Positions 1-64,000 of a stretch of DNA of 64,000 nt are shown piece after piece. Location of the stretch: the NCBI RefSeq assembly GCF_003600155.1, contig NZ_QWLD01000003.1, forward strand, positions 310,001 through 374,000, given 5' to 3'. The position numbers and the translations under genes were made by a program. The stretch's first letter is position 1; each line of letters begins with the position of its first letter. The notes beneath the pieces are model-generated. The model made no database searches. It was given only the letters and a program-made list of their open reading frames with translations, and was not told where the DNA came from. The DNA is from Nesterenkonia muleiensis (GTDB lineage: Bacteria; Actinomycetota; Actinomycetes; Actinomycetales; Micrococcaceae).

Positions 1-1
1 G

Positions 2-601
2 ATCACCCAATCCCAGGCTCAGCGCCTGCGCACCCCCATGATGGGCATGATCATCACCATGGCGGTTCTGGTGGGGATCCTGGCCCTGATGTGGTTCATG
101 AATCCAGAGCCGGATGTCACCTATACCCGTGACGAGGATGTGCCGGAGGCCGCCGGCTGGGCCGACGAGGTCGCCGGCTACTCCCCCATAGCCCCCGATG
201 TTCCCGCAGGCTGGACGGCCAACTACGCCCGGTGGGAGACCCGCGCCGAGCATGGTGTGGAGGTCTGGGAGGTCGGCTACACCACTGATGCGGTGAACTT
301 CCTGGGCTTTGCTCAGACCGACAATGCCAACCCTGCCTGGGTCAATGACGAGACCGAGCAGGCACAGGCCACCGGAACCACCAATGTGGGAGGTCTGAGC
401 TTTGAAACCCGGGAACGAGGCGATCGGCACTACTATGTGCTGGCCGCCGAAGACAACCATATCGACGGCACCACGGTGGTCATCAGCTCCGATGCAGGCG
501 CTGAGGAGGCCCAGGCCGGCCTGGAGGCTATTGTCGACTCCATCGGCCGTGAGGTTCCGGACAGTGAACGCAACGACGGCGTGGAGGAGAACGATGAGTG
601 A
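2..601 (+). CDS. DUF4245 family membrane-anchored protein (5' end outside window)
   Basis: The frame is open to the left edge of the window, so the start is probably upstream; the first in-window ATG is at 38. A short basic/polar N-terminus is followed by one strong membrane segment just after the MMGMIITMAV stretch, then a soluble extracytoplasmic domain of about 160 residues rich in acidic residues. This layout and the domain sequence resemble the actinobacterial DUF4245 family, whose function is unknown. The stop codon overlaps the start of the carbonic anhydrase gene by 8 bp, so the two are probably co-transcribed. Family assignment is by recognition of overall pattern; no biochemical role is claimed. 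Confidence 0.8.
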   Translation: MTQSQAQRLRTPMMGMIITMAVLVGILALMWFMNPEPDVTYTRDEDVPEAAGWADEVAGYSPIAPDVPAGWTANYARWETRAEHGVEVWEVGYTTDAVNFLGFAQTDNANPAWVNDETEQAQATGTTNVGGLSFETRERGDRHYYVLAAEDNHIDGTTVVISSDAGAEEAQAGLEAIVDSIGREVPDSERNDGVEENDE

Positions 602-1220
602 CGAGGCGGCGAAGCAACCCACACCGGCCGAGGCGTGGCAGCTGCTCACCGAAGGCAATCAGCGCTTTGTCAGCGGCAACGTCCACCACCCCAACCAGAA
701 TGCGGCGCGGCGATCTTCGCTGACTGATTCGCAGCACCCGATGGCGGTGATCTTCGGCTGCTCAGATTCCCGCCTGGCCGCTGAGATCATCTTCGATGTG
801 GGCTTGGGCGATGTGTTTGTGGTCCGCACCGCCGGCCAGGTGATCGATGATGCGGTGATGGGTTCCCTGGAGTTCAGTGTGGACGTGCTGCAGGTGCCGC
901 TGATCGTGGTGCTGGGCCACGATTCCTGCGGCGCGGTCTCGGCGGCGATCACTGCCGCGGAGACCGGCACCCTGCCCACTGGGCATGTGCGCAACCTGGT
1001 GGAGCGGATCTTCCCGTCAGTGCTGGCGGCCAACAGGTCTGGTGCTCAAAACATCAACGAAACAGTGGAGGAGCATGTGAAGCAGACTGCCATCCGCATC
1101 GTCGACCATTCCCGTGTCCTCCACGATGCCGTCTCAGAGGGCCGCACCGGGGTCGTCGGGGTGACCTACCGGCTCGCCGAGGGCAACGCAGACCTGGTCT
1201 CACAAATCGGAGCCCTGTGA
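594..1220 (+). CDS. Beta-class carbonic anhydrase
   Basis: Protein of 208 residues, starting at the ATG that overlaps the end of the DUF4245 gene. It carries the beta-carbonic anhydrase zinc-site motifs: CSDSR at about residues 56-60 and GHDSCG at about 108-113, giving Cys56, Asp58, His109 and Cys112 as the expected metal site residues. The family interconverts CO2 and bicarbonate in the cytoplasm. A bicarbonate supply would suit the biotin-dependent carboxylase encoded further along, although no direct link is visible. An upstream in-frame extension to 402 exists but lies wholly inside the previous gene and lacks family similarity, so the 594 start is preferred. Confidence 0.95.
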   Translation: MSDEAAKQPTPAEAWQLLTEGNQRFVSGNVHHPNQNAARRSSLTDSQHPMAVIFGCSDSRLAAEIIFDVGLGDVFVVRTAGQVIDDAVMGSLEFSVDVLQVPLIVVLGHDSCGAVSAAITAAETGTLPTGHVRNLVERIFPSVLAANRSGAQNINETVEEHVKQTAIRIVDHSRVLHDAVSEGRTGVVGVTYRLAEGNADLVSQIGAL

Positions 1221-1224
1221 GTCA

Positions 1225-1740
1225 GTGATATCACTGGTCGGCGAGCTGATCACCTCGGGGAACGCGGCACACCTTGTCGCAGGGCTCCTGCTGCTGATCG
1301 GAGGGGGAGCCTTCGCAGTCTGCGGCATCGCCCTGGCGTTCATCGACATCCAGCAGCACCGCCTGCCCAACAGGATCGTCTACCCTTGGGCCGGTTTCAC
1401 CCTCAGCCTGCTGGTGCTGATCACCTTCCTGCTCGGCGATCTCCCCGGGTTGGGCCGGGCGATCGCCGCGGGCCTGGCGTGGGGGCTGCTGTTCCTGGCC
1501 GTTCGGCTGATTCACCCACCGTCGATCGGCATGGGCGACGTGAAGCTCACCGTGGTGCTGGGCATGTATGCCGGCTTCCTGGGCTGGGAGGTGCTCTTGG
1601 CCGCCGTCGCACTGTCTTTCCTGATTGGTGGCCTGGTCTCGCTGTGGCTGCTGGTCACCAAACGGGCCAGTTCATCCAGCAGGATCGCCTTCGGCCCGTT
1701 CCTGATCCTGGGCGCAGCGGGGGCCCTGATCCTCAGCTGA
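1225..1740 (+). CDS. A24 family prepilin peptidase-like protein
   Basis: Integral membrane protein of 171 residues with about five to six hydrophobic segments. It has the two catalytic aspartate contexts of type IV prepilin peptidases: FIDIQQHRLPN (Asp41) and GMGDVKL (Asp105). It lacks the N-terminal methyltransferase domain of classic PilD/GspO, as is usual for short actinobacterial and archaeal-type A24 peptidases. The family cleaves leader peptides of type IV pilins or Tad/Flp pilins at the membrane. The GTG start lies 5 bp after the carbonic anhydrase stop, suggesting one transcript. No pilin genes are nearby, so the substrate is unknown. Confidence 0.85.
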   Translation: MISLVGELITSGNAAHLVAGLLLLIGGGAFAVCGIALAFIDIQQHRLPNRIVYPWAGFTLSLLVLITFLLGDLPGLGRAIAAGLAWGLLFLAVRLIHPPSIGMGDVKLTVVLGMYAGFLGWEVLLAAVALSFLIGGLVSLWLLVTKRASSSSRIAFGPFLILGAAGALILS

Positions 1741-1761
1741 GGAGGCGACGCGTCGTGTAGC

Positions 1762-1830
1762 CCTGCTAGATTGCAACTTTGCTTCCTGCTAAAGTTCAAG
1801 TACCCAACCTGCTAGATTGAAACTAAGGAT
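1762..1830. repeat. Three tandem 23-bp direct repeats before the ATPase gene
   Basis: Three copies of a 16-bp core begin at 1762, 1785 and 1808, exactly 23 bp apart: CCTGCTAGATTGCAAC, CCTGCTAAAGTTCAAG and CCTGCTAGATTGAAAC. The last copy ends 8 bp before the ATG at 1832. The regular spacing of about two helical turns puts all copies on one DNA face, which suggests a cooperative binding site, most simply for autoregulation of the ATPase gene. Confidence 0.85.
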
Positions 1831-1831
1831 C

Positions 1832-3076
1832 ATGTCTCAGCAGAACTACCTCAGGCGCTTCGTCGATGATTTCCTCGATGAAACAATGCCCCACCTGCCG
1901 GCCTTCATGATCACCGGCCCACGCGCGAGCGGCAAAACGACCACAGCCTTGGAACGCGCCGCCTCAGTGTTGCGATTGGATGAGCCAGCTGTCGCAGACA
2001 TCTTCCGGGACGAGCTCGACCGCTACCTGACACGCTTAGATGCGCCGATTCTGATCGATGAGTGGCAGTACGTCCCAGAGAGTCTCGGTGCAGTCAAGCG
2101 TGCAGTGGACACCCACACAGGTTCAGGCCGCTTCCTTATCACCGGCAGTGTTCGTGCGCGGCACATGCAAAACACGTGGCCCGGGACTGGACGCTTCACA
2201 CCGGTGAAGATGTACGGTCTTACTCAGGCTGAGCGGACAGGACACCTCGACGCGGTGTCTTTCATTGACCATCTTTTCGCGGGCGATCTTCCCCATCAGA
2301 CGTTTGACAGCGCCCCATCCACTCGTGACTACCTCAACCTGGCAGCCCAGGGCGGATTCCCAGAGTCCGCCGTGCTGCCACCATCCCTCCTCTCCCGTTG
2401 GCACGAAGGCTATATTGATGAACTCATCACTCGTGATGTCGCTGAACTTGCGGAAATCAAACAACCCCGGCAGATGCTAGACGTCCTCAAAGCAGCAGCG
2501 CTGAACACCGCAGGCCTACCCCAGACCACGACACTGATGGAAGCATCCGGAGCCAGTAGGTACGTAGCAGAGAAGTACTTGTCACTGCTGGAAGAGCTCT
2601 TCATCATCGAGCAAGTCCCAGCGTGGCAGAAGAACAGACTGACACGCATGGTCAAAACACCAAAACTCCACATGGTTGACACCGGATTGGCCATGTGGTT
2701 GACAGAGACCTCACCTGAAGCGGTCGAGTTCGACTCTGGACTGCGAGGACGAATCTTAGAAAGCTTCGTCCTCGCCCAGCTGCGACCCTTAATGGCGCTG
2801 AGCAGCCAAAGTGTACGTGCCCTCCACTTTCGCGACACCAACGGTGACAGGGAGATTGACCTCATTCTGGAATCCCGAGGCGGAGTCACAGTCGGTATTG
2901 AAGTAAAAGCGTCTCGCCGAGTCTCTCGCCGAGACGCCCGCCACCTTGAATGGTTCCGCGACCGGATGGGAACCAGTTTCAAGGCAGGGGTGATATTCCA
3001 CACTGGGGACTACGCCGGAGAAATCGCAGAGCGAATCTGGTTGCTTCCCATATGCGCCATCTGGGACACCCTCTGA
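1832..3076 (+). CDS. AAA_14/DUF4143 family ATPase
   Basis: Protein of 414 residues with a Walker A motif GPRASGKTT (about residues 29-37), a Walker B motif ILIDEWQ (about 73-79), and the LITGSVR sensor-like motif typical of the AAA_14 family. The C-terminal part is DUF4143-like and includes EIDLI and GIEVKAS (about 341-361), the spacing of a PD-(D/E)XK nuclease core. The ATG at 1832 follows AAGGATC; a TTG at 1817 is a less likely start because it lies in the last direct repeat. Proteins of this family are widespread accessory genes with no firmly established role; links to DNA or defence functions are inference. The gene stands alone between unrelated housekeeping genes and is less GC-rich than its neighbours by eye, which fits horizontal acquisition. 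Confidence 0.85.
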   Translation: MSQQNYLRRFVDDFLDETMPHLPAFMITGPRASGKTTTALERAASVLRLDEPAVADIFRDELDRYLTRLDAPILIDEWQYVPESLGAVKRAVDTHTGSGRFLITGSVRARHMQNTWPGTGRFTPVKMYGLTQAERTGHLDAVSFIDHLFAGDLPHQTFDSAPSTRDYLNLAAQGGFPESAVLPPSLLSRWHEGYIDELITRDVAELAEIKQPRQMLDVLKAAALNTAGLPQTTTLMEASGASRYVAEKYLSLLEELFIIEQVPAWQKNRLTRMVKTPKLHMVDTGLAMWLTETSPEAVEFDSGLRGRILESFVLAQLRPLMALSSQSVRALHFRDTNGDREIDLILESRGGVTVGIEVKASRRVSRRDARHLEWFRDRMGTSFKAGVIFHTGDYAGEIAERIWLLPICAIWDTL

Positions 3077-3104
3077 AATATGGCGGTGCCGCTATCCCGG
3101 CCCC

Positions 3105-4046
3105 TTACTGCAGGGCGGCCCAGGCATCGGCCACCATCTCACGGATGTCCCGTTGAGGCTTCCAGCCCAGCTCGGCTGCGGCAAGGTCGCCTGATGCCAC
3201 CAGTACCGCGGGGTCGCCGGGGCGGCGGGGTTGCTCCGCGGCCGGAACGTCTTCTCCGGTGACCTCGCGCACCGCCTCGATTACCTCCCGAACGGAGGTC
3301 CCGGTCCCCGTGCCGAGGTTGTAGATGGCGTGCCGTCCCGCTTCCGCAGCCTCAAGCGCCCTGACATGCGCATCAGCCAGGTCCACCACGTGGATGTAGT
3401 CACGAATGGCGGTGCCGTCACGGGTGGGATAGTCAGTGCCGAAGATCTTGGCCTCCGCAGCCTCGCCCCGTGCGACCTTGAGCAGATTCGGGATCAGATG
3501 CGTCTCCGGGTCGTGCCGCTCCCGCAGCGCGCCGGAGGCTCCGGCCACATTGAAGTACCTCAGACTCACCGCGGCCAGACCGTGGGCAGCCGCCTCGGCG
3601 GTGAGCATATGGTCGATGGCGAGCTTGGAGGCACCATAGGGGTTGGTGGGCCGGGTGGGGATGTCCTCAGTGATCTTCTCCACGCCGGGCTCGCCGTAGA
3701 CCGCCGCGGTGGAGGAGAACACCAGCCGTTCCACCCCAGCGGCGCGGATCGCATCGATCAGCTGCAGTGAGGCGACGATGTTTCCGTGCCAGTACCGCTC
3801 CGGGTGCTGAACCGACTCACCCACCAGAGACTTCGCCGCCAGGTGGACCACACCGTCGAAGCTGGAATCCAGCACCTGGCCGGCATCAGCGATTTCCCCG
3901 CGGTGCCATACCGCGCCCGGCAGATCCATATTCGCGTGCCCGGTGGTCAGGTTGTCCAGAATCTCCACGGTGTGGCCGTCGGCCAGCAGCCGCTGGGCCA
4001 CCACTGCCCCGATGTAACCGGCTCCCCCGGTGACCAGAAGTTTCAT
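3105..4046 (-). CDS. galE: UDP-glucose 4-epimerase
   Basis: Protein of 313 residues of the extended SDR family. The NAD-binding GGAGYIG motif is at residues 7-13, the catalytic region SSTAAVYG at about 111-118, and the YxxxK pair in YGASK at Tyr137/Lys141. It interconverts UDP-glucose and UDP-galactose in the cytoplasm, feeding galactose use and cell-wall or exopolysaccharide synthesis. The ATG at 4046 gives the usual MKLLVTGGAG N-terminus; an 11-residue extension to 4079 is possible but not supported by family length. It faces the preceding ATPase gene tail to tail and no other galactose genes are adjacent. Confidence 0.94.
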   Translation of the reverse strand: MKLLVTGGAGYIGAVVAQRLLADGHTVEILDNLTTGHANMDLPGAVWHRGEIADAGQVLDSSFDGVVHLAAKSLVGESVQHPERYWHGNIVASLQLIDAIRAAGVERLVFSSTAAVYGEPGVEKITEDIPTRPTNPYGASKLAIDHMLTAEAAAHGLAAVSLRYFNVAGASGALRERHDPETHLIPNLLKVARGEAAEAKIFGTDYPTRDGTAIRDYIHVVDLADAHVRALEAAEAGRHAIYNLGTGTGTSVREVIEAVREVTGEDVPAAEQPRRPGDPAVLVASGDLAAAELGWKPQRDIREMVADAWAALQ

Positions 4047-4099
4047 ACCCGACAGCCTACTGGGCGTTGATGACAGCATGGTGGCTATAGACCCGCAGG

Positions 4100-4951
4100 T
4101 CAGGTGTCCCGCTTCCTGATGAGGTCATTCCTCACGTTTGCCAACGACGTGCCGAACTCATTCTCAGCCAGATCGAGCGTCGTCAATAACAGAGCCTCGG
4201 CATGAGTGAGAGCGACCTCCAGGTCGTGGTGCCACAGCCCTTCGAGCCGAGGCGCAAACTCTGGCGGAAGCAGCCGACACTGGTCGAACAGCGAGTGCTG
4301 CCACTTGACCAGTCGATGGGATCGGTAGATCCGGTTGATGGCGAGAACTGCGTCGAAGACTCCCTCCCCCACTGCGGCCAGCAGTGATCGGACAGCAATG
4401 GCGTCACCTCGTGCCACCAATACCTCTCGGTGACGCCAACCAGGGAACTGACCCGGGGTCAAAGACCGCTCCACCAGGGAATGGACCAGCCTATCGGGAA
4501 AAACTGCCGCTCGCTGCCGCCACTCCGCCAGCATCTGACTGCCCCGCAGCGCATAGGAACTGCGCAGTGCGGCTAAACGAAAATGCTTGACTGTGTCGAG
4601 ATTCCCCTCGATCAGGACAGCATCAAGGAAAGCGTCCACTGTGTTGACTCTAAAGTTGCTGACGGTTACCGGGAGTCCATCGAAGCGATAGTCCTCGCTC
4701 CACTCCTGGTCGTCCTCGTCGTAGTCCCACAGTGTGGTCAGCTCGGCGCCAAGGTGCTTGATGGGCGCCAAACGTTCTTCCGTCGTCGGTGATTCATACC
4801 AGTAGCAGTCGATCTCAAGGTCAGACCAACGATCCGCCAGCCCAGCACCCACGGAACCTGCGACGGCCACCATCGAGAGGTTCGGCGCGGAGCCATATGC
4901 TTCGGCAATGCGCCTTGCTGCCCTTGAGCGCAGCTCCACTTGATGGTTCAT
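4100..4951 (-). CDS. DUF4037-like nucleotidyltransferase-fold protein
   Basis: Protein of 283 residues. Near the N-terminus it has the nucleotidyltransferase signature AGSVGAGLADRWSDLEID (about residues 31-49), the GS...DxE/D pattern of polymerase-beta-like nucleotidyltransferases, as in DUF4037 proteins and streptomycin-adenylyltransferase relatives. The rest is helical, as in those families. The substrate cannot be inferred; resistance enzymes of this fold exist but nothing here shows such a role. The ATG at 4951 is preferred over an upstream start because the extension has no conserved content. It is divergent from the small Rossmann protein gene across 195 bp. Confidence 0.7.
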   Translation of the reverse strand: MNHQVELRSRAARRIAEAYGSAPNLSMVAVAGSVGAGLADRWSDLEIDCYWYESPTTEERLAPIKHLGAELTTLWDYDEDDQEWSEDYRFDGLPVTVSNFRVNTVDAFLDAVLIEGNLDTVKHFRLAALRSSYALRGSQMLAEWRQRAAVFPDRLVHSLVERSLTPGQFPGWRHREVLVARGDAIAVRSLLAAVGEGVFDAVLAINRIYRSHRLVKWQHSLFDQCRLLPPEFAPRLEGLWHHDLEVALTHAEALLLTTLDLAENEFGTSLANVRNDLIRKRDT

Positions 4952-5146
4952 CGGCAATGTCCGTTTCGATGTGCTGTCCCAGCACTGGTCGCCGGGGCAA
5001 CTTCGCGCAACCACTCAAGCCTCGCAGGAGCTGCTGTCGACTCGAGTTCACTCTCGTTCATCATCTTCAGTCTCACTAGCTTCATATCACCACCCACACC
5101 CACGCCATTATGCTGGTGTCGCCCGGATTCCGACAGGGGAAGGCAA

Positions 5147-5707
5147 ATGCGAGACGTCAGATCTGAGAGCTCCCAGTATGCCGTGGTCATCGGCGGGACA
5201 GGCATGCTCCGACCCGCAGTTCATGCGTTGCTGAAACGCAGACTGAAAGTCGTGGTCGTGGCACGCCGGCCTCATCGCGCGGCACCGACTGGTGATCATC
5301 ACGACCAATTCCTCCCGGTGGTGAGCGACTGGAGCGACCCCGAGACGCTGGTCGAAGACGTCCTGGCAGCAACAGGACAACATCTCGCCAAGTACCTGAT
5401 CATCTGGGCGCATTCCCCGCACCGGGAGGCGCTGATGCACGAACTGGAACGCGTTGTTGCCCAGGACGCCCTCGTGTTACCGGTATGGGGCAGTGCGGGG
5501 AGGGACCCGCGCGAGGCGCTTACTGAGCAAGCGGATTCATTCGCTGGTCATCGAGTCCGCCACGTCATCCTTGGTTACCTCAGCGGCGTCAACGGTTCAC
5601 GCTGGCTGACCCACACCGAAATTTCGACCGGAGTTCTCAACGCTATGGAGAGCACACGTGAGATCCACGTTGTCGGACGACTCGACCCCTGGGACAGACA
5701 CCCCTGA
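5147..5707 (+). CDS. Small NAD(P)-binding Rossmann protein (atypical SDR)
   Basis: Protein of 186 residues starting at an ATG preceded by a good ribosome site (GGGGAAGG). The N-terminus has VVIGGTGML (about residues 13-21), a Rossmann dinucleotide-binding loop of the atypical short-chain dehydrogenase kind. The C-terminus contains SRWLTHTEISTGVLNAM, closely resembling the end of short uncharacterised 'short-chain dehydrogenase' proteins of Bacillus as I remember them. No YxxxK catalytic pair is evident, so it may be a sensor or a non-classical reductase. Substrate unknown. A Nudix gene follows 26 bp downstream. Confidence 0.65.
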   Translation: MRDVRSESSQYAVVIGGTGMLRPAVHALLKRRLKVVVVARRPHRAAPTGDHHDQFLPVVSDWSDPETLVEDVLAATGQHLAKYLIIWAHSPHREALMHELERVVAQDALVLPVWGSAGRDPREALTEQADSFAGHRVRHVILGYLSGVNGSRWLTHTEISTGVLNAMESTREIHVVGRLDPWDRHP

Positions 5708-5733
5708 GGCTGCGATGTGGGTAAGGTTTCCCT

Positions 5734-6234
5734 ATGCCAACACCGGAGTACATCAAGGACCTGCGCCAGGACATCGGGCACAAGGAGCTCTTCCTGCCGG
5801 GGGTGACAGCGGTGGTACTGCGCCGCAGTGACGATGACGGCATCCCCTTACGGGTTCCCGAGGTGCTGTTGGTGAAGCGCTCGGACAACGGTCAGTGGAG
5901 TGCCACCTCCGGCATCCTCGAACCCGGTGAGGAGCCCGGGGTGGCCGCATCCCGCGAGGTAGAGGAGGAGACTCGCGTCGTCGCGCGTCCGGTCCGTATC
6001 ACCGGAGTCTCTGATCATGGACCTGTGACCTATCCCAATGCGGATAGGTGCTGGTTTCTCGATATTGCCTTTGAGATGGAATACCTATCCGGTGAGCCGG
6101 GAATCGGCGACGACGAGTCAACCGAGGTCAGCTGGTTCCCCACCGACGCTCTGCCGCATCCCTTCACCGAGCAGCACCGGGAGCGCATCGAGTGGGCACT
6201 CGACGCCGGGGCACCGGCGAGGTTTGTCAGCTGA
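5734..6234 (+). CDS. Nudix hydrolase
   Basis: Protein of 166 residues with a Nudix box from Gly60 to about residue 82: GILEPGEEPGVAASREVEEE, then T where the consensus has G. The REVEEE helix holds the Mg2+-binding glutamates. The family hydrolyses nucleoside diphosphate-linked compounds (ADP-ribose, NADH, oxidised nucleotides); the specific substrate is not visible. The gene ends 8 bp inside the convergent CitE-like gene. It is probably co-transcribed with the small Rossmann gene upstream. Confidence 0.88.
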   Translation: MPTPEYIKDLRQDIGHKELFLPGVTAVVLRRSDDDGIPLRVPEVLLVKRSDNGQWSATSGILEPGEEPGVAASREVEEETRVVARPVRITGVSDHGPVTYPNADRCWFLDIAFEMEYLSGEPGIGDDESTEVSWFPTDALPHPFTEQHRERIEWALDAGAPARFVS

Positions 6235-7084
6235 GGCTCTCTGCCCGCTTGACGACCAGTTCGGCGTGGCGGATCAGCGGGCCGTCGATCATAGAGCCGC
6301 GGAACTGGAAGACACCGCCGTGGTGGGGAACTTCTGAAAGCAGCGCCCGGGCGTACTCCAGCTGCTCCTCGGTGGGCCGGTAGGCCTGCCGGATGACCTC
6401 CACCTGGCCGGGATGGATGCAGGCCTTGGCGGTGAATCCGCTGCCGACCGCATCGGCCGCCTCCTCGGCCAGCCCTTCGGCATCGGCGATGTCTGCATAG
6501 ATGGCATCGATCGCCCCCTTCCCATGGGCAGCAGCTGAGAGCAGAACTGTGCTGCGCACATGGCGAGCGATGTCCCGGTAAGTGCCGCCGGGCAGCCGGG
6601 ATGAGGTTCCCCCGATGGAGGCGATGAGGTCCTCTGCTCCCCACATCATCGCCGCAGTGGCAGGATGAGCAGCAATCAGTGGGGCAGCAGCCGCTCCGGC
6701 AGCGGTCTCGCACAGCGCAATGACCTGAGCTTCCGGCAACCTGCGGTGCAGCGCCTCCACGTCGTCTGCACTCTCCGCCTTGGCGAGCATCACATACTGC
6801 GGCGCAGCTTCCGCCAGCACTGTCACATCAGCCTGAAAATCCTCGGATCCAGCCGGGTTGACCCGGAACACATTACGGGCCCGGCGCTCAGCGCTCATCC
6901 CGGAGAGGTGTTCGACAGCCGCGATCCGCGCAGCAGGCTTATCAGCAGGGGCCACCGCGTCCTCTAGGTCCAGGATGACGGCGTCGGACCGCTCAGCGGC
7001 CTTCTGGTAGCGGTCGGGGCGGTCAGCCGGGCAGAACAGGATGGCCGGTCCCAGGGTAAAGCTGGCTGGCTGGCTGGACGTCAT
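6227..7084 (-). CDS. CitE-like CoA ester lyase
   Basis: Protein of 285 residues of the HpcH/HpaI-CitE TIM-barrel family, with the LDLEDAV motif (about residues 39-45), FRVN, and GAEDLIASIGG. It starts at the ATG 2 bp past the MaoC stop. The gene is last in a row that matches the M. tuberculosis Rv2498c-Rv2502c order; Rv2498c has been reported to act on 3-hydroxy-3-methylglutaryl-CoA in leucine breakdown. A role as the terminal C-C lyase, giving acetyl-CoA and acetoacetate, is therefore the best inference. Malyl- or citramalyl-CoA lyase activity is the alternative. Metal-dependent and cytoplasmic. Confidence 0.85.
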   Translation of the reverse strand: MTSSQPASFTLGPAILFCPADRPDRYQKAAERSDAVILDLEDAVAPADKPAARIAAVEHLSGMSAERRARNVFRVNPAGSEDFQADVTVLAEAAPQYVMLAKAESADDVEALHRRLPEAQVIALCETAAGAAAAPLIAAHPATAAMMWGAEDLIASIGGTSSRLPGGTYRDIARHVRSTVLLSAAAHGKGAIDAIYADIADAEGLAEEAADAVGSGFTAKACIHPGQVEVIRQAYRPTEEQLEYARALLSEVPHHGGVFQFRGSMIDGPLIRHAELVVKRAESLS

Positions 7085-7086
7085 GG

Positions 7087-7611
7087 TCACTCTCCGGCTG
7101 TGGCGGCGTCGTCGTTCTGGTGGTGGTCCTTGAGCCAGAGCATCACACTGCGCACGCACTCGGCCACCACGGTTCCGTGCTGGTTGCGTCCGATATGCTT
7201 CACGGTCACGATTCCCTGCCCCGGGCGGGAGGAGGACTCGCGCATGCTGAGGATCTCGGACTCCGAGTATAGGGTGTCACCGTGGTAGAGCGGATGCGGG
7301 AAGGTCACCGATTCGAAGCCGAGGTTCGCCACGATGGTGCCCTGGCTCAGCTGCGCCACTGAGGCCCCCACCAGGGTGGCGAGGGTGAACATCGAATTCA
7401 CCAGCGGCTGACCGAATGGCTGGCCGGCCGCCCAATGCGCGTCCAGGTGCAGCGACTGGGTGTTCATGGTCATCGTGGTGAACAGAACGTTGTCGGCCTC
7501 GGTGACCGTGCGCCCGGGGGCGTGCTTGAACACGGTGCCGACCTCGAGCTCATCGAAGTACCGTCCGCGCTGCTGCACCACTGGTGGCTCGGATCTCTGC
7601 CGGTCAGTCAC
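7087..7611 (-). CDS. MaoC family dehydratase
   Basis: Protein of 174 residues with a hot-dog fold MaoC-like enoyl-CoA hydratase pattern: YFDELEVGTVFKHAPGRTVTEAD at the N-terminus, then an NxxxLHLD segment (about 50-57) and FPHPLYHGDTLY. A GTG start at 7611 is chosen because GGGAGGGGA precedes it; a start further upstream would overlap the acyl-CoA dehydrogenase end. It probably hydrates an unsaturated acyl-CoA intermediate such as 3-methylglutaconyl-CoA in the branched-chain route; Rv2499c occupies the same position in M. tuberculosis. The exact substrate is inference. Confidence 0.85.
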   Translation of the reverse strand: MTDRQRSEPPVVQQRGRYFDELEVGTVFKHAPGRTVTEADNVLFTTMTMNTQSLHLDAHWAAGQPFGQPLVNSMFTLATLVGASVAQLSQGTIVANLGFESVTFPHPLYHGDTLYSESEILSMRESSSRPGQGIVTVKHIGRNQHGTVVAECVRSVMLWLKDHHQNDDAATAGE

Positions 7612-7627
7612 GATTCCCCTCCCCTGC

Positions 7628-8791
7628 TCAGTCCAACCCCAGCGAACGGGCAATGAGCATCAGCTGGACCTCGGTGGTGCCCTCACCGACCTCGAGGATC
7701 TTCGAATCCCGGTAGTGGCGGGCCACAGTGTACTCATTGATGAACCCGTAGCCGCCGAAGACCTGGGTAGCATCGCGCGCATTGTCCATGGCGGCCTCGC
7801 CGGCCACCAGCTTGGCGATGGAGGCCTCAGTCTTGAAGGGTTTGCCGGCGGCCATCAGCAGCGCAGCCTGGTAATAGGCCTGCCTGGCGGTGTGGGCGCG
7901 GGCCTGCATCCGGGCGATCTTAAAGGAAATCCCCTGGTAGGAGCTGATCTCTGAGCCGAAGGCCCGGCGCTCCTTGGCATACTGCACCGCCTGGTCCACA
8001 CAGCCCTGCGCGGCACCGGTGGCCAAAGCCGCAATGGCGATACGTCCTTCGTCGAGGATCCCTAAGAAGTTCGCGTAGCCGCGGCCGCGCTGACCCAACA
8101 GGTTCTCCTCCGGGACCCGGCAGTCGGTGAAGGACAGCGGGTGGGTGTCCGAGGAGTTCCAGCCGACCTTGTCGTATCCGGAGCCGACAGAGAACCCTGG
8201 GGTGCCGCTAGGCACGATGATGGTGGAGATCTCTTTCTTGATGCTGCCCCCGGGCTGCTGGAGCGTATCGGTGACCGCGGTGACGGTCACCAGCGAGGTG
8301 ATGTCAGTACCGGAATTGGTGATGAACTCCTTGGTGCCGTCAATCACCCATTGGCCGCCCTCCACGGAGGCCGTGGTCTTGGTTCCAGAGGCATCGGAGC
8401 CGGCATCGGCCTCGGTGAGGCCGAATCCGGCCAGCTTCTTGCCAGCCAGCAGATCAGGCAGCCAGGTCTGCTTCTGGGCCTCGTTGCCGTAGCGGTAGAG
8501 CGGCATGGCACCGAGCCCGACGCCGGCCTCTAGAGTGATCGCCACCGACTGGTCGATCTTGGCGATCTCCTCCAGTGCCAGGCAGAACGCCAGATAGTCC
8601 CCTCCCTCTCCCCCGTACTCCTCGTCGAAGGGCAGGCCGAACAATCCCATGCTGCCCATCTGGGAGATGACCTCGTAGGGAAAGCTGTGCTCGGCGTCGT
8701 GCTTGGCCGAGACCGGCGCGATGACCTGTTCGGCGAAGTCGCGCACGGATTCGGCGAGTGCCTGGTGGTCTTCGGATAGCAACTGGGTCAT
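7628..8791 (-). CDS. Acyl-CoA dehydrogenase (short/branched-chain type)
   Basis: Protein of 387 residues with standard acyl-CoA dehydrogenase features: GFGLTEADAGSDASG (FAD/substrate region), LDEGRIAIAALATGAAQ, and a C-terminal GEGTTEVQ loop that supplies the likely catalytic base Glu370. Isovaleryl-CoA dehydrogenases usually carry their base in the earlier helix instead, so true isovaleryl specificity is not guaranteed. Context (biotin-dependent carboxylase, MaoC, CitE) argues for a branched-chain acyl-CoA such as isovaleryl-CoA, as proposed for FadE19. The start follows the biotin carboxylase stop by 1 bp, so translation is coupled. Confidence 0.92.
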   Translation of the reverse strand: MTQLLSEDHQALAESVRDFAEQVIAPVSAKHDAEHSFPYEVISQMGSMGLFGLPFDEEYGGEGGDYLAFCLALEEIAKIDQSVAITLEAGVGLGAMPLYRYGNEAQKQTWLPDLLAGKKLAGFGLTEADAGSDASGTKTTASVEGGQWVIDGTKEFITNSGTDITSLVTVTAVTDTLQQPGGSIKKEISTIIVPSGTPGFSVGSGYDKVGWNSSDTHPLSFTDCRVPEENLLGQRGRGYANFLGILDEGRIAIAALATGAAQGCVDQAVQYAKERRAFGSEISSYQGISFKIARMQARAHTARQAYYQAALLMAAGKPFKTEASIAKLVAGEAAMDNARDATQVFGGYGFINEYTVARHYRDSKILEVGEGTTEVQLMLIARSLGLD

Positions 8792-8792
8792 C

Positions 8793-10904
8793 TCAGGTCT
8801 CCTTACTCTCGGGGTCTGCCAGGGCGGCCTCGGGATCTGCTTCCACTGCTGCCACCACCTGTCCCAGGCGGACGGTGTCCCCCTGGCTGACATGGATTCG
8901 GGCTCGGCCCTCCAGCGGGGCGGTGAGCTGGTGCTCCATCTTCATCGCTTCGATGGTGACCAGGACGTCTCCGGCGCTCACCTGGTCGCCGGTGACGACG
9001 CCGAGCGCCACCACGGTGCCCGGCATAGGTGCCCTGACCTCGGGGACGGCTTCGGTGAGCTCAGCGTCGATCTCCGCCAGCTGGCGCAGGGTCTGGGCCT
9101 GGTGGTCCAGGACCGTCAGTGCGCCGGTGAAGTCCTCGGCGTGGATCCACACCGTGGTGCCCTCTGGCCGGCGTTCACCACATCTCAGGCGCACCGGCAG
9201 GGTCCGGCCCCCACTGCGCAAGAGGTACCGTCCGCTGCCCGCAGTGGGCTCCAGGGTGATTCTGCCCTGGAATGTCACCTGGAAGGGTGCGGCGGCGTCG
9301 TCGTGCTGCGCGAGGACCTGGTACTGGGCAGGCTCTGCTGCGCCGGACCGCCAGCCATCCAGCCGCCAGGCGCTCGGAGTGTCTGCGAGATCAGCACTCG
9401 GCATGGCAAACCGCGCGGCAGCCTCAGCGTGGTGCTGCTGCGGCACCGGGAAGGACATGGCCGGCAGCTTCCGCTCGATCATCGTGGTGTCCATACGCCC
9501 GCTACGGACATCCGGGTCCTGGACCAGCTGCTGGAGGTATCCGGTGTTGGTGGTCACCCCCAGCACCACCATCTGTCCCAGTGCCCGGTCAAGCCGGGCC
9601 AGTGCCTGCTCACGGCAGCCGCCGGTGGCAATGATCTTGGCCAGCATAGGGTCATACTCGGTGCCGATCCGCTGGCCCTCCAGGAGTCCCGAGTCGACTC
9701 GTACGCCCACGCCCTGGGGCTCCTCCAGGGTCAGAATCTCTCCGGTGCTGGGCATAAAGCCCGCCTGCGCGTCCTCTGCGTAGACCCGGGCCTCGACCGA
9801 ATGTCCGGTGAGCCGGACCTCGCCCTGCTCCAGTCCCAGCGGCTGTCCTGCCGCGATGCGGATCTGCTGCTCCACCAGGTCGATCCCGGTGACCTCTTCG
9901 GTGACCGGATGCTCGACCTGCAGCCGGGTGTTCATCTCCATGAAGTAGAACGTCGACGGGTCCTTGTCCGAGACCAGGAACTCCACCGTTCCGGCTCCGC
10001 GGTAGCCGACGCTGCGGGCCACACTGCAGGCGGCTTCACCGATGCGCTGCCGGGTCTGCTCATCCAGAAGCGTTGATGGCGCCTCCTCAATCACCTTCTG
10101 GTGGCGCCGCTGCAGCGAGCATTCACGCTCACCCAGGTGGATGACCCCGCCGTGGGCATCGGCGAGGACTTGAACCTCGATATGCCGGGGTGAGCTGATG
10201 AGCTGCTCAATGAACAGCGTGTCGTCGCCGAAGGCGGCCTGAGCCACCCGCCGAGCCGTCGTCAGCGTCTCGGCCAGATCCTGGTGGCGTTGGACAACAT
10301 GCATTCCCTTGCCGCCACCGCCGGCTGAGGGTTTGATCAGCACTGGAAAAGTCATCTCCGCGGCTGCGGACACCAGCTGGTCATCGCTGAGTCCCGGTTC
10401 GCTGATTCCCTGCACCAACGGCACGCCTGCCCGGGCCACGTGGTTCTTGGAACGGATCTTGTCGCCCATGACCTCCAGGGCATGTGCGCCCGGTCCGATG
10501 AAGGTGATGCCTGCCTCAGCACAAGCCTGAGCGAACGCGACGTTCTCCGAGAGGAACCCGTAGCCGGGGTGAATGGCCTCAGCACCGGTTGCCTTGGCGG
10601 CCCCGATGACTGCCTCAATATTCAAGTACGACGCCGTGGCCGCGGCCGGCCCCAGGCACACAGCCCTGTCTGCCAACGCGACGTGCTTGGCTGCGGCGTC
10701 CGCTTCTGAATACACCGCCACCGAGCTGATCGCCAAGCTGTGCAGGGTACGGATCACCCGGCAGGCGATCTCCCCGCGGTTGGCCACCAACACCGTGGTG
10801 AAGAGCGCGTCAGTGCTGGTCCCAGCGGAGGGCGCATGTTCCGCCGCCTCTCGGCCTTCTGCGGTGGCGCCTGCTTTCAGGTCTGAGAGTGCCATATCGA
10901 TCAT
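8793..10904 (-). CDS. Acyl-CoA carboxylase alpha subunit (biotin carboxylase + BCCP)
   Basis: Protein of 703 residues. The biotin carboxylase domain (about 37-480) has IKPSAGGGGKGM for ATP binding and EMNTRLQVEHPVTE in the active site. A middle domain follows, then a biotinyl domain with EAMKMEH, the lysine near residue 655 being biotinylated. Together with the next subunit upstream it would carboxylate 3-methylcrotonyl-CoA or a related acyl-CoA (AccA1 type). The ATG at 10904 shares its A with the TGA of the carboxyltransferase gene, indicating coupled translation. It needs biotin, which links it to the biotin transporter encoded near 36-38 kb. MccA-like, but substrate not proven. Confidence 0.93.
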   Translation of the reverse strand: MIDMALSDLKAGATAEGREAAEHAPSAGTSTDALFTTVLVANRGEIACRVIRTLHSLAISSVAVYSEADAAAKHVALADRAVCLGPAAATASYLNIEAVIGAAKATGAEAIHPGYGFLSENVAFAQACAEAGITFIGPGAHALEVMGDKIRSKNHVARAGVPLVQGISEPGLSDDQLVSAAAEMTFPVLIKPSAGGGGKGMHVVQRHQDLAETLTTARRVAQAAFGDDTLFIEQLISSPRHIEVQVLADAHGGVIHLGERECSLQRRHQKVIEEAPSTLLDEQTRQRIGEAACSVARSVGYRGAGTVEFLVSDKDPSTFYFMEMNTRLQVEHPVTEEVTGIDLVEQQIRIAAGQPLGLEQGEVRLTGHSVEARVYAEDAQAGFMPSTGEILTLEEPQGVGVRVDSGLLEGQRIGTEYDPMLAKIIATGGCREQALARLDRALGQMVVLGVTTNTGYLQQLVQDPDVRSGRMDTTMIERKLPAMSFPVPQQHHAEAAARFAMPSADLADTPSAWRLDGWRSGAAEPAQYQVLAQHDDAAAPFQVTFQGRITLEPTAGSGRYLLRSGGRTLPVRLRCGERRPEGTTVWIHAEDFTGALTVLDHQAQTLRQLAEIDAELTEAVPEVRAPMPGTVVALGVVTGDQVSAGDVLVTIEAMKMEHQLTAPLEGRARIHVSQGDTVRLGQVVAAVEADPEAALADPESKET

Positions 10905-12511
10905 CACATCCTGAACAGGCCGAAACTGGTCTGAGGCAGCGGCGCTCGCGCACAGGTCTCCAGTGCCATGCCCAGCACCCGGCGGGTGTCAGCGGGGTCG
11001 ATGATGCCATCGTCCCAGAGCCTGGCAGTGGAGTAGTAGGGCTGGCCCTGCGACTCGTACTTCTCCTTGATGGGAGCCTTGAAGGCGTCCTCCTCATCCT
11101 GCGGCCAGTGTTCTCCGACCGCCTCCATCTGGTCCCGCTTGACGGTGGCCAGGACAGAGGCAGCCTGGGTCCCGCCCATCACCGAGATCCGGGCGTTGGG
11201 CCACATGAACAGGAACCGCGGGGAGTAGGCTCGTCCGCACATGGAGTAGTTTCCGGCACCGAAGGACCCTCCGATGATCACCGTGATCTTCGGCACCCGG
11301 GTGGTGGCCACAGCGGTCACCATCTTGGCCCCGTGCTTGGCGATCCCGCCGGCCTCGTAGTCCCGGCCGACCATGAACCCTGAGATGTTCTGCAGGAAGA
11401 CCAGGGGGATGCCGCGCTGGTCGCAGAGCTCGATGAAGTGCGCTCCTTTCAGCGATGACTCCGAGAACAGAATGCCGTTATTGGCCACGATTCCCACCGG
11501 ATGCCCGTCAATGCGAGCGAACCCGGTGACCAGCGTGGTGCCGTAGTCGCGCTTGAACTCGTGGAATAGGCTACCGTCGACGATCCGGGCGATCACCTCA
11601 CGGACCTCGAAGGGCTGGTTCACATCCTGCGGGATCAGCCCGTAGAGCTCTTCGGCCCGATGCTCCGGTGGGGCGACGGGCTCAATTCCCCAGGCTCGCG
11701 GCACCGGTGGCGGGAGAGTGGCGACGATGTCGCGGAGGATCTGCAGTGCGTGGTCATCGTTCTCAGCAATATGGTCAGCAACCCCGGATTCCGCGGTATG
11801 GACTGTGGCACCACCCAGATCCTCGGCAGTGACCACCTCACCGGTGGCAGCTTTCACCAACGGCGGCCCGCCCAGAAAGATGGTGCCCTGGTTGCGTACG
11901 ATGACCGACTCATCACTCATCGCCGGGACATAGGCACCGCCGGCGGTGCAGGCGCCAAGGACTGCGGCGATCTGCGGGATCTTCTTGGCCGAAAGGTTCG
12001 ACTGGTTGTAGAAGATCCGGCCGAAGTGGTCTTTGTCGGGGAAGACCTCATCCTGCATCGGCAGGAACGCGCCCCCGGAGTCCACCAGGTAGAGGCAGGG
12101 CAGGTGGTTCTCCTCGGCGATCTCCTGAGCCCGCAGGTGCTTCTTGGCAGTCATCGGGAAGTACGTACCGCCCTTGACCGTGGAGTCGTTGCAGACGACC
12201 ATCACCTGCCGGCCGTGCACCACGCCGATCCCGGTAATGATCCCCGCGCCCGGGGCGTCGTCGTCATACAGACCGTGTGCTGCCAATGCTCCGATCTCCA
12301 GGAACGGACTGCCCTCATCCAGGAGCCGCTTGACCCGCTGGCGGGGCAGCAGCCTGCCCCGGTCGAGATGACGCTGCCGAGATTTCTCAGACCCGCCCAG
12401 AGAGACTTTGTGCAGGTGCTCACGCAACTCTGCGGCCAGTTGCCGGTTCAGCTGCTCATTGCTGCGAAACTGCGCTGATTCAGGGGCCGCTTGGCTCAGG
12501 AGTGATTCCAC
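10904..12511 (-). CDS. Acyl-CoA carboxylase beta subunit (carboxyltransferase)
   Basis: Protein of 535 residues of the carboxyltransferase family, resembling 3-methylcrotonyl-CoA carboxylase beta (MccB/AccD1). Visible motifs include [35 protein letters not shown] and [16 protein letters not shown], the oxyanion-hole regions of the two crotonase-like halves. The GTG start at 12511 has AGGAGGA 4 bp upstream. It is the first gene of the five-gene catabolic operon and diverges from a TetR regulator across 88 bp that hold a putative operator. Propionyl-CoA carboxylase is the alternative but the gene order favours leucine catabolism. Confidence 0.93.
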
Positions 12512-12550
12512 AACATCCTCCTTACTGGTCTGAGCACGCCTAAACGAATT

Positions 12551-12571
12551 TGAGTTAATGTAGACTAACTG
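12551..12571. promoter_or_regulatory. Putative TetR operator, copy 1 (TGAGTT-N9-TAACTG)
   Basis: The divergent promoter region between the carboxyltransferase gene and tetR contains AGTTA and TAACT arms around 8 bp. The same TGAGTT-N9-TAACTG pattern recurs at 13267-13287 before the acyl-CoA synthetase gene. The shared motif at exactly these two control regions suggests a binding site for the TetR protein encoded between them. Confidence 0.6.
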
Positions 12572-12599
12572 AAACTAAAGATAGTGGTGGTGATCACTT

Positions 12600-13244
12600 T
12601 TGTCCAGCTCAACAGTCGACTACACCGGCCAACGGCCCAGAACCCGGCGACAGGCCGAGAAGGAACAGCGCTACCGAAATCTCCTGGAAGCAGCGGGCCG
12701 GCTCTTCGGCACACATGGCTACGCCTCCGTGACTCTTGACGATATCGGGAGCAGCGTGGGGGTTTCCGGGCAGGCCATCTACCGGCACTTCAAGGGAAAG
12801 CAAGACCTTTTGGGCCACCTGCTGGTGGAGGTCAGCGCCGGGCTGCTCGAGGGCGCACAACAGATTCAGGCTGAGGAAGCTGACATCGAGCAGCGGATCG
12901 ATAGGCTCGTGGCGTTCCACGTGGATTTCGCACTCAGCAGCCCGGAGATCATCCGCGTCCAGGAGCAGGAGATGCTCCAGCTGCTCGAAGCCGACCAGCG
13001 CAGAGTGCGGCGAATGCAGCGGGAGTACATCCGCATCTGGACTCAGGTTCTTGGCACCATTCACCCGCAGGCAAGCCGAATCCAGCTGCGCACCCGGATT
13101 CACGGGATTTTCGGCTTGATCAACTCCACAGCACATTCGTTGAAGCATTCCTACGGAGATCCCCCCTCCCCCGAGGAAGCCGCTGAGATCTCTTTCACGC
13201 TGACAAGCATGGCCCGGGCCACCATTGAGTGCACTGCCTTGTGA
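12600..13244 (+). CDS. TetR family regulator of the acyl-CoA catabolic cluster
   Basis: Protein of 214 residues. The N-terminal helix-turn-helix spans about residues 40-72 (TLDDIGSSVGVSGQAIYRHF), followed by a helical ligand-binding domain. The TTG start at 12600 is used because a stop lies 3 codons upstream and no ATG or GTG gives the full HTH. It is divergent from the carboxylase operon and precedes the acyl-CoA synthetase gene; M. tuberculosis Rv2506, also TetR, has the same position. Likely represses both units and responds to an acyl-CoA, by analogy. A repeated operator-like motif flanks the gene. Confidence 0.9.
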   Translation: MSSSTVDYTGQRPRTRRQAEKEQRYRNLLEAAGRLFGTHGYASVTLDDIGSSVGVSGQAIYRHFKGKQDLLGHLLVEVSAGLLEGAQQIQAEEADIEQRIDRLVAFHVDFALSSPEIIRVQEQEMLQLLEADQRRVRRMQREYIRIWTQVLGTIHPQASRIQLRTRIHGIFGLINSTAHSLKHSYGDPPSPEEAAEISFTLTSMARATIECTAL

Positions 13245-13266
13245 GCCTCATCACGCCGTGCTAGCT

Positions 13267-13287
13267 TGAGTTTAGGGTCATTAACTG
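13267..13287. promoter_or_regulatory. Putative TetR operator, copy 2 (TGAGTT-N9-TAACTG)
   Basis: This second copy of the motif at 12551 shares both six-base half-sites with identical spacing. It lies 53 bp upstream of the acyl-CoA synthetase start, between the tetR stop and that gene, and suggests common control of the two transcription units. Confidence 0.6.
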
Positions 13288-13339
13288 GAATCTGGCGCAG
13301 TGACCCGCCCACGTGGTTCCTAGCCGTTGAGGAGATCAT

Positions 13340-15025
13340 ATGAACGCTGAGGACATATCCCCTCCGGACAATGACCGGCTCACCGGCGCGCACAGCACCG
13401 GTCCCACTGACACCCCCCTGCTGGAAACAACAATCGGTGCAGCTCTGCAACGCACCGCGGAGAGGTTCCCCGACCATGAGGCACTGGTGGATGTCCATGC
13501 GGGCAGGCGCTGGACCTATGCGCAGTTCCACCATGATGTCCGGCGCCTGGCGACCGGTCTGCACCGGGCAGGAGTGGTCAAGGGCCAACGGGTGGGGATC
13601 TGGGGGCCGAATAGCTGGGAATGGACGCTGACCCAGTTCGCCACCGCCGAGCTGGGCGTCATATTGGTCACCATCAATCCTGCCTACCGCCAGCGCGAGC
13701 TCAATTACGTGCTGGAGCAGGCCGGAATCACAACGGTGGTGGCATCAGGCGCGTTCAAGACGCAGGACTACCCCGCCATGCTCTCAGCGGCCCATGCTGA
13801 ACTCGGCTCACTGGACCTGACGGTCATCATGGGTGATGACATCTGGAACGAGCTCGTCAGGACTGAGGCCGATGACGAGGCGTTGAACCGCATCGGCGCC
13901 GGACTGACCAATGAGGACCCGATCAACATCCAGTACACCTCCGGAACCACCGGGTTCCCAAAGGGTGCCACGCTGAGTCATCGCAACATTCTCAACAACG
14001 GGTTCTTCGTGGGCGAGATCAACCGCTACACCGAGGCCGACCGCATATGCATCCCGGTGCCGTTCTACCACTGCTTCGGCATGGTGATGGGAAACCTGGC
14101 GGCCATCACACATGCCTCAGCCGCAGTGATCCCCGCGCCGGCCTTCGACCCGGAAGCCACCCTGCGCACCGTAGAGAGCGAGCGCTGCACCAGCCTCTAC
14201 GGGGTGCCGACCATGTTTATCGCCGAGATCGGACTGGAGAACTTCGCGGAGTTCGACCTCTCTTCCCTGCGCACGGGGATCATGGCTGGTTCGCCGTGCC
14301 CGGAGGAGATCATGCGCAAGGTGATCAACACCATGAACATGTCCGAGGTCACCATCTGCTACGGCATGACGGAGACCTCGCCGGTCTCGGCACAAACTCA
14401 GCCCGATGACCCTCTCGACCTTCGGGTCGGCACCGTCGGACGGGTGGGGCCGCACGTGGACATGAAGATCATCGACCCGGCCAGCGGCGAGACGCTGCCG
14501 GTCGACACCGATGGTGAGATCTGCACCCGTGGTTACCTGGTGATGAACGGCTACTGGGACAACGAGCAGAAGACTCGTGAGGCCATCGATGCCGACGGCT
14601 GGATGCATACCGGCGATCTTGGATGCATGGACGCCCAGGGGTATATCAGGGTCACCGGACGTATCAAGGACATGGTGCTGCGAGGTGGAGAGAACATCTA
14701 CCCCAGGGAGATAGAGGAGTTTCTCTACACCCACCCGGACATCATCGATGCACAAGTGATCGGGGTCCCCGACGACACGTACGGCGAGGAGCTGATGGCC
14801 TGGGTGCGGGTGGATGACTCTGCCCCACCGCTCACCGCGCGCAGCCTCCAGGAGTTCTGTGCGGGCCAGCTGGCCAGGTACAAGATCCCCCGGTACCTGG
14901 TTGTCGTCGACGAGTTCCCGACCACTGTCACCGGGAAGGTGCGCAAAGTACAGATGCGTCAGCAGGCAGTGGACCTATTGGCCACTCCCGGAACTGTCGA
15001 TGACGCACGGGCTCATCCCGGGTGA
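13340..15025 (+). CDS. AMP-binding acyl-CoA synthetase
   Basis: Protein of 561 residues of the adenylate-forming family. Motifs: [11 protein letters not shown] (P-loop, about residue 199 onward), [39 protein letters not shown] and the C-terminal catalytic lysine in TVTGKVRK. It converts a carboxylic acid to its acyl-CoA thioester via an acyl-adenylate. GAGGAGA precedes the ATG at 13340. FadD35 (Rv2505c) is its positional counterpart, so a branched short- or medium-chain acid is a plausible substrate. Its last 13 bp overlap the convergent fumC gene. Confidence 0.93.
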
Positions 15026-16434
15026 GTCATCGACATGACATCGAGCGCGCTGTCGAGCTGCTCCTCGGTCAGATCGCCGCGCTCCAGGTAGCCCAGCTCC
15101 ACCACCGCCTCGCGCACGGTGACCTTGTTCTTCACCGCGTGCTTGGCGATCTCGGCGGCAGCCTCGTAGCCGATGTGCTTGTTCAGCGGGGTCACCACAG
15201 ACGGTGAGGCGCCAGCCAGGAAGGTGCAGCGCTCGGCATTGGCGGTCAGACCCTTAATCATCTTGTCTGCCATCACCCGGGAGGTGTTGGAGAGCAGACG
15301 CACAGACTCCAGCAGGTTCGCAGCCATCACCGGAATACCCACATTGAGCTCAAAGGCCCCGTTGGTGGAGGACAGTGCCACTGTGGTGTCATTGCCGATG
15401 ACCTGGGCGCAAACCTGGATGGCGGACTCACAGATCACCGGGTTGACCTTGCCGGGCATGATGGAGGATCCCGGCTGCAGATCCGGGATGGCCAGCTCAC
15501 CCAGGCCGGTGTTGGGGCCAGAGCCCATCCAGCGCAGATCATTGTTGATCTTCATCAGCGAATAGGCGATGGTGCGCAGCTGCCCGGAGGCCTCCACCAG
15601 TCCGTCGCGGTTGGCCTGGGCCTCGAAGTGGTCCCGGGCCTCGGTCAGCGGCAGGCCGGAGTCTTCGGCGAGATTGGCGATGGCCTTCTCAGCAAAGCCC
15701 AGCGGGGTATTGATGCCGGTGCCCACTGCGGTGCCGCCCAGCGGAACCTCCGCCACCCGCGGCAGCGAGGAGTCAATACGCTCGATGCCGTAGCGGACCT
15801 GGGCTGCGTAGCCGGAGAACTCCTGGCCGAGGGTCACTGGGGTGGCGTCCATCAGATGGGTGCGGCCGGACTTCACGATCTCGGCGAACTCACCGGCTTT
15901 CTCCTCCAGCGCCTCAGCCAGGTAGGCCAGGGCTGGCTTGAGGTCGTTGATCAGCGCCGAGGTGGCGGCCACGTGAACGCTGGTGGGAAAGACGTCGTTG
16001 GAGGACTGGGAGGCGTTGACGTGGTCGTTGGGGTGGACTTCGGAGTCCGAGCCCTTATCGGCCAGGTACTTATTGGCCAGGCTGGCCAGGACCTCGTTGG
16101 TGTTCATGTTCGAGCTGGTGCCCGAGCCAGTCTGGAAGACATCCACTGGGAAGTGCTCGTCCAACTCCCCTGTGACCACCTGATCGGCGGCGGCCACAAT
16201 CGCCTCCGCCAGGTCGGCATCCAGCACTCCGAGTTCGGCATTGGCCTGCGCGGCGGCCTTCTTCACCCGAGCCAGAGCCTCGATGTGGGCCGGCTCAAGA
16301 GTGCGCCCGGAGATCGGGAAGTTCTCGACTGCGCGCTGGGTCTGCGCACGGTAGAGGGCATGGGCTGGCACCTTCACCTCGCCCATGGTGTCGCGCTCAA
16401 TACGGTACTCGGTCTCAGTGGAGGCAGTGCTCAC
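15013..16434 (-). CDS. fumC: Class II fumarate hydratase
   Basis: Protein of 473 residues with the fumarase/aspartase superfamily signature [11 protein letters not shown], plus [11 protein letters not shown] and [13 protein letters not shown]. It is a homotetrameric, oxygen-stable TCA-cycle enzyme that converts fumarate and L-malate. The GTG start at 16434 has AAGGAG about 8 bp upstream. The 3' end overlaps the acyl-CoA synthetase gene by 13 bp in a convergent arrangement. No neighbours of the TCA cycle are present, which is usual for actinobacterial fumC. Confidence 0.96.
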
Positions 16435-16576
16435 GTTCGCTCGCTCCTTGCGTGGTAATCCTCGCGAACCGCGATCCGGCCCGCTGTCTTATCGAATTCA
16501 TCCTAACCTCAGAACCAGGGTTGGATCAGGGCAGTCTCAGGGATGACGTCACCCTAGTCTTCCGTACCATGGGAGT

Positions 16577-17353
16577 ATGAGCACACAGTTCCAATCCCCC
16601 GGCCACTCCGGCGACTCTGCACGCTCCATCGGCGGTGACCTTGTCGCCACGATGAAGCGAACCTTCATCCCGGTGATCCTGCCGCTGGTCGCGATGTGGG
16701 TGATGTTCATCCTCTCCTTGGTGCTGGGCAACTGGTTCAACCGGTCTTTGGCGCTGAACGCCCGGGACCTCAGCGGACTGATCGGGATTCTCTTCATGCC
16801 GTTGCTGCACGGAGGGTTCGCTCATCTGATCGGCAACACCATGTCCTGGCTGGTGCTGGGCGGAATGACCTCAATGCTCACCAAACGGTTCACCACGGTG
16901 ATGGTCTCCCTCTGGCTGCTGTCCGGGGCTGTCCTGTGGCTCATCGGCACTCCGTGGGTCTGCCACGGCGGGAACTGCGTGGTGAACCACGTCGGCGCCT
17001 CCACGGTGATCTACGGTTTCGCCGCCTTCATCGTGACCTACGCGATCCTGGCTCGCAGGTTCCTGGCGATGCTGTTCGGCATTGTCGTAGCCTTCGTCTA
17101 CGGGATCTCCATGCTGATCGGGATGCTGCCGATCACCCCGGGGGTCTCCTGGACCGGACACCTCGCCGGGGCGGTCGCAGGCGTGGCGGTAGCCTTCTTC
17201 TTCACCAAGGAGGCACGAGCCCAGCGGCAGGTGGGCACCTCCTCCGCCGCCGAGCTCGCCGCACCGCCCCAGACCACCGGCCGCTCCCGACGCCGCAACA
17301 AACCCGAGGATTCCGACGACGGCATGGAGATCGACTACAGCAAGTACCTCTGA
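16577..17353 (+). CDS. Rhomboid family intramembrane serine protease
   Basis: Protein of 258 residues with about six membrane segments. The HGGFAHLIGN motif (His83, Asn87) lies in the second segment, NHVGASTVIYG supplies the nucleophile Ser142, and GHLAG the partner His195. The C-terminus is a charged cytoplasmic tail ending in an acidic stretch. Rhomboids cleave single-pass membrane proteins within the bilayer; the substrate here is unknown. The 3' end overlaps the relic toxin reading frame on the other strand. Confidence 0.9.
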   Translation: MSTQFQSPGHSGDSARSIGGDLVATMKRTFIPVILPLVAMWVMFILSLVLGNWFNRSLALNARDLSGLIGILFMPLLHGGFAHLIGNTMSWLVLGGMTSMLTKRFTTVMVSLWLLSGAVLWLIGTPWVCHGGNCVVNHVGASTVIYGFAAFIVTYAILARRFLAMLFGIVVAFVYGISMLIGMLPITPGVSWTGHLAGAVAGVAVAFFFTKEARAQRQVGTSSAAELAAPPQTTGRSRRRNKPEDSDDGMEIDYSKYL

Positions 17354-17580
17354 TCCGGAGGCCAGCTGATGGCGTGGATCTGGGCTCTGTGACCTGGGAC
17401 TTTGGCAAGCGTGACATCAGTCGTGATGAGTGGAGCCTCAAGGTTCTCTGACATGGCCACGCACAACGCGTCGTAGGCGGAGAGGTTGCCTCTCAACTCC
17501 CATGCCCTGGGCAGCAGCGGGTAGTGCGGCACCGGCTCCATTGGGAGCGCAGCGAGAACGAACCTGACTTCGTCCGCTGG
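17335..17580 (-). pseudogene. VapC-type PIN toxin remnant (C-terminal half)
   Basis: About 80 codons match the C-terminal half of VapC toxins, including PLLPRAWELRGNLSAYDAL and APLITTDVTLAKVPGHRAQI, where PIN domains carry their distal acidic residues. The N-terminal half, with the first catalytic aspartate (usually VVDASA), is absent, and no start with a ribosome site precedes it. It is joined directly to the truncated antitoxin gene, in another frame, as after an internal deletion of roughly 300 bp. It is almost certainly inactive. Confidence 0.75.
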
Positions 17581-17708
17581 CCGGGTCTGCGCAAAGCCCG
17601 AGCAAGTTCCTCAGCAACGTAGTCAGAGAGTCTTTCCCGCCGGGCGGCACACGCCTTCAATCCCCGGTGAATCTCTTCAGACACATTGCGAAGCTGAATC
17701 ATGGACAT
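17493..17708 (-). pseudogene. VapB/FitA-type antitoxin gene, C-terminally truncated
   Basis: The first about 45 codons encode a ribbon-helix-helix antitoxin N-terminus: MSMIQLRNVSEEIHRGLKAC then RLSDYVAEELARALRRP, as in FitA/VapB proteins. After that the frame runs into sequence that in another frame encodes the middle of a VapC toxin, so the toxin-neutralising tail is lost and the last 25 residues are junk. The DNA-binding domain might still be made. Probably a decaying toxin-antitoxin locus. Confidence 0.7.
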
Positions 17709-17892
17709 GCGCTCAGGATGCTTTCATCGAAATCACATGTTAAGTCCTCGCTGTGCACTCCACACCTGATCTTCAGCGCACCTGGCAGTCACCTACAACC
17801 ACAGTCCATGGAGTAATCTGTCGCCGTCGCGGGGCGGATTAGCCCAAGCGCACGGAGGCTCACCACACGTGGGCGATGTGAAGATCTGCGGA

Positions 17893-19254
17893 TCACCCCT
17901 CTTCGAGCAGCTCGGTGACCAGGGCGGCGATCCGCGAGCGCTCAGAGCGGGTCAGGGTGATGTGGCCGAAGAGCGGGTTGCCCTTGAGAATCTCGACCAC
18001 GGCGGCCACGCCGTCGTGCCGGCCCACCCGCAGGTTGTCGCGCTGGGCGACGTCGTGGGTGAGCACGATCTTGGAGTTCTGGCCCATCCTGGACATCACC
18101 GTCAGCAGCACGTTCTTCTCCAACGACTGCGCCTCGTCGACAATCACCCAAGCATCATGGAGGGAACGGCCGCGGATATGGGTCAGCGGCAGCACCTCCA
18201 GCAGCCCGCGGGCCATGACCTCCTCGAGCACGTTCTCAGAGACAAGCGCCCCCAGGGTGTCGTAGACCGCCTGCCCCCAAGGATTCATCTTCTCAGCTTC
18301 TGTGCCAGGCAGGTATCCCAGCTCCTGTCCTCCCACTGCGTAGAGCGGCCGGAAGACGATGATCTTCTTGTGCTCGCGGCGCTCCAACACCGCCTCCAGC
18401 CCGGCGCAGAGCGCCAGGGCCGATTTGCCGGTGCCGGCACGGCCGCCCATGGACACGATCCCGATCTCGCGGTCCATCAGCATGTCGATGGCCAGCCGCT
18501 GCTCGGCAGACCGACCGTGGAGCCCGAAGACCTCTCTGTCCCCGCGGACGACCTGCACGTGCTTCTTCGAGGTGGCGTCGACCTTCACCCGGCCCAGTGC
18601 GGAGCCGTGGCCGGAGGAGATGACCAGGCCGGTATTGGTGGGAAGGTCGTCGGCGGCGTCGAGCTCAATCCGTTCTCCTTCGTAGAGTTCCGAGACCTGC
18701 TCCTCGGTGGCGGTGATCTGGGCAAGACCGGTCCATCCGGAATCGGCCACCCACTCATTGCGGTACTCATCGGCGTCCAGACCCATGGCAGAGGCCTTCA
18801 CCCGCATCGGCAGGTCCTTGGAGACCACAGTGACATCGCGACCCTCGTCGGCGAAGCTCTTGGCCACCGCCAGGATGCGGGAGTCGTTGTCGCCCTGGCG
18901 GAATCCGGCCGGCAGCACGTTCTCATTGATGTGGTTGAGCTCCACCAGCAGGTGGCCGCCGCGCTCGTTGAGCGGGATCGGCTGGTTCAAGGCCCCGTGG
19001 TTGACCCGCAGTTCGTCCAGCAGCCGCAGGGCGGAGCGGGCGTAGTAGCCCAGCTCCGAGTCGTGGCGCTTCTTCTCCAGTTCGGAGATCACCACAATCG
19101 GGATGATGATCTCGTGCTCGGCGAAGCGCAGCACCGCCTTGGGGTCGGAGAGCAGCACCGAGGTGTCCAACACATAGGACTTCTGCGCCAGCTCAACCGC
19201 CACAGCGGTCTCAAGGTCCTCGGCAATATCAGGGGTGGTGTTCAAGGAGGCCAC
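17893..19254 (-). CDS. PIN-PhoH family ATPase/RNase
   Basis: Protein of 453 residues. An N-terminal PIN domain (about 25-160; YVLDTSVLL with Asp30) is followed by a PhoH ATPase domain (about 245-450) with Walker [13 protein letters not shown] (about 270-281) and Walker B VIVDEAQS. PhoH2-type proteins of this build are reported to be RNA helicase/ribonucleases. The GTG at 19254 is favoured because GGAG precedes it and the product has normal length; longer frames exist upstream without family content. Transcribed away from uppS; likely monocistronic. Confidence 0.9.
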
Positions 19255-19690
19255 AGTTTCTCCAGACGGGGGTTTTCCGAGCGGAGTGCAGAAAAGGCCC
19301 CACAGCTGAGCAGTCCTCGGAGACCGCGTCGTCGAATTCCTCGGCGCAGTCATCCTCGTACTCGGCTGCAGGACCTTGTGCATCCCCGCAACGATTCTCG
19401 GATGGTGGTCGGCAGGCCCTCAGCCAGTTCGGCGGCCAGGGACCGAGCCGGCCCCCTCTGCCTTGTGGCGTCAAGCTATGGGCCTTCCGGTCAGTGTTCT
19501 GACAATCCCCAATCTAGACCCACAGATGCCGCAGACCGGGGCGAAACACCGAAGCGTATGTGACATCTGAGTAAACAATGGCTGACAGGGAGTACGACGA
19601 CGCCGCGGGACAGCTTCAGACGTCAAGGCCGCGGCCAGTGCACTCGGGACAGGGGTGTCCCGGCGGTGCCGGCCCCGGGGCCAACACCGC
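19255..19690. other. Intergenic region between PhoH and uppS, no gene recognised
   Basis: This 436-bp stretch lies upstream of the PhoH gene and downstream of uppS, both on the minus strand. It should hold the PhoH promoter. Reading frames here are short or lack any recognisable family. The only clear structure is the hairpin at 19645-19662. Confidence 0.6.
19645..19662 (-). terminator. Hairpin after uppS, possible terminator
   Basis: A perfect 7-bp stem (CGGGACA / TGTCCCG) with a 4-base loop lies 29 bp past the uppS stop codon. There is no clear T run, so it would be a weak or Rho-assisted terminator, or only a 3' end stabiliser. Confidence 0.45.
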
Positions 19691-20560
19691 TCAGGCGCCG
19701 AAACGGCGCTGCCGGTTGGCGTAGTCACGGAGGGCGCGCAGGAAGTCCACACGGCGGAAGTCGGGCCAGAGCGCCTCTGCGAAATAGAACTCAGAGTAGG
19801 CCGACTGCCACATCAGGAACCCGGAGAGGCGCTGCTCGCCGGAGGTGCGGATGATCAGGTCCGGATCTGGCTGGCCCCGGGTGTAGAGCCAGTCGCCAAT
19901 CGCCCCTGGAGTGAGCTCCTCGGTCACCTCAGCGAGGGTCTTGCCGCGTTTACCAGCGTCCCGGAGCAGGTCTTTGACCGCATCCACAATTTCCTGGCGG
20001 CCGCCATATCCCACCGCCACGTTGACGTGGACGCAGGGCTCGTCACTGCTCGGCTGGTTCTCAGCGCTCAGATCCTCGGCATTGACCAGCGGGATCGCCC
20101 CGGTGGCGGTGGTGACGTCCCAGAGCTTGGTGGCCAGAGGTTCAGGCAGCAGCTCCGGCTGACCCACCGGATGCACCCGCACTGGACGCCCCCCTGGCTT
20201 GGACTCTGCGAGTCGGTCCAGGGTGTCGCCGATGATCTCCATCAGCTGCTCCAGCTCAGCCTCGGAGCGGTTCATATTGTCGGTGGAGAGCATGTAGAGG
20301 GTCACTGTGGGGATTCCGACCTCGGCACACCAGCCGATGAACTCCACGATCTTGTCAGCCCCGGCCCGGTGCCCGTCCGCCGTGGGGGTCCCGGCCAGCT
20401 TGGCCCACCGCCGGTTGCCGTCGACCATGACACCGATGTGCTGCGGGATTCGGTCGTCCTTGAGCTCGGCACGAAGTCTGCGCTCATAGACGGCATAGGC
20501 CACATCAGTCAGCCCGAGCAGCGAGCGTTTGAGGGGTCCGCGTCCGTTCACGTGCTCCAC
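19691..20560 (-). CDS. uppS: Isoprenyl (Z-polyprenyl) diphosphate synthase
   Basis: Protein of about 289 residues of the UppS family: HIGVMVDGNRRWAK with the catalytic Asp, DLIIRTSGEQRLSGF and WQSAYSEFYF. It condenses isopentenyl diphosphate units in cis to make undecaprenyl/decaprenyl diphosphate, the lipid carrier for peptidoglycan and wall polymers. An unusually long loop after VHPVGQPELLP (residues around 150-175) is present. The start is uncertain: GTG codons at 20560 and 20551 are both possible and neither has a strong ribosome site. Confidence 0.92.
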   Translation of the reverse strand: MEHVNGRGPLKRSLLGLTDVAYAVYERRLRAELKDDRIPQHIGVMVDGNRRWAKLAGTPTADGHRAGADKIVEFIGWCAEVGIPTVTLYMLSTDNMNRSEAELEQLMEIIGDTLDRLAESKPGGRPVRVHPVGQPELLPEPLATKLWDVTTATGAIPLVNAEDLSAENQPSSDEPCVHVNVAVGYGGRQEIVDAVKDLLRDAGKRGKTLAEVTEELTPGAIGDWLYTRGQPDPDLIIRTSGEQRLSGFLMWQSAYSEFYFAEALWPDFRRVDFLRALRDYANRQRRFGA

Positions 20561-20842
20561 TGTAGGGGATGAACGCCAACGGTACCTCGATAAATCCGGC
20601 CCGATCATCAGGATCGGCTATCGCCGGCGAAAGGCGTTGACGTCATAAGGACGCTGTGCCAAGGTGCTGAACAGGGGAAGGGAAAGGATCTGCCCCCGGG
20701 AGAACGGCTCACCAGAACACCTTCGGTGGCCTCACCACACTTGTCACATTAAAGGACAGAAAAAGGTTGGGGCACTGTGCAACCAATCGCCATCCTCTGA
20801 CGACTCACAGGTATCAATATCAGCGACACGATGAGGACAATC

Positions 20843-22693
20843 ATGAGTACCACCACTGATCGGCCCACTCGCCACAGAATGGTGACAAGCCTGGGACTTG
20901 TGGCCGCACTGGCGCTGATTGCCTGCGCACCTGAGGAAGAGCAGGCCTCCTTCGAGGAGGTTGAGCCAACCGCCGCTGCCGGAGAAGGCAATACCGGTGC
21001 TGAGGAAGGATCCCAGGACGACGAGGATGAGGCGACTGATGACCACGGGAACAGCGACGCCGACGCCGGAAATCGCGAGGAGCCGGAGCGTGACCTGAGC
21101 GAACCCGTCGTGGTCCAGCAGAGAGTCTGGGACTTCGTCAATGAGCAGGACGTCGATATTGAAGTCACCATCGATCCCTTCATGCGGGACTCGTTCGAGG
21201 GGGATGACTACATCTCCGGACATATGACCTATGAGGTTGTCAGTGAGGACGGCGAGTTCGCTCTCGATCAGTACGGCACAGCTCCCGCTGAGGTGAGGCT
21301 CTTCGATCCGCGGGATCCCGAATTCCTGTACTACCCCAATGGAGTGGCCACTGAAACACTGGGGGAGATGGCGGCCGATGTCGAGGGTCCTATCGCCTCG
21401 GCCGGTGAGGGTCCGCTCCGTTGGGCAGCCATCTATACCGACCCCGGAACCGACAGCATCTCGGTACTGCTGCCCTATGTGGGGCTGGTCGAAGATGTGG
21501 GGATCGTGGACCGTGCGGAGGTCTCACCGCAGGATTACCTCACCTATGGACAGTCGGAGGAGCCATTTGAACTCATCCTCCACAACGAATTCCCGCTGGA
21601 TATTTACCGCGAGCGCGCCGGCGGTGATATCAACATCCGCGAGGAGGGCGGGGAGTCCGTCATCACCTTGGACGCCGAGGTCCTCTTCGACTCTGATGAG
21701 TATACGATCCGCGACGACGCCGAGGAGGCGCTGGCCTCCGCAGCCGAAGAGCTCGAGCGCGCTTCGGGTGGTGAACTCCAGATTGTCGGTCACACGGACA
21801 ATATCGACACCGAGGACTACAACCAGACGCTCTCGGAGAACCGGGCTGAGGCAGTTCATCAGCAGCTTGGTGAGCTGACCGATCTTTCAGCATTCGACGA
21901 GGTCTCGACCGAGGGCCGCAGTCTGCGCGAACCTATCGCCAGCAATGACACCGAGGAAGGTCGGCAGGCCAACCGCCGCGTAGAGCTCCACTTCACGCCC
22001 CCGGAGCCCGGGGAGTTCGAAGATCTGGAAGGTCCCGGAGACAGCGGAGACATGCCGGCTCCTCAAGGGCCAGTAGGTCAGGCCGACGAGCCGCTGACCG
22101 TCACTGCAGCCGATGGCCGCGCCTCCGAAATCACCGTGGAAGAGGTATACAGGACAGGTGAGGTTCTAGTGGGCCGGGTCAGCGTGGAGGTGACCGATCT
22201 GCCCGAGGAGACCGATGGCGCCGGCGCTCTGGCATGGCCGGTCAGTTTCGGCGAGACCGGCGCCCGGGAAGATCATGACAATGTCTTCAACCCGGGCACC
22301 CAGACCGACGCGCTGACCCTGCTGATTGGGAACCAGCGAATCTTCCCCTTAGAGTACGGCGCAACCGACTACGTAGAGATCGAAGGCGATGGAGAGGTCG
22401 TCGAAGGGGACCACCCGTGGTACATGCCGCTGACAGACCGCGGCTTCGGCTACGATGCGCCTGCCGGAGTTGGCACCCGAGCAACGGCGACAGTCATCTG
22501 GCCCAATATCCCCGGTGACACAGTGACCATCGACGTCCCCGGCGAGACAGAGCATGCCTACCGCCCCTACAGCGACCCGTTCCGCTTCACCGAAGTGCCC
22601 GTCGAGGACCTCAGCTCAGTGGAAGCTGATGATGAAGAAGATGACATCGACAGCGGCGCCGAGGATGACACTGTGGACGAGAACGAGGACTGA
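20843..22693 (+). CDS. Lipoprotein with OmpA-like peptidoglycan-binding domain
   Basis: Protein of 616 residues. A signal peptide ends in a lipobox LIAC (Cys28), followed by a very acidic linker (about 30-85) and a conserved region to about 270. An OmpA_C-like domain spans about 272-385, with LFDSDEYTIR, GHTDN and LSENRAEAV, ending in RRVELHF. A second beta-rich region occupies about 400-600, then an acidic tail. It is likely tethered to the membrane outer face and bound to peptidoglycan. The ATG at 20843 is chosen over 20831 because GAGGAC precedes it at proper spacing. Function unknown; the domain is known in actinobacterial lipoproteins. Confidence 0.85.
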   Translation: MSTTTDRPTRHRMVTSLGLVAALALIACAPEEEQASFEEVEPTAAAGEGNTGAEEGSQDDEDEATDDHGNSDADAGNREEPERDLSEPVVVQQRVWDFVNEQDVDIEVTIDPFMRDSFEGDDYISGHMTYEVVSEDGEFALDQYGTAPAEVRLFDPRDPEFLYYPNGVATETLGEMAADVEGPIASAGEGPLRWAAIYTDPGTDSISVLLPYVGLVEDVGIVDRAEVSPQDYLTYGQSEEPFELILHNEFPLDIYRERAGGDINIREEGGESVITLDAEVLFDSDEYTIRDDAEEALASAAEELERASGGELQIVGHTDNIDTEDYNQTLSENRAEAVHQQLGELTDLSAFDEVSTEGRSLREPIASNDTEEGRQANRRVELHFTPPEPGEFEDLEGPGDSGDMPAPQGPVGQADEPLTVTAADGRASEITVEEVYRTGEVLVGRVSVEVTDLPEETDGAGALAWPVSFGETGAREDHDNVFNPGTQTDALTLLIGNQRIFPLEYGATDYVEIEGDGEVVEGDHPWYMPLTDRGFGYDAPAGVGTRATATVIWPNIPGDTVTIDVPGETEHAYRPYSDPFRFTEVPVEDLSSVEADDEEDDIDSGAEDDTVDENED

Positions 22694-22749
22694 GCCCAAG
22701 CTCACGGCTCTTATTACTAGCTGGTCACTTGGCGTTTTACACTAGGAAT

Positions 22750-23469
22750 ATGGTCGAGAACACCACAGACGATCCCGCAGCGGCTGGCAGTGCACAGCCT
22801 ACCGGCGGCGTCGCCCCGGCCGACCGACTCTTCGACTCTGAGGTTCCGCTGAAGCCGCGGCTGCGCGGCTGGCTGCACGCGGGTATGGTGCCGCTGGCGA
22901 TTGCGGCCGGGATCGCCGTCGTCGCGCTCTCCCCCACCCTGCAGCTGCAGATCGCCTCGGCGGTCTACGCCATCACCGGGCTGCTGCTGTTCTCGGTCTC
23001 GGCCACCTATCACCTGGGCCGCTGGTCGCCACGGACAGCCAGGCTGCTCAAACGGCTGGACCACACCAACATCCTGCTGATCATCGCCGGGACCTACACG
23101 CCGCTGACTTTGGCCCTGCTGGAGGATCCGGCGCGCACCATCCTGCTCTCCGGGGTGTGGATCGGAGCGCTGGGCGGTGTGGCCTTCCGACTGTTCTGGA
23201 CCGATGCGCCACGCTGGCTGTACACCATGTTCTACATTGTGCTGGGACTGGCCGCGGTCTGGTTCATCGGTGATTTCTTCTCCGCTGACGTCACCGCCGC
23301 AGTCCTGATCTGCGCAGGAGGAGCGGCCTACATCACCGGGGCGGTGTTCTACGCGCTGAAGCGGCCGAACATCTCACTGCACTGGTTCGGCTTCCACGAA
23401 CTCTTCCACGCCTGCACCTTAGTCGGGTTCATCTGCCACTACATCGCGATTCTGTTCGGGATACTCTGA
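22750..23469 (+). CDS. HlyIII/PAQR family membrane protein
   Basis: Protein of 239 residues with about seven membrane segments. Characteristic residues include YHLGRWSPR after the second segment, LKRLDHTNILLIIAGTYTP, and the C-terminal HELFHACTLVGFICHY, where histidines form the putative metal site of the hemolysin III / PAQR family. Despite the name, the bacterial function is not settled; a metal-dependent lipid hydrolase role is proposed for the superfamily. The ATG at 22750 follows AGGAAT. A terminator-like hairpin follows. Confidence 0.9.
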   Translation: MVENTTDDPAAAGSAQPTGGVAPADRLFDSEVPLKPRLRGWLHAGMVPLAIAAGIAVVALSPTLQLQIASAVYAITGLLLFSVSATYHLGRWSPRTARLLKRLDHTNILLIIAGTYTPLTLALLEDPARTILLSGVWIGALGGVAFRLFWTDAPRWLYTMFYIVLGLAAVWFIGDFFSADVTAAVLICAGGAAYITGAVFYALKRPNISLHWFGFHELFHACTLVGFICHYIAILFGIL

Positions 23470-23521
23470 ACGACACCCCCGCGCGATCACCGGCAAGTGC
23501 CCACTCGCCCGGTGAGGCGCC

Positions 23522-23551
23522 ACGGGGCCGGTGCCTGCCGGAACGCCCCGT
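23522..23551 (+). terminator. Terminator after the HlyIII gene
   Basis: Stem ACGGGGC / GCCCCGT with an inner CGG/CCG pairing is followed by AATTTCTT. It lies about 50 bp after the HlyIII stop codon and could also separate it from the convergent DUF255 gene. Confidence 0.65.
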
Positions 23552-23592
23552 AATTTCTTAAGGGCCGGCGCGGGGATTCACGTTCGGGCTGC

Positions 23593-25983
<2,391 letters not shown>

Positions 25984-26036
25984 CACTCCACGCTAACAAC
26001 TGCAGCTGGAACAGAGCATGACGGGTCAGGATGTCA

Positions 26037-26095
26037 CCGAGTGCTGGATTATCGCCGCCTCCGTCTGTGCCAGGCGGAGAGAATCTGGCACTCGG
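26037..26095. repeat. 59-bp palindromic repeat element, copy 1
   Basis: Left arm begins CCGAGTGC and right arm ends GCACTCGG, with further pairing around CCGCC / GGCGG; 19 of 23 arm positions pair. A second copy of equal length, about 78% identical by hand alignment, lies at 27144-27202, so the two copies bracket the DUF559 gene. This copy begins 4 bp beyond that gene's stop codon. Confidence 0.8.
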
Positions 26096-26099
26096 CGGT

Positions 26100-27072
26100 T
26101 CAGGGGCACCATCCGCGGCTCAGTAATGCCACCTTGAGCTGCTGGATGGCCGTGGCGAATCCTTCACGGTCGTCCTCCACGTTGAACTTCAGCACCGTCC
26201 AGCCTGCAGCGACGAATTCGTTGTCCCGGCGCTGGTCAGCACGGGCACGGTCCGGAGTAAAGTGCGAGGAACCGTCGTACTGAATCGCAATTTTGTACTC
26301 GGGATACCCGGCGTCTGCCCGGCGGCCACCTGGCCGTCTGGGCTCAACTGGCACCTGAAGCTCCGGCTCCGGCAGTCCGGCGTCGATGACTGCCAAGCGG
26401 AAAGCGGTCTCCTTGGCCGAGTCGGCGCCCACGCGAATGAGCTCTAGAGCCTTCCGCGCTCTGCGCACACCACGCCTTCCGCCTGCATCGCGAAGCATCT
26501 CTTGGAGGTTCTCGACCGTGGTGTACGGTTCCTGGCGTCGTTCGGCCCAGTTAGTAGGGTTCTCTGACCAAAGAATCGCCAGCGGCCACGAGCTCCTCAA
26601 GACCGAGGGTGGACGCCATCTCCATCCACAGGCGTCCGGGTGAGCTGATGCGCAGCCATCTGATCAGCGGATGCTTCATCACATCCTCTCCCCCGCTCTG
26701 AACACGATGGCACCGCACCCCTGAGCGAGTAATCTCAGCACAACTGACCGGAACACTGATGTGGACCGGGGAGTCCCGCTGCACGCGGCGTGTCACGGGA
26801 CAGTCAAGAAGCAGCAGAGCTGTGGAGTGAGAGAGCCAAGCGTGGCGGTACTCCCGCGCCAGGGCCAGGGCTCGCAGCCGATAGAGGTGGACTTCGCTGG
26901 CACCGGCGGCGATGTCACGGTGTGCATAAACTCCTGAGCCGAGCCGGACGATGTCGGTTCGCCACGCACGGCTGGGATGCTCACCGTGTACTTTCAACTG
27001 TCGCAGGTGAACCCTTGGTGCCGCAGGGGTTTTGGAAGCTCTCGGGCTCGTGCCATACCTTGTAATTTTCAT
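26100..27072 (-). pseudogene. DUF559 (VSR-like endonuclease fold) gene with frameshift
   Basis: Two adjacent frames together form one typical actinobacterial DUF559 protein. The first (27072 to 26551) has an N-terminal region with RLGSGVYAHRDI and ends ...LVAAGDSLVREPY-stop. The second frame continues with NWAERRQEPYTTVENLQEM and the DUF559 core GYPEYKIAIQYDGSSHF (PD-(D/E)XK-like), ending at 26100. The break is near 26550-26565 and is repaired by a single-base change. The family resembles very-short-patch-repair endonucleases and is often linked with AbiEi-like N-termini. It may be a true pseudogene or a sequencing error. It is flanked by two palindromic repeats. Confidence 0.75.
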
Positions 27073-27143
27073 TAAATAATGTTTGGACTCAATAGATAAC
27101 TTTTCGTTGTGGAAAGGTTCCGCGGATTTTTGAGTCGACGTCA

Positions 27144-27202
27144 CCGAATGGCAGAATCTCTCCGCCTCCGTCGGTGCTGGGCGGAGAGATTCCTGCACTC
27201 GG
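27144..27202. repeat. 59-bp palindromic repeat element, copy 2
   Basis: Left arm starts CCGAATGG and contains ATCTCTCCGCC, pairing perfectly over 11 bp with GGCGGAGAGAT; the right arm ends CTGCACTCGG. Both copies are preceded by TCACCGA and followed by CG. It lies between the DUF559 start and the S9 peptidase stop, 42-47 bp beyond the latter boundary. It resembles REP or MITE-like intergenic palindromes. Confidence 0.8.
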
Positions 27203-27248
27203 CGCTCAAGGGACGGCTAAGCGGGGATGCTGACAGTCGCGCCGGGGG

Positions 27249-29312
27249 TCATCTGTTCAGCTCAAGCCGCGGAATACCTGGGGTGTCGAAGCCGAAGACC
27301 TGGCCGTAGAAGCTCAGCGCAGCCTCGAAGCTGGCAATGATGTTCTCTGCCTTGCGAAAACCGTGTTGCTCCCCCTGGAACAGCAGGTAGGCATGGGGGA
27401 TGCCCTTGGCCGCCATCGCATCGCGGAACGTCTCAGCTTGGTTCGGCGGCACGATCGGATCCTCATCGCCCTGGAGCAGCAGCACTGGGCAGGACAGTGA
27501 GTCCACATGGTTCAGCGGCGCCCGCTCACGGTAGATGTGCTCATCCTCCGGATAGCGGCCGATGAGCTGGTCCAGATAGCGGGATTCGAAGTCGTGGGTG
27601 TCCTGGGCCAGTGCGACGACGTCGGCCACGCCGAACTGTGAGACCCCGGCGCTGAAGGTCTCAGTGCGGGTCAGGCAGGCCAATGTGGTCCACCCGCCGG
27701 CGGAGCCGCCCTCGATTCCCAGCCGGTTCCCATCGGCGATCCCCTGCTCTACCAGGTGCTCCATCACCGCCACCGTGTCCTCCACGTCCACCACGCCCCA
27801 CTGGCCTTTGAGCCGGTCACGGTAGGCGCGCCCGAATCCGGTGGACCCTCCATAGTTGATGTCCACCACGCCGATCCCACGGCTGGTGTAGTAGGCCACC
27901 GCCAGCGACAGCCCCACAGCGGCCTTGCCGGTGGGCCCGCCGTGCACCTGCGCGATGAACGGTGGCAGCTCTCCTGCGACCCCGGTGTATCCCTCTTGGT
28001 GGGGCCGGTACACCACTGCATGGACCTCCTGCCCGGCGCGGTCCACCACGGTGATCGGCTCGGGCGTGGGCAGCAGGCCGGGGTCCGGGACATCGCGGCG
28101 GGATGAGCGCACCGTGTTCAGCGGCCCCAGCACAGGGCCTGAGGGGTTTTGGCCGGTGGTCAGCTGTGCTGAGCTGATGGCAGCGAACTCATCAGCTTCC
28201 ACTCCGTGGACGGCAAGCAGCCCGTCCTCCCTACAGGCGACTGAGGCAATGGCGGTATGCGGAAGACCGAGCTCAACCACACTGCCATCGGCAAGGTTCA
28301 AGACACCGAGCTTGTCCATGGCTGTGCCATGGACTGTGAGCATCCGCTCACCATCCAGCGGCTCCAGCCAACTCATCCCCAGTTGCCAGAGCGGCCCGGC
28401 ATACTCCTGGTCATCGTTGAGCACCTGTTGCGGCGCTGCGCCCATTCGGAGCCTCCAGGGGTTCCACCAGCCGGACCGGTCGCAGAGATAGATCAGCTCC
28501 TGGCTGCTCAGCCACCGGGGGTTCAGCACCGAGGTGGAAAGGTCTCCTTCTGCCACGTGCTCATTGACCACGACGGCGCCCGCACCCCGGTCGGCCAGCT
28601 CGCCGATATGCAGTGCAGTCCCGTCCCAGGGCATCTGTGGATGCTCCCAGCTGATCCATGCCAGGCGGGACCCATCGGGTGAGATCTGGGGGTCTGCCAC
28701 AAAACGGGAGGAGGGCGTGATGTGCCTCAGGGCGGCGGCGTCGTCGGCCGCGCTCCCGTCGATCGGCACCGAGACGATGTATCGCTCAATCAGAGGCGCG
28801 CCGTTGTCATCGGTGCTGTCATGGTGGCGTTCGCACACCCACCAGACCTCTTGGGTGTTGCCGGCCAGGGTCATCACCCGGGTCGGCTGGGCCCAACGCA
28901 GCGAGGGACCGTGGGCGGCAGCCTCTGGGCCGGCCGGGCTGATGGGTGTGGGCCCCTCGCCCTCATGGAAGCGGTAGATGCGTTGGTCGGCGAAATTGAC
29001 GAACAGGATCAGGGGCGGGGCCGCGTCGTCTTGCGCTATGGCCGTCCAGGAGGCTCCGCCGTACTCGTGGACCCGGGAGCGGGCGTTGAAGGGCGCAGGC
29101 AGCACCGTGATGGTCTCTGGGGTTCCGGCCTGCTCGGCGACCGGGCCGGCAGTGCGCACGATAGCCTGCCTCCCACCTTCGGCGGCCAAGCCTTCGGTCC
29201 ACCACAGCTGGTCACCGACCCACTGCGGACCGCCGAGCCGGTTGCCGCCGGTAGCCAGCTGCTCAGCGGAGATTAGGGAGGGCCAGGAACCGTAGGGAAG
29301 TGAGGTCACCAT
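27249..29312 (-). CDS. S9 family (prolyl oligopeptidase-like) peptidase
   Basis: Protein of 687 residues. An N-terminal beta-propeller (to about 420) is followed by an alpha/beta-hydrolase domain with the nucleophile in GIEGGSAGGW (near residue 537), GDEDPIVPPNQ for the aspartate and EQHGFRKAEN for the histidine. No signal peptide is seen, so it is probably a cytosolic dipeptidyl-peptidase or acylaminoacyl-peptidase relative that acts on short peptides. It begins near 29312 with no operon partner upstream. Confidence 0.92.
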   Translation of the reverse strand: MVTSLPYGSWPSLISAEQLATGGNRLGGPQWVGDQLWWTEGLAAEGGRQAIVRTAGPVAEQAGTPETITVLPAPFNARSRVHEYGGASWTAIAQDDAAPPLILFVNFADQRIYRFHEGEGPTPISPAGPEAAAHGPSLRWAQPTRVMTLAGNTQEVWWVCERHHDSTDDNGAPLIERYIVSVPIDGSAADDAAALRHITPSSRFVADPQISPDGSRLAWISWEHPQMPWDGTALHIGELADRGAGAVVVNEHVAEGDLSTSVLNPRWLSSQELIYLCDRSGWWNPWRLRMGAAPQQVLNDDQEYAGPLWQLGMSWLEPLDGERMLTVHGTAMDKLGVLNLADGSVVELGLPHTAIASVACREDGLLAVHGVEADEFAAISSAQLTTGQNPSGPVLGPLNTVRSSRRDVPDPGLLPTPEPITVVDRAGQEVHAVVYRPHQEGYTGVAGELPPFIAQVHGGPTGKAAVGLSLAVAYYTSRGIGVVDINYGGSTGFGRAYRDRLKGQWGVVDVEDTVAVMEHLVEQGIADGNRLGIEGGSAGGWTTLACLTRTETFSAGVSQFGVADVVALAQDTHDFESRYLDQLIGRYPEDEHIYRERAPLNHVDSLSCPVLLLQGDEDPIVPPNQAETFRDAMAAKGIPHAYLLFQGEQHGFRKAENIIASFEAALSFYGQVFGFDTPGIPRLELNR

Positions 29313-29409
29313 AGACCAAGCCTATAACTGCGCTCAGTGGCAGAAGCGCTCCGCCTGCTTCAAGCCCGCGGCCGGGATGACGCACATGATCCGGCAGTCC
29401 TGGTGGCTG

Positions 29410-29781
29410 CTAGGCGTCCTCACGAGATGCTGGCGTACCGAAGCGGGCTTCGGCCGCGGCAGTGCGGGCCCGCTGCTGCGCCTCGGAGATGCCCGCCGGG
29501 GCGATCTCGCTGGGCTGGACTTCGTGGGGGAAGTCCGGATCCTCGCCGGCCAGCTCGGCCTCCACCTGGGTGCGGTACTTCATCCGGCGCATGCGCTTGG
29601 CGAGATCCCGGACCACGAAGATGACCAGGACCACGATCAGCATGGTGAACAGGAATCCCTCGATCCCCGGGCTGATGTCCGATTCGGTCAGCCCCTCCCG
29701 CAGCGGCGGAGTCTCGCCACCACCACCGCCCGGCCACCACTGGGTCAGGGCGGGTGTCAGAGCATCGGAGAATAACGTCAC
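29410..29781 (-). CDS. Small single-pass membrane protein next to mca
   Basis: Protein of 123 residues with one hydrophobic segment (FLFTMLIVVLVIFVVRDL, about residues 43-60) followed by a basic juxtamembrane stretch RMRRMKYR and a soluble tail. I do not recognise a named family. It lies 73 bp downstream of mca on the same strand, with no terminator seen between them apart from a short repeat, so it may share the mca transcript. GC bias at third positions and a single clean frame support it as a real gene. Confidence 0.7.
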   Translation of the reverse strand: MTLFSDALTPALTQWWPGGGGGETPPLREGLTESDISPGIEGFLFTMLIVVLVIFVVRDLAKRMRRMKYRTQVEAELAGEDPDFPHEVQPSEIAPAGISEAQQRARTAAAEARFGTPASREDA

Positions 29782-29816
29782 AGGGCTATTCTACGCGGTC
29801 CCAGCTGTGCGACAGC

Positions 29817-29844
29817 CGCAGCCGACTCTTTCAAGGCGTGACGG
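29817..29844. repeat. Short intergenic repeat, copy 1
   Basis: The blocks CGCAGCCGACT and AGGCGTGACGG occur here separated by 6 bp, just past the mca stop. The same two blocks occur at 31995-32018 separated by 2 bp, just past greA. This suggests a small dispersed intergenic element or a degenerate 3'-end motif. Confidence 0.55.
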
Positions 29845-29854
29845 TGGCCAGGGC

Positions 29855-30871
29855 TCACTCGCGCAGCCCGGCGAACAGGTCGTCTTCGGGAATGGAGGTC
29901 TCCACCACGGAGTCTGCCAGCACGAAGTCATCGTAGGGCCAGACCTCGCGCAGGAAGTCATTCGGGGTGGCGAAGAAGAATCCCTCAGGCTCAACCTGGG
30001 TCCGGTGAGCGCGGAGGGCAGCATCCCGGGCTTCGAGATAGTCACCCACAGGCACCTGTGTGGTGACCTCATGGGTGGTCAGCCAGTCGGGGCGCTCCTG
30101 CTCGTTGTCCCAGCGGGCCAGCCTGTCGCCGAAGGGGGACTCGATGCCTGCGGCGGTCAGCGCCTCATGCAGAGCCTTGAACCGGCCGGGGTTGAAGGCA
30201 CGGTCGTAGTAGAGTTTCTGCGGCTGCCAGGGTTCACCGCATCCGGGGTACTTCGCCGCGTCGCCAGCGGTGTAGTAGGCCTCCAGACTGATCTTGTGAC
30301 TCATGATGTGATCCGGGTGGGGGTAGCCGCCGGATTCGTCGTAGCAGGTGATCACATGCGGGCGGAAAGCGCGGACAAGCCTGACCAGCGGGGCTGTGGC
30401 CAGCTCCAGCGGCAGCGTGGCGAAGGACCCGAACGGCAGTGGCGGCGTCGGGTCGCCTTCTGGCAACCCCGAGTCAGCAAAGCCCAACCAGACATGCTGG
30501 ATGCCCAGGGTCTCAGCGGCCGCCGCCATCTCCATGCGGCGCACACCGGGAAGGTCCCGGTGGCACTGATGAATCTCCGCCGCTGCGGGGTTCAGCAGGC
30601 TGCCGGCCTCACCCCCGGTTGCCGTGGCGACCATGACCTCGGCCCCGGCTTCCGCATAGGCGGCCATCATCGCCGCGCCCTTGGAGGACTCATCATCTGG
30701 ATGGGCGTGCACCGCCAACAGCCGGAGGCCGGTGGAGTCAGGGACTGCCCCTGGCCCGTCAGGAGCCCGGCGCTGGAGTTCCTCGGCTGCGATCTCCGCC
30801 CGCGGATCATCTGCGGGCACACCTTGGGCCTGAGAATCAGCTTCTGGAAGCGTGGTCTGTCGCATGAACAT
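29855..30871 (-). CDS. mca: Mycothiol S-conjugate amidase
   Basis: Protein of 338 residues of the PIG-L/LmbE zinc hydrolase family. The metal motif AHPDDESSKGAA starts near residue 56 and HPDHIMSH supplies further ligands; FADSGLPEG and GFFFATPNDFLREVWPYDDF are typical of Mca rather than the related deacetylase MshB. It cleaves mycothiol-toxin adducts to mercapturic acids and GlcN-inositol. About 48 residues precede the usual Mca start, rich in acidic and Ala/Pro residues; only ATG codons at 30871 and 30865 are available. It diverges from the DUF4307 gene over 15 bp. Confidence 0.93.
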   Translation of the reverse strand: MFMRQTTLPEADSQAQGVPADDPRAEIAAEELQRRAPDGPGAVPDSTGLRLLAVHAHPDDESSKGAAMMAAYAEAGAEVMVATATGGEAGSLLNPAAAEIHQCHRDLPGVRRMEMAAAAETLGIQHVWLGFADSGLPEGDPTPPLPFGSFATLPLELATAPLVRLVRAFRPHVITCYDESGGYPHPDHIMSHKISLEAYYTAGDAAKYPGCGEPWQPQKLYYDRAFNPGRFKALHEALTAAGIESPFGDRLARWDNEQERPDWLTTHEVTTQVPVGDYLEARDAALRAHRTQVEPEGFFFATPNDFLREVWPYDDFVLADSVVETSIPEDDLFAGLRE

Positions 30872-30886
30872 CTAGGATAGTCCTTG

Positions 30887-31324
30887 ATGACAGACACTGA
30901 ATCCACTGCTTCACGTGAGCGCCAGGACCTCGGCCACCGCTACGGCTCCCCCCGCCGCGGTTTATCCCCCAGGCGGCAGAGGATCGCCATCATCGGTGCC
31001 TTGGTTGTGGCGGTGGGGACTGCGGTCTGGTTCACAGTGAACATGAATGTGGGCCGGCTGGAGTACAACGACGTCGGCTACACCATCGTTTCTGACACAC
31101 GCGCCTCGGTGGACTTCGAGGTGACCAAAGATTTCGACGACACTGCCCAGTGCATGCTGCAGGTGCTCGACAGCTCCTATGCGATCGTCGGGTCGCGGAT
31201 CGTGACCATCGATCCGCATGAGGGAAATACCTCAGCGGACCGTAGTGCGTACTACACCTCAGAGCTGCGCACTGAGTACCGCGGGGTCTCCGGAATCGTG
31301 GACTCCTGCTGGCTCGTTGATTGA
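30887..31324 (+). CDS. DUF4307 family membrane protein
   Basis: Protein of 145 residues: a basic N-terminus, one membrane segment (IAIIGALVVAVGTAVWF, about 34-50), then an extracytoplasmic domain with DVGYTIVSDTRASVDFEVTK. This matches the actinobacterial DUF4307 family, typically located beside mca and greA. Function unknown. An ATG at 30887 directly follows a TTG; the ATG is preferred. A strong hairpin terminator lies about 40 bp after the stop. Confidence 0.85.
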   Translation: MTDTESTASRERQDLGHRYGSPRRGLSPRRQRIAIIGALVVAVGTAVWFTVNMNVGRLEYNDVGYTIVSDTRASVDFEVTKDFDDTAQCMLQVLDSSYAIVGSRIVTIDPHEGNTSADRSAYYTSELRTEYRGVSGIVDSCWLVD

Positions 31325-31365
31325 GATTACGGGCCGTCGTCTCTAAGATGTTCCAATACGCAACA

Positions 31366-31393
31366 ACCCCGCCAGGGAACTCCCGGGCGGGGT
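31366..31393 (+). terminator. Rho-independent terminator after the DUF4307 gene
   Basis: Stem ACCCCGCC / GGCGGGGT with an inner GGGA/TCCC pairing, followed by CTGTATTT. It separates DUF4307 from greA, so greA should have its own promoter downstream of this point. Confidence 0.75.
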
Positions 31394-31455
31394 CTGTATT
31401 TAGATGGCCCTCCAGATCAGCCGGGGGTCATCTGCAAGTGGAAGAGGAGAGCATC

Positions 31456-31959
31456 GTGTCAACGAACACCGCCGAAGCCGAGGAAAACTCCCAATGGCTG
31501 TCCCAGGAGGCCTTCGACCGTCTGTCGGCTGAGCTGGAGCAGCTCAAGGGCCCTGGTCGCCAGGAGGTCGTTGACCGGATTGCCTCTGCCCGCGAAGAGG
31601 GCGATCTGAAAGAGAACGGCGGCTACCACGCGGCCAAGGAAGAGCAGGGAAAGATCGAGGCTCGCATCGCCTACCTCTCCCACCTGCTGGACCACGCCCG
31701 AGTGGGCGGGACTCCCCCGGACGATGGCGTGGTGGAGCCTGGCATGCTGGTCAAGGCCAAGGTGGCCGGCCGGGAGATGGAGTTCCTCTTCGGCAACCGA
31801 GAGGTCGCCGGAGACACCGAGCTCTCCGTCTATTCCGACGCTTCCCCTATGGGCGAAGCCATCAACGGTGCCAAGGAGGGCGACCAGGTCAGCTACGCTG
31901 CGCCCAACGGCAGCGATATCACCGTGGAGATCCTCTCCGCCCGCCCCTACGCCGGCTGA
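31456..31959 (+). CDS. greA: Transcription elongation factor GreA
   Basis: Protein of 167 residues. The N-terminal coiled coil holds the tip residues in REEGDLKENGGYHAAKEEQGKIEARI, diagnostic for GreA. The C-terminal FKBP-like domain contains SPMGEAINGAKEGDQVSY. It rescues backtracked RNA polymerase by stimulating transcript cleavage. The GTG at 31456 has GAGGAGAG just upstream; a longer frame reaching back to 31321 runs through the terminator and is not used. Confidence 0.96.
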   Translation: MSTNTAEAEENSQWLSQEAFDRLSAELEQLKGPGRQEVVDRIASAREEGDLKENGGYHAAKEEQGKIEARIAYLSHLLDHARVGGTPPDDGVVEPGMLVKAKVAGREMEFLFGNREVAGDTELSVYSDASPMGEAINGAKEGDQVSYAAPNGSDITVEILSARPYAG

Positions 31960-31994
31960 CGACAGGCCAGCTGATGAGGCTCGGAGCGTAGCGA

Positions 31995-32018
31995 CGCAGC
32001 CGACTTTAGGCGTGACGG
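31995..32018. repeat. Short intergenic repeat, copy 2
   Basis: CGCAGCCGACT and AGGCGTGACGG appear here with a 2-bp spacer, 36 bp past greA; compare 29817-29844. The right end merges into the hairpin at 32016. Confidence 0.55.
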
Positions 32019-32036
32019 CGAGCAGTTGGCTCGCCG
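32016..32036. terminator. Hairpin between convergent greA and ilvA
   Basis: Perfect 8-bp stem CGGCGAGC / GCTCGCCG with a 5-base loop in the 99-bp gap between two genes that end toward each other. It is likely a shared bidirectional 3' end signal, although there is no T run. Confidence 0.6.
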
Positions 32037-32058
32037 AGAGCCGGGGGACCAGCACTGC

Positions 32059-33330
32059 CTAGTTCATCACCAGGGGTTCGTAGCCCTCAGCACGCAAGGA
32101 GTTGAGCACCAGGGCTGAGTGCTCGGAGCCTTTGGTCTCCATGTTGATCACGATGGAGACGTCCCCCATGGACAGTGCACCGCCGATGCGCGAATGGTCT
32201 ACCCCGATGACGTTGGCATCCGTGTCAGCGATGATCCGGGAGATCACCGCGAGCTCTCCGGGCCTGTCCTTGAGCATCAGCTTCACCGTCAGGAACCGAT
32301 CGGCAGCCGAGAGGCCGTGCTGGATGACCCGCAGCATCAGCATAGGGTCGATGTTCCCTCCGGAGAGCACCGCGACCACGCTTGCGGGTTCGATGCCGAG
32401 TTCGGCCAGTTTGCCTTCCATCAGCGCGGCCACGCTGACCGCTCCGGCCGGCTCCACCACCAGTTTGGAGCGCTCCATCAGGAAGATCAGCGCCTTAGCA
32501 ATGGCGTCCTCGCTGACCGTGACCACATCGTCGACCAGTTCCTTGATGATCTCGAACGGGATCTCACCGGGCCTGCCCACAGCGATGCCGTCGGCGATGG
32601 TGCGCACTGCCTGCAGCGGCACCAGCGCATCAGCTGCCAGCGAGGGCGGATAGGCTGCGGCGTTCTCCGCCTGGACACCGATGAGTTTGATCTCCCGGCC
32701 CTGCCGGGCCGCCTCCTGCTTCAGGGCCACCGCCGCCCCAGCCAGCAGACCACCACCGCCGATGCCCATCAGCACCGTGTCAACGTCGGGCTGCTGCTCC
32801 AAGATCTCCAGCCCGATGGTTCCCTGCCCGGCCACCACATCGGTGTGGTTGAAGGGGTGGATAAACACCGCACCAGACTCGTCGGAGAACCGCTGGGCCT
32901 CAGCCAGCGCCTCATCCACATTGGAGCCGTACAGCACCACCTCCGCCCCATGGTCCCGAGTCGCGGCAAGCTTGGGCAGTGCGACCCCGCGCGGCATATA
33001 GATCGTTGCCCGGACGCCCAGCTTCTTGGCCGCCAGCGCCACACCCTGCGCGTGGTTGCCGGCAGAGGCTGCGACGACGCCAGAGGTCTTCTCCTCTTCG
33101 GTGAGCCGGGCCATGCGCACATATGCTCCGCGAACTTTGAAAGAGCCTGCGCGCTGCAGGTTCTCGGCCTTCAGGTGCACCGTGGCCCCAAGCATCCTGC
33201 CCAATGCCCGGGAGTGTTCCATGGGGGTATCCACGATGACCCCGCCCAGCAGCTCACGGGCTTCCTGGACGTCCTTGAGCTGGACGCTGAGCTGGTCTCC
33301 AGGAATCATGCGGCCTACAGTGTCAGTCAT
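32059..33330 (-). CDS. ilvA: Threonine ammonia-lyase
   Basis: Protein of 423 residues. The PLP lysine lies in AGSFKVRGAY; GIGGGGLLAG forms the phosphate loop; SAGNHAQGVA binds substrate. A C-terminal ACT-like domain (about 340-423) includes KDRPGELAVISRII, as in the shorter threonine dehydratases. It deaminates threonine to 2-oxobutyrate for isoleucine synthesis or catabolism. The ATG at 33330 overlaps the stop of the upstream permease gene by 8 bp, so translation is probably coupled. Confidence 0.94.
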   Translation of the reverse strand: MTDTVGRMIPGDQLSVQLKDVQEARELLGGVIVDTPMEHSRALGRMLGATVHLKAENLQRAGSFKVRGAYVRMARLTEEEKTSGVVAASAGNHAQGVALAAKKLGVRATIYMPRGVALPKLAATRDHGAEVVLYGSNVDEALAEAQRFSDESGAVFIHPFNHTDVVAGQGTIGLEILEQQPDVDTVLMGIGGGGLLAGAAVALKQEAARQGREIKLIGVQAENAAAYPPSLAADALVPLQAVRTIADGIAVGRPGEIPFEIIKELVDDVVTVSEDAIAKALIFLMERSKLVVEPAGAVSVAALMEGKLAELGIEPASVVAVLSGGNIDPMLMLRVIQHGLSAADRFLTVKLMLKDRPGELAVISRIIADTDANVIGVDHSRIGGALSMGDVSIVINMETKGSEHSALVLNSLRAEGYEPLVMN

Positions 33331-34816
33331 TCTTGGTGACGTCCTTGTCCTCGTCCTGCGGGCCGGAGTCTGGGTCCTTCCTGTCCTGCTCCATCGCCGG
33401 CACCGGGGCAGGTGTCTGCTCCGACGCTCCTTCGGTCTCATCGCTCCTGGGGCGTCCGAAGGAGCGCCTCTCTGGATTCAGTCCGGGGATGGTCTCGAAG
33501 AGTCGGTGCCTCAGAGACGCGATGCTGGCCTGCTCATCAGCCTCGATCTTCTCCTTGTGCGCGGCCCGGCGAAGAGCTTCCTCTTTGACGGTGCGCTCCA
33601 TGTCCAAGGCTCGCTGATCGTTGCGCCACTCCTCCTTGTTCAGGTACTGGGTCACCCGGTTGATGAAGGCCAGCACAGGCACCGCGAACAATGCTCCCAC
33701 GATCCCAAGCAGGGTAGTGCCCGCGGTCACCGCGATGACCACCGCCAGCGGATGCAGCTTGACCGCCTTACCCATCACAATGGGCTGCAGCACATTGGAC
33801 TCCAACTGCTGGACCAAAAGCACCACTCCCAACATCAGCAGCGCGGTCAGGAAATCATGAGCGACCAGGGCAAGGAGCACAGCCACCGCGCCAGTGACCA
33901 CGGCACCGACAATGGGGACGAAACCGCCGAAGAACACCAGCACCGCAATCGGAAGCGCCAACGGGATGTCCAGGATCCATGCGCCCAGGCCGATTCCGAC
34001 GGCGTCCACGAAGGCCACGAACACCTGCACGCGCATATATGTGCCGACCGAGGTCCAACCCCTGCGGCCGGCACCGTGGATGGCCGGACGGTGCTTGGCC
34101 GGAACGAAGAGCACCAGGAAGTCCCAGATCTTCGGACCGTCGGAAAGGAAGAAGATGAGAGTGAACAGCACCAGAATGGAGCCGACGGCGATGTTTCCGG
34201 CGACCGACCCTACACCGACCGCACCGGACATGATGGCCTCGGAGTTATCCTCGACCCAGGTCACTACCTCATCGATCCACTGGTTGAACTCTTCGGTGGA
34301 GACCTCCAGCCCGAAGTTCCGTAGCGTCTGATCGGCCCAGTTGATGGTTTCGTAGATTCCGTCTTGCACATCCTCGGCCATCTCTGCGAAGCCGGAGACA
34401 ATCTCATTGCCCACCAGGGTGAGGATGCCGACAACGACGGCCAGAAAGACGAGGATGGAGGTCATCGACGCCAGGATGCGGGGGAATTTGATCTTGCGGA
34501 AGAGAGCGAACAGCGGGCGCAGCAGGGTGGCCAGAAGTCCAGCGATCGCCAGTGAGATCAGGATGAGCATGATGTGGCTCAGCAGCCAGACCAGCACGCC
34601 GAGCGCGATCAGGATGATGATGATTCGCCAGGACCACTCGGCAGCGATCCGAACGCCCCACGGGATGTCCTCACGCAGACGCTGATCGTCCAGCTCCTTG
34701 GCCGAAGGCAGCAGCTGCTCCCCGCCTTCCGGCGCATATTCTTCCGCAGGTGCGGGATCCGCAACGTCGGTGGTGACGGACTCGCTGGTGTTCTCCGGTG
34801 TTGAACCAGTGCTCAT
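33323..34816 (-). CDS. AI-2E family transporter
   Basis: Protein of 497 residues with about eight membrane segments in the middle (about 65-390). Characteristic motifs include FFLSDGPKIW and FFGGFVPIVGAVVTG. Both ends are long, acidic and probably cytoplasmic. The family was named after the autoinducer-2 exporter TqsA, but members include Na+/H+ antiporters and unknown permeases, so substrate is open. The ATG at 34816 follows GGAG; an ATG at 34825 is the alternative. Overlaps ilvA. Confidence 0.88.
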   Translation of the reverse strand: MSTGSTPENTSESVTTDVADPAPAEEYAPEGGEQLLPSAKELDDQRLREDIPWGVRIAAEWSWRIIIILIALGVLVWLLSHIMLILISLAIAGLLATLLRPLFALFRKIKFPRILASMTSILVFLAVVVGILTLVGNEIVSGFAEMAEDVQDGIYETINWADQTLRNFGLEVSTEEFNQWIDEVVTWVEDNSEAIMSGAVGVGSVAGNIAVGSILVLFTLIFFLSDGPKIWDFLVLFVPAKHRPAIHGAGRRGWTSVGTYMRVQVFVAFVDAVGIGLGAWILDIPLALPIAVLVFFGGFVPIVGAVVTGAVAVLLALVAHDFLTALLMLGVVLLVQQLESNVLQPIVMGKAVKLHPLAVVIAVTAGTTLLGIVGALFAVPVLAFINRVTQYLNKEEWRNDQRALDMERTVKEEALRRAAHKEKIEADEQASIASLRHRLFETIPGLNPERRSFGRPRSDETEGASEQTPAPVPAMEQDRKDPDSGPQDEDKDVTKND

Positions 34817-34856
34817 GGGCTCCATCTTGTCACGGTATATACGGGGTCAGATGCAA

Positions 34857-34890
34857 AAGCGGTCCGCCGGAGAGAACCGACGGACCGCTT
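34857..34890 (-). terminator. Rho-independent terminator after the Bax inhibitor-1 gene
   Basis: Perfect 10-bp stem AAGCGGTCCG / CGGACCGCTT with a 14-base loop. Read on the minus strand it continues into CTTTTGCA. It lies 24 bp past the stop of the YccA-like gene. Confidence 0.85.
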
Positions 34891-34913
34891 CGACAATAAA
34901 GACGATAAGGTGA

Positions 34914-35813
34914 TCAGTCAGCCATCGACCGCAGAATGACGATGACCCTCAGAATCTCGATGTAGAGCCAGACCAGGGACACGGTGAGACCGAAGGCGGC
35001 GGCCCAACCGTACTTCTGCTCAACACCAGCCTTGACCCCCTCATCAATGTTGGTGAAGTCCAGCACCAGCGAGTAGGTGGCCAGCAGAATGGCGAAGGCA
35101 CCGATAGCCACACCGAGCCAGCCGGCACGCATGCCGAACATCCCGATGTCGGTGAACATGACCAGTCCGAAGTTGATCAGGCTGAACACCACGTAGGCGA
35201 TCAGCGCGGTGAAGAACATCTTGTTGAGTTTGGGAGTGGCCCGCACCTTGCCGGACTTGAACAGAGCCAGCACTGTGCCGAAGACCACCAGAGTCGCTGT
35301 CACCGCCTGGAAGGCCACACCCGGGTAGGCGATCTCCAGCACCCAGGTGAAAGCCCCTAGGAAGAAGCCCTGAGTTCCGGAGTAGGCCAGGATCAGCGCC
35401 GGGTTCGGTTCACGTCGGAAGGCATTGACCAGACCGAGCACCAGACCGCCGAGCACGGCAATCACAGCCAGGCCCATCACCGCACCGGGCATCATCGAGG
35501 CCAGTGTGACAGCCACACCCGCTCCGACCAGCAGGACCGCGAAGCTGGTCACCGTCTTGCGGATGACGTCGTCGTAGGTCATCGGGGTGCCCTGCGATCC
35601 AGCGTGGGCAGGCAGGTTGTACTGCTCTTCCAGCTTGTCGCTCGGCGGCAGCCCGTGCTGCTGAGCATAGGTCTGCTGCTGGCGCGTATCCTCGCGCACA
35701 GTGCCTGCGTTGGAGTCCATATAGAACCGGCGGCGCTTGTCCGCGTTGAACTGGTCAGGCATAGCACCCGATCTGAAAACCGGGTTGCTGGAGCTGCCGA
35801 ATTGGTTGGCCAT
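34914..35813 (-). CDS. Bax inhibitor-1/YccA family membrane protein
   Basis: Protein of 299 residues: a soluble N-terminus of about 90 residues, then seven hydrophobic segments, including ILAYSGTQGFFLGAFT and the C-terminal WAAAFGLTVSLVWLYIEILR, typical of the Bax inhibitor-1 family. Bacterial homologues form pH-sensitive calcium leak channels or interact with FtsH; the role here is unknown. The ATG at 35813 is taken; AAGGAG lies 12 bp upstream. Ends at a strong terminator, so it is likely monocistronic. Confidence 0.9.
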   Translation of the reverse strand: MANQFGSSSNPVFRSGAMPDQFNADKRRRFYMDSNAGTVREDTRQQQTYAQQHGLPPSDKLEEQYNLPAHAGSQGTPMTYDDVIRKTVTSFAVLLVGAGVAVTLASMMPGAVMGLAVIAVLGGLVLGLVNAFRREPNPALILAYSGTQGFFLGAFTWVLEIAYPGVAFQAVTATLVVFGTVLALFKSGKVRATPKLNKMFFTALIAYVVFSLINFGLVMFTDIGMFGMRAGWLGVAIGAFAILLATYSLVLDFTNIDEGVKAGVEQKYGWAAAFGLTVSLVWLYIEILRVIVILRSMAD

Positions 35814-35920
35814 AGTGGTTCCGCTCTCCTTCATGGGGTTCGTCGTCAACGGCGAATCCGTAGCTTTCATCTAGTCTAAACCACACAGAGGGCACGAATT
35901 ATGCCCGTGACACCGATCCC

Positions 35921-36565
35921 TCAGACTTCCTCGATCCCCCGTGCGCTCAGCGCCCGCCCGGTGTCCCGAGCATAGTCCACCGTTCCGAGCAGCAACGGCA
36001 CGGTTCGGGCCCGCAGATCTCGCTCCAGTCCCCTGGCGCGCGCCTGCTGTCCGGCCAGGTGGAAACGGTCGGCCAGATAGGGGATGGACCGCAGCATAAT
36101 CAATCCCGCCAGTGCGACCGCGCCGGGCCGGACCCCGATGATGCGGGCGGGGGTGAGGATTCTGCGCAGGACTCCCACCACATCGGTGGGCTCAGTGCTG
36201 AGCAGCAGCAGCTGGGCGGCCAGCAGACAGACCAGGATACGGCTGAGCACCTCTGCGGCAGTCTGAGGGTCATTGAAGATCAGCTGCACCGCCGCCAGGA
36301 CCGCCAGCAGCACCCAGAGACGCCGCAGCAGCGACAGCAGCATCCCCAGAGGTACCCTCGCAGCAGTTGCGGTCACCAGGATCAGCACGCCGATGATGCC
36401 GTTCACCAGCGGCTCCCTGGTGAGCACCACCACCAGCGTCAGGATGGCCAGTCCGGCCACTTTGGCTCCCGCCGGCGCGGCGTGCAGGAACCCATCGCCG
36501 GGAGCCCTGCGGCCCAACACCTGCTCGCGCGGACGCAGGGGGCGGGGGCGCCGTCGTGCCCTCAT
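35921..36565 (-). CDS. bioN: ECF transporter transmembrane protein EcfT (BioN-like)
   Basis: Protein of 214 residues of the CbiQ/EcfT family with about five membrane segments. The coupling-helix motifs appear as AGQQARARGLERD near the C-terminus (the family's A-R-G box that contacts the ATPases). Last gene of a three-gene ECF operon with a BioY substrate subunit, so it is the biotin-specific BioN type rather than a shared EcfT. Its ATG overlaps the ATPase stop by 4 bp (ATGA). Confidence 0.88.
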   Translation of the reverse strand: MRARRRPRPLRPREQVLGRRAPGDGFLHAAPAGAKVAGLAILTLVVVLTREPLVNGIIGVLILVTATAARVPLGMLLSLLRRLWVLLAVLAAVQLIFNDPQTAAEVLSRILVCLLAAQLLLLSTEPTDVVGVLRRILTPARIIGVRPGAVALAGLIMLRSIPYLADRFHLAGQQARARGLERDLRARTVPLLLGTVDYARDTGRALSARGIEEV

Positions 36566-37290
36566 GCTTGACTGCGCTGGCGGTAGCTGGCAATGACAGT
36601 CTCCGGATCCCCCTGGGCCACGATTCTGCCACTGTCCACCAGCAGACAATGCTCAGCTCGTCCAGCCAGGGTGAGGTCGTGGGTGGCCATGAGAGTTCGG
36701 ATGCCGTATTGGACTCCCATCTGCTCCACCAGTGCGGTGAACCGCTGGGCATTGACCAGATCCAGCAGGGTGGTGGGCTCATCAAGCAGCAGCGTCCTCG
36801 GCTTGAGCACCACCACTGTCGCCAAGGCCACCAACTGCTGCTGCCCGCCGGAGAGCTCTTGGGAGCTGCGCTCAGCGAGATCTGCGATGCCGAGCGCGGC
36901 CAAAGACTCCATGGCAGCACTGCGTCGCTGGGCCGCATCGGAGATTCTGCGGCGCAGCGAGAGCTCCACGTCCTCCAAGGGGGTGGGCATCACCAGCTGT
37001 GCTGCCGGGTTGGAGAAGACCAGCCCGACGCGCTGACGGACCTCCCGGCCGCTTTCGACAGTGTCCAGACCTTCATGCCTGACGTATCCCTCAGTGGGCT
37101 CCACCAGACCGTTGACCAACTGCAGGAAGGTTGACTTGCCCCCGCCGTTGGGGCCGATCACGCTGATCCGCGCATGGTTCAGGCTCAGCTCAGGAACCTC
37201 CAGCAGCAGCCGGTCACCGGCGAAGACGCGAACGCGGCGGAACTCAACGTCACTGGGTGAATCGGTTCCGGCTGAACTGCTGAGGGTCAT
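36562..37290 (-). CDS. bioM: ECF transporter ATP-binding protein (BioM-like)
   Basis: Protein of 242 residues. Walker A is GPNGGGKSTF (about 46-55), the signature LSGGQQQLVAL, Walker B TLLLDEPTTLLD, and the H-loop in ATHDL. Located between bioY and bioN with ATGA overlaps on both sides, it energises biotin uptake. Only one ATPase is present, fitting a homodimer as in BioMNY systems. A longer frame upstream to 37698 is antisense noise inside bioY and is ignored. Confidence 0.92.
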   Translation of the reverse strand: MTLSSSAGTDSPSDVEFRRVRVFAGDRLLLEVPELSLNHARISVIGPNGGGKSTFLQLVNGLVEPTEGYVRHEGLDTVESGREVRQRVGLVFSNPAAQLVMPTPLEDVELSLRRRISDAAQRRSAAMESLAALGIADLAERSSQELSGGQQQLVALATVVVLKPRTLLLDEPTTLLDLVNAQRFTALVEQMGVQYGIRTLMATHDLTLAGRAEHCLLVDSGRIVAQGDPETVIASYRQRSQA

Positions 37291-37907
37291 CGCCTCGCCA
37301 GCACTGCGGGATAGGCCCGGTGCACCAGGGTCGCGGCTGCCGCGGCCGCCGCTGACTTCACGACGTCGCCCGGCCAAAAAACGATGTCCAGGAAGAACGC
37401 TTCCCGCAGACTGATCTCTAAGTTGACGCTCATCCCGAGGATCCCGAATGGATGAGTCACCACTATGCTGCCGGTGATCGCCGCCAGGAAGAGCAGCGGC
37501 GCCCGCCATCGACCCTGTTTTCGGCGGACGACGGCGCGGGCCACCAGACCTGTCACCAATGCGGTGAGGGGGAAGGCAAGCAGATACCCCGCACTGGGAC
37601 CGGCCAGCACACCCAGACCTCCGGAGAAGTTGGCAAGAATCGGAATCCCCAACAGCCCGAGCACCACGTAGAGCCCCGCGGCGGCGAAGCCGCGCCAAGG
37701 CCCCAGTACCAGGCCTGCGAGTGCAACACCCAGAGTCTGGAGGGTAATGGGCACACCGAAATTGCCCACCGGAATCGGCGGAACCAGGGCCAGCACTGCG
37801 ATCAGTCCGGCGAAGACACCGATCAGGGCTGTGTCCTGGGCACGGCTCTGCCTCCGTGGCCGAGCAGCCTGAGCAGCGGGCAGTGGCTCAACTGTGGGCT
37901 GGGACAT
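37287..37907 (-). CDS. bioY: Biotin transporter substrate subunit BioY
   Basis: Protein of 206 residues with six membrane segments and BioY features: VPITLQTLGVALAGLVLGPWRG, YVVLGLLGIPILANFSGG and GPSAGYLLAFP. It is the high-affinity biotin-binding S component. First gene of bioY-M-N; its promoter overlaps a palindrome at the end of the upstream TetR gene. The imported biotin is needed by the acyl-CoA carboxylase encoded in the same window and by other carboxylases. Confidence 0.95.
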   Translation of the reverse strand: MSQPTVEPLPAAQAARPRRQSRAQDTALIGVFAGLIAVLALVPPIPVGNFGVPITLQTLGVALAGLVLGPWRGFAAAGLYVVLGLLGIPILANFSGGLGVLAGPSAGYLLAFPLTALVTGLVARAVVRRKQGRWRAPLLFLAAITGSIVVTHPFGILGMSVNLEISLREAFFLDIVFWPGDVVKSAAAAAAATLVHRAYPAVLARR

Positions 37908-37942
37908 GGGGACACCTCCGGATGCGAACGGTTGTTGACATC

Positions 37943-37971
37943 ACTATAAGAAGTTATTGAACGGTGTTCAA
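37943..37971 (-). promoter_or_regulatory. bioY promoter
   Basis: On the minus strand, TTGAAC (37966-37971) and TATAGT (37943-37948) are separated by exactly 17 bp, close to the sigma-70-type consensus. The start site would fall about 30 bp before the bioY ATG. The -35 hexamer is part of the TTGAAC-GTTCAA palindrome, so a bound repressor would block polymerase. Confidence 0.75.
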
Positions 37972-38475
37972 ATTTTCAGTCGAGGTGGTCAGCAGCGCCA
38001 CCGCACTTTCGTAGAGCAGCGAATCGTCCTCTGTCTGCGTGCCGAACATTCGAGCGTTCTGTTCGATTGCCACCGCACCCAATGCGTATCGCATGAGCAC
38101 CGACGCCCGCTCTGCGGCCTGCGCCGGACTCTGCCCGGCATCCAGCAGAGCCGCCCGCAAGGCGGGGACCGGGGGAAGCTCCGGATCCAGCGCATAGGCG
38201 ATGAGAGTGAGATCTCCGCTGTCCCGCAGCGGCAACAGAGTCTGGCGCAGCAGGCGCATCAGCTCCGAAGGCGCCCCCACGGCATCGCGCAACGGATCGA
38301 GCATGCGGTGAGCCACCTGACGCAGCATCTCCTGCTTATTGGGAAGGTGGTAGTAAAGGGCTCCTGGACGCACTCCGAGTTCTGCGGCCACCCGCCGCAT
38401 CGACACATCCTGAAGCCCATACTGAGCGACCAGATCATGGGCGGTGGTCACGATCTGCCCCGCGGTCAACGCCAT
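37954..38475 (-). CDS. bioQ: TetR family repressor, probable BioQ
   Basis: Protein of 173 residues with an N-terminal helix-turn-helix (SMRRVAAELGVRPGALYYHLPNK broken by standard TetR spacing, about residues 25-46) and a short C-terminal domain. It lies 46 bp upstream of bioY on the same strand and its own 3' end contains a palindrome matching known BioQ half-sites. The identification as BioQ rests on this context; direct binding is unproven. It should repress biotin uptake when biotin, or a signal from it, is plentiful. Confidence 0.78.
   Translation of the reverse strand: MALTAGQIVTTAHDLVAQYGLQDVSMRRVAAELGVRPGALYYHLPNKQEMLRQVAHRMLDPLRDAVGAPSELMRLLRQTLLPLRDSGDLTLIAYALDPELPPVPALRAALLDAGQSPAQAAERASVLMRYALGAVAIEQNARMFGTQTEDDSLLYESAVALLTTSTENLNTVQ
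37957..37971. promoter_or_regulatory. Putative BioQ operator inside the 3' end of the regulator gene
   Basis: Perfect palindrome TTGAAC-GGT-GTTCAA. It resembles the TGAAC-N3-GTTAC-type sites described for BioQ in corynebacteria and mycobacteria. It lies within the last six codons of the TetR gene and covers the -35 element of bioY. Confidence 0.75.
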
Positions 38476-38566
38476 TCCACCAGCATACGGCGGCGGAGGC
38501 GTCTCACTCCAAGTACGGCCGTCAGCAGAGCAGGGACAGCCTCAGTGAGGATTCCTGGACTCAGAG

Positions 38567-39238
38567 TCAGGAGCGGATGGGCACTTCGGGCAAGGACATT
38601 CTCACCAGGGCCTCGACGCACTCTTCCACGGTCCGCTCAGGGTGGGAGGTGTGCCGTTCGATGCTCAGTGTCACTGCGGCCGAGAGCAGGCCTGTGGCGG
38701 TGATCTCCAGGCTGTTGGGCGGAGTGAGAACGTCCCGCAGGCCCACGGAGACCGCTGCCTTGTCAAGCCGTTCTAGACGGTTGGCGATCAGCGCGATCAT
38801 CGCCTCCTTTCCGGCCCTGAGCTGCTCGCTCTCCTGCGCTTGGCTGCGGGCCATGGCGAATGCCACCAGACCGGTGAAAGAGGGGAAGGTGTTGAGGAAT
38901 TCGAAGGCAGAGGTGACCTGCTGACGGTACTGGGTCCGCACGTCATCGGCACCCTCGGCCCCACCACTGTTCGCATCGAACTCCTCCATGATGTCCATGA
39001 GCTCGGAGGCCCCATAGATCAGCATTTCCTGCACCAGGCGTTCTTTGGAGCCGAAGTGGTAGTACACCGAGCCTTTGGCCACGTTCGCGGAGGCGGCGAG
39101 CTCGTCCACCGTATGTTCGTGCACACTGCGGTGGTCTTCCAGCGCCATGGCCGCTCGGAGAATCTTCGTCCTTGCTGAGAGCCGTGCGGAGCGTTCAGGT
39201 GCTCTCGCTCTTGCCGATGACGGCAGTATGCCGTTCAC
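38567..39238 (-). CDS. TetR family regulator of the YhgE/Pip operon
   Basis: Protein of 223 residues: helix-turn-helix TVDELAASANVAKGSVYYHF at about 43-62, then a helical effector domain. The GTG start overlaps the stop of the exporter gene (GTGA) and GAGGAGG lies a few bases upstream, so it is the last gene of a three-gene operon. A perfect palindrome before the first gene at 42250 is the likely operator, giving autoregulation. The ligand is unknown. Confidence 0.88.
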   Translation of the reverse strand: MNGILPSSARARAPERSARLSARTKILRAAMALEDHRSVHEHTVDELAASANVAKGSVYYHFGSKERLVQEMLIYGASELMDIMEEFDANSGGAEGADDVRTQYRQQVTSAFEFLNTFPSFTGLVAFAMARSQAQESEQLRAGKEAMIALIANRLERLDKAAVSVGLRDVLTPPNSLEITATGLLSAAVTLSIERHTSHPERTVEECVEALVRMSLPEVPIRS

Positions 39239-41454
39239 TGTGCCTCCTCAATCGCTGGGTGCAGGCGTTCCAAGTCCCACATCTTCTTCTTGTACACTGC
39301 CAGCACCAGCAGACCAAAGCCGATGAGGGCTGTAACCAGCAGAGCGCCGATCGTGGTGGAGAAGGCGCCGAGGTCGGCGCCGTAGATCACATGACGCAGC
39401 CCGTCCACGGCATAGCTCATGGGAAGCACATGGTGCAGCGCCTGCAGCGGTGCGGGCAGTGTCTGGGGCGGGAAGGTGCCGCCGGATGCCACCAGCTGGA
39501 GCACCAGCAGGAAGATGATGAGCATCTTGCCCGGGTTCCCCAGCAGCGTCACCACACCTTGGACCAGTGCGGAGAACGCCATGGAAGCCGCCAGCAGAAT
39601 GGCGAGGGCGAACAACGGATGTGCTGGGGTGAGCCCTAGGCCCAGCACCACCGCCGCGTAGAGCAGTCCGCTCTGGGCCAGCGAGAGAAGTAGGAACGGG
39701 ATCCACGAGCCCAATGCAATCGAGAACGGGTTGGCGTTGGAAGCCAGTGCTCGCGGAGAGGTCGGGCGGAGCACCTGGAGCATCACCAGGGCTCCGATCC
39801 ACAATGAGAGGGCCAGGAAGAACGGGGCCATGCCGGCACCGTAATTGCCGGCCTCTGCCTGGGAGGTCTTGTTGACCTCCAGCGGGTTGCCGATCACATC
39901 ACTGAGTTCGGCTCGCTCGCCTTCATCAGGGTTTGGCACATCGCCGGCACCGGAACTCAAGCCATCCACCAGTTCACCGGACCCGTCCAGGAGTTCACCA
40001 GCCCCATCCTGCGCATCACCGAGACCATGGCGAAGCCCGGCCGCACCATCACTGAGCTCCGATGTTCCCTCAGCGAGCTCAGCGGCTCCTGCGGAGAGCT
40101 GCCGGGCACCGCTGTAAGCGGTGTCGGCCCCGGTGGAGAGCTCGTCAGCAGCACTGTCCAAGGAGTCCGCCCCCTGTTTGGCATTAGTGACTCCCTCCGC
40201 CAGATCAGGGGCCTGAGAAGCCAGCTGGGACGCCCCAGTCGACAGTTCTGAGCTGCCGCTGTGCAGCTCCTGGGCGCCATCGGCGACGCTGCGTGCACCG
40301 GCAGCCAGCTGATCAACATCACTCTGCGCCTCCTGCAGCTGGGTGCGCGCACTTTGAGCTCGTTCAATCAACTGCGAGTCCTCACTCGCGTCTGCAAGGG
40401 CCGCATGAGCTTCCTCAGACTGCTCCTCGGTGATGAGACCCGCCGCGATCAGGTCGGTCACAGCCTGGTCAGCTCGCCCGGCGGCAGCATCTTCGAACTC
40501 CTGGAGGATTGCGGCCGCCTCCTGCCCTGACACTGCGAGCTGTTCATTGCCCTGGGCCACCTGCTCCGCGCCATCTCTGAGCCCAAGGAGCCCGCTGTTC
40601 AATGTGCTGGCACCCTCGGAGAGGCTCTCCGCGGCAGTGACCAGTGAGCCCGCCCCGTTCTGGAGGTCAGCCAGACCGCTGGAGAGCTCACCGGTACCGG
40701 TGGAGAACTGACCAGCCCCGTTTGAGAGATCTTCAAGCCCATTGGCGAGCTCACTCATATTCACCGAGATCTCACCCGCACCCTCGTCAAGACTGCGCGC
40801 ACCTCGGGTGAGCTCCTGGGCGCCGGCACTCAAGGTCTCAAGCCCATGGTGGAGATCGCCGATACCGCCCTCGAGCTCACCAGCGCCGTCGGCGGCATCG
40901 AGAATTTCTTGGTGTATCCGTCCGAACCCGGTGAGCATCTGGTCAGCAGTCTCCCGGCCCACCTCCTCGGCGACCGAGCCGTGAATCTCATAGGCGAGGA
41001 TGGTGACGATATTGCTCAGGAGGTAGTTGTTGGCTTCGTTGGTGATGATGTCGATCATCGCGCGGTCAGCACGCTCAAAGGAACTGGGCGATGCCAGTGC
41101 CTCCGAGAACTCCTCAGGGACGATGAGGGCGAACTGGTAATCACCGCTGGCCACGCCCGCTTCTGCCTTCTGCCGCGAGTCCACTTCCTCCCAGCCGAAA
41201 GAGGCTTCGTCAATGAGCTCTTCGGTAACGTCATCACCGATGGTGCGGAACTCGCCGTCGAAATCCTCCCCTTGGTCAAGGTTGACCAGGGCCGCACCGA
41301 CATTGTCCAGATTCTCGTAGGGATCCCAATTGGCGTAGAGATAGATTCCTGAGTACAGGACCGGAACCATCGCGAGCCCAAGCACAGTGATCAGCGGAGT
41401 GAAGCTGCTGGTCATCCGCTCGAACTCGGAGCGCACCAGGCGGAGAAAGGTCAT
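39235..41454 (-). CDS. YhgE/Pip family membrane protein
   Basis: Protein of 739 residues. One N-terminal membrane segment is followed by a large extracytoplasmic region (about 40-520) with many heptad-like GA-x-x-L repeats, such as LSNGAGQFSTGTGELSSGL, forming long helical hairpins. Five or six membrane segments make up the C-terminal ABC-2-like domain. This build is that of YhgE/Pip proteins (phage infection protein, EsaA relatives), implicated in export or cell-surface functions. Overlaps both neighbours by 4 bp, so it belongs to one operon with the ABC-like protein and TetR regulator. Confidence 0.9.
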   Translation of the reverse strand: MTFLRLVRSEFERMTSSFTPLITVLGLAMVPVLYSGIYLYANWDPYENLDNVGAALVNLDQGEDFDGEFRTIGDDVTEELIDEASFGWEEVDSRQKAEAGVASGDYQFALIVPEEFSEALASPSSFERADRAMIDIITNEANNYLLSNIVTILAYEIHGSVAEEVGRETADQMLTGFGRIHQEILDAADGAGELEGGIGDLHHGLETLSAGAQELTRGARSLDEGAGEISVNMSELANGLEDLSNGAGQFSTGTGELSSGLADLQNGAGSLVTAAESLSEGASTLNSGLLGLRDGAEQVAQGNEQLAVSGQEAAAILQEFEDAAAGRADQAVTDLIAAGLITEEQSEEAHAALADASEDSQLIERAQSARTQLQEAQSDVDQLAAGARSVADGAQELHSGSSELSTGASQLASQAPDLAEGVTNAKQGADSLDSAADELSTGADTAYSGARQLSAGAAELAEGTSELSDGAAGLRHGLGDAQDGAGELLDGSGELVDGLSSGAGDVPNPDEGERAELSDVIGNPLEVNKTSQAEAGNYGAGMAPFFLALSLWIGALVMLQVLRPTSPRALASNANPFSIALGSWIPFLLLSLAQSGLLYAAVVLGLGLTPAHPLFALAILLAASMAFSALVQGVVTLLGNPGKMLIIFLLVLQLVASGGTFPPQTLPAPLQALHHVLPMSYAVDGLRHVIYGADLGAFSTTIGALLVTALIGFGLLVLAVYKKKMWDLERLHPAIEEAQ

Positions 41455-42233
41455 CGGTCCTCCTCCATCATGCGGCCCAGGGCGGCGAGGTCTTCGCGCT
41501 CTTCATCGTCGTCTGCCGGCTCATCTGCCGCTCCAGGCCTGCCACCTGCTTCGTTCGCGAAACTGATGGTGCCAGCCAGTGCCTCGGCACCCTCGGGAAC
41601 TCGACCAAGAACGGCGAGGATGGCGCGCTGCCGATCTGCACCGGTGAGGCTCTTCAACAATCGCAGAAGCTCATGGGAGGCAATCCGGTGCCGGTCCGGG
41701 GAGTCAACGACGGCGCAGCGCACCGCAGGGTCCGCGAACGCCAGCTCGATCAGCAGCCGCAACCGGGTTTCGGCCTCCAGTGCCACGACTTTCTGCCGGG
41801 CCAGCTGGTTCAGCCCGTGGCTCTCGAGCCAGTCCATGGAACGGACCTGCGCTCGCAGTCTCCGGCGGCTCCCCGGCCTCCCGGGGGTCTGGGCGGTCAT
41901 GGGGCGCAGCGCCAGAGACTCTGAGACCACCTGCCGGACCGTCATGTGGTGCTCAGGAGCAGTGATTCCCGGGGCATCCACCAGCGCTGTCCTGCGCCGC
42001 AGAAGCCCAGCTGCGCGGCGATCCTGGCCAGGATCGGCGTCGTCGTTCTCCTCGTAGCGGACCTCACCGCCGTCCGGCTTCATCCTCCCTGAGGCGATGA
42101 GGGCCAGTGAGGTCCGTGACATGGCCGTCGAGGCGTGCAGCAGGGAGAGCTCGCCGTCTGGTGCGGAGAAATCTGTGGATCCGATGAGCCGGAAGTGGTG
42201 CTCGTCGAAGGCCACCTTCTGGGCAAGAAGCAT
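41451..42233 (-). CDS. Degenerate ABC-ATPase-like protein paired with YhgE/Pip
   Basis: Protein of 260 residues. The layout is that of an ABC ATP-binding domain: a stretch LLHASTAMSRTSLALIASGR sits where Walker A (GxxGxGKS/T) should be, followed by a Q-loop-like area and LRLLIELAFADPAVRCAVVDSP at the position of signature and Walker B. The glycines and lysine of Walker A and the LSGGQ signature are missing. It therefore probably cannot hydrolyse ATP in the standard way, and may act as a structural subunit. First gene of the operon, overlapping the exporter gene by ATGA. Confidence 0.65.
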   Translation of the reverse strand: MLLAQKVAFDEHHFRLIGSTDFSAPDGELSLLHASTAMSRTSLALIASGRMKPDGGEVRYEENDDADPGQDRRAAGLLRRRTALVDAPGITAPEHHMTVRQVVSESLALRPMTAQTPGRPGSRRRLRAQVRSMDWLESHGLNQLARQKVVALEAETRLRLLIELAFADPAVRCAVVDSPDRHRIASHELLRLLKSLTGADRQRAILAVLGRVPEGAEALAGTISFANEAGGRPGAADEPADDDEEREDLAALGRMMEEDR

Positions 42234-42249
42234 GCCACCAGTTTACTAA

Positions 42250-42263
42250 ACTGACCAGTCAGT
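42250..42263. promoter_or_regulatory. Palindromic operator before the YhgE/Pip operon
   Basis: Perfect 14-bp inverted repeat ACTGAC-CA-GTCAGT, 16 bp upstream of the first start codon. The position suits autoregulation by the TetR protein at the end of the operon. Confidence 0.65.
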
Positions 42264-42755
42264 ACAAACTCAGGAGTAATACTCTCCCGTATCGCATTAG
42301 ACAGCGTCGGTTCTTTTCGCCCGAGACTGCGAGCTGACAGCGGTGACCGCACGGGCGGCGGCGCATCCGCTCGGCCCTGCCATCATGCGGCTACTGGGCC
42401 GGCGTCGACCAGGCTCAGCACCAGGATCTGGTGCCTGGTCACCTTCATCTGGAACTGTGGCCCGTCGAAAGGCGTGCTTTTGGCTCCGATGAAGGTGACG
42501 AACGCAAGGGAACCCTGCTCTGGCGCTCGGGTCCGCAGCACTGGGGCGAGATGTTCCTCAGAGCCGAGACCTTGGGTGTGGGACTGCCTCGGCCAGAGCA
42601 TTTCTGCACCACGCTGATTCAGCGCCCGGCAGCACGCACGCACCTGGCGGACCCACAGATTCTGCAGGCAGTGGAGGCCCAGTGTCATGGCGCCGCCGCC
42701 TGCGCTGATGCAGAATGATCTCACAGCCCCCGAAGCCTGCGTCGCTCAGCAGCGG
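42264..42755. other. Unassigned 490-bp region between the YhgE/Pip operon and tRNA
   Basis: Two open frames overlap on opposite strands: plus 42431-42718 (95 codons from GTG, containing LLWRSGPQHWGEMFLRAETL) and minus 42383-42724 (113 codons, containing LAFVTFIGAKSTPFDGPQFQ). Neither matches a family I know and both have plausible codon use, so I cannot choose. The region may be a gene relic. The promoter of the YhgE/Pip operon lies at its left edge. Confidence 0.4.
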
Positions 42756-42829
42756 TCCCCCCACTGGGACTCGAACCCAGACTGGATCGATTTTAAGTCG
42801 ACTGCCTCTGCCGATTGGGCTACAGGGGG
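42756..42829 (-). tRNA. tRNA with UAA anticodon (Leu by anticodon), short variable loop
   Basis: A 74-nt cloverleaf: 7-bp acceptor stem (CCCCCTG / TGGGGGG with two G-U pairs), anticodon stem GTCGA/TCGAT with loop CTTAAAA (anticodon UAA), T-arm CTGGG-TTCGAGT-CCCAG, discriminator A73. The 3' CCA is not encoded. The variable loop has only 5 nt, whereas bacterial tRNA-Leu normally has a long class II arm. The D stem has three pairs plus a C-A mismatch. The decoding of UUA is inferred from the anticodon alone. Confidence 0.85.
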
Positions 42830-42835
42830 TTGACA

Positions 42836-42861
42836 AAAGGGCCGTGCGGACACGGCCCTTT
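42836..42861 (-). terminator. Terminator of the NDH-2 gene
   Basis: Perfect 11-bp stem AAAGGGCCGTG / CACGGCCCTTT with a 4-base loop. On the minus strand it ends in CCCTTTTGTC. It lies 27 bp past the NDH-2 stop and just before the tRNA gene, so the tRNA likely needs its own promoter or read-through. Confidence 0.85.
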
Positions 42862-42887
42862 CATCGTACCGGGGTCGGCGCCGGGCT

Positions 42888-44282
42888 CTAGCCCTTGGCC
42901 TTCTCCTTCTTGTTGCCACCGGCAGCCTCGAAGAATGCTGCGGTGGGGTTCTCCAGGTCACGCAGCGGAGTCACGTCGCGGCCGAAGATCAGTTCGTTGA
43001 CCCAGCCGCCAGCCACACGGGCCTTGCGCTCGAAAGTAGGAATGGCCATCCCGTGGTAGCCGCGGTGTGCCGCCCAGGCCAGAACGCCCTTGAGCTTGAG
43101 GCCCATGGGGTTGCCCACTCCCTTGTAGAGTCCGAGTCCAGCCACAGCCCCCAGGGACTCGTGTTTGTACTCGGTGACCTCCCCTGCCCCGTAGCGGACG
43201 GAGAACAGGTTCTTGGCCAGCACCTTGGCCTGGCGGGAGGCGTGCTGGGCGTTGGGCACGCAGAAGCCTCCGGGTCCGGCCCCGGTGAGGTCCGGAATCG
43301 CCGCGATGTCTCCGGCAGTCCAGGCTCCCTCGATCACGTCACCATCCTCATTGAGGATCTGCAGCGTCGCCGAGCCGGTGATCCGGCCGCGCTCATCGAC
43401 CGGGAACGAGGAGCTCCGGGCCACGGCGTTGGCGGCCACACCGGCGGTCCATACCAGGGTATCGGCGCCGAACTTGTCGACCTCTGACTTATCCGCCATG
43501 GAGATCAGGGTCAGTTCACCGTCGACGGCCGAGCCCAGGGAGGTGTTCAGCAGCACCTCGATGCCGCGGCCGCGCAGATGCTCCACCACGCCTTCGGCCT
43601 GGTCTTCGGTGACCTCAGGCATGATCCTGCCCATGGCCTCGACCAGCACAATCCGCACATCGGACTGGGCAAGACGCGGATTCTGGCTCACCGAGGCACG
43701 GATGATGTCTTCGATCTCGGCAATGCATTCAATGCCGGCGAACCCTCCGCCGATCACCGAGAAGGTCAGTGCGCGCTTCTTGGCCTGCTCGTCGGTCATC
43801 ACCGAGGCAGACTCCAGCCGCTCCAGGATGTGGTTGCGCAGGCCCAGGGCCTCTTCAATGGTCTTCAGGCCGATGCCGTTCTCCGCCAGGCCCTCGATCG
43901 GGAAGGTCCGGGTGGTGGCCCCGGCACCCATCACGATGTCCTGATAGGGCACCTCCACGCTCTCCACGCTCCCATCCTCGGCAGAGCCCAGACCCACCAC
44001 CGCGACCTTCGCCTCATGGTCCACAGAAGTGACTTTGCCGGTGATCACCTCGGTGTCCTTCAGATGCCGCCGGTGCGGAACCACCGCGTGGCGTGCCTCG
44101 ATGTGGCCGCCGACCACCTCAGGCAGGAAAGGCTGGTAGGTCATGTACGGCAGCGGATCCACCAGGGTGACGATCCCTCCTGCGGCCTTGACCTTCTTCT
44201 GCAGCTGCTGGGCAACCGTCAGGCCGACATAGCCGCCGCCGACGATCAGAACACGGGGTTTCTCTGAGAGCTTGAGTGCCAT
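42888..44282 (-). CDS. ndh: Type II NADH dehydrogenase
   Basis: Protein of 464 residues with two Rossmann motifs: VLIVGGGYVGL near the N-terminus for FAD and FSVIGGGFAGIE (about 175) for NADH. VWTAGV and AWTAGDIAAIPD are typical of NDH-2. It oxidises NADH and reduces menaquinone at the cytoplasmic membrane face without pumping protons. The ATG at 44282 follows GGAGCCC; 44291 is the alternative. Ends at a strong terminator; monocistronic. Confidence 0.94.
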   Translation of the reverse strand: MALKLSEKPRVLIVGGGYVGLTVAQQLQKKVKAAGGIVTLVDPLPYMTYQPFLPEVVGGHIEARHAVVPHRRHLKDTEVITGKVTSVDHEAKVAVVGLGSAEDGSVESVEVPYQDIVMGAGATTRTFPIEGLAENGIGLKTIEEALGLRNHILERLESASVMTDEQAKKRALTFSVIGGGFAGIECIAEIEDIIRASVSQNPRLAQSDVRIVLVEAMGRIMPEVTEDQAEGVVEHLRGRGIEVLLNTSLGSAVDGELTLISMADKSEVDKFGADTLVWTAGVAANAVARSSSFPVDERGRITGSATLQILNEDGDVIEGAWTAGDIAAIPDLTGAGPGGFCVPNAQHASRQAKVLAKNLFSVRYGAGEVTEYKHESLGAVAGLGLYKGVGNPMGLKLKGVLAWAAHRGYHGMAIPTFERKARVAGGWVNELIFGRDVTPLRDLENPTAAFFEAAGGNKKEKAKG

Positions 44283-44368
44283 GGGCTCCATCCTATAGGG
44301 GTTTCGACTGTTGAAAATCAGGCGCTGGGCGTGCCACCGGTCCGGCCAGCAGCGTGGCCGGCCGCGCT

Positions 44369-45844
44369 TCAGGAGTTCTCACGGCGGGAGAGCAGGTGCA
44401 CTGCGGCAAAGGTCAGCAGCAGCACCACAGCCAGTCCGCCCACGCCCAGAGTCGTCGCTCCGGCCCAGTCCTGGGAAGTTCTGGACTCAGCGGCCTGAGG
44501 CAGCTCTCGCGGCTCGCCCTCGGGCCCGGCGACCACACCTGAATCCTCAGGGATGCCTTCGTGCTGGTCCTCGTCAGTCTCGGCGCGGCGGTGGATCCGG
44601 ATCCAGTCGGCGAGGGTGTCGTAGTCGTCCGCATTGAACTCCGGCAGGCTGCCGCTGACGGCCTCGTCAACATTGAGCACGCCATGGCCGTATTCCGGGT
44701 CGATGCCTTCGGCTCCGGCGGAGTCCGCCGAGGTCAGCAGCCGGTGCTTGACCTCTGGGGCCGAAAGCTCAGGATGGGCCGCCATGACCAGCGCTGCAGC
44801 CCCGGCAACGATCGGGGTGGCCCCGGATGTGCCGGTCCAGGTGGCGGATTCCCCGCCGGGCAGCGCCCCGACCAGCGGTTCGGAGGCTGCCGCGATATCC
44901 ACTGCTATGCCCTGCGAGGAGGACTCTTCGCTGATATTGCGATCCTGGTCCACCCCCGCCACGGTGAGCACTCCCGGGATGGTTGCCGGGGCGCCCACTG
45001 AGAAGTGCCCGGCCGCCCGGTTGCCGGAGGCTGCGATGACCAGCACATCGTTCTCCTCGGCGTGCAGAAACGCCTCGTCCCAGGTCTCGGACCAGTCCTG
45101 GACCCCGGAGCCGATGGACATATTGATGATGTCGGCACCGTTGTCCACTGCCCAGGTCACTGCTTCGGCGATCTGGTCCTCGGTGCCGGGCCCGTAGGGG
45201 TTGGGGTCCTCCAGGACCAGCGAGATCGACAACAGATCTGCCTCAGGGGCGACCCCGACTACTCCCAGCGGCCGCTCCGGCCATGGAACAGCGGCCACGT
45301 CCTCTTCGGGTGCTTCCTCCTCGGCTTCCTCCATGCCGGGGAATTCGCGGGTCTCGTAGAACTCATCGAGCAGGTCCTGATCGACCTCGTCCTCCCAGTC
45401 CTCGCCATAGAGCTCCTCGAGATCAGCCAAGAACTCATCGAACCAGTCATCCCACTCATCCTCGGAGAGGTCATCGAAGTCCTCCGCCTCCACCTCGTCC
45501 GGCTCCGGGAGCTCTTCACCGCGTCCTGCTGCCAGGGAGGCGACCAGCGTGCCGTGTTCGGTGTTGACCTGCGACACCGGCCCTCCGGTGCCGTCGCCGC
45601 CCCCTGAGACGTCGGTGCCGCCGGCGATCGAGCCTTCCAGGGCCGGGTGGTCCCCGTCGACTCCGGTGTCGATGACCGCGATGGTGACCCCCTCCCCCTG
45701 GGTCGTCTCCCAGGCCTCGGTGACCCCGTAGTCTTCCAGCCAGAACTGCTGATCCCGTATCTGGAACGCTGAAGCGGGCGCAGCGGCCAGCGGTGCGGCC
45801 ACCATAACGGCCAGACCCACACAGAGATAACGACGACGCCCCAT
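44369..45844 (-). CDS. S8 family subtilisin-like protease with acidic insertion and C-terminal anchor
   Basis: Protein of 491 residues. A signal peptide (to about residue 26) is followed by the catalytic triad: Asp59 in VIDTGVD, His97 in EHGTLVAS and Ser340 in GTSGATP, with Asn275 as oxyanion residue. A C-terminal membrane segment (LGVGGLAVVLLLTFAAVHLL) and short basic tail anchor it, as in mycosins. Residues about 109-186 form an extra, extremely acidic insertion between His and the oxyanion Asn. No ESX genes are nearby, so it is not necessarily a type VII protease. ATG shares one base with the Ppx stop. Confidence 0.88.
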   Translation of the reverse strand: MGRRRYLCVGLAVMVAAPLAAAPASAFQIRDQQFWLEDYGVTEAWETTQGEGVTIAVIDTGVDGDHPALEGSIAGGTDVSGGGDGTGGPVSQVNTEHGTLVASLAAGRGEELPEPDEVEAEDFDDLSEDEWDDWFDEFLADLEELYGEDWEDEVDQDLLDEFYETREFPGMEEAEEEAPEEDVAAVPWPERPLGVVGVAPEADLLSISLVLEDPNPYGPGTEDQIAEAVTWAVDNGADIINMSIGSGVQDWSETWDEAFLHAEENDVLVIAASGNRAAGHFSVGAPATIPGVLTVAGVDQDRNISEESSSQGIAVDIAAASEPLVGALPGGESATWTGTSGATPIVAGAAALVMAAHPELSAPEVKHRLLTSADSAGAEGIDPEYGHGVLNVDEAVSGSLPEFNADDYDTLADWIRIHRRAETDEDQHEGIPEDSGVVAGPEGEPRELPQAAESRTSQDWAGATTLGVGGLAVVLLLTFAAVHLLSRRENS

Positions 45845-46833
45845 CAGGTGCCTGCTCCTTTCGACTCATGATGCCTGTTCTCCGCCGCCGCATGGGCCAC
45901 CGACATCGCCAGCCCGTCGAGAATGTCGTGCTCGGAGGCGATGGCGGTGCTCACCCGGCCACCGGTGACCTTGTTCAGATAGTCCAGTATGGTGCCCCAG
46001 ATCAGGGCCCCGGCACCGATGACATCCACACGGCCAGGGTGCATGAACGGCATGGCCGCACGTTGGTCCCGGGTGGTGTGGACCAGCTGGTCCACTGACT
46101 GGTGGATGGCATCGAGGCTCAGTTCGGCACCGTTGATGGTTTCGGCGTCGTAATCTTCGAGCTTCAGGGCATGGGCAGTCACCGTGGTGACGGTGCCGGC
46201 CACTCCGATCACCGCCTCTGCCTCGTGCAGCGGGACCACCTGGGCAACATCCTCCAGGAAGCTGAGGGTTTCGAAAGCGGCCATGGAGCATTCGGTCTCC
46301 GCTGGGGGGTCAGAGCGCATATGCCGTTCGGTGAAGCGCACACAGCCCATATCCGTGGAGATGGCGTGCTCAGCCCCTGCAGAGGTGCCGAGCACGAATT
46401 CGGTCGACCCGCCGCCGAGGTCGATGACCAGGACTTTGCGTTCAACGTCCCAGTTCAGCACCGAGGCCGCCCCGGCGAAGGAGAGCCCGGCCTCCTCGGA
46501 ACCGCGGATGACCTCCGGCTCCACGCTCAGCCGGGCTCTGACCCCGTCGATGAACTCGCCGCGGTTGCTCACATCCCGCGAGGCGGAGGTGGCGGCGAAC
46601 CGCACCGCCTGGACCTTGTGCTTGCGGATGAGCTCGGCGTAGTCATCGACTGCTGAGAAGGTGCGCTGCAGCGCCGCCGCGGAGAACTCACCGGTCTGGT
46701 CAACGCCCTCGCCCAGACGCACCACCGTCATCCTGCGGACCACATCGGTGAGGGCACCGGACCCGGGCAGGTCGACATCGGCGATCAGCAGCCGGATGGA
46801 GTTGGTGCCACAGTCGATGGCGGCGACTCTCAT
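45844..46833 (-). CDS. Ppx/GppA phosphatase family exopolyphosphatase
   Basis: Protein of 329 residues of the ASKHA-fold Ppx/GppA family: AIDCGTNSIRLLIAD at the N-terminus (phosphate 1), FAATSASRD, LVIDLGGGSTEFVLG, and VIGVAGTVTTVTA. It releases phosphate from polyphosphate or hydrolyses pppGpp. It lacks the C-terminal HD domain of the long Ppx proteins, as usual in actinobacteria. The gene follows DUF501 with a 4-bp overlap; the ftsB-DUF501-ppx order is common in this phylum. Confidence 0.93.
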   Translation of the reverse strand: MRVAAIDCGTNSIRLLIADVDLPGSGALTDVVRRMTVVRLGEGVDQTGEFSAAALQRTFSAVDDYAELIRKHKVQAVRFAATSASRDVSNRGEFIDGVRARLSVEPEVIRGSEEAGLSFAGAASVLNWDVERKVLVIDLGGGSTEFVLGTSAGAEHAISTDMGCVRFTERHMRSDPPAETECSMAAFETLSFLEDVAQVVPLHEAEAVIGVAGTVTTVTAHALKLEDYDAETINGAELSLDAIHQSVDQLVHTTRDQRAAMPFMHPGRVDVIGAGALIWGTILDYLNKVTGGRVSTAIASEHDILDGLAMSVAHAAAENRHHESKGAGT

Positions 46834-47441
46834 GATGATTCTCTTTCCTCAAGGCCGCGCACATGGCGGGAGAGGTCTCTGGTGGGAACCTCGGCGCTGT
46901 GGTCCCAGGCCGTGCCGCACCGGCAGAGATCCGGGGTCCATTCGTCCCGGATCCGGTCCAGGGTCTCATCACCGAGCGGGTTGATCCCAGGGCCGGCGGC
47001 CAGCGCGTGTCCGGCCAGCACGTGCAGGCACTTGACCCGGTCGGGCATCCCCCCTGCTGTGATGCCCTCGATCTCCCAGACCGGTTCCAGCCCGGCCCTT
47101 ATGCGGATCCGCTCACGCTCATCCAGATAGTGCTGGTGCGCCGCACGGTACAGTGCGGCCAGCTGCGGGTCCGCCTGAAGCCGCTCATTCATCTCAGCCA
47201 TCGCTCCCACAGACTCCAGCCGGGAGACGGCGGCGGTCAGGATGGGGTGAGTGAGGTAGAAGGTGGTCGGGAAGGGAATTCCGTTGGAGAGACGCGGCGC
47301 GGTGGCAGCCACCAGCGGAGACCCGCATCGGCAGCGAGCAGGGATCTCGACGACGTCGCGCACCGGCCTGCCCAGCTGCAGGCTGAGCGTGTCGAGGTCA
47401 CCCTGTGTGGGGACGGAGTGCGGCGCTGGGGCATCGGTCAC
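46830..47441 (-). CDS. DUF501 family protein
   Basis: Protein of 203 residues. It begins with a DLDTLSLQLGRPVRDV segment and has CRCGSPLVAAT, PFPTTFYLTHP and GMPDRVKCLHVLAGHALAAG, features of the actinobacterial DUF501 family. Conserved Cys and His residues hint at metal binding, but function is unknown. The start is GTG at 47441. It sits between ftsB and the Ppx/GppA gene with overlap to the latter, a conserved grouping downstream of enolase. Confidence 0.9.
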   Translation of the reverse strand: MTDAPAPHSVPTQGDLDTLSLQLGRPVRDVVEIPARCRCGSPLVAATAPRLSNGIPFPTTFYLTHPILTAAVSRLESVGAMAEMNERLQADPQLAALYRAAHQHYLDERERIRIRAGLEPVWEIEGITAGGMPDRVKCLHVLAGHALAAGPGINPLGDETLDRIRDEWTPDLCRCGTAWDHSAEVPTRDLSRHVRGLEERESS

Positions 47442-47452
47442 GACACACCAGC

Positions 47453-48088
47453 TTACTGGTCAGCCGATTCGACCACCGAATCCCAGAGCTGATCCGTCCA
47501 GTCACTCTCCTCTTCGGCGTCCTCCACGGAGTCGGTCTCAACCTCTGCTTTGCTGAGGTCTCCGATCACGTGGTAGCGGCGCTCTCCGGGCATCACCAGG
47601 TTGATGCGCTCGCGGGCTTGCTGCTGAACGAACTGCGGATCGTCCCAGCGGGCCAGCTCCGAGTAGAGCTCCCTGTTGAGCTGTTCCTCCACAGCGATCT
47701 GCTCGGCGAGCTCGTTGATTTCAGCGCGCTGCTGGAGATAGGTGCGCACGGTGGGAACCAGGAAGGAGATCACCACCAATGTCACCACTGTCAGGACGAT
47801 CATCCGCCCGGAGAAGGTGCGTTCCGGCACCAGCCTGCGCGCTGAGACTGGAGTCTTCTTCGACGGGGCCTGGGCGTGGTGGTGCGGTTTGTCCGCCCGA
47901 CGAGCTCGCCTGGCAGTGATCTCGTCCGGAGTGCGGATTTGTCCTGAGACCTGTTCACGCTCTTCGAGCCGACGGCGCTGAGCCTTCTCAGCGCGGTGCT
48001 GAGCACGGCGGGTGCGGCCCTCGGCGGGGACGCCCTCGGCAGCGGCAGATTCCTTGGGATGGCGAGCATGTCGCACCACGGCAGTCAC
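47453..48088 (-). CDS. ftsB: Septum formation initiator (FtsB/DivIC-like)
   Basis: Protein of 211 residues: a basic cytoplasmic N-terminus of about 90 residues, one membrane segment (MIVLTVVTLVVISFLVPTV), then a coiled coil with LQQRAEINELAEQIAVEEQL and the conserved RWDDPQFVQQQARERINLVMPGE block. This is the actinobacterial FtsB/DivIC family, a divisome subunit acting with FtsL and FtsQ at the septum. GTG start at 48088. An acidic tail ends the protein. Lies downstream of eno. Confidence 0.9.
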   Translation of the reverse strand: MTAVVRHARHPKESAAAEGVPAEGRTRRAQHRAEKAQRRRLEEREQVSGQIRTPDEITARRARRADKPHHHAQAPSKKTPVSARRLVPERTFSGRMIVLTVVTLVVISFLVPTVRTYLQQRAEINELAEQIAVEEQLNRELYSELARWDDPQFVQQQARERINLVMPGERRYHVIGDLSKAEVETDSVEDAEEESDWTDQLWDSVVESADQ

Positions 48089-48441
48089 CGCCTTGGACTA
48101 GGCATGCCCGGCCGGTTCAGCGTCAGGGCCGAACCGGCGAGCACACCACTGATGGGAAGCGTTCAGTTACAGGACCTCAGCCTAGTGCCGCGGCAGTATA
48201 AGCCGACCCCCGGACACGCCCAGGATCCGTGATTTGATCCCTAACAGCGCTTGCTTCTTTCCGTGTTTTCGATCTCGGCGACTTGTGCTGACACGCGGCC
48301 TTCGCCGAAACCACTCGGTGCGGTCACTGGGCTTTAACTGCGCAAGCTATGAACTTGTGCGCGGGTTATTTCCCGCGCAGGTACGCAGAACGTGCGCACT
48401 TAGTTGTCATACGGTGCAGTGTGAGCGGCGAAGGCGCGATA
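48089..48441. other. 353-bp gap between eno and ftsB with a strong hairpin
   Basis: No gene recognised. The region carries the ftsB promoter and the end of the eno transcript. At 48358-48379 there is a hairpin TGCGCGGG-TTATTT-CCCGCGCA, followed on the right by a GTGCGCAC palindrome at 48392-48399. The centre is more AT-rich than the surroundings. A terminator, a small RNA or a protein-binding region are all possible. Confidence 0.55.
48358..48379. other. Perfect hairpin in the eno-ftsB gap
   Basis: Eight-bp stem TGCGCGGG / CCCGCGCA with a 6-base loop TTATTT. It lies 62 bp past the eno stop. No T run follows on either strand. Confidence 0.6.
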
Positions 48442-49779
<1,338 letters not shown>

Positions 49780-49825
49780 CTAGTCGAGCAGATCAGAGTT
49801 GGCATCAGCACGACGACGCCTGCTC

Positions 49826-50233
49826 TCACTCCCCTGCCAGCTCGGCTTTCTCCTGATGCTTGATCCGGTTCCAGGCGGCGTCGATCTCCTCGATCGTTGA
49901 CTCCTGGGGGTTCAGGGTGCCATCGGGCTCGAAGACATGCGGGTTGCGGCGGATGAGCTTGGCGCAGATCGCCTCGGCGACGCCGTCGAGATCGAAGTCC
50001 TCACGTTCCTGCGCGATGGCGGCGTGCAGCACCACTTGGAGCAGAATGTCGCCGAGCTCCTTCCGCAGCGGATCCCCGGTGATCCCGGCCTCGATCTCCT
50101 CGGCGACCTCCTGGGCCTCCTCCAGCAGATAAGGGGTCAGCGTCCGATGGGTCAGCTGCGCGGTCCAGGGACAGTGCTGGCGCAGATCGGCGATGATCTG
50201 CTTCAGCTGCTCCATATGGGGGAGCTGGGTCAC
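49826..50233 (-). CDS. MazG family nucleotide pyrophosphohydrolase
   Basis: Protein of 135 residues holding one MazG domain: CPWTAQLTHRTL, then LLEEAQEVAEEI and ELGDILLQVVLH, which supply the Mg2+-binding EExxE and ExxD residues. Long MazG proteins carry two such domains; this is the single-domain actinobacterial form. It likely removes pyrophosphate from aberrant or excess NTPs. The GTG start overlaps the adenosine deaminase stop by 4 bp, so it appears to be the last gene of the long muropeptide operon. Confidence 0.9.
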   Translation of the reverse strand: MTQLPHMEQLKQIIADLRQHCPWTAQLTHRTLTPYLLEEAQEVAEEIEAGITGDPLRKELGDILLQVVLHAAIAQEREDFDLDGVAEAICAKLIRRNPHVFEPDGTLNPQESTIEEIDAAWNRIKHQEKAELAGE

Positions 50234-51369
50234 TGCCAGGCCTCCAGGATGTGGGCGGCAAGCGCCTCGCGCTCCTCATAGCCTAAGAAGCTGGACTCGA
50301 TCGCGTTGATCTGGAAGTCAGCGAGCTCGGCCAGGCCGTAGTCGAAGGCCGAGGCCAGCACGGCCAGCTCTCCGCTGAGGGTGACCCCGGAGACCAACCG
50401 GTTGTCGGTGTTAACGCCGACGTTGAAACCCAGCTGATAGAGCATGTCGAAGGGATGCTGGGCCAGCTCGGCGTCGGGCTCTCCGGTCAGTGCGCTCACC
50501 GCACCGGTCTGGAGGTTGGAGGTCGGAGAAGTTTCCAGGTGGATCTGCCGGTCGCGGACCCAGCGGGCCACCGGGCCCAGTTCGACCTCGACGAGCTCCT
50601 CCCCGCCGTCGCTGGTCTTTGAGCGGGAGGTCTCACCGGTGGTCAGGGTGATGTCTTCGGCGACCCGGATACCGTGCCCCAGGCGCTTGGCGCGGCCTTC
50701 GACCAAGGCTCCGCGCACCGACTCGATGCCGTCGGCCTCTCCGGCGTGCACTGTGGCCGGAAGCATTTCCTGGGCCAGGCGGGTGAAGGCTGGGGCGAAC
50801 TTCGAGGGAGGGAATCCTGCCTCGGGGCCGGCGATGTCGAAGCCCACCACCCCATTCTCCCGGTGCCGGATGGCCAGGTTGACGATCTCATCGGCATGGT
50901 CGGCCTGGCGCATGGCGGAGAGCAGCTGCCCGACGACCATGACGCCCTCGTGATCGGCCACCGTCTCGGCACCTTCATTGAGCCCGGCCTGAACCGCTTC
51001 CACCGCTTCGTCCAGGGTGAGTCCGCCGGCGATGTGCTGCTCGGGCGCCCAGCGGACCTCGGCGTAGACCACACCGTCGGCCGCCAGATCCTCCACGTAT
51101 TCACGGGCCACCCGGCGTAGGTTCTCAGAGGTCTGCATCACTGCGGTGGTGTGGGTGAAGGCCTCCAGGTATTTGAGCAGATCCCCGGAGTCCGCGTTGG
51201 TGCGGAAGATGTCCTGGAGCTCATCAGGGTCGGTGCTGGGCAGTTCATGGCCGATCACCGTGGCCAGCTCGATCAGCGTCGAGGGGCGCAGCGACCCGTC
51301 CAGGTGGTCGTGCAGGGATACTTTGGGCAGTGCTCGGATCTGGTCGTCTAACCCGGGATTCTCAGTCAT
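50230..51369 (-). CDS. add: Adenosine deaminase
   Basis: Protein of 379 residues. Zinc-site motifs are LHDHLDGS (His20, His22), ATVHAGEADG, and NTDN near the C-terminus; LGHGIRV carries the catalytic His. It hydrolyses adenosine or deoxyadenosine to inosine and ammonia. A polar loop TGETSRSKTSDGGEE (about residue 240) is an insertion relative to the common form. The start lies 10 bp after nagA, so it may be expressed with the wall-recycling operon, joining nucleoside and amino-sugar salvage. Confidence 0.93.
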   Translation of the reverse strand: MTENPGLDDQIRALPKVSLHDHLDGSLRPSTLIELATVIGHELPSTDPDELQDIFRTNADSGDLLKYLEAFTHTTAVMQTSENLRRVAREYVEDLAADGVVYAEVRWAPEQHIAGGLTLDEAVEAVQAGLNEGAETVADHEGVMVVGQLLSAMRQADHADEIVNLAIRHRENGVVGFDIAGPEAGFPPSKFAPAFTRLAQEMLPATVHAGEADGIESVRGALVEGRAKRLGHGIRVAEDITLTTGETSRSKTSDGGEELVEVELGPVARWVRDRQIHLETSPTSNLQTGAVSALTGEPDAELAQHPFDMLYQLGFNVGVNTDNRLVSGVTLSGELAVLASAFDYGLAELADFQINAIESSFLGYEEREALAAHILEAWQ

Positions 51370-51379
51370 GCCTTCCAGC

Positions 51380-52282
51380 CTAATGGTCGAAGCCGAGGAA
51401 GCGAGCCGGAACTGTGCTCGCCGCCGCCTTGGCCTGCTGTGCGGGCACACCGGCGGCGATGGCCGTCCCCACAGCCACGTCCATGGTCAGGGTGGAGCCG
51501 GCGAGAGTCCGCGCGTCGGCCAACAGCGGGATTCCATCGCGGACCTCCACGTCCAAACCGCCCAGCCGGTAGGTGCCATCGCCAAGTCCGGCGGCGGCCA
51601 TAGAGTCGGTCACCAGAATCACCCTGTCGGGTGCCGCTGCAAAGAGGGTCCTGATCAGCACCCGATGGACGTGAACGCCGTCGGCGATGACCTCGATGCC
51701 CACGTGATCCCGGTCCAGCGCGGCTCCCAGCGGCCCCGGAGCGCGGTGTTCCAGACCCGGCATAGCGTTGAGGGCGTGGGTGAGCAGCGACGCGCCCCTG
51801 TCAAATGCCTCGGCGGTGATGTCATAGTCGGCCGCAGTGTGGCCCACTGCCACCAGGACTCCGGCCTCGCTAAACCGGTCGATGGCCTCCATGGCGCCAG
51901 GCAGCTCGGGGGCCAAGGTCACCTGGCGCAGGATTCCCTCGCCGGCCTCCAGCAGCGTCTCCACCGCCGATGGGGAGGGTTCACGCAACGCTTGGGGGGC
52001 ATGCGCGCCGGCACGCGCCGGGGCTAGGAAGGGCCCCTCCACGTGGACGCCGTGGATGGCGACGCCGCTGATCACGTGGTGACCGGACAAGGTGCTCCGT
52101 AGTCTGCGCAGTCGAGCGGCAAGCTGCTCCGGCGGGGCGCTGACCAGGCTCAGCAGGGTGTCCGAGGTCCCGTGCTGATGGTGGAAGTCCAGGGCTGCGG
52201 CAACCTGTCCGTAGTCGGCAGAATCATAGGAGCAGCCGACCGCCCCGTGAGTATGTATGTCCGTGTACCCGCCGCCCGGCAC
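51380..52282 (-). CDS. nagA: N-acetylglucosamine-6-phosphate deacetylase, short form
   Basis: Protein of 300 residues of the NagA amidohydrolase family. It has DIHTHGAVG (metal-site region), HVEGPFLAPARAGAH, VGHTAADYD, THALNAMPGLEHR and VTDSMAAAG (catalytic Asp). The usual NagA has about 380-400 residues: the first 50-60, which build part of the beta-sandwich, are absent here. The frame runs upstream through the end of nagB with no start codon, so GTG at 52282, sharing one base with the nagB stop, is the first available. It deacetylates GlcNAc-6-P to GlcN-6-P. Activity of the short form is uncertain. Confidence 0.85.
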   Translation of the reverse strand: MPGGGYTDIHTHGAVGCSYDSADYGQVAAALDFHHQHGTSDTLLSLVSAPPEQLAARLRRLRSTLSGHHVISGVAIHGVHVEGPFLAPARAGAHAPQALREPSPSAVETLLEAGEGILRQVTLAPELPGAMEAIDRFSEAGVLVAVGHTAADYDITAEAFDRGASLLTHALNAMPGLEHRAPGPLGAALDRDHVGIEVIADGVHVHRVLIRTLFAAAPDRVILVTDSMAAAGLGDGTYRLGGLDVEVRDGIPLLADARTLAGSTLTMDVAVGTAIAAGVPAQQAKAAASTVPARFLGFDH

Positions 52283-53052
52283 TATAACCTCAGGGCGGAG
52301 TAATTGGCGGAGTGGACCAGCAGGGAGGCCGCACTGCGGTCAGCAACGACGACCACATCAGGATGCAGCTGGATTGCCGATGCCGGAACAGCGGCAGTAA
52401 TAGGACCCTCCAGTGCTGCTGCCAGTGCCTCAGCCTTCGCCGTGCCGTAGGCTATCAGCAGCAGCTGGCGAGCTTGCATGATGGTGCCGATCCCCTGGGT
52501 GATGCAGTAGCGGGGCACCTCCTCCTGAGATGAGAAGAAGCGGGAGTTGTCCTGGCGGGTCTGCTCTGCCAGTGCCGCCACTCGGCAACGCGAGGCCAAC
52601 GACGAGCCAGGTTCGTTGAAGGCGATATGTCCGTTACGGCCGATGCCCAGCACCTGCAGATCGATACCGCCGGCATCCCGAATAGCTTGCTCGTAGCGCT
52701 GCGGTGCCTGCAGATCTCTCCCATCATCCCCGGGGCAGCGCACCTTCTCAGGGTTCAGGCCCAACGGGAGGGTGATCTGCCTGCGGACTACTGCACGGTA
52801 GGATTCGGGGTGGTCGGCCTCGATGTCAAGGTACTCGTCGAGGGCGAAGGCCTGAATCCTGCCGGTGTCGACACTAGACTCCCCCAGGCGCCCTGCCAGG
52901 GCCCGCCAGGTGCTGCCGGGCGTGCTGCCTGTGGACACCCCTAGGACGAAATCCCCCTCCACGCGCTGGCACCGCACGGCTGCCTCCACAATTTCTTCAG
53001 CACCGATCTGACCGCCCTCGGCAAGGGTGTCAACCACATACAGGCTGGTCAT
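52282..53052 (-). CDS. nagB: Glucosamine-6-phosphate deaminase
   Basis: Protein of 256 residues. Family motifs: GVSTGSTPG for phosphate binding, FALDEYL (Asp72 base), GIGRNGHIAFNEPGS with the catalytic His, and IQLHPDVVVVAD. It converts GlcN-6-P to fructose-6-P and ammonia, the last step in delivering wall amino sugars to glycolysis. The ATG overlaps the ABC ATPase stop by 4 bp. Confidence 0.94.
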   Translation of the reverse strand: MTSLYVVDTLAEGGQIGAEEIVEAAVRCQRVEGDFVLGVSTGSTPGSTWRALAGRLGESSVDTGRIQAFALDEYLDIEADHPESYRAVVRRQITLPLGLNPEKVRCPGDDGRDLQAPQRYEQAIRDAGGIDLQVLGIGRNGHIAFNEPGSSLASRCRVAALAEQTRQDNSRFFSSQEEVPRYCITQGIGTIMQARQLLLIAYGTAKAEALAAALEGPITAAVPASAIQLHPDVVVVADRSAASLLVHSANYSALRL

Positions 53053-54686
53053 GCAGCGTCCTCCAATGCGGCACCGGGAATCGCAGCGAGCAACTCCTTG
53101 GTGTAGTCCGATTCGGGGGAGGCGAAGAGCTGCTGCGGAGCACCTGATTCCACAATCTTCCCCTTCTGCATCACATGAACCTCATGGGCGATCATATTCA
53201 CCACCGCGAGATCGTGACTGATGAACAGGTAGCTGAGGCCCAACCGCTGCTGAAGTTCCACAAGCAGCTCAAGGATCTGATTCTGCACCAGCACATCGAG
53301 GGCGGAGACGGCTTCGTCGAGGACCACGAGCTCGGGCTCCAGGGCAAGCGCCCGTGCGATGGCAACACGCTGCCGCTGTCCGCCTGAGAGCTCATGCGGA
53401 AGACGCTGCGCCACTGTGGCCGGCAGTGCTACCTGCTCAAGCAACTGATGGACCTTCTGCAATCGGCTGCGGCGAATACCGACCTTGTGGACGCGCAGCG
53501 GCTCTGCCACTGACTCCGCGACGGTGTAGCGCGGGTCAAGCGAGGCATAGGGGTTCTGGAAAACGGGCTGAATCTGCCGACGTACCGCCATCATCTCCCG
53601 TCCGCGCAGGCCGGCAAGCTCCCTGCCCGCGATGCGGATGGTTCCCTCGCTGATTGTCTCCAGGCCCAGGAGCATTTTTGCAGTGGTGGATTTGCCGGAA
53701 CCGGATTCGCCGACGATGGCGACTGTACGGCCCTTCGGGATACCGAAGCTGATGTCCCGGGCGGCCCAGAACTGCTCACCTGCGGCCCTGCCGCGCAGCG
53801 TGTACTTCCGTCCCACCCCGATCACCTCGACCAGCGGAGCTGCAGCATCGGTCTGTGTCGCGCCTGGTCCGCCAACGGAGCCGACCAGGGGTTCTGTGAC
53901 AAAGCTTGGGGCAGCGGCGACGAGCTTGCGTGTGTAACTGTGCTGAGGACTCTTCAAGATCTTTCGGGCGGGGCCGGATTCGACGAGTTCTCCCTTGTAC
54001 ATCACCAGCACTCTGTCGGCCCGCTCGGCGGCGAGGGCGAGATCGTGGGTAATGAGCACCACAGCGGTGTTCGTCTGCCCGGTGAGCTCCTCAAGCGTAT
54101 CGAGAATTCTCCGCTGGACGGTGACGTCGAGGGCGCTGGTGGGCTCATCGGCGATGAGCAGACGCGGCTGGCAAGCCAGACTCATGGCGATGAGGGCGCG
54201 CTGGCGCATTCCACCGGAATATTCATGCGGGTACTGGTCATAGCGCTCCTGCGGCGAGGGTATGCCCACCATGTGCAGCAGTTCCAGCACCCGGCTCCGG
54301 CCCTGGGCGCCGCGTCCCCGGCCATGGACCTCCAGCGCCTCGAGAATTTGGCGCCCCACCGTGTGCACCGGGTTGAGGTTGGACATCGGATCCTGGGGAA
54401 CCAGGCCGATCCCGGCACCGCGCAGGCGCAGCATCTCACGCTCAGAGGCGGAACTCAGCTCACGGCCCTCGAAGCGGATGCTGCCGCGGCTGATCCGGCC
54501 GTTGTCGGCGAGCAGTCGGTTGATGCACGCCGCCAGAGTCGACTTGCCCGAGCCTGACTCCCCGACGATGGCCACGGTTTCGCCGGGCATCACGTCGAGG
54601 CTGATGCCCCGAACGGCGTCGAACTCTCCGCCAGGGGTGGAGAAGGTGACCTTGAGGTCGGCGATGGAGAGGACTGGGTCGGTCAT
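53049..54686 (-). CDS. Fused dipeptide/oligopeptide ABC ATPase (DppD-DppF type)
   Basis: Protein of 545 residues with two complete ABC domains. The first (about 1-255) has GESGSGKSTLA, QDPMSNLNP, YSGGMRQRALIA and LLIADEPTSALD. The second (about 285-540) has GESGSGKSTTA, NPYASLDPR, LSGGQRQRVAIA and VVLDEAVSALD (Ala replaces the usual Pro-Thr of DEPTS). It powers the permease pair encoded upstream in the same operon. Overlaps nagB and the serine hydrolase gene by ATGA. Confidence 0.93.
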   Translation of the reverse strand: MTDPVLSIADLKVTFSTPGGEFDAVRGISLDVMPGETVAIVGESGSGKSTLAACINRLLADNGRISRGSIRFEGRELSSASEREMLRLRGAGIGLVPQDPMSNLNPVHTVGRQILEALEVHGRGRGAQGRSRVLELLHMVGIPSPQERYDQYPHEYSGGMRQRALIAMSLACQPRLLIADEPTSALDVTVQRRILDTLEELTGQTNTAVVLITHDLALAAERADRVLVMYKGELVESGPARKILKSPQHSYTRKLVAAAPSFVTEPLVGSVGGPGATQTDAAAPLVEVIGVGRKYTLRGRAAGEQFWAARDISFGIPKGRTVAIVGESGSGKSTTAKMLLGLETISEGTIRIAGRELAGLRGREMMAVRRQIQPVFQNPYASLDPRYTVAESVAEPLRVHKVGIRRSRLQKVHQLLEQVALPATVAQRLPHELSGGQRQRVAIARALALEPELVVLDEAVSALDVLVQNQILELLVELQQRLGLSYLFISHDLAVVNMIAHEVHVMQKGKIVESGAPQQLFASPESDYTKELLAAIPGAALEDAA

Positions 54687-55819
54687 ATCGGATCACCTGT
54701 TCGGCTCGGATGGAAACTGGCGTGGACACCCGCCATAGCGGTACGCCACATGGTGTCCACAGGCATCAGGTGGGCGCGGCCTGGCACCGGACTTCCGTGC
54801 AGCCGGTTGGTCAGCAACACGCTGAGCACTTGCGCATACTCGCCGACAGCGGGAGCAGCCGCGATGAAGGTACCGGTGAAGCCCGGGTGCCCGAGGAACA
54901 CCCGCTGCTGACCTCGCCACTGCATCCGATAGGTGCGTACCCCTTGGCCCTGACCCTGGTCGTGGGCGACCTGGTCTTTCTCTGTACTGAGAGATGCAGA
55001 GGTTTCAGCGCGAATCCCGGCCTTCTGCGGGTTCGCCAGCACCTCGGCGATCCTCAGCAGACCAGCGGCATCGGCGAACCAGCCAGCGTGGCCTGCCGCT
55101 GTGCCGAAGGCGTGGAAGGCGTTGCAGTCGCCGATCTCACCGCGGATCAGGTGCCGCCGCCAGGGGAATCGCTCAGCAGCGGTTTGAGTCCCGGCGTCGA
55201 CGGGATGCGGAGTGCTTGTGGTGACCATGTCACGCTCAATGGCGTCCCCGTATTGCCCGGAGGTGACCGGTGCCCCGGGCGGAGGGCTGCCGGGGGTCAC
55301 AGTCTCGACTCCCAGGGGCTCGAGCAGCAGTTCGATGACGGCCTCGGCAAAGCCAAGGCCCGTGATACGGGAGATGACGGCTCCGACAGCCTGCATGCCC
55401 AGATCGGAATAGTGCCGCCCGCGGCCCCGGGGGTATCGCGGATCCAGCGAGAGCGCCGCAGCGACAGGATCTTCATGGGGCATCAGATACAGCGGCCACC
55501 ACTCCCGGAACCCCGCACGGTGCCGCAGCAGATCATCCAGGGTCGCCTCCCCGTGCGTCCCGGCCTCGGGAAGGAACCTGCTCAGGGGGTCTCCCGGAGC
55601 CGCCGCGCCATCGCTGAAGAGACGCTGCAGGGTAAGGGTAGTGAGCACCTTGCTCACCGAGGCGAGGTCATGAAAATGCGCTTCGGTCATCGGTTCAGCG
55701 GTCTCGATATCGGCCAGACCCGTGACCGAGACAAACCTCTGATCACCCTCGATGACCACCAGCACCGCTCCGGGCGGCTGATGCTGCCCTGTGTTCTGCT
55801 CGGTGACGCCAGGTGTCAT
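54683..55819 (-). CDS. Serine hydrolase, beta-lactamase/AmiE-like, cytosolic
   Basis: Protein of 378 residues of the PF00144-type beta-lactamase fold. The nucleophile motif is SVSK (Ser54-Lys57), the second motif YSDLG (in place of YxN), and HPGFTGTF near the C-terminus. There is no signal peptide, so it should act in the cytoplasm; this argues against a resistance role. In Bacillus subtilis the murQ operon contains a comparable gene (ybbE/amiE) reported as a MurNAc-L-alanine amidase. Cleavage of the peptide from imported MurNAc-peptides is thus the best inference. Overlaps both neighbours by 4 bp. Confidence 0.82.
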   Translation of the reverse strand: MTPGVTEQNTGQHQPPGAVLVVIEGDQRFVSVTGLADIETAEPMTEAHFHDLASVSKVLTTLTLQRLFSDGAAAPGDPLSRFLPEAGTHGEATLDDLLRHRAGFREWWPLYLMPHEDPVAAALSLDPRYPRGRGRHYSDLGMQAVGAVISRITGLGFAEAVIELLLEPLGVETVTPGSPPPGAPVTSGQYGDAIERDMVTTSTPHPVDAGTQTAAERFPWRRHLIRGEIGDCNAFHAFGTAAGHAGWFADAAGLLRIAEVLANPQKAGIRAETSASLSTEKDQVAHDQGQGQGVRTYRMQWRGQQRVFLGHPGFTGTFIAAAPAVGEYAQVLSVLLTNRLHGSPVPGRAHLMPVDTMWRTAMAGVHASFHPSRTGDPI

Positions 55820-57534
55820 GGCAGGCTCCTCACCAGTCGAATCTGCGGTTCTCCGTAACGCGGATCCACGCTGCGCTGACCATCGGGAATCCATCCTTGA
55901 CGCTCGTAGAAACGTCGGGAGGGGGTGTTGCTCTCAAAAACCCAGAGGGAGATCTCATCCGCTCCGCTGCTGCGCAGTGCATCGGTCGCCTCCTGCAGCA
56001 GTTTACGTCCGTATCCACCGCCCTGGGCTGCGGGATCCACGTAGAGCGAGCGGACGTGGCCGTTGCCCCTGTCCTGGGTGCCATAGCGCACCACACCGAC
56101 CACCGCCCCGTCATGCTCTGCCACCAGGGTCTCGGTGGTGGTGTCCGCGAGTCCCACGCTCCATAGTTCGCGGGCCTGGTTCGGGTCCATGCGCTCTACC
56201 AGGTGCCTGGGCAGTACCGCCTGATAGCTGGTGTGCCAGCAGCTGAGGAAGACCTCGACGGCGGCGTCGAGGTCGGTGAGATCAGCCGCCCGTACCGTGA
56301 CTGTGGCGAGGTCTGGGTGGACGCTGGCTACCCGTGCCGCCGACGGGGGGCTCGGTAGAGGTTCAGGGATCCGGAGGGGGCCGCCGCCGGGCGTGATGCT
56401 ACCCAGGATGCGCGGGGATCGTGCTCCTGTGGCCGTTGTCGCAGCGCCCGCCAGACCGTGCAGGGAGAGCCACCCGATGAGTGCCATGAGCACCGCCTCC
56501 TTCTCGTCGGGGCCGATGCCCAGAGCGTCGATGCTCCGGACCGAGGTATCAGGCAGGCCCCGGATCAGGCCGTCCATCATCACCTGGTTGTGCACTCCCC
56601 CGCCGGAGACGAAGAGCTCGTCGGCCCCCTCGGCACTGAGGGCATCGACCACGGTGCGCACGGTCAGCTCAGTGAGGGTGGCTACCAAATCGGCATCGCT
56701 GAGCGGGTCGCCGCCTTCATCGGCGTGCCGCTGCAACGCCTGATTCACATAGCCGATGTGGAATAGCTCTTTGCCGGTGCTCTTCGGAGCGGGCTGCCGG
56801 TAGTACTTCTCTTCGAGCATCAGCTCCAACAAGGGCTGACAGACCCGGCCGGTGGCGGCGATGGCGCCGGCGTCGTCGTATCCGGCCGGATGCAGGTCCC
56901 GGTCAGCGACGACTGCGTCGATGAGCGCATTGGCGGGCCCGATATCCCAGGCGCGCACGGGCTGCTTCCCTACCACGGTGACATTGGATATCCCGCCGAG
57001 GTTCAGTGCCGCTGCAGTCCCAGGACGCCCGGCCAGCAGCAGTGCGTCCAGAGTTGAGGCAAGCGGGGCTCCCTGGCCGCCGGCAGCGATATCGCGGATA
57101 CGCACATCGGAGAGCACCGGGGCCCCTGTTCGCTCGGCGATCCACGCCGGCTGACCGATCTGCAGGGTCCCCAGCACCTGGGTCGAATTCGGGGATTCGG
57201 CGACCCAGTGGTAGACCGTTTGGCCGTGGGAGACGATCAGGTCCACCGATTCGGCGCTCACCCAGGCTGACTCCAGGGCATCTGCGGAAGCTTGGGCGAA
57301 CGCCTGGCCGATCTGGGTGTCCAGCTCCGCCACTGTCGCCAGGCTCGTGGGCTCCGGGGGAAGTGCTTTGAGCAGCTTCGCTCTCAGCTGCGGCAAGTAC
57401 GGTGTCGCGCTGCGACTGATGATGTCGATGTCCAGCACCTCTGATCCGCAGGTGAAGTCGACGACGGCACCGTCGATCCCGTCATGCGAGGTTCCGGAGA
57501 TCAGCCCGAGGATTCTCATCTTCGAGGAGCTCAT
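55816..57534 (-). CDS. anmK: AnmK-GNAT fusion: anhydro-MurNAc kinase + acetyltransferase
   Basis: Protein of 572 residues. Residues about 7-385 are AnmK: LGLISGTSHDGIDGAV (ATP loop), SHGQTVYHW, LNLGGISNVT, GPANALIDAV and VSGGGVHNQVMM. This enzyme hydrolyses and phosphorylates 1,6-anhydro-MurNAc to MurNAc-6-P. After a proline-rich linker, residues about 405-572 are a GNAT acetyltransferase with VRSLYVDPAAQGGGYGRKLL as acetyl-CoA loop and FYERQGW. The fused GNAT has no known role; it might act on an amino sugar or amino acid. Overlaps murQ by ATGA. Confidence 0.92.
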   Translation of the reverse strand: MSSSKMRILGLISGTSHDGIDGAVVDFTCGSEVLDIDIISRSATPYLPQLRAKLLKALPPEPTSLATVAELDTQIGQAFAQASADALESAWVSAESVDLIVSHGQTVYHWVAESPNSTQVLGTLQIGQPAWIAERTGAPVLSDVRIRDIAAGGQGAPLASTLDALLLAGRPGTAAALNLGGISNVTVVGKQPVRAWDIGPANALIDAVVADRDLHPAGYDDAGAIAATGRVCQPLLELMLEEKYYRQPAPKSTGKELFHIGYVNQALQRHADEGGDPLSDADLVATLTELTVRTVVDALSAEGADELFVSGGGVHNQVMMDGLIRGLPDTSVRSIDALGIGPDEKEAVLMALIGWLSLHGLAGAATTATGARSPRILGSITPGGGPLRIPEPLPSPPSAARVASVHPDLATVTVRAADLTDLDAAVEVFLSCWHTSYQAVLPRHLVERMDPNQARELWSVGLADTTTETLVAEHDGAVVGVVRYGTQDRGNGHVRSLYVDPAAQGGGYGRKLLQEATDALRSSGADEISLWVFESNTPSRRFYERQGWIPDGQRSVDPRYGEPQIRLVRSLP

Positions 57535-58451
57535 GGGGCCGACTCCAGACTCTGAAGTGCTTCCCGGAGCCGCCCGTCAGCGTTGCCGAGCACCGTAGTT
57601 GCCTGATCCGAGTTCATGCCGCTGTGGAGCATGATGACCGCCGTCGGTACGGAGTAGCCGCACTGCTGCAGCGCCGCGCTGGCGTGTTCGACGGGGCTGC
57701 CGGTGATCTTCTGAACAATCCGCGCCGCCCGGTTTCTGAGCTTCTCATTGGAGGCGTGCACATCGACCATAAGGTTCCCATAGGTCTTCCCCAGCCGGAT
57801 CATCGAGATGGTGGAGAACATATTGAGCACCAGCTTCTGGGCGGTGCCGGCCTTCAGCCGGGTGGAACCGCTGATGATTTCCGGGCCCACAATCACCTCA
57901 ATGGGGTGTTCGGCTACCGCTGACAGTGGAGTCTCTGCGTTACAGGAAAGCCCGATGCCCAGGGCTCCGACCTCGCGGGCTCGGCCGACCGCACCCACCA
58001 CGAATGGCGTACGTCCGCTGGCGGCTATGCCGATGACAGCATCCAGCGGCCCGACGCCGGCCTCATCGATGGCTGCCGCACCGGCAGCGTCGTCGTCCTC
58101 AGCGCCTTCGGAAGCGTGGAGGATCGCCCTGGGGCCTCCGGCGATGATGCCGATCACTCGATCCGAGGCGGAGAAGGTCGGTGGGATCTCCGAGGCGTCA
58201 AGGACTCCTATCCGCCCCGGGGTGCCGGCACCGACGTAGATCAGCCGGCCGCCGAGTGCCATGCGTTCGCTGACCGCTTCGATGGTGGGCACGATCTGGT
58301 CCATGGCGGCACGGACGGCCAGCGGCACGCTCTGGTCGGCCTCGTTCATCAGGTGCGCCAGCTGAGCAACGCTGAGTGTGTCGATCTGCTGGTACCTGGG
58401 GTCCGATGCTTCGGTGGTCAGAACCTCCAGATCCATAGAGTCAGTCGCCAT
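57531..58451 (-). CDS. murQ: N-acetylmuramic acid 6-phosphate etherase
   Basis: Protein of 306 residues of the SIS family. IYVGAGTPGRIGVLDASE (with Glu88) and ASEGAEDD (Glu115) match the catalytic segments of MurQ, although the phosphate-loop GAGTS is GAGTP here. AASGRTPFVVGAV and NAETPLSAVAEHPIEV follow. It removes D-lactate from MurNAc-6-P to give GlcNAc-6-P. The ATG at 58451 lies 2 bp after the DppC stop; longer upstream frames overlap dppC and are ignored. Confidence 0.94.
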   Translation of the reverse strand: MATDSMDLEVLTTEASDPRYQQIDTLSVAQLAHLMNEADQSVPLAVRAAMDQIVPTIEAVSERMALGGRLIYVGAGTPGRIGVLDASEIPPTFSASDRVIGIIAGGPRAILHASEGAEDDDAAGAAAIDEAGVGPLDAVIGIAASGRTPFVVGAVGRAREVGALGIGLSCNAETPLSAVAEHPIEVIVGPEIISGSTRLKAGTAQKLVLNMFSTISMIRLGKTYGNLMVDVHASNEKLRNRAARIVQKITGSPVEHASAALQQCGYSVPTAVIMLHSGMNSDQATTVLGNADGRLREALQSLESAP

Positions 58452-58453
58452 TC

Positions 58454-59356
58454 CTACCGTCCCTTCCGATTCGGATCGAGGGCGTCGCGCAGCCCGTCTC
58501 CCAGCAGATTGAGCCCCACGATGAGCAGGATAAGCGCAGCTCCAGGTGCCCACAGCGTCCAGGGCGCAGCCACCACGAGGGTCTGCGCATCGTAGACCAT
58601 TGACCCCAGCGACGCAGCCGGCGGCGGGGTCCCGAAGCCCAAGAAGCTCAACGAGGCTTCGGCCAGCACCGCCCAGGACAGGGTCAGGGTGACCTGGACG
58701 ATGAGGATCCCGGTGATGTTCGGCAGGATGTGCCGGAGCATGATGCTTCCGGCGCGCATGCCGGTGGCCCGGGCCGCGCTGATGTAGTCCATCTCACGCA
58801 GTGTGAGCACCGGGCCACGTGCGGTGCGGACGAAGATCGGGGTGAAGCCCGCTGCGATGGCGACCGCCACGGTGAACCAGTTGCGGTCGAAGACCGAGGC
58901 GATGGTCAGCGCCAGCAGCAGCGAGGGAAAGGCGAAGAGCACATTGGTCACCGCACCGACGGCGGCGTCAGTGGAGCCCCGCAGGTAACCGGAGACCGTC
59001 CCCGCTACGGTTCCGAGGGTGCCGGAGATCAGCGTAGCCACGATGGCGACTAGCACGGAGTTTCCGATGCCGGAGGCAACCCGGGAGAACACGTCTCGGC
59101 CAAACTGGTCAGTCCCCATCCAGTGGGTGCCCGAGGGCGCCTGCAGACGGGATGCGGCGTCCTGCTCGGCTGGGCCATAGGGCAGCAGCCCTGCGGCGGC
59201 GACCAGCGAGATGACGGCGAATACCACCACGATGGCCAGTCCGATGAGCCCGCTCGGACTGGCCATCAGCGCGAAGAAGGTTCTGCGGCCGACTCGGCCG
59301 GTCGGCACCTGGGCCGCGGCGAGTTCTGTACTGAGTGTGTCAGCTGGTGTGGTCAA
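58454..59356 (-). CDS. Dipeptide/oligopeptide ABC permease (DppC type)
   Basis: Protein of 300 residues with six membrane segments. MGTDQFGRDVFSRVASG follows the first, and the inner-membrane coupling EAA loop appears as ISAARATGMRAGSIMLRHILPN. The TTG start at 59356 overlaps the DppB stop by 4 bp (TTGA), the only plausible choice since the next ATG would delete the first segment. Pairs with DppB to form the import channel. Confidence 0.92.
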   Translation of the reverse strand: MTTPADTLSTELAAAQVPTGRVGRRTFFALMASPSGLIGLAIVVVFAVISLVAAAGLLPYGPAEQDAASRLQAPSGTHWMGTDQFGRDVFSRVASGIGNSVLVAIVATLISGTLGTVAGTVSGYLRGSTDAAVGAVTNVLFAFPSLLLALTIASVFDRNWFTVAVAIAAGFTPIFVRTARGPVLTLREMDYISAARATGMRAGSIMLRHILPNITGILIVQVTLTLSWAVLAEASLSFLGFGTPPPAASLGSMVYDAQTLVVAAPWTLWAPGAALILLIVGLNLLGDGLRDALDPNRKGR

Positions 59357-60372
59357 TCGGCACGCACCCTCGGGTCGATCTTTCGGTAGAGCAGGTCAGT
59401 GAGCAGGTTGACGATGACGAACAGCAGCGCGATGACCAGCACAGTGCTCTGCACCACGGCGTACTCCTGCTGGTTCATGCCCAGCAGGACTTGGCGCCCC
59501 AGGCCGGGCAGCGAGAAGATCTGCTCCATCACTACCGCCCCGCCCAGCAGGAAACCGAACTGCATGCCGGTCATGGTGACCACCGGCACCAGGGCGTTGC
59601 GCAGGATGTGGCTCCAGCGGAGCCGGCGAGGGGGCACCCCCTTAGCCTTGGCAGTGCGGATGAAGTCGAGGCTGCGCACCTCGAGCACCGCGGTCCGCGT
59701 GGTGCGCATCACCGGGGCCGCCACGGCGAAGCCCAGCACCAGCGAGGGCATCATCATCTGCTGCAGGTTCAGCCACAGGTTCTCCCACGGGCTGGCGTAC
59801 CCTAAGCCGTTGGGGTTGAATCCCCACACCTGCGCAGCTAAGCCCAACAGGAAGGTCGCCAGCAGGAAGTTCGGCACCCCGAGTCCGGCCAGGCCGATTC
59901 CCTGGCCCAGCCAGTCCCGGGCGGCATTGGGCCGCGAAGCCGAGAGCATCCCCAAGGGTATGCCGATCAGCAACGCCACCAGGATAGAGAGCACGGCAAG
60001 CTGCAGGGTCACCGGCAGGGACAGCAGGGTCATCTCCAGCACGCTCTGGTTGGTGCGCGAGGAGTAGCCGAGGTTGCCGGTGACCACATTGCCCAACCAG
60101 GTGAAGAACTGGACGATGAGCGGTTGGTCGAGCCCATAGTAGGCACGCAGGGTCTCCCGCTGCTCCTCGGTGAGCCCCGCCGCTTCGATTCCGTAGGCAG
60201 CGGTGATCTGGTCTCCAGGCAGTGCCCGGAGCATCACGAAGACGGTGATGGCGACGCCGAAGAGGGTCCCGAGAGCGCCCACCAGGCGACGCACCGTCGG
60301 TGAGCTGCGCAGCGAGTGCAGTACAGCCCCCTTTTTCTGCGGCATGCGGTGGTTCTTGGTCACGTGAGCCAT
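59353..60372 (-). CDS. Dipeptide/oligopeptide ABC permease (DppB type)
   Basis: Protein of 339 residues. An N-terminal segment GTLFGVAITVFVMLRALPGD precedes the soluble part RAYYGLDQPLIVQFFTWLG and five more segments; the EAA loop is FIRTAKAKGVPPRRLRWSHI. This is the DppB/OppB half of a peptide importer. It lies 12 bp after the binding-protein gene. In this operon the expected cargo is muropeptide rather than plain dipeptide. Confidence 0.93.
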   Translation of the reverse strand: MAHVTKNHRMPQKKGAVLHSLRSSPTVRRLVGALGTLFGVAITVFVMLRALPGDQITAAYGIEAAGLTEEQRETLRAYYGLDQPLIVQFFTWLGNVVTGNLGYSSRTNQSVLEMTLLSLPVTLQLAVLSILVALLIGIPLGMLSASRPNAARDWLGQGIGLAGLGVPNFLLATFLLGLAAQVWGFNPNGLGYASPWENLWLNLQQMMMPSLVLGFAVAAPVMRTTRTAVLEVRSLDFIRTAKAKGVPPRRLRWSHILRNALVPVVTMTGMQFGFLLGGAVVMEQIFSLPGLGRQVLLGMNQQEYAVVQSTVLVIALLFVIVNLLTDLLYRKIDPRVRAD

Positions 60373-60384
60373 CAGGTCCGTTGG

Positions 60385-61989
60385 TCAGTGGTCCACCAGC
60401 ACAGCTTCACGCAGGCCCTGCATGGAGCTGTTGGCCATGGCGGTGTATCCGCTGACGCCCTCGGTCAGAGCGGTGTACTCGTAGCCGGCGAAAAGCCAGA
60501 TCCAGACCGCCTGCTCCTCGAGGTAGTCGGAGATCTCCTCGTAGATCTCCGCACGGGCCTCTTCGTCGGTCTCCGCCAGGCCCTGCTCGAAGAGCTCGTC
60601 GAGGGCGTCAGAGCGATAGCCGGCGACCTCGTTGAAGTTGCCGTCGGAGCGGAAGTAGCGGCCGTAGGTGACATCCGGATCGGGGTTGCCGGCGTTGCGG
60701 GCCACCGCGAGCGTGAAATCAGCGTCCACCCAGCGGTCCACGTAGGAGCCGGACTCCAGAACTTCGAGGCTGAGATCGATGCCGACCTGAGCGAGCTGAG
60801 CCTGGATGGTCTCGCCTTCGGCCACCGCGGTGGAGTACCCGTCGGACATGACGATGGCGCTAAGCTCCAGGCCGTCCTCGTAGCCGGCCTCGGCGAGATA
60901 CTCCTCGGCACGGTCGAGGTCGGGTTCCGGACAGGGCCGGGAGCCGGGGTCACTGAGATGGGCCGGGGATGTGAAGGGGCCCACGACTTCCCCGGCGCCC
61001 ATGGCCGCGGAGTCCAGCACCTCCTGACGGTCGATGGTGCATGCCAGAGCACGTCGCACATTGACGTCGTCCAGCGGCTCCTCATCGGCGCGCAGCTGCA
61101 GTACGTGATAGGTCAGCTGCGGCGTTTCGAGGATCTCGACGCCGGCACCGATGGTGTCGGCGACCAACGGGTCATCGAAAGTGGCCATGTGCACGCTGCC
61201 GGCCTGCAGGGCGGAGACGATCGCCGACTCGTCGGGGATCACCCGGAATTCGACGGTGTCCAGCTGCGGACCCTCGCCCCAGTAGTCGGGATTGGCCTCC
61301 AGAGTCAGCGAATCGTTGGCGACCCGCTCGCTCAGGCTGAAGGGGCCTGTGCCGTTGGGTTCTGTCTCCAGCTCCTCGAGATCGGCATCAGCCGGGAGAA
61401 TCGCGGCGTTGCCCAGTGCCACCTTGGAGAACAGTGCAGTGTCCGGGGTGCTCAGGTTCATCGTGACGGTGTGGTCATCGGTGGCCTCTATGGACTCGAC
61501 GCTGGCCAGGTTGGTGGCGGCAGCCGCAGCGGTGTCGGGATCCTGGATGGCTTCGAAGGAGGCCACCACATCCTCGGCGGTGAGCTCGGTGCCGTCGAAG
61601 AAGGTGACGCCCTCGCGCAGGTGGAAAGTGGCGGTCAGGCCGTCGTCACTGATCTCCCAATCCTCGGCCAGGCCGGGCACCACCTCGAGATCGTGATCCA
61701 GCTCGGTGAGCGTGCCGTAGATATTGCGTAGCACATTGGTGGCCTGGAACTGGGTGGCGGTCCAGGGCAACAGGTTATCGACATCAGTGGTGAGGGCTAC
61801 CACCAGATCCTGGTCTTCCGCGACGGCAGCCTCCGGGACCTCATCCCCAGACTCGGCTGGCTCGCTCGAACCGCCGCAGGAGGCCAGGGCCAGCGCTGCG
61901 ACGGAAAAGACCGCGCAGGCTCTCAGAGCCGCTCCCCTCGGCGAGCGCAGTCGTGACCCTGGGCGAGGGGTATGGGGTGTGCTGGTCAT
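60385..61989 (-). CDS. Family 5 solute-binding lipoprotein for peptide/muropeptide uptake
   Basis: Protein of 534 residues. The signal peptide ends in the lipobox ALASC (Cys38), then an acidic linker and an SBP_bac_5 domain: LTEDLELV-like entry region, GLAEDWEISDDGLTATFHLR, FFDGTELTAEDV, NDSLTLEANPDYWG and NVRRALACTIDR. It is anchored on the outer membrane face and delivers ligand to the permeases. AGGAGG lies 7 bp before the ATG. First gene of the operon; its promoter region holds palindromes shared with the divergent regulator gene. Confidence 0.93.
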   Translation of the reverse strand: MTSTPHTPRPGSRLRSPRGAALRACAVFSVAALALASCGGSSEPAESGDEVPEAAVAEDQDLVVALTTDVDNLLPWTATQFQATNVLRNIYGTLTELDHDLEVVPGLAEDWEISDDGLTATFHLREGVTFFDGTELTAEDVVASFEAIQDPDTAAAAATNLASVESIEATDDHTVTMNLSTPDTALFSKVALGNAAILPADADLEELETEPNGTGPFSLSERVANDSLTLEANPDYWGEGPQLDTVEFRVIPDESAIVSALQAGSVHMATFDDPLVADTIGAGVEILETPQLTYHVLQLRADEEPLDDVNVRRALACTIDRQEVLDSAAMGAGEVVGPFTSPAHLSDPGSRPCPEPDLDRAEEYLAEAGYEDGLELSAIVMSDGYSTAVAEGETIQAQLAQVGIDLSLEVLESGSYVDRWVDADFTLAVARNAGNPDPDVTYGRYFRSDGNFNEVAGYRSDALDELFEQGLAETDEEARAEIYEEISDYLEEQAVWIWLFAGYEYTALTEGVSGYTAMANSSMQGLREAVLVDH

Positions 61990-62047
61990 GTCGATTCCTC
62001 CTGGTGCGGGCGGTGAATGGCGAGAGCACTTATGGTGATGTTAATTA

Positions 62048-62075
62048 TTTACCTTCAATATTGCAAGTAGGTAAA
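62048..62075. promoter_or_regulatory. Nested palindromes in the divergent promoter, putative RpiR operator
   Basis: Perfect 7-bp arms TTTACCT and AGGTAAA enclose 14 bp that themselves contain CAATATTG. The block is strikingly AT-rich compared with its surroundings. On the minus strand TTGCAA and TAACAT, 17 bp apart, could be the promoter of the transporter operon, overlapping the palindrome. Confidence 0.7.
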
Positions 62076-62158
62076 AAATTTCTTACGTCGATGTTTCGCC
62101 GTCTGGGCGGGCACTTATCGTCTCCGACGGCCCAGCTTCGACCGCTAAGGTAGCCGTC

Positions 62159-63058
62159 ATGGAAATAAATTCCGCACCTACGCCTCAGCCCCGCACCGAC
62201 GTCACACTGGTGCTGCGCGGGATGATGGACAGCCTGAGGCCTGCTGAGCGGCGTATTGCCGAGAGCCTGCTCTCGGACCCAGAGAGCTTCTCCCGTTCCT
62301 CCATCAAGGAGGTTGCCTCCCGTGCCGGGACCTCCACCACCACAGTGGTGCGCTTCTACAAACGCATCGGGTTCACACGGTTCAAGGACCTCTTGCATGA
62401 CGTGGCCGAGCAGGCGGCACGGGAACGGATGGCATCCAGCGAGTTCCCCGCACAGGCCAGCGACATCGACCGTCACGACAGTCTGGGTCAGGTAGTGGCG
62501 AAGGTGGCCCGCGATGAGACCCTCTCCATCAGTGACACTGCCAAGGTCCTCGATCTTGACGAACTCTCACAAGCGGTCCAGCTGCTGGCCCAGGCGGACC
62601 GCATCCACATCTTCGGCATCGGCAGCAGCGCGGTGATCGGTGAGGACCTCCAGCGCAAGATCAGCCGCATCGGGCGCACCGCCATCGACTGGACTGAGGC
62701 GCACACCGCATGGACCGCAGCAGCGGTGGCAGGGCCGCTGGCAACTGCGGTGGCGATCTCCCACTCAGGTCGCACCTCCGACACAGTGGAGTTCCTTCGG
62801 CTGGCCCGAGCCTCCGGGGCCGCAACCGTCGCCATCACCAATGCGCCGGATTCTCCGCTGGCAGCAGTGGCCGATGCCGTACTGCGCACCGCCGCCCGTG
62901 AGACGGAGTTCCGCTCCGGGGCACTAGGGAGCCGAATCGCCCAGCTCATGGTGATCGACTGCCTGTTCATCGGACTGGTGCAGACCGACTATGACGCCTC
63001 GGTCGACGCCCTGCGCGCCACCTACCAAGCAGTCCGGACCCGCGCCGCCCGCTCCTGA
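62159..63058 (+). CDS. MurR/RpiR family transcriptional regulator
   Basis: Protein of 299 residues. An N-terminal HTH_6 domain (about 15-90) contains SLRPAERRIAESLL and EVASRAGTSTTTVVRFYKRIG. A SIS domain (about 130-275) has IHIFGIGSSAVIGEDL and AISHSGRTSDTVEF for sugar-phosphate binding. Divergent from the muropeptide operon, it most likely represses it and is released by MurNAc-6-P or GlcNAc-6-P, as for MurR of E. coli; this ligand is inferred. Followed after 13 bp by the dipeptidase gene. Confidence 0.92.
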   Translation: MEINSAPTPQPRTDVTLVLRGMMDSLRPAERRIAESLLSDPESFSRSSIKEVASRAGTSTTTVVRFYKRIGFTRFKDLLHDVAEQAARERMASSEFPAQASDIDRHDSLGQVVAKVARDETLSISDTAKVLDLDELSQAVQLLAQADRIHIFGIGSSAVIGEDLQRKISRIGRTAIDWTEAHTAWTAAAVAGPLATAVAISHSGRTSDTVEFLRLARASGAATVAITNAPDSPLAAVADAVLRTAARETEFRSGALGSRIAQLMVIDCLFIGLVQTDYDASVDALRATYQAVRTRAARS

Positions 63059-63071
63059 GTAAGCTTGATTC

Positions 63072-64000
63072 ATGACGAATGCTGTTCACGTGGCCGCAGA
63101 GGTTCTCGCCCATGCCCCAGTGCTCGACGGACACAATGATCTTCCCTGGGCGCTGCGGGAGAACTGGAACTATGACATCGCCCAGGCACGGCTTGACACC
63201 GGGAATTCTGCACTGCACACAGATATTCCGGCCCTGCGCGCCGGCGGGGTTGGTGCCCAATTCTGGTCTGTATACGTCTCCTCCTCGCTGGAGAAATCTG
63301 CCGCCGTGGCAGCCACCCTGGAACAGATCGACTGTGTGCACCGGCTCATTGCGGCGTTCCCCGAGGACCTGCAGTTGGCGACCAGCGCAGCTGATGTCGA
63401 TACGGCGTTGAGAACCGGGCGCATCGCCTCTCTGCTGGGCGCCGAGGGCGGGCACAGCATCGCCGAATCACTCGCAGTGCTGCGGATGCTGCGGCGCCTG
63501 GGGGTGACTTACATGACTCTGACCCATAATGACAACACTTCCTGGGCGGCCTCCGCGACCGGAGAGCCGACCGAAGGCGGACTGACCGACTTCGGGCGCG
63601 AGGTGGTCACAGAGATGAATCGTATAGGCATGCTCGTGGACCTCTCCCACGTTCATGAGCAAACCATGCAGGATGCTCTGGACACCTCCACAGTGCCAGT
63701 GATCTTCTCCCACTCATCCTGCCGCGGCGTGCACGAGCACCCGCGCAATGTACCCGATACGGTTCTTGAGCGCCTGTCGGCCAACGGAGGGATACAGATG
63801 CTCACGTTTGTGCCGAGGTTCCTCAGCTCCGAGCCTCAGACGGCGGGGATCGACGACGTCGTGGCCCATATCGAACATGCTCGTGAGGTGGCCGGAGTGA
63901 ACCATATCGGTCTGGGCGGGGACTTCGACGGCATCCCTGAAGGGCCGGCCGGACTCCGACGAGTCAGTGACTACCCCGCGATGCTCACCGCCCTGGCCGA
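63072..64000 (+). CDS. M19 family membrane dipeptidase-like peptidase (3' end outside window)
   Basis: The 309 codons present match renal-dipeptidase-like M19 enzymes: [11 protein letters not shown] (HxD zinc ligands, about residues 20-30), [14 protein letters not shown] (bridging Glu), [22 protein letters not shown] and [10 protein letters not shown]. No signal peptide is apparent, so it should be cytosolic. The M19 family cleaves dipeptides, including those with D-residues. Beside the muropeptide operon it could split dipeptides freed from wall peptides. The frame is open to the window edge. Confidence 0.9.

Follow-up and report, generated by a model that had tools for sequence, protein, structure and literature searches.

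Through which transporter might an actinobacterium take up muramic acid? Import in mycobacteria is ascribed to an 'unknown transporter' in the available part of a 2026 preprint (PMC13041923), and a MurP orthologue is reported missing from S. coelicolor in the accessible text of another source (PMC5061867). The 64,000-nt stretch of Nesterenkonia muleiensis contig NZ_QWLD01000003.1 analyzed here (contig positions 310,001-374,000; the window) contains eleven co-directional minus-strand genes running from an SBP_bac_5 lipoprotein to MazG, flanked by a divergent RpiR regulator and an M19 dipeptidase. The cluster is probably a muropeptide salvage module, and as such would provide a testable candidate muramic-acid carrier for actinobacteria with its enzymes alongside; full-text literature searches turned up no description of such an ABC-type muropeptide salvage cluster.

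Re-reading coordinates and sequence confirmed the gene run, the junctions and the divergent genes reported in a preliminary description of the locus. Within the run, the intergenic gaps are 12, 2 and 10 bp, genes are joined by 4-bp ATGA, TTGA or GTGA overlaps, and NagB and NagA share a 1-bp TAGTG overlap; judged by gene order and junctions, the run is a candidate transcription unit. The best NCBIfam matches of the regulator belong to the RpiR/MurR family, none exceeding its cut-off, and the protein would probably sense MurNAc-6-P. The palindrome in the divergent promoter region was not found in the other 13 intergenic regions compared. Two genes first counted as part of the module, adenosine deaminase (likely start 51369, extending to 50230) and MazG (50233-49826), were rejected as members, because the pair occurs elsewhere without cassette genes in 9/9 relatives, viewed over about 1.5 kb on each side.

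Table 1. Features of the salvage cluster and its surroundings, in window coordinates
Feature	Position	Strand	Evidence
Adenosine deaminase and MazG, adjoining, outside module	49826..51369	-	pair without cassette in relatives
Short NagA, GlcNAc-6-P deacetylase	51380..52282	-	TIGR00221 212.4 bits, below cut-off 225.65
NagB, glucosamine-6-P deaminase	52282..53052	-	TIGR00502 225.6 bits, just below cut-off 236.9
Fused DppD-DppF-like double ATPase	53049..54686	-	PF00005, two stretches
PF00144 serine hydrolase, putative cytosolic (anhydro)MurNAc-L-Ala amidase	54683..55819	-	PF00144 142 bits
AnmK fused to C-terminal GNAT domain	55816..57534	-	NF007146 498.5 bits, cut-off 440
MurQ, MurNAc-6-P etherase	57531..58451	-	TIGR00274 352 bits, cut-off 302
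ABC permease C	58454..59356	-	PF00528 88 bits; TTG start, TTGA overlap
ABC permease B	59353..60372	-	PF00528 127 bits, PF19300
SBP_bac_5 lipoprotein, putative muropeptide-binding protein	60385..61989	-	PF00496 298 bits; signal, lipobox LASC
Divergent promoter region	61990..62158	.	palindrome TTTACCT-N14-AGGTAAA at 62048-62075
RpiR/MurR-family regulator, divergent	62159..63058	+	PF01418, PF01380
M19 dipeptidase	63072..64000, gene ends 64079 (79 bp past window)	+	PF01244 344 bits

The transporter genes have the composition of a Dpp/Opp/Nik ABC importer, with an SBP_bac_5 protein, two BPD_transp_1 permeases and DppD/DppF-like ATPases, and the fold of the binding protein agrees. The gene-neighborhood search suggested earlier for the SBP_bac_5, MurQ, AnmK and PF00144 genes was run on 394 genomes of the class, and the linkage recurs. 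With the A1 profile (E ≤ 2.1e-144), binding-protein orthologues were detected in 19/394 genomes, window included, and the 12-20 kb neighborhoods of the 18 others contain AnmK and an RpiR gene in every case, MurQ in 17/18 and the beta-lactamase-fold hydrolase in 16/18; near nine weaker homologues (E 4e-91 to 4e-101), MurQ or AnmK was found in no case. Together with the window and two further loci (L021 and L085) this gives 21 clusters, containing AnmK (21), RpiR (21), MurQ (20), the hydrolase (19), a BadF kinase (1) and a sodium symporter (0). As the core set is found again at 20 other loci, its co-linearity is not a matter of chance. In the SBP tree, 28 cassette-linked binding proteins lie inside one group of 29 (support 99/96), and none of the 11 matching models of named equivalogs (DppA, OppA, GsiB, NikA and others) comes closer than 188.5 bits against a cut-off of 393. 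By sequence, the binding protein is thus a member of a distinct clade, and this clade-wide gene linkage bears out the claim that the Dpp-like importer belongs with the salvage genes. More tentatively, and with somewhat less than an even chance of being right, the linked proteins may constitute a dedicated muropeptide-receptor clade that travels, along with the genes for cytosolic processing, between Actinomycetota and the megaplasmids of Rhizobiales and whose role is feeding on wall debris from other bacteria; lineages with small genomes that resemble freshwater acI actinobacteria would be among its users. Named relatives with related clusters include Nonomuraea, Embleya and Rhizobium megaplasmids.

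The sugar route from AnmK through MurQ, NagA and NagB stood up to family models, MurQ and AnmK scoring over their NCBIfam cut-offs and NagB and NagA just under theirs. AnmK would open and phosphorylate the anhydro sugar to MurNAc-6-P, MurQ would remove D-lactate to give GlcNAc-6-P, and NagA and NagB would convert this to fructose-6-P. MurQ (likely start 58451; first possible start 58553) is 45% identical to the E. coli enzyme, and the alignment places Glu at the equivalents of E83 and E114, presumably the catalytic glutamates. In the NagA alignment, residues matching E. coli E131, H195, H216 and D273 are kept, while equivalents of the first 49 and the C-terminal residues are lacking. AnmK and the GNAT domain (PF00583, 78 bits, residues 446-548) form a single 572-aa protein, a fusion absent from the preliminary description. 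A GNAT domain is present in 12/21 clusters and its fusion partner differs, being AnmK in the window and the hydrolase at another locus (L112), which adds GNAT to the cassette as a recurrent, unexplained partner.

The enzyme that would link the sugar route to a peptide-bearing substrate is the PF00144 hydrolase (likely start 55819), predicted to have an AmpD-like role as a cytosolic beta-lactamase-fold enzyme cleaving the lactyl-L-Ala amide bond. It has the PBP4B/AmiE-like motifs SxxK, YxN/D and HxG; across 15 aligned hydrolases (15 of the 19 from the clusters, window included), SxxK, YSD and HxG are invariant, and the family profile matches E. coli YfeW/PBP4B at 181 bits. As claimed at the outset, no signal peptide is visible, and in a crude scan a lipobox or strongly hydrophobic N-terminal stretch appeared in 0/26 ABC-type hydrolases. 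The PF00144 fold and the presence of an RpiR regulator could also suit a wall-damage sensing or antibiotic-defence cassette, in which muropeptides are a signal, not food. We consider this very improbable, given that the cluster encodes a catabolic route to fructose-6-P and that no NCBIfam model, beta-lactamase models included, comes near its cut-off for the hydrolase among the 25 matches listed of 32.

In the salvage reading, the liberated L-Ala-D-Glu would be handled by the M19 dipeptidase, which has no visible signal peptide, and in some other genera by an L-Ala-D/L-Glu epimerase-like enzyme. The proposal that the dipeptidase goes with the cassette is borne out in a second Nesterenkonia (L021), where the M19 homologue follows NagA on the same strand. 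An epimerase-like gene occurs in 8/21 clusters; the best solved relative of one product (L124) is B. subtilis L-Ala-D/L-Glu epimerase 1jpm (178 bits, DxD aligned), with an NCBIfam epimerase score of 175 against a cut-off of 500, and another (L116) scores higher as DgcA (173) than as epimerase (160), all below cut-off. Enzymes of the M19 and epimerase-like families use free dipeptides as substrates, and the transporter parts are of the Dpp/Opp family, so that the importer might take murein peptides in free form or ordinary oligopeptides, with the sugar entering via another carrier and the genes being merely co-regulated for wall-debris salvage. This is unlikely: the cassette encodes no other carrier, the cytosolic hydrolase would be superfluous yet is present in 19/21 clusters, and E. 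coli MppA, OppA and DppA fall outside the linked SBP group in the tree.

The AlphaFold model of the binding protein (mean pLDDT 85.7) has the SBP_bac_5 family fold and matches relatives of many ligand types, solved members including nickel, heme, opine, sialic-acid and chitin-oligosaccharide binders; its putative ligand is read off gene linkage and clade. With such a ligand range, and with AnmK and MurQ acting on sugars, the protein might instead carry free (anhydro)MurNAc or a disaccharide, leaving the hydrolase otherwise employed, e.g. as an esterase or beta-lactam hydrolase. Sodium-symporter-type MurQ loci (n = 11, 10 in Nesterenkonia) make this quite unlikely. Like the window, the symporter clusters of other Nesterenkonia (e.g. 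L031) have MurQ and AnmK, often with NagA/NagB, but they carry an SSF carrier and BadF-type kinase and lack an Opp-type transporter; across the 11 loci, AnmK and the BadF kinase are each present in 11/11 and the hydrolase in 0/11. L031 also has a GntR regulator, as opposed to RpiR. Because these loci do without the hydrolase, the comparison favours peptide-bearing anhydro-MurNAc as the predicted cargo of the ABC importer. Wall fragments would be trimmed outside the cell to (1,6-anhydro)MurNAc-peptides, captured by the dedicated lipoprotein and brought in by the DppBC/DF-like transporter with the peptide still attached. The earlier statement that NagZ is missing holds for the cluster genes, but another contig of the genome encodes a lipoprotein of family GH3 that contains a NagZ-type stretch; this fits a monosaccharide-peptide cargo produced extracellularly, GlcNAc probably being taken off by such an enzyme.

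Among known systems, E. coli murR-murQ-murP-yfeW with AnmK resembles the window in its divergent RpiR-family regulator, MurQ, a related PF00144 protein and AnmK chemistry. It differs in relying, by annotation, on PTS import through MurP, whereas no PTS gene (MurP) is among the cluster genes here; in addition, YfeW starts with a signal-like sequence that the window hydrolase lacks, and AnmK, NagA and NagB are held together in the window, unlike in the E. coli operon. The B. subtilis murQRP-amiE-nagZ cluster shares, at the level of function, MurQ, RpiR/MurR, a MurNAc-L-Ala amidase (putative in the window) and NagZ; in the part of the source at hand, amidase and NagZ break down muropeptides extracellularly and a putative PTS takes up MurNAc (PMC5061867), in contrast to the ABC importer and signal-less hydrolase of the window. 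A further system is Agrobacterium YejBEF-YepA, described in the accessible portion of its source as a peptide-type ABC importer of muropeptides, with YepA encoded away from its permease genes, unlike the window binding protein (PMC9790009). E. coli YejA, the YejA/YepA-type protein compared, matches the SBP A3 profile at only 41.5 bits. Both systems use a peptide-type ABC importer, in the window for a putative muropeptide cargo.

All genes named in the preliminary description were confirmed by ORF, Pfam and NCBIfam analysis, and their junctions, read from the sequence, match those described there. In the window, AnmK and a GNAT domain form a single 572-aa protein, and overlaps and domain starts point to the most likely starts of the PF00144 serine hydrolase, MurQ and adenosine deaminase listed in the table. 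The cluster proved smaller than first proposed: adenosine deaminase and MazG, which had been counted as members, are missing from the second Nesterenkonia cluster (L021), which has an otherwise identical gene order with an M19 gene 3' of NagA on the same strand. The deaminase–MazG pair was found in all nine relatives examined, with enolase in view at seven of the nine loci and no cassette gene seen within ~1.5 kb on either side in any of them; in one (G029), the cassette lies on a different contig from the pair. Both genes therefore fall outside the module, which consists of the SBP_bac_5 lipoprotein (SBP), two permeases, MurQ, AnmK-GNAT, the hydrolase, the ATPase, NagB and NagA, plus RpiR and M19. 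Between SBP and RpiR lies a palindrome, TTTACCT-N14-AGGTAAA, absent from the other loci compared and a possible operator.

Coordinates of features in the window and in compared loci
Feature	Locus	Position	Strand
Adenosine deaminase, most likely start	window	51369	
NagA	window	51380-52282	
NagB	window	52282-53052	
Serine hydrolase (PF00144), most likely start 55819	window	54683-55819	-
MurQ, most likely start	window	58451	
SBP	window	60385-61989	-
Palindrome, candidate operator	window	62048-62075	
MurQ, PF00144 gene and Opp-type transporter	L024	4201-14616	
MurQ, PF00144 gene and Opp-type transporter	L026	2483-12737	
Stretch between AnmK and ATPase (weak MFS-like match)	L115	14614-16098	
Nitrilase-family gene	L119	9358-10089	
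Nitrilase-family gene	L177	17865-18593	

The original observation holds and extends further than the window alone could reveal, with the core set recurring in other loci. When 394 class genomes were searched with a profile (A1) built from three SBPs, 28 places emerged at E <= 1e-90: 19 at E <= 2.1e-144 (window counted) and nine at 3.7e-101 to 4.2e-91. Neighbourhoods were fetched for each of the nine weak places and for the 18 strong ones other than the window. This neighbourhood search, proposed in the preliminary description, linked the SBP to AnmK and RpiR at 18/18 strong places, to MurQ at 17/18 and to the hydrolase at 16/18; MurQ or AnmK was found at none of the nine weak places. Among 21 loci from a scan of genome contigs, one in Nesterenkonia ebinurensis (L091) is a copy of the cluster, a Nitriliruptoraceae MAG (L095, 3 kb contig) has MurQ preceding a 48% identical SBP, and a Chloroflexota MAG (L098) has MurQ and AnmK close to a weak SBP; the remaining 18 have neither MurQ nor AnmK. 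The Chloroflexota locus holds MurQ, a BadF kinase, AnmK and two ABC-type binding proteins, SBP_bac_1/8 and SBP_bac_5, inside a 16-kb stretch.

Across 21 clusters (the 18 strong loci, the window, L021 and L085, a locus of another class reached via MurQ), AnmK and RpiR occur in 21, MurQ in 20, the hydrolase in 19, GNAT in 12, an epimerase-like gene in eight, NagB in three, NagA and M19 in two each, BadF kinase in one and a symporter in none. The distribution is sporadic, since the SBP was found at E <= 1e-115 in just 2 of 396 phylum genomes, counting that of the window. Individual loci deviate: in L115 no PF00144 gene was detected between AnmK and the ATPase, where the sequence matches an MFS-like model weakly (33.3 bits against a cut-off of 33.4), L119 and L177 carry a nitrilase-family (CN_hydrolase) gene after the ATPase, and in L129 (genome G620) SBP and AnmK are each broken over two reading frames, reflecting either assembly error or decay.

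A maximum-likelihood tree covering 54 SBPs (midpoint-rooted for drawing only) places all 28 linked SBPs within one 29-member group with support 99/96. Its sole row labelled unlinked, L096, is flagged as a long branch, and its contig stops 391 bases before the match, so that neighbours on that side are outside view. E. coli DppA, OppA and MppA and the nine weak paralogues lie outside the group. At L024 and L026, in other genomes, MurQ and a PF00144 gene adjoin a quite different, unrelated Opp-type ABC transporter and SBP, representing a second, independent Opp-type recruitment beside MurQ.

A tblastn search of a plasmid collection with the SBP (E <= 1e-45) returned 79 records, and in eight of ten examined, chosen among 45 matches listed, the SBP has MurQ and/or AnmK close by: Nonomuraea gerenzanensis (labelled plasmid, though 11.85 Mb), Embleya sp. 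NBC_00888, Rhizobium rhizoryzae, Rhizobium sp. SSA_523, R. tropici CIAT 899 (L181), R. jaguaris, Chelatococcus sp. CO-6 (MurQ, no AnmK match) and Mariluticola halotolerans (AnmK, serine hydrolase and a DgcA-annotated racemase, no MurQ match). Neither gene was found near the SBP in Deinococcus sp. KNUC1210 and Agrobacterium pusense. In addition, genes for a BadF kinase and a MurA-like protein (EPSP synthase family) are present at all four Rhizobium loci and in Chelatococcus (L178, L180, L181, L185, L183), as checked by Pfam in R. tropici alone. Scores of the Rhizobium loci against actinobacterial queries are low (hydrolase 33-44 bits, AnmK 87-116 bits); Pfam confirms the R. tropici hydrolase. 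In R. tropici, an SLT lytic transglycosylase gene lies 3' of AnmK.

Of 121 genomes of family f113, 14 also have the SBP; the class sample represents this family by six genomes of 1.3-2.2 Mb (GC 0.505 and 0.445 in two loci), with 16S in two and a rhodopsin gene in two. We tentatively assign f113 to the acI lineage. The 16S of the f113 genome G542 contains a stretch identical to the sequence taken here as the AcI-852 probe site. PMC5213779 names AcI-852 as targeting the AcI lineage, in a passage that does not print the sequence. The second 16S, from G797 (L164), lies on a short contig and shares only 74% identity with the one from G542, a genome of the same genus; it is probably foreign or contamination.

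Owing to its gene content, the cluster is close to certain to salvage peptidoglycan sugar. MurQ and AnmK pass the curated NCBIfam cut-offs, and NagB and NagA score slightly under theirs; identities to the E. coli MG1655 reference proteins are 45% (MurQ), 41% (AnmK), 37% (NagB) and 31% (NagA). In the alignments, both key glutamates of MurQ are conserved, as are the NagA residues aligned with E131, H195, H216 and D273; NagA has HxH at the position of E. coli QxN, and Asn replaces Asp141 in NagB. At 300 aa, NagA is without the N-terminal 49 residues and the C-terminal portion seen in its E. coli counterpart; since the L021 homologue is equally short (301 aa), it is not a broken gene. Both Nesterenkonia copies have the GNAT domain fused to AnmK. 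In L112, and apparently in L113, this domain is joined to the hydrolase, and in L116, L117 and the six f113 loci it is a separate gene; as a guess, it might re-acetylate N-deacetylated muramic acid or acetylate D-Glu ahead of a DgcA-like racemase.

The nature of the cargo can be approached by contrasting 70 tabulated MurQ loci. A sodium symporter occurs at 11, ten of Nesterenkonia and one of another family (L031, L027, L028, L030, L032-L034, L036, L037, L039, L040), together with BadF kinase and AnmK (11/11 each) and a large FAD/Fe-S oxidase, possibly acting on D-lactate (8/11); the hydrolase is found at 0/11. PF00144 matches (threshold 50 bits) occur at 5/5 Opp-type loci versus 14/65 others (Fisher p ~0.001, ignoring kinship of loci); two of the five, L024 and L026, are outside the SBP clade and barely above threshold (55 and 52 bits). 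BadF kinase occurs at 0/5 Opp-type loci versus 26/65 others, a difference that is not significant (p 0.15). A peptide-type pump with amidase-like hydrolase and epimerase, as opposed to a sugar-type pump with sugar kinase, is the pattern that different cargo would predict. The epimerase-like proteins of L124 and L116 miss every NCBIfam cut-off; the former most resembles B. subtilis L-Ala-D/L-Glu epimerase, and the latter scores higher with N-acetyl-D-Glu racemase DgcA, under its cut-off.

Our literature search found no paper on this cluster. In the portions consulted, PMC13041923 and PMC5061867 treat the muramic acid carrier as an open point, PMC9790009 offers a precedent for muropeptide import by an ABC system, and PMC11406972 refers only to an AnmK gene. 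From context, the best-supported reading is that this ABC system imports (anhydro)MurNAc-peptides intact. This appears reasonably likely, its odds slightly lowered because the SBP structure model points to no class of ligand and the BadF kinase difference falls short of significance over the full set of MurQ loci.

For intact-peptide import, a secreted NagZ would yield monosaccharide-peptides. At E <= 1e-15, a single GH3 gene was found in the genome of the window; it lies on another contig and encodes a lipoprotein with KHFPGHGSVTDDSHD, a NagZ-type motif. None of the six f113 genomes has a GH3 match, so a secreted-NagZ route cannot be assumed in f113. The hydrolase is likely cytosolic, judging from a crude, non-diagnostic scan in which 0/26 ABC-type hydrolases had a lipobox or a 12-residue N-terminal stretch with mean hydropathy above 1.82, a cut set after the values were seen; 2/16 hydrolases at other MurQ loci exceeded it (1.93 with lipobox; 2.11). 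SxxK, YSD and HxG are kept in all 15 aligned hydrolases (window counted). The E. coli murQ operon has a PF00144 gene of its own, encoding YfeW (PBP4B), which the profile of these 15 hydrolases matches with 181 bits.
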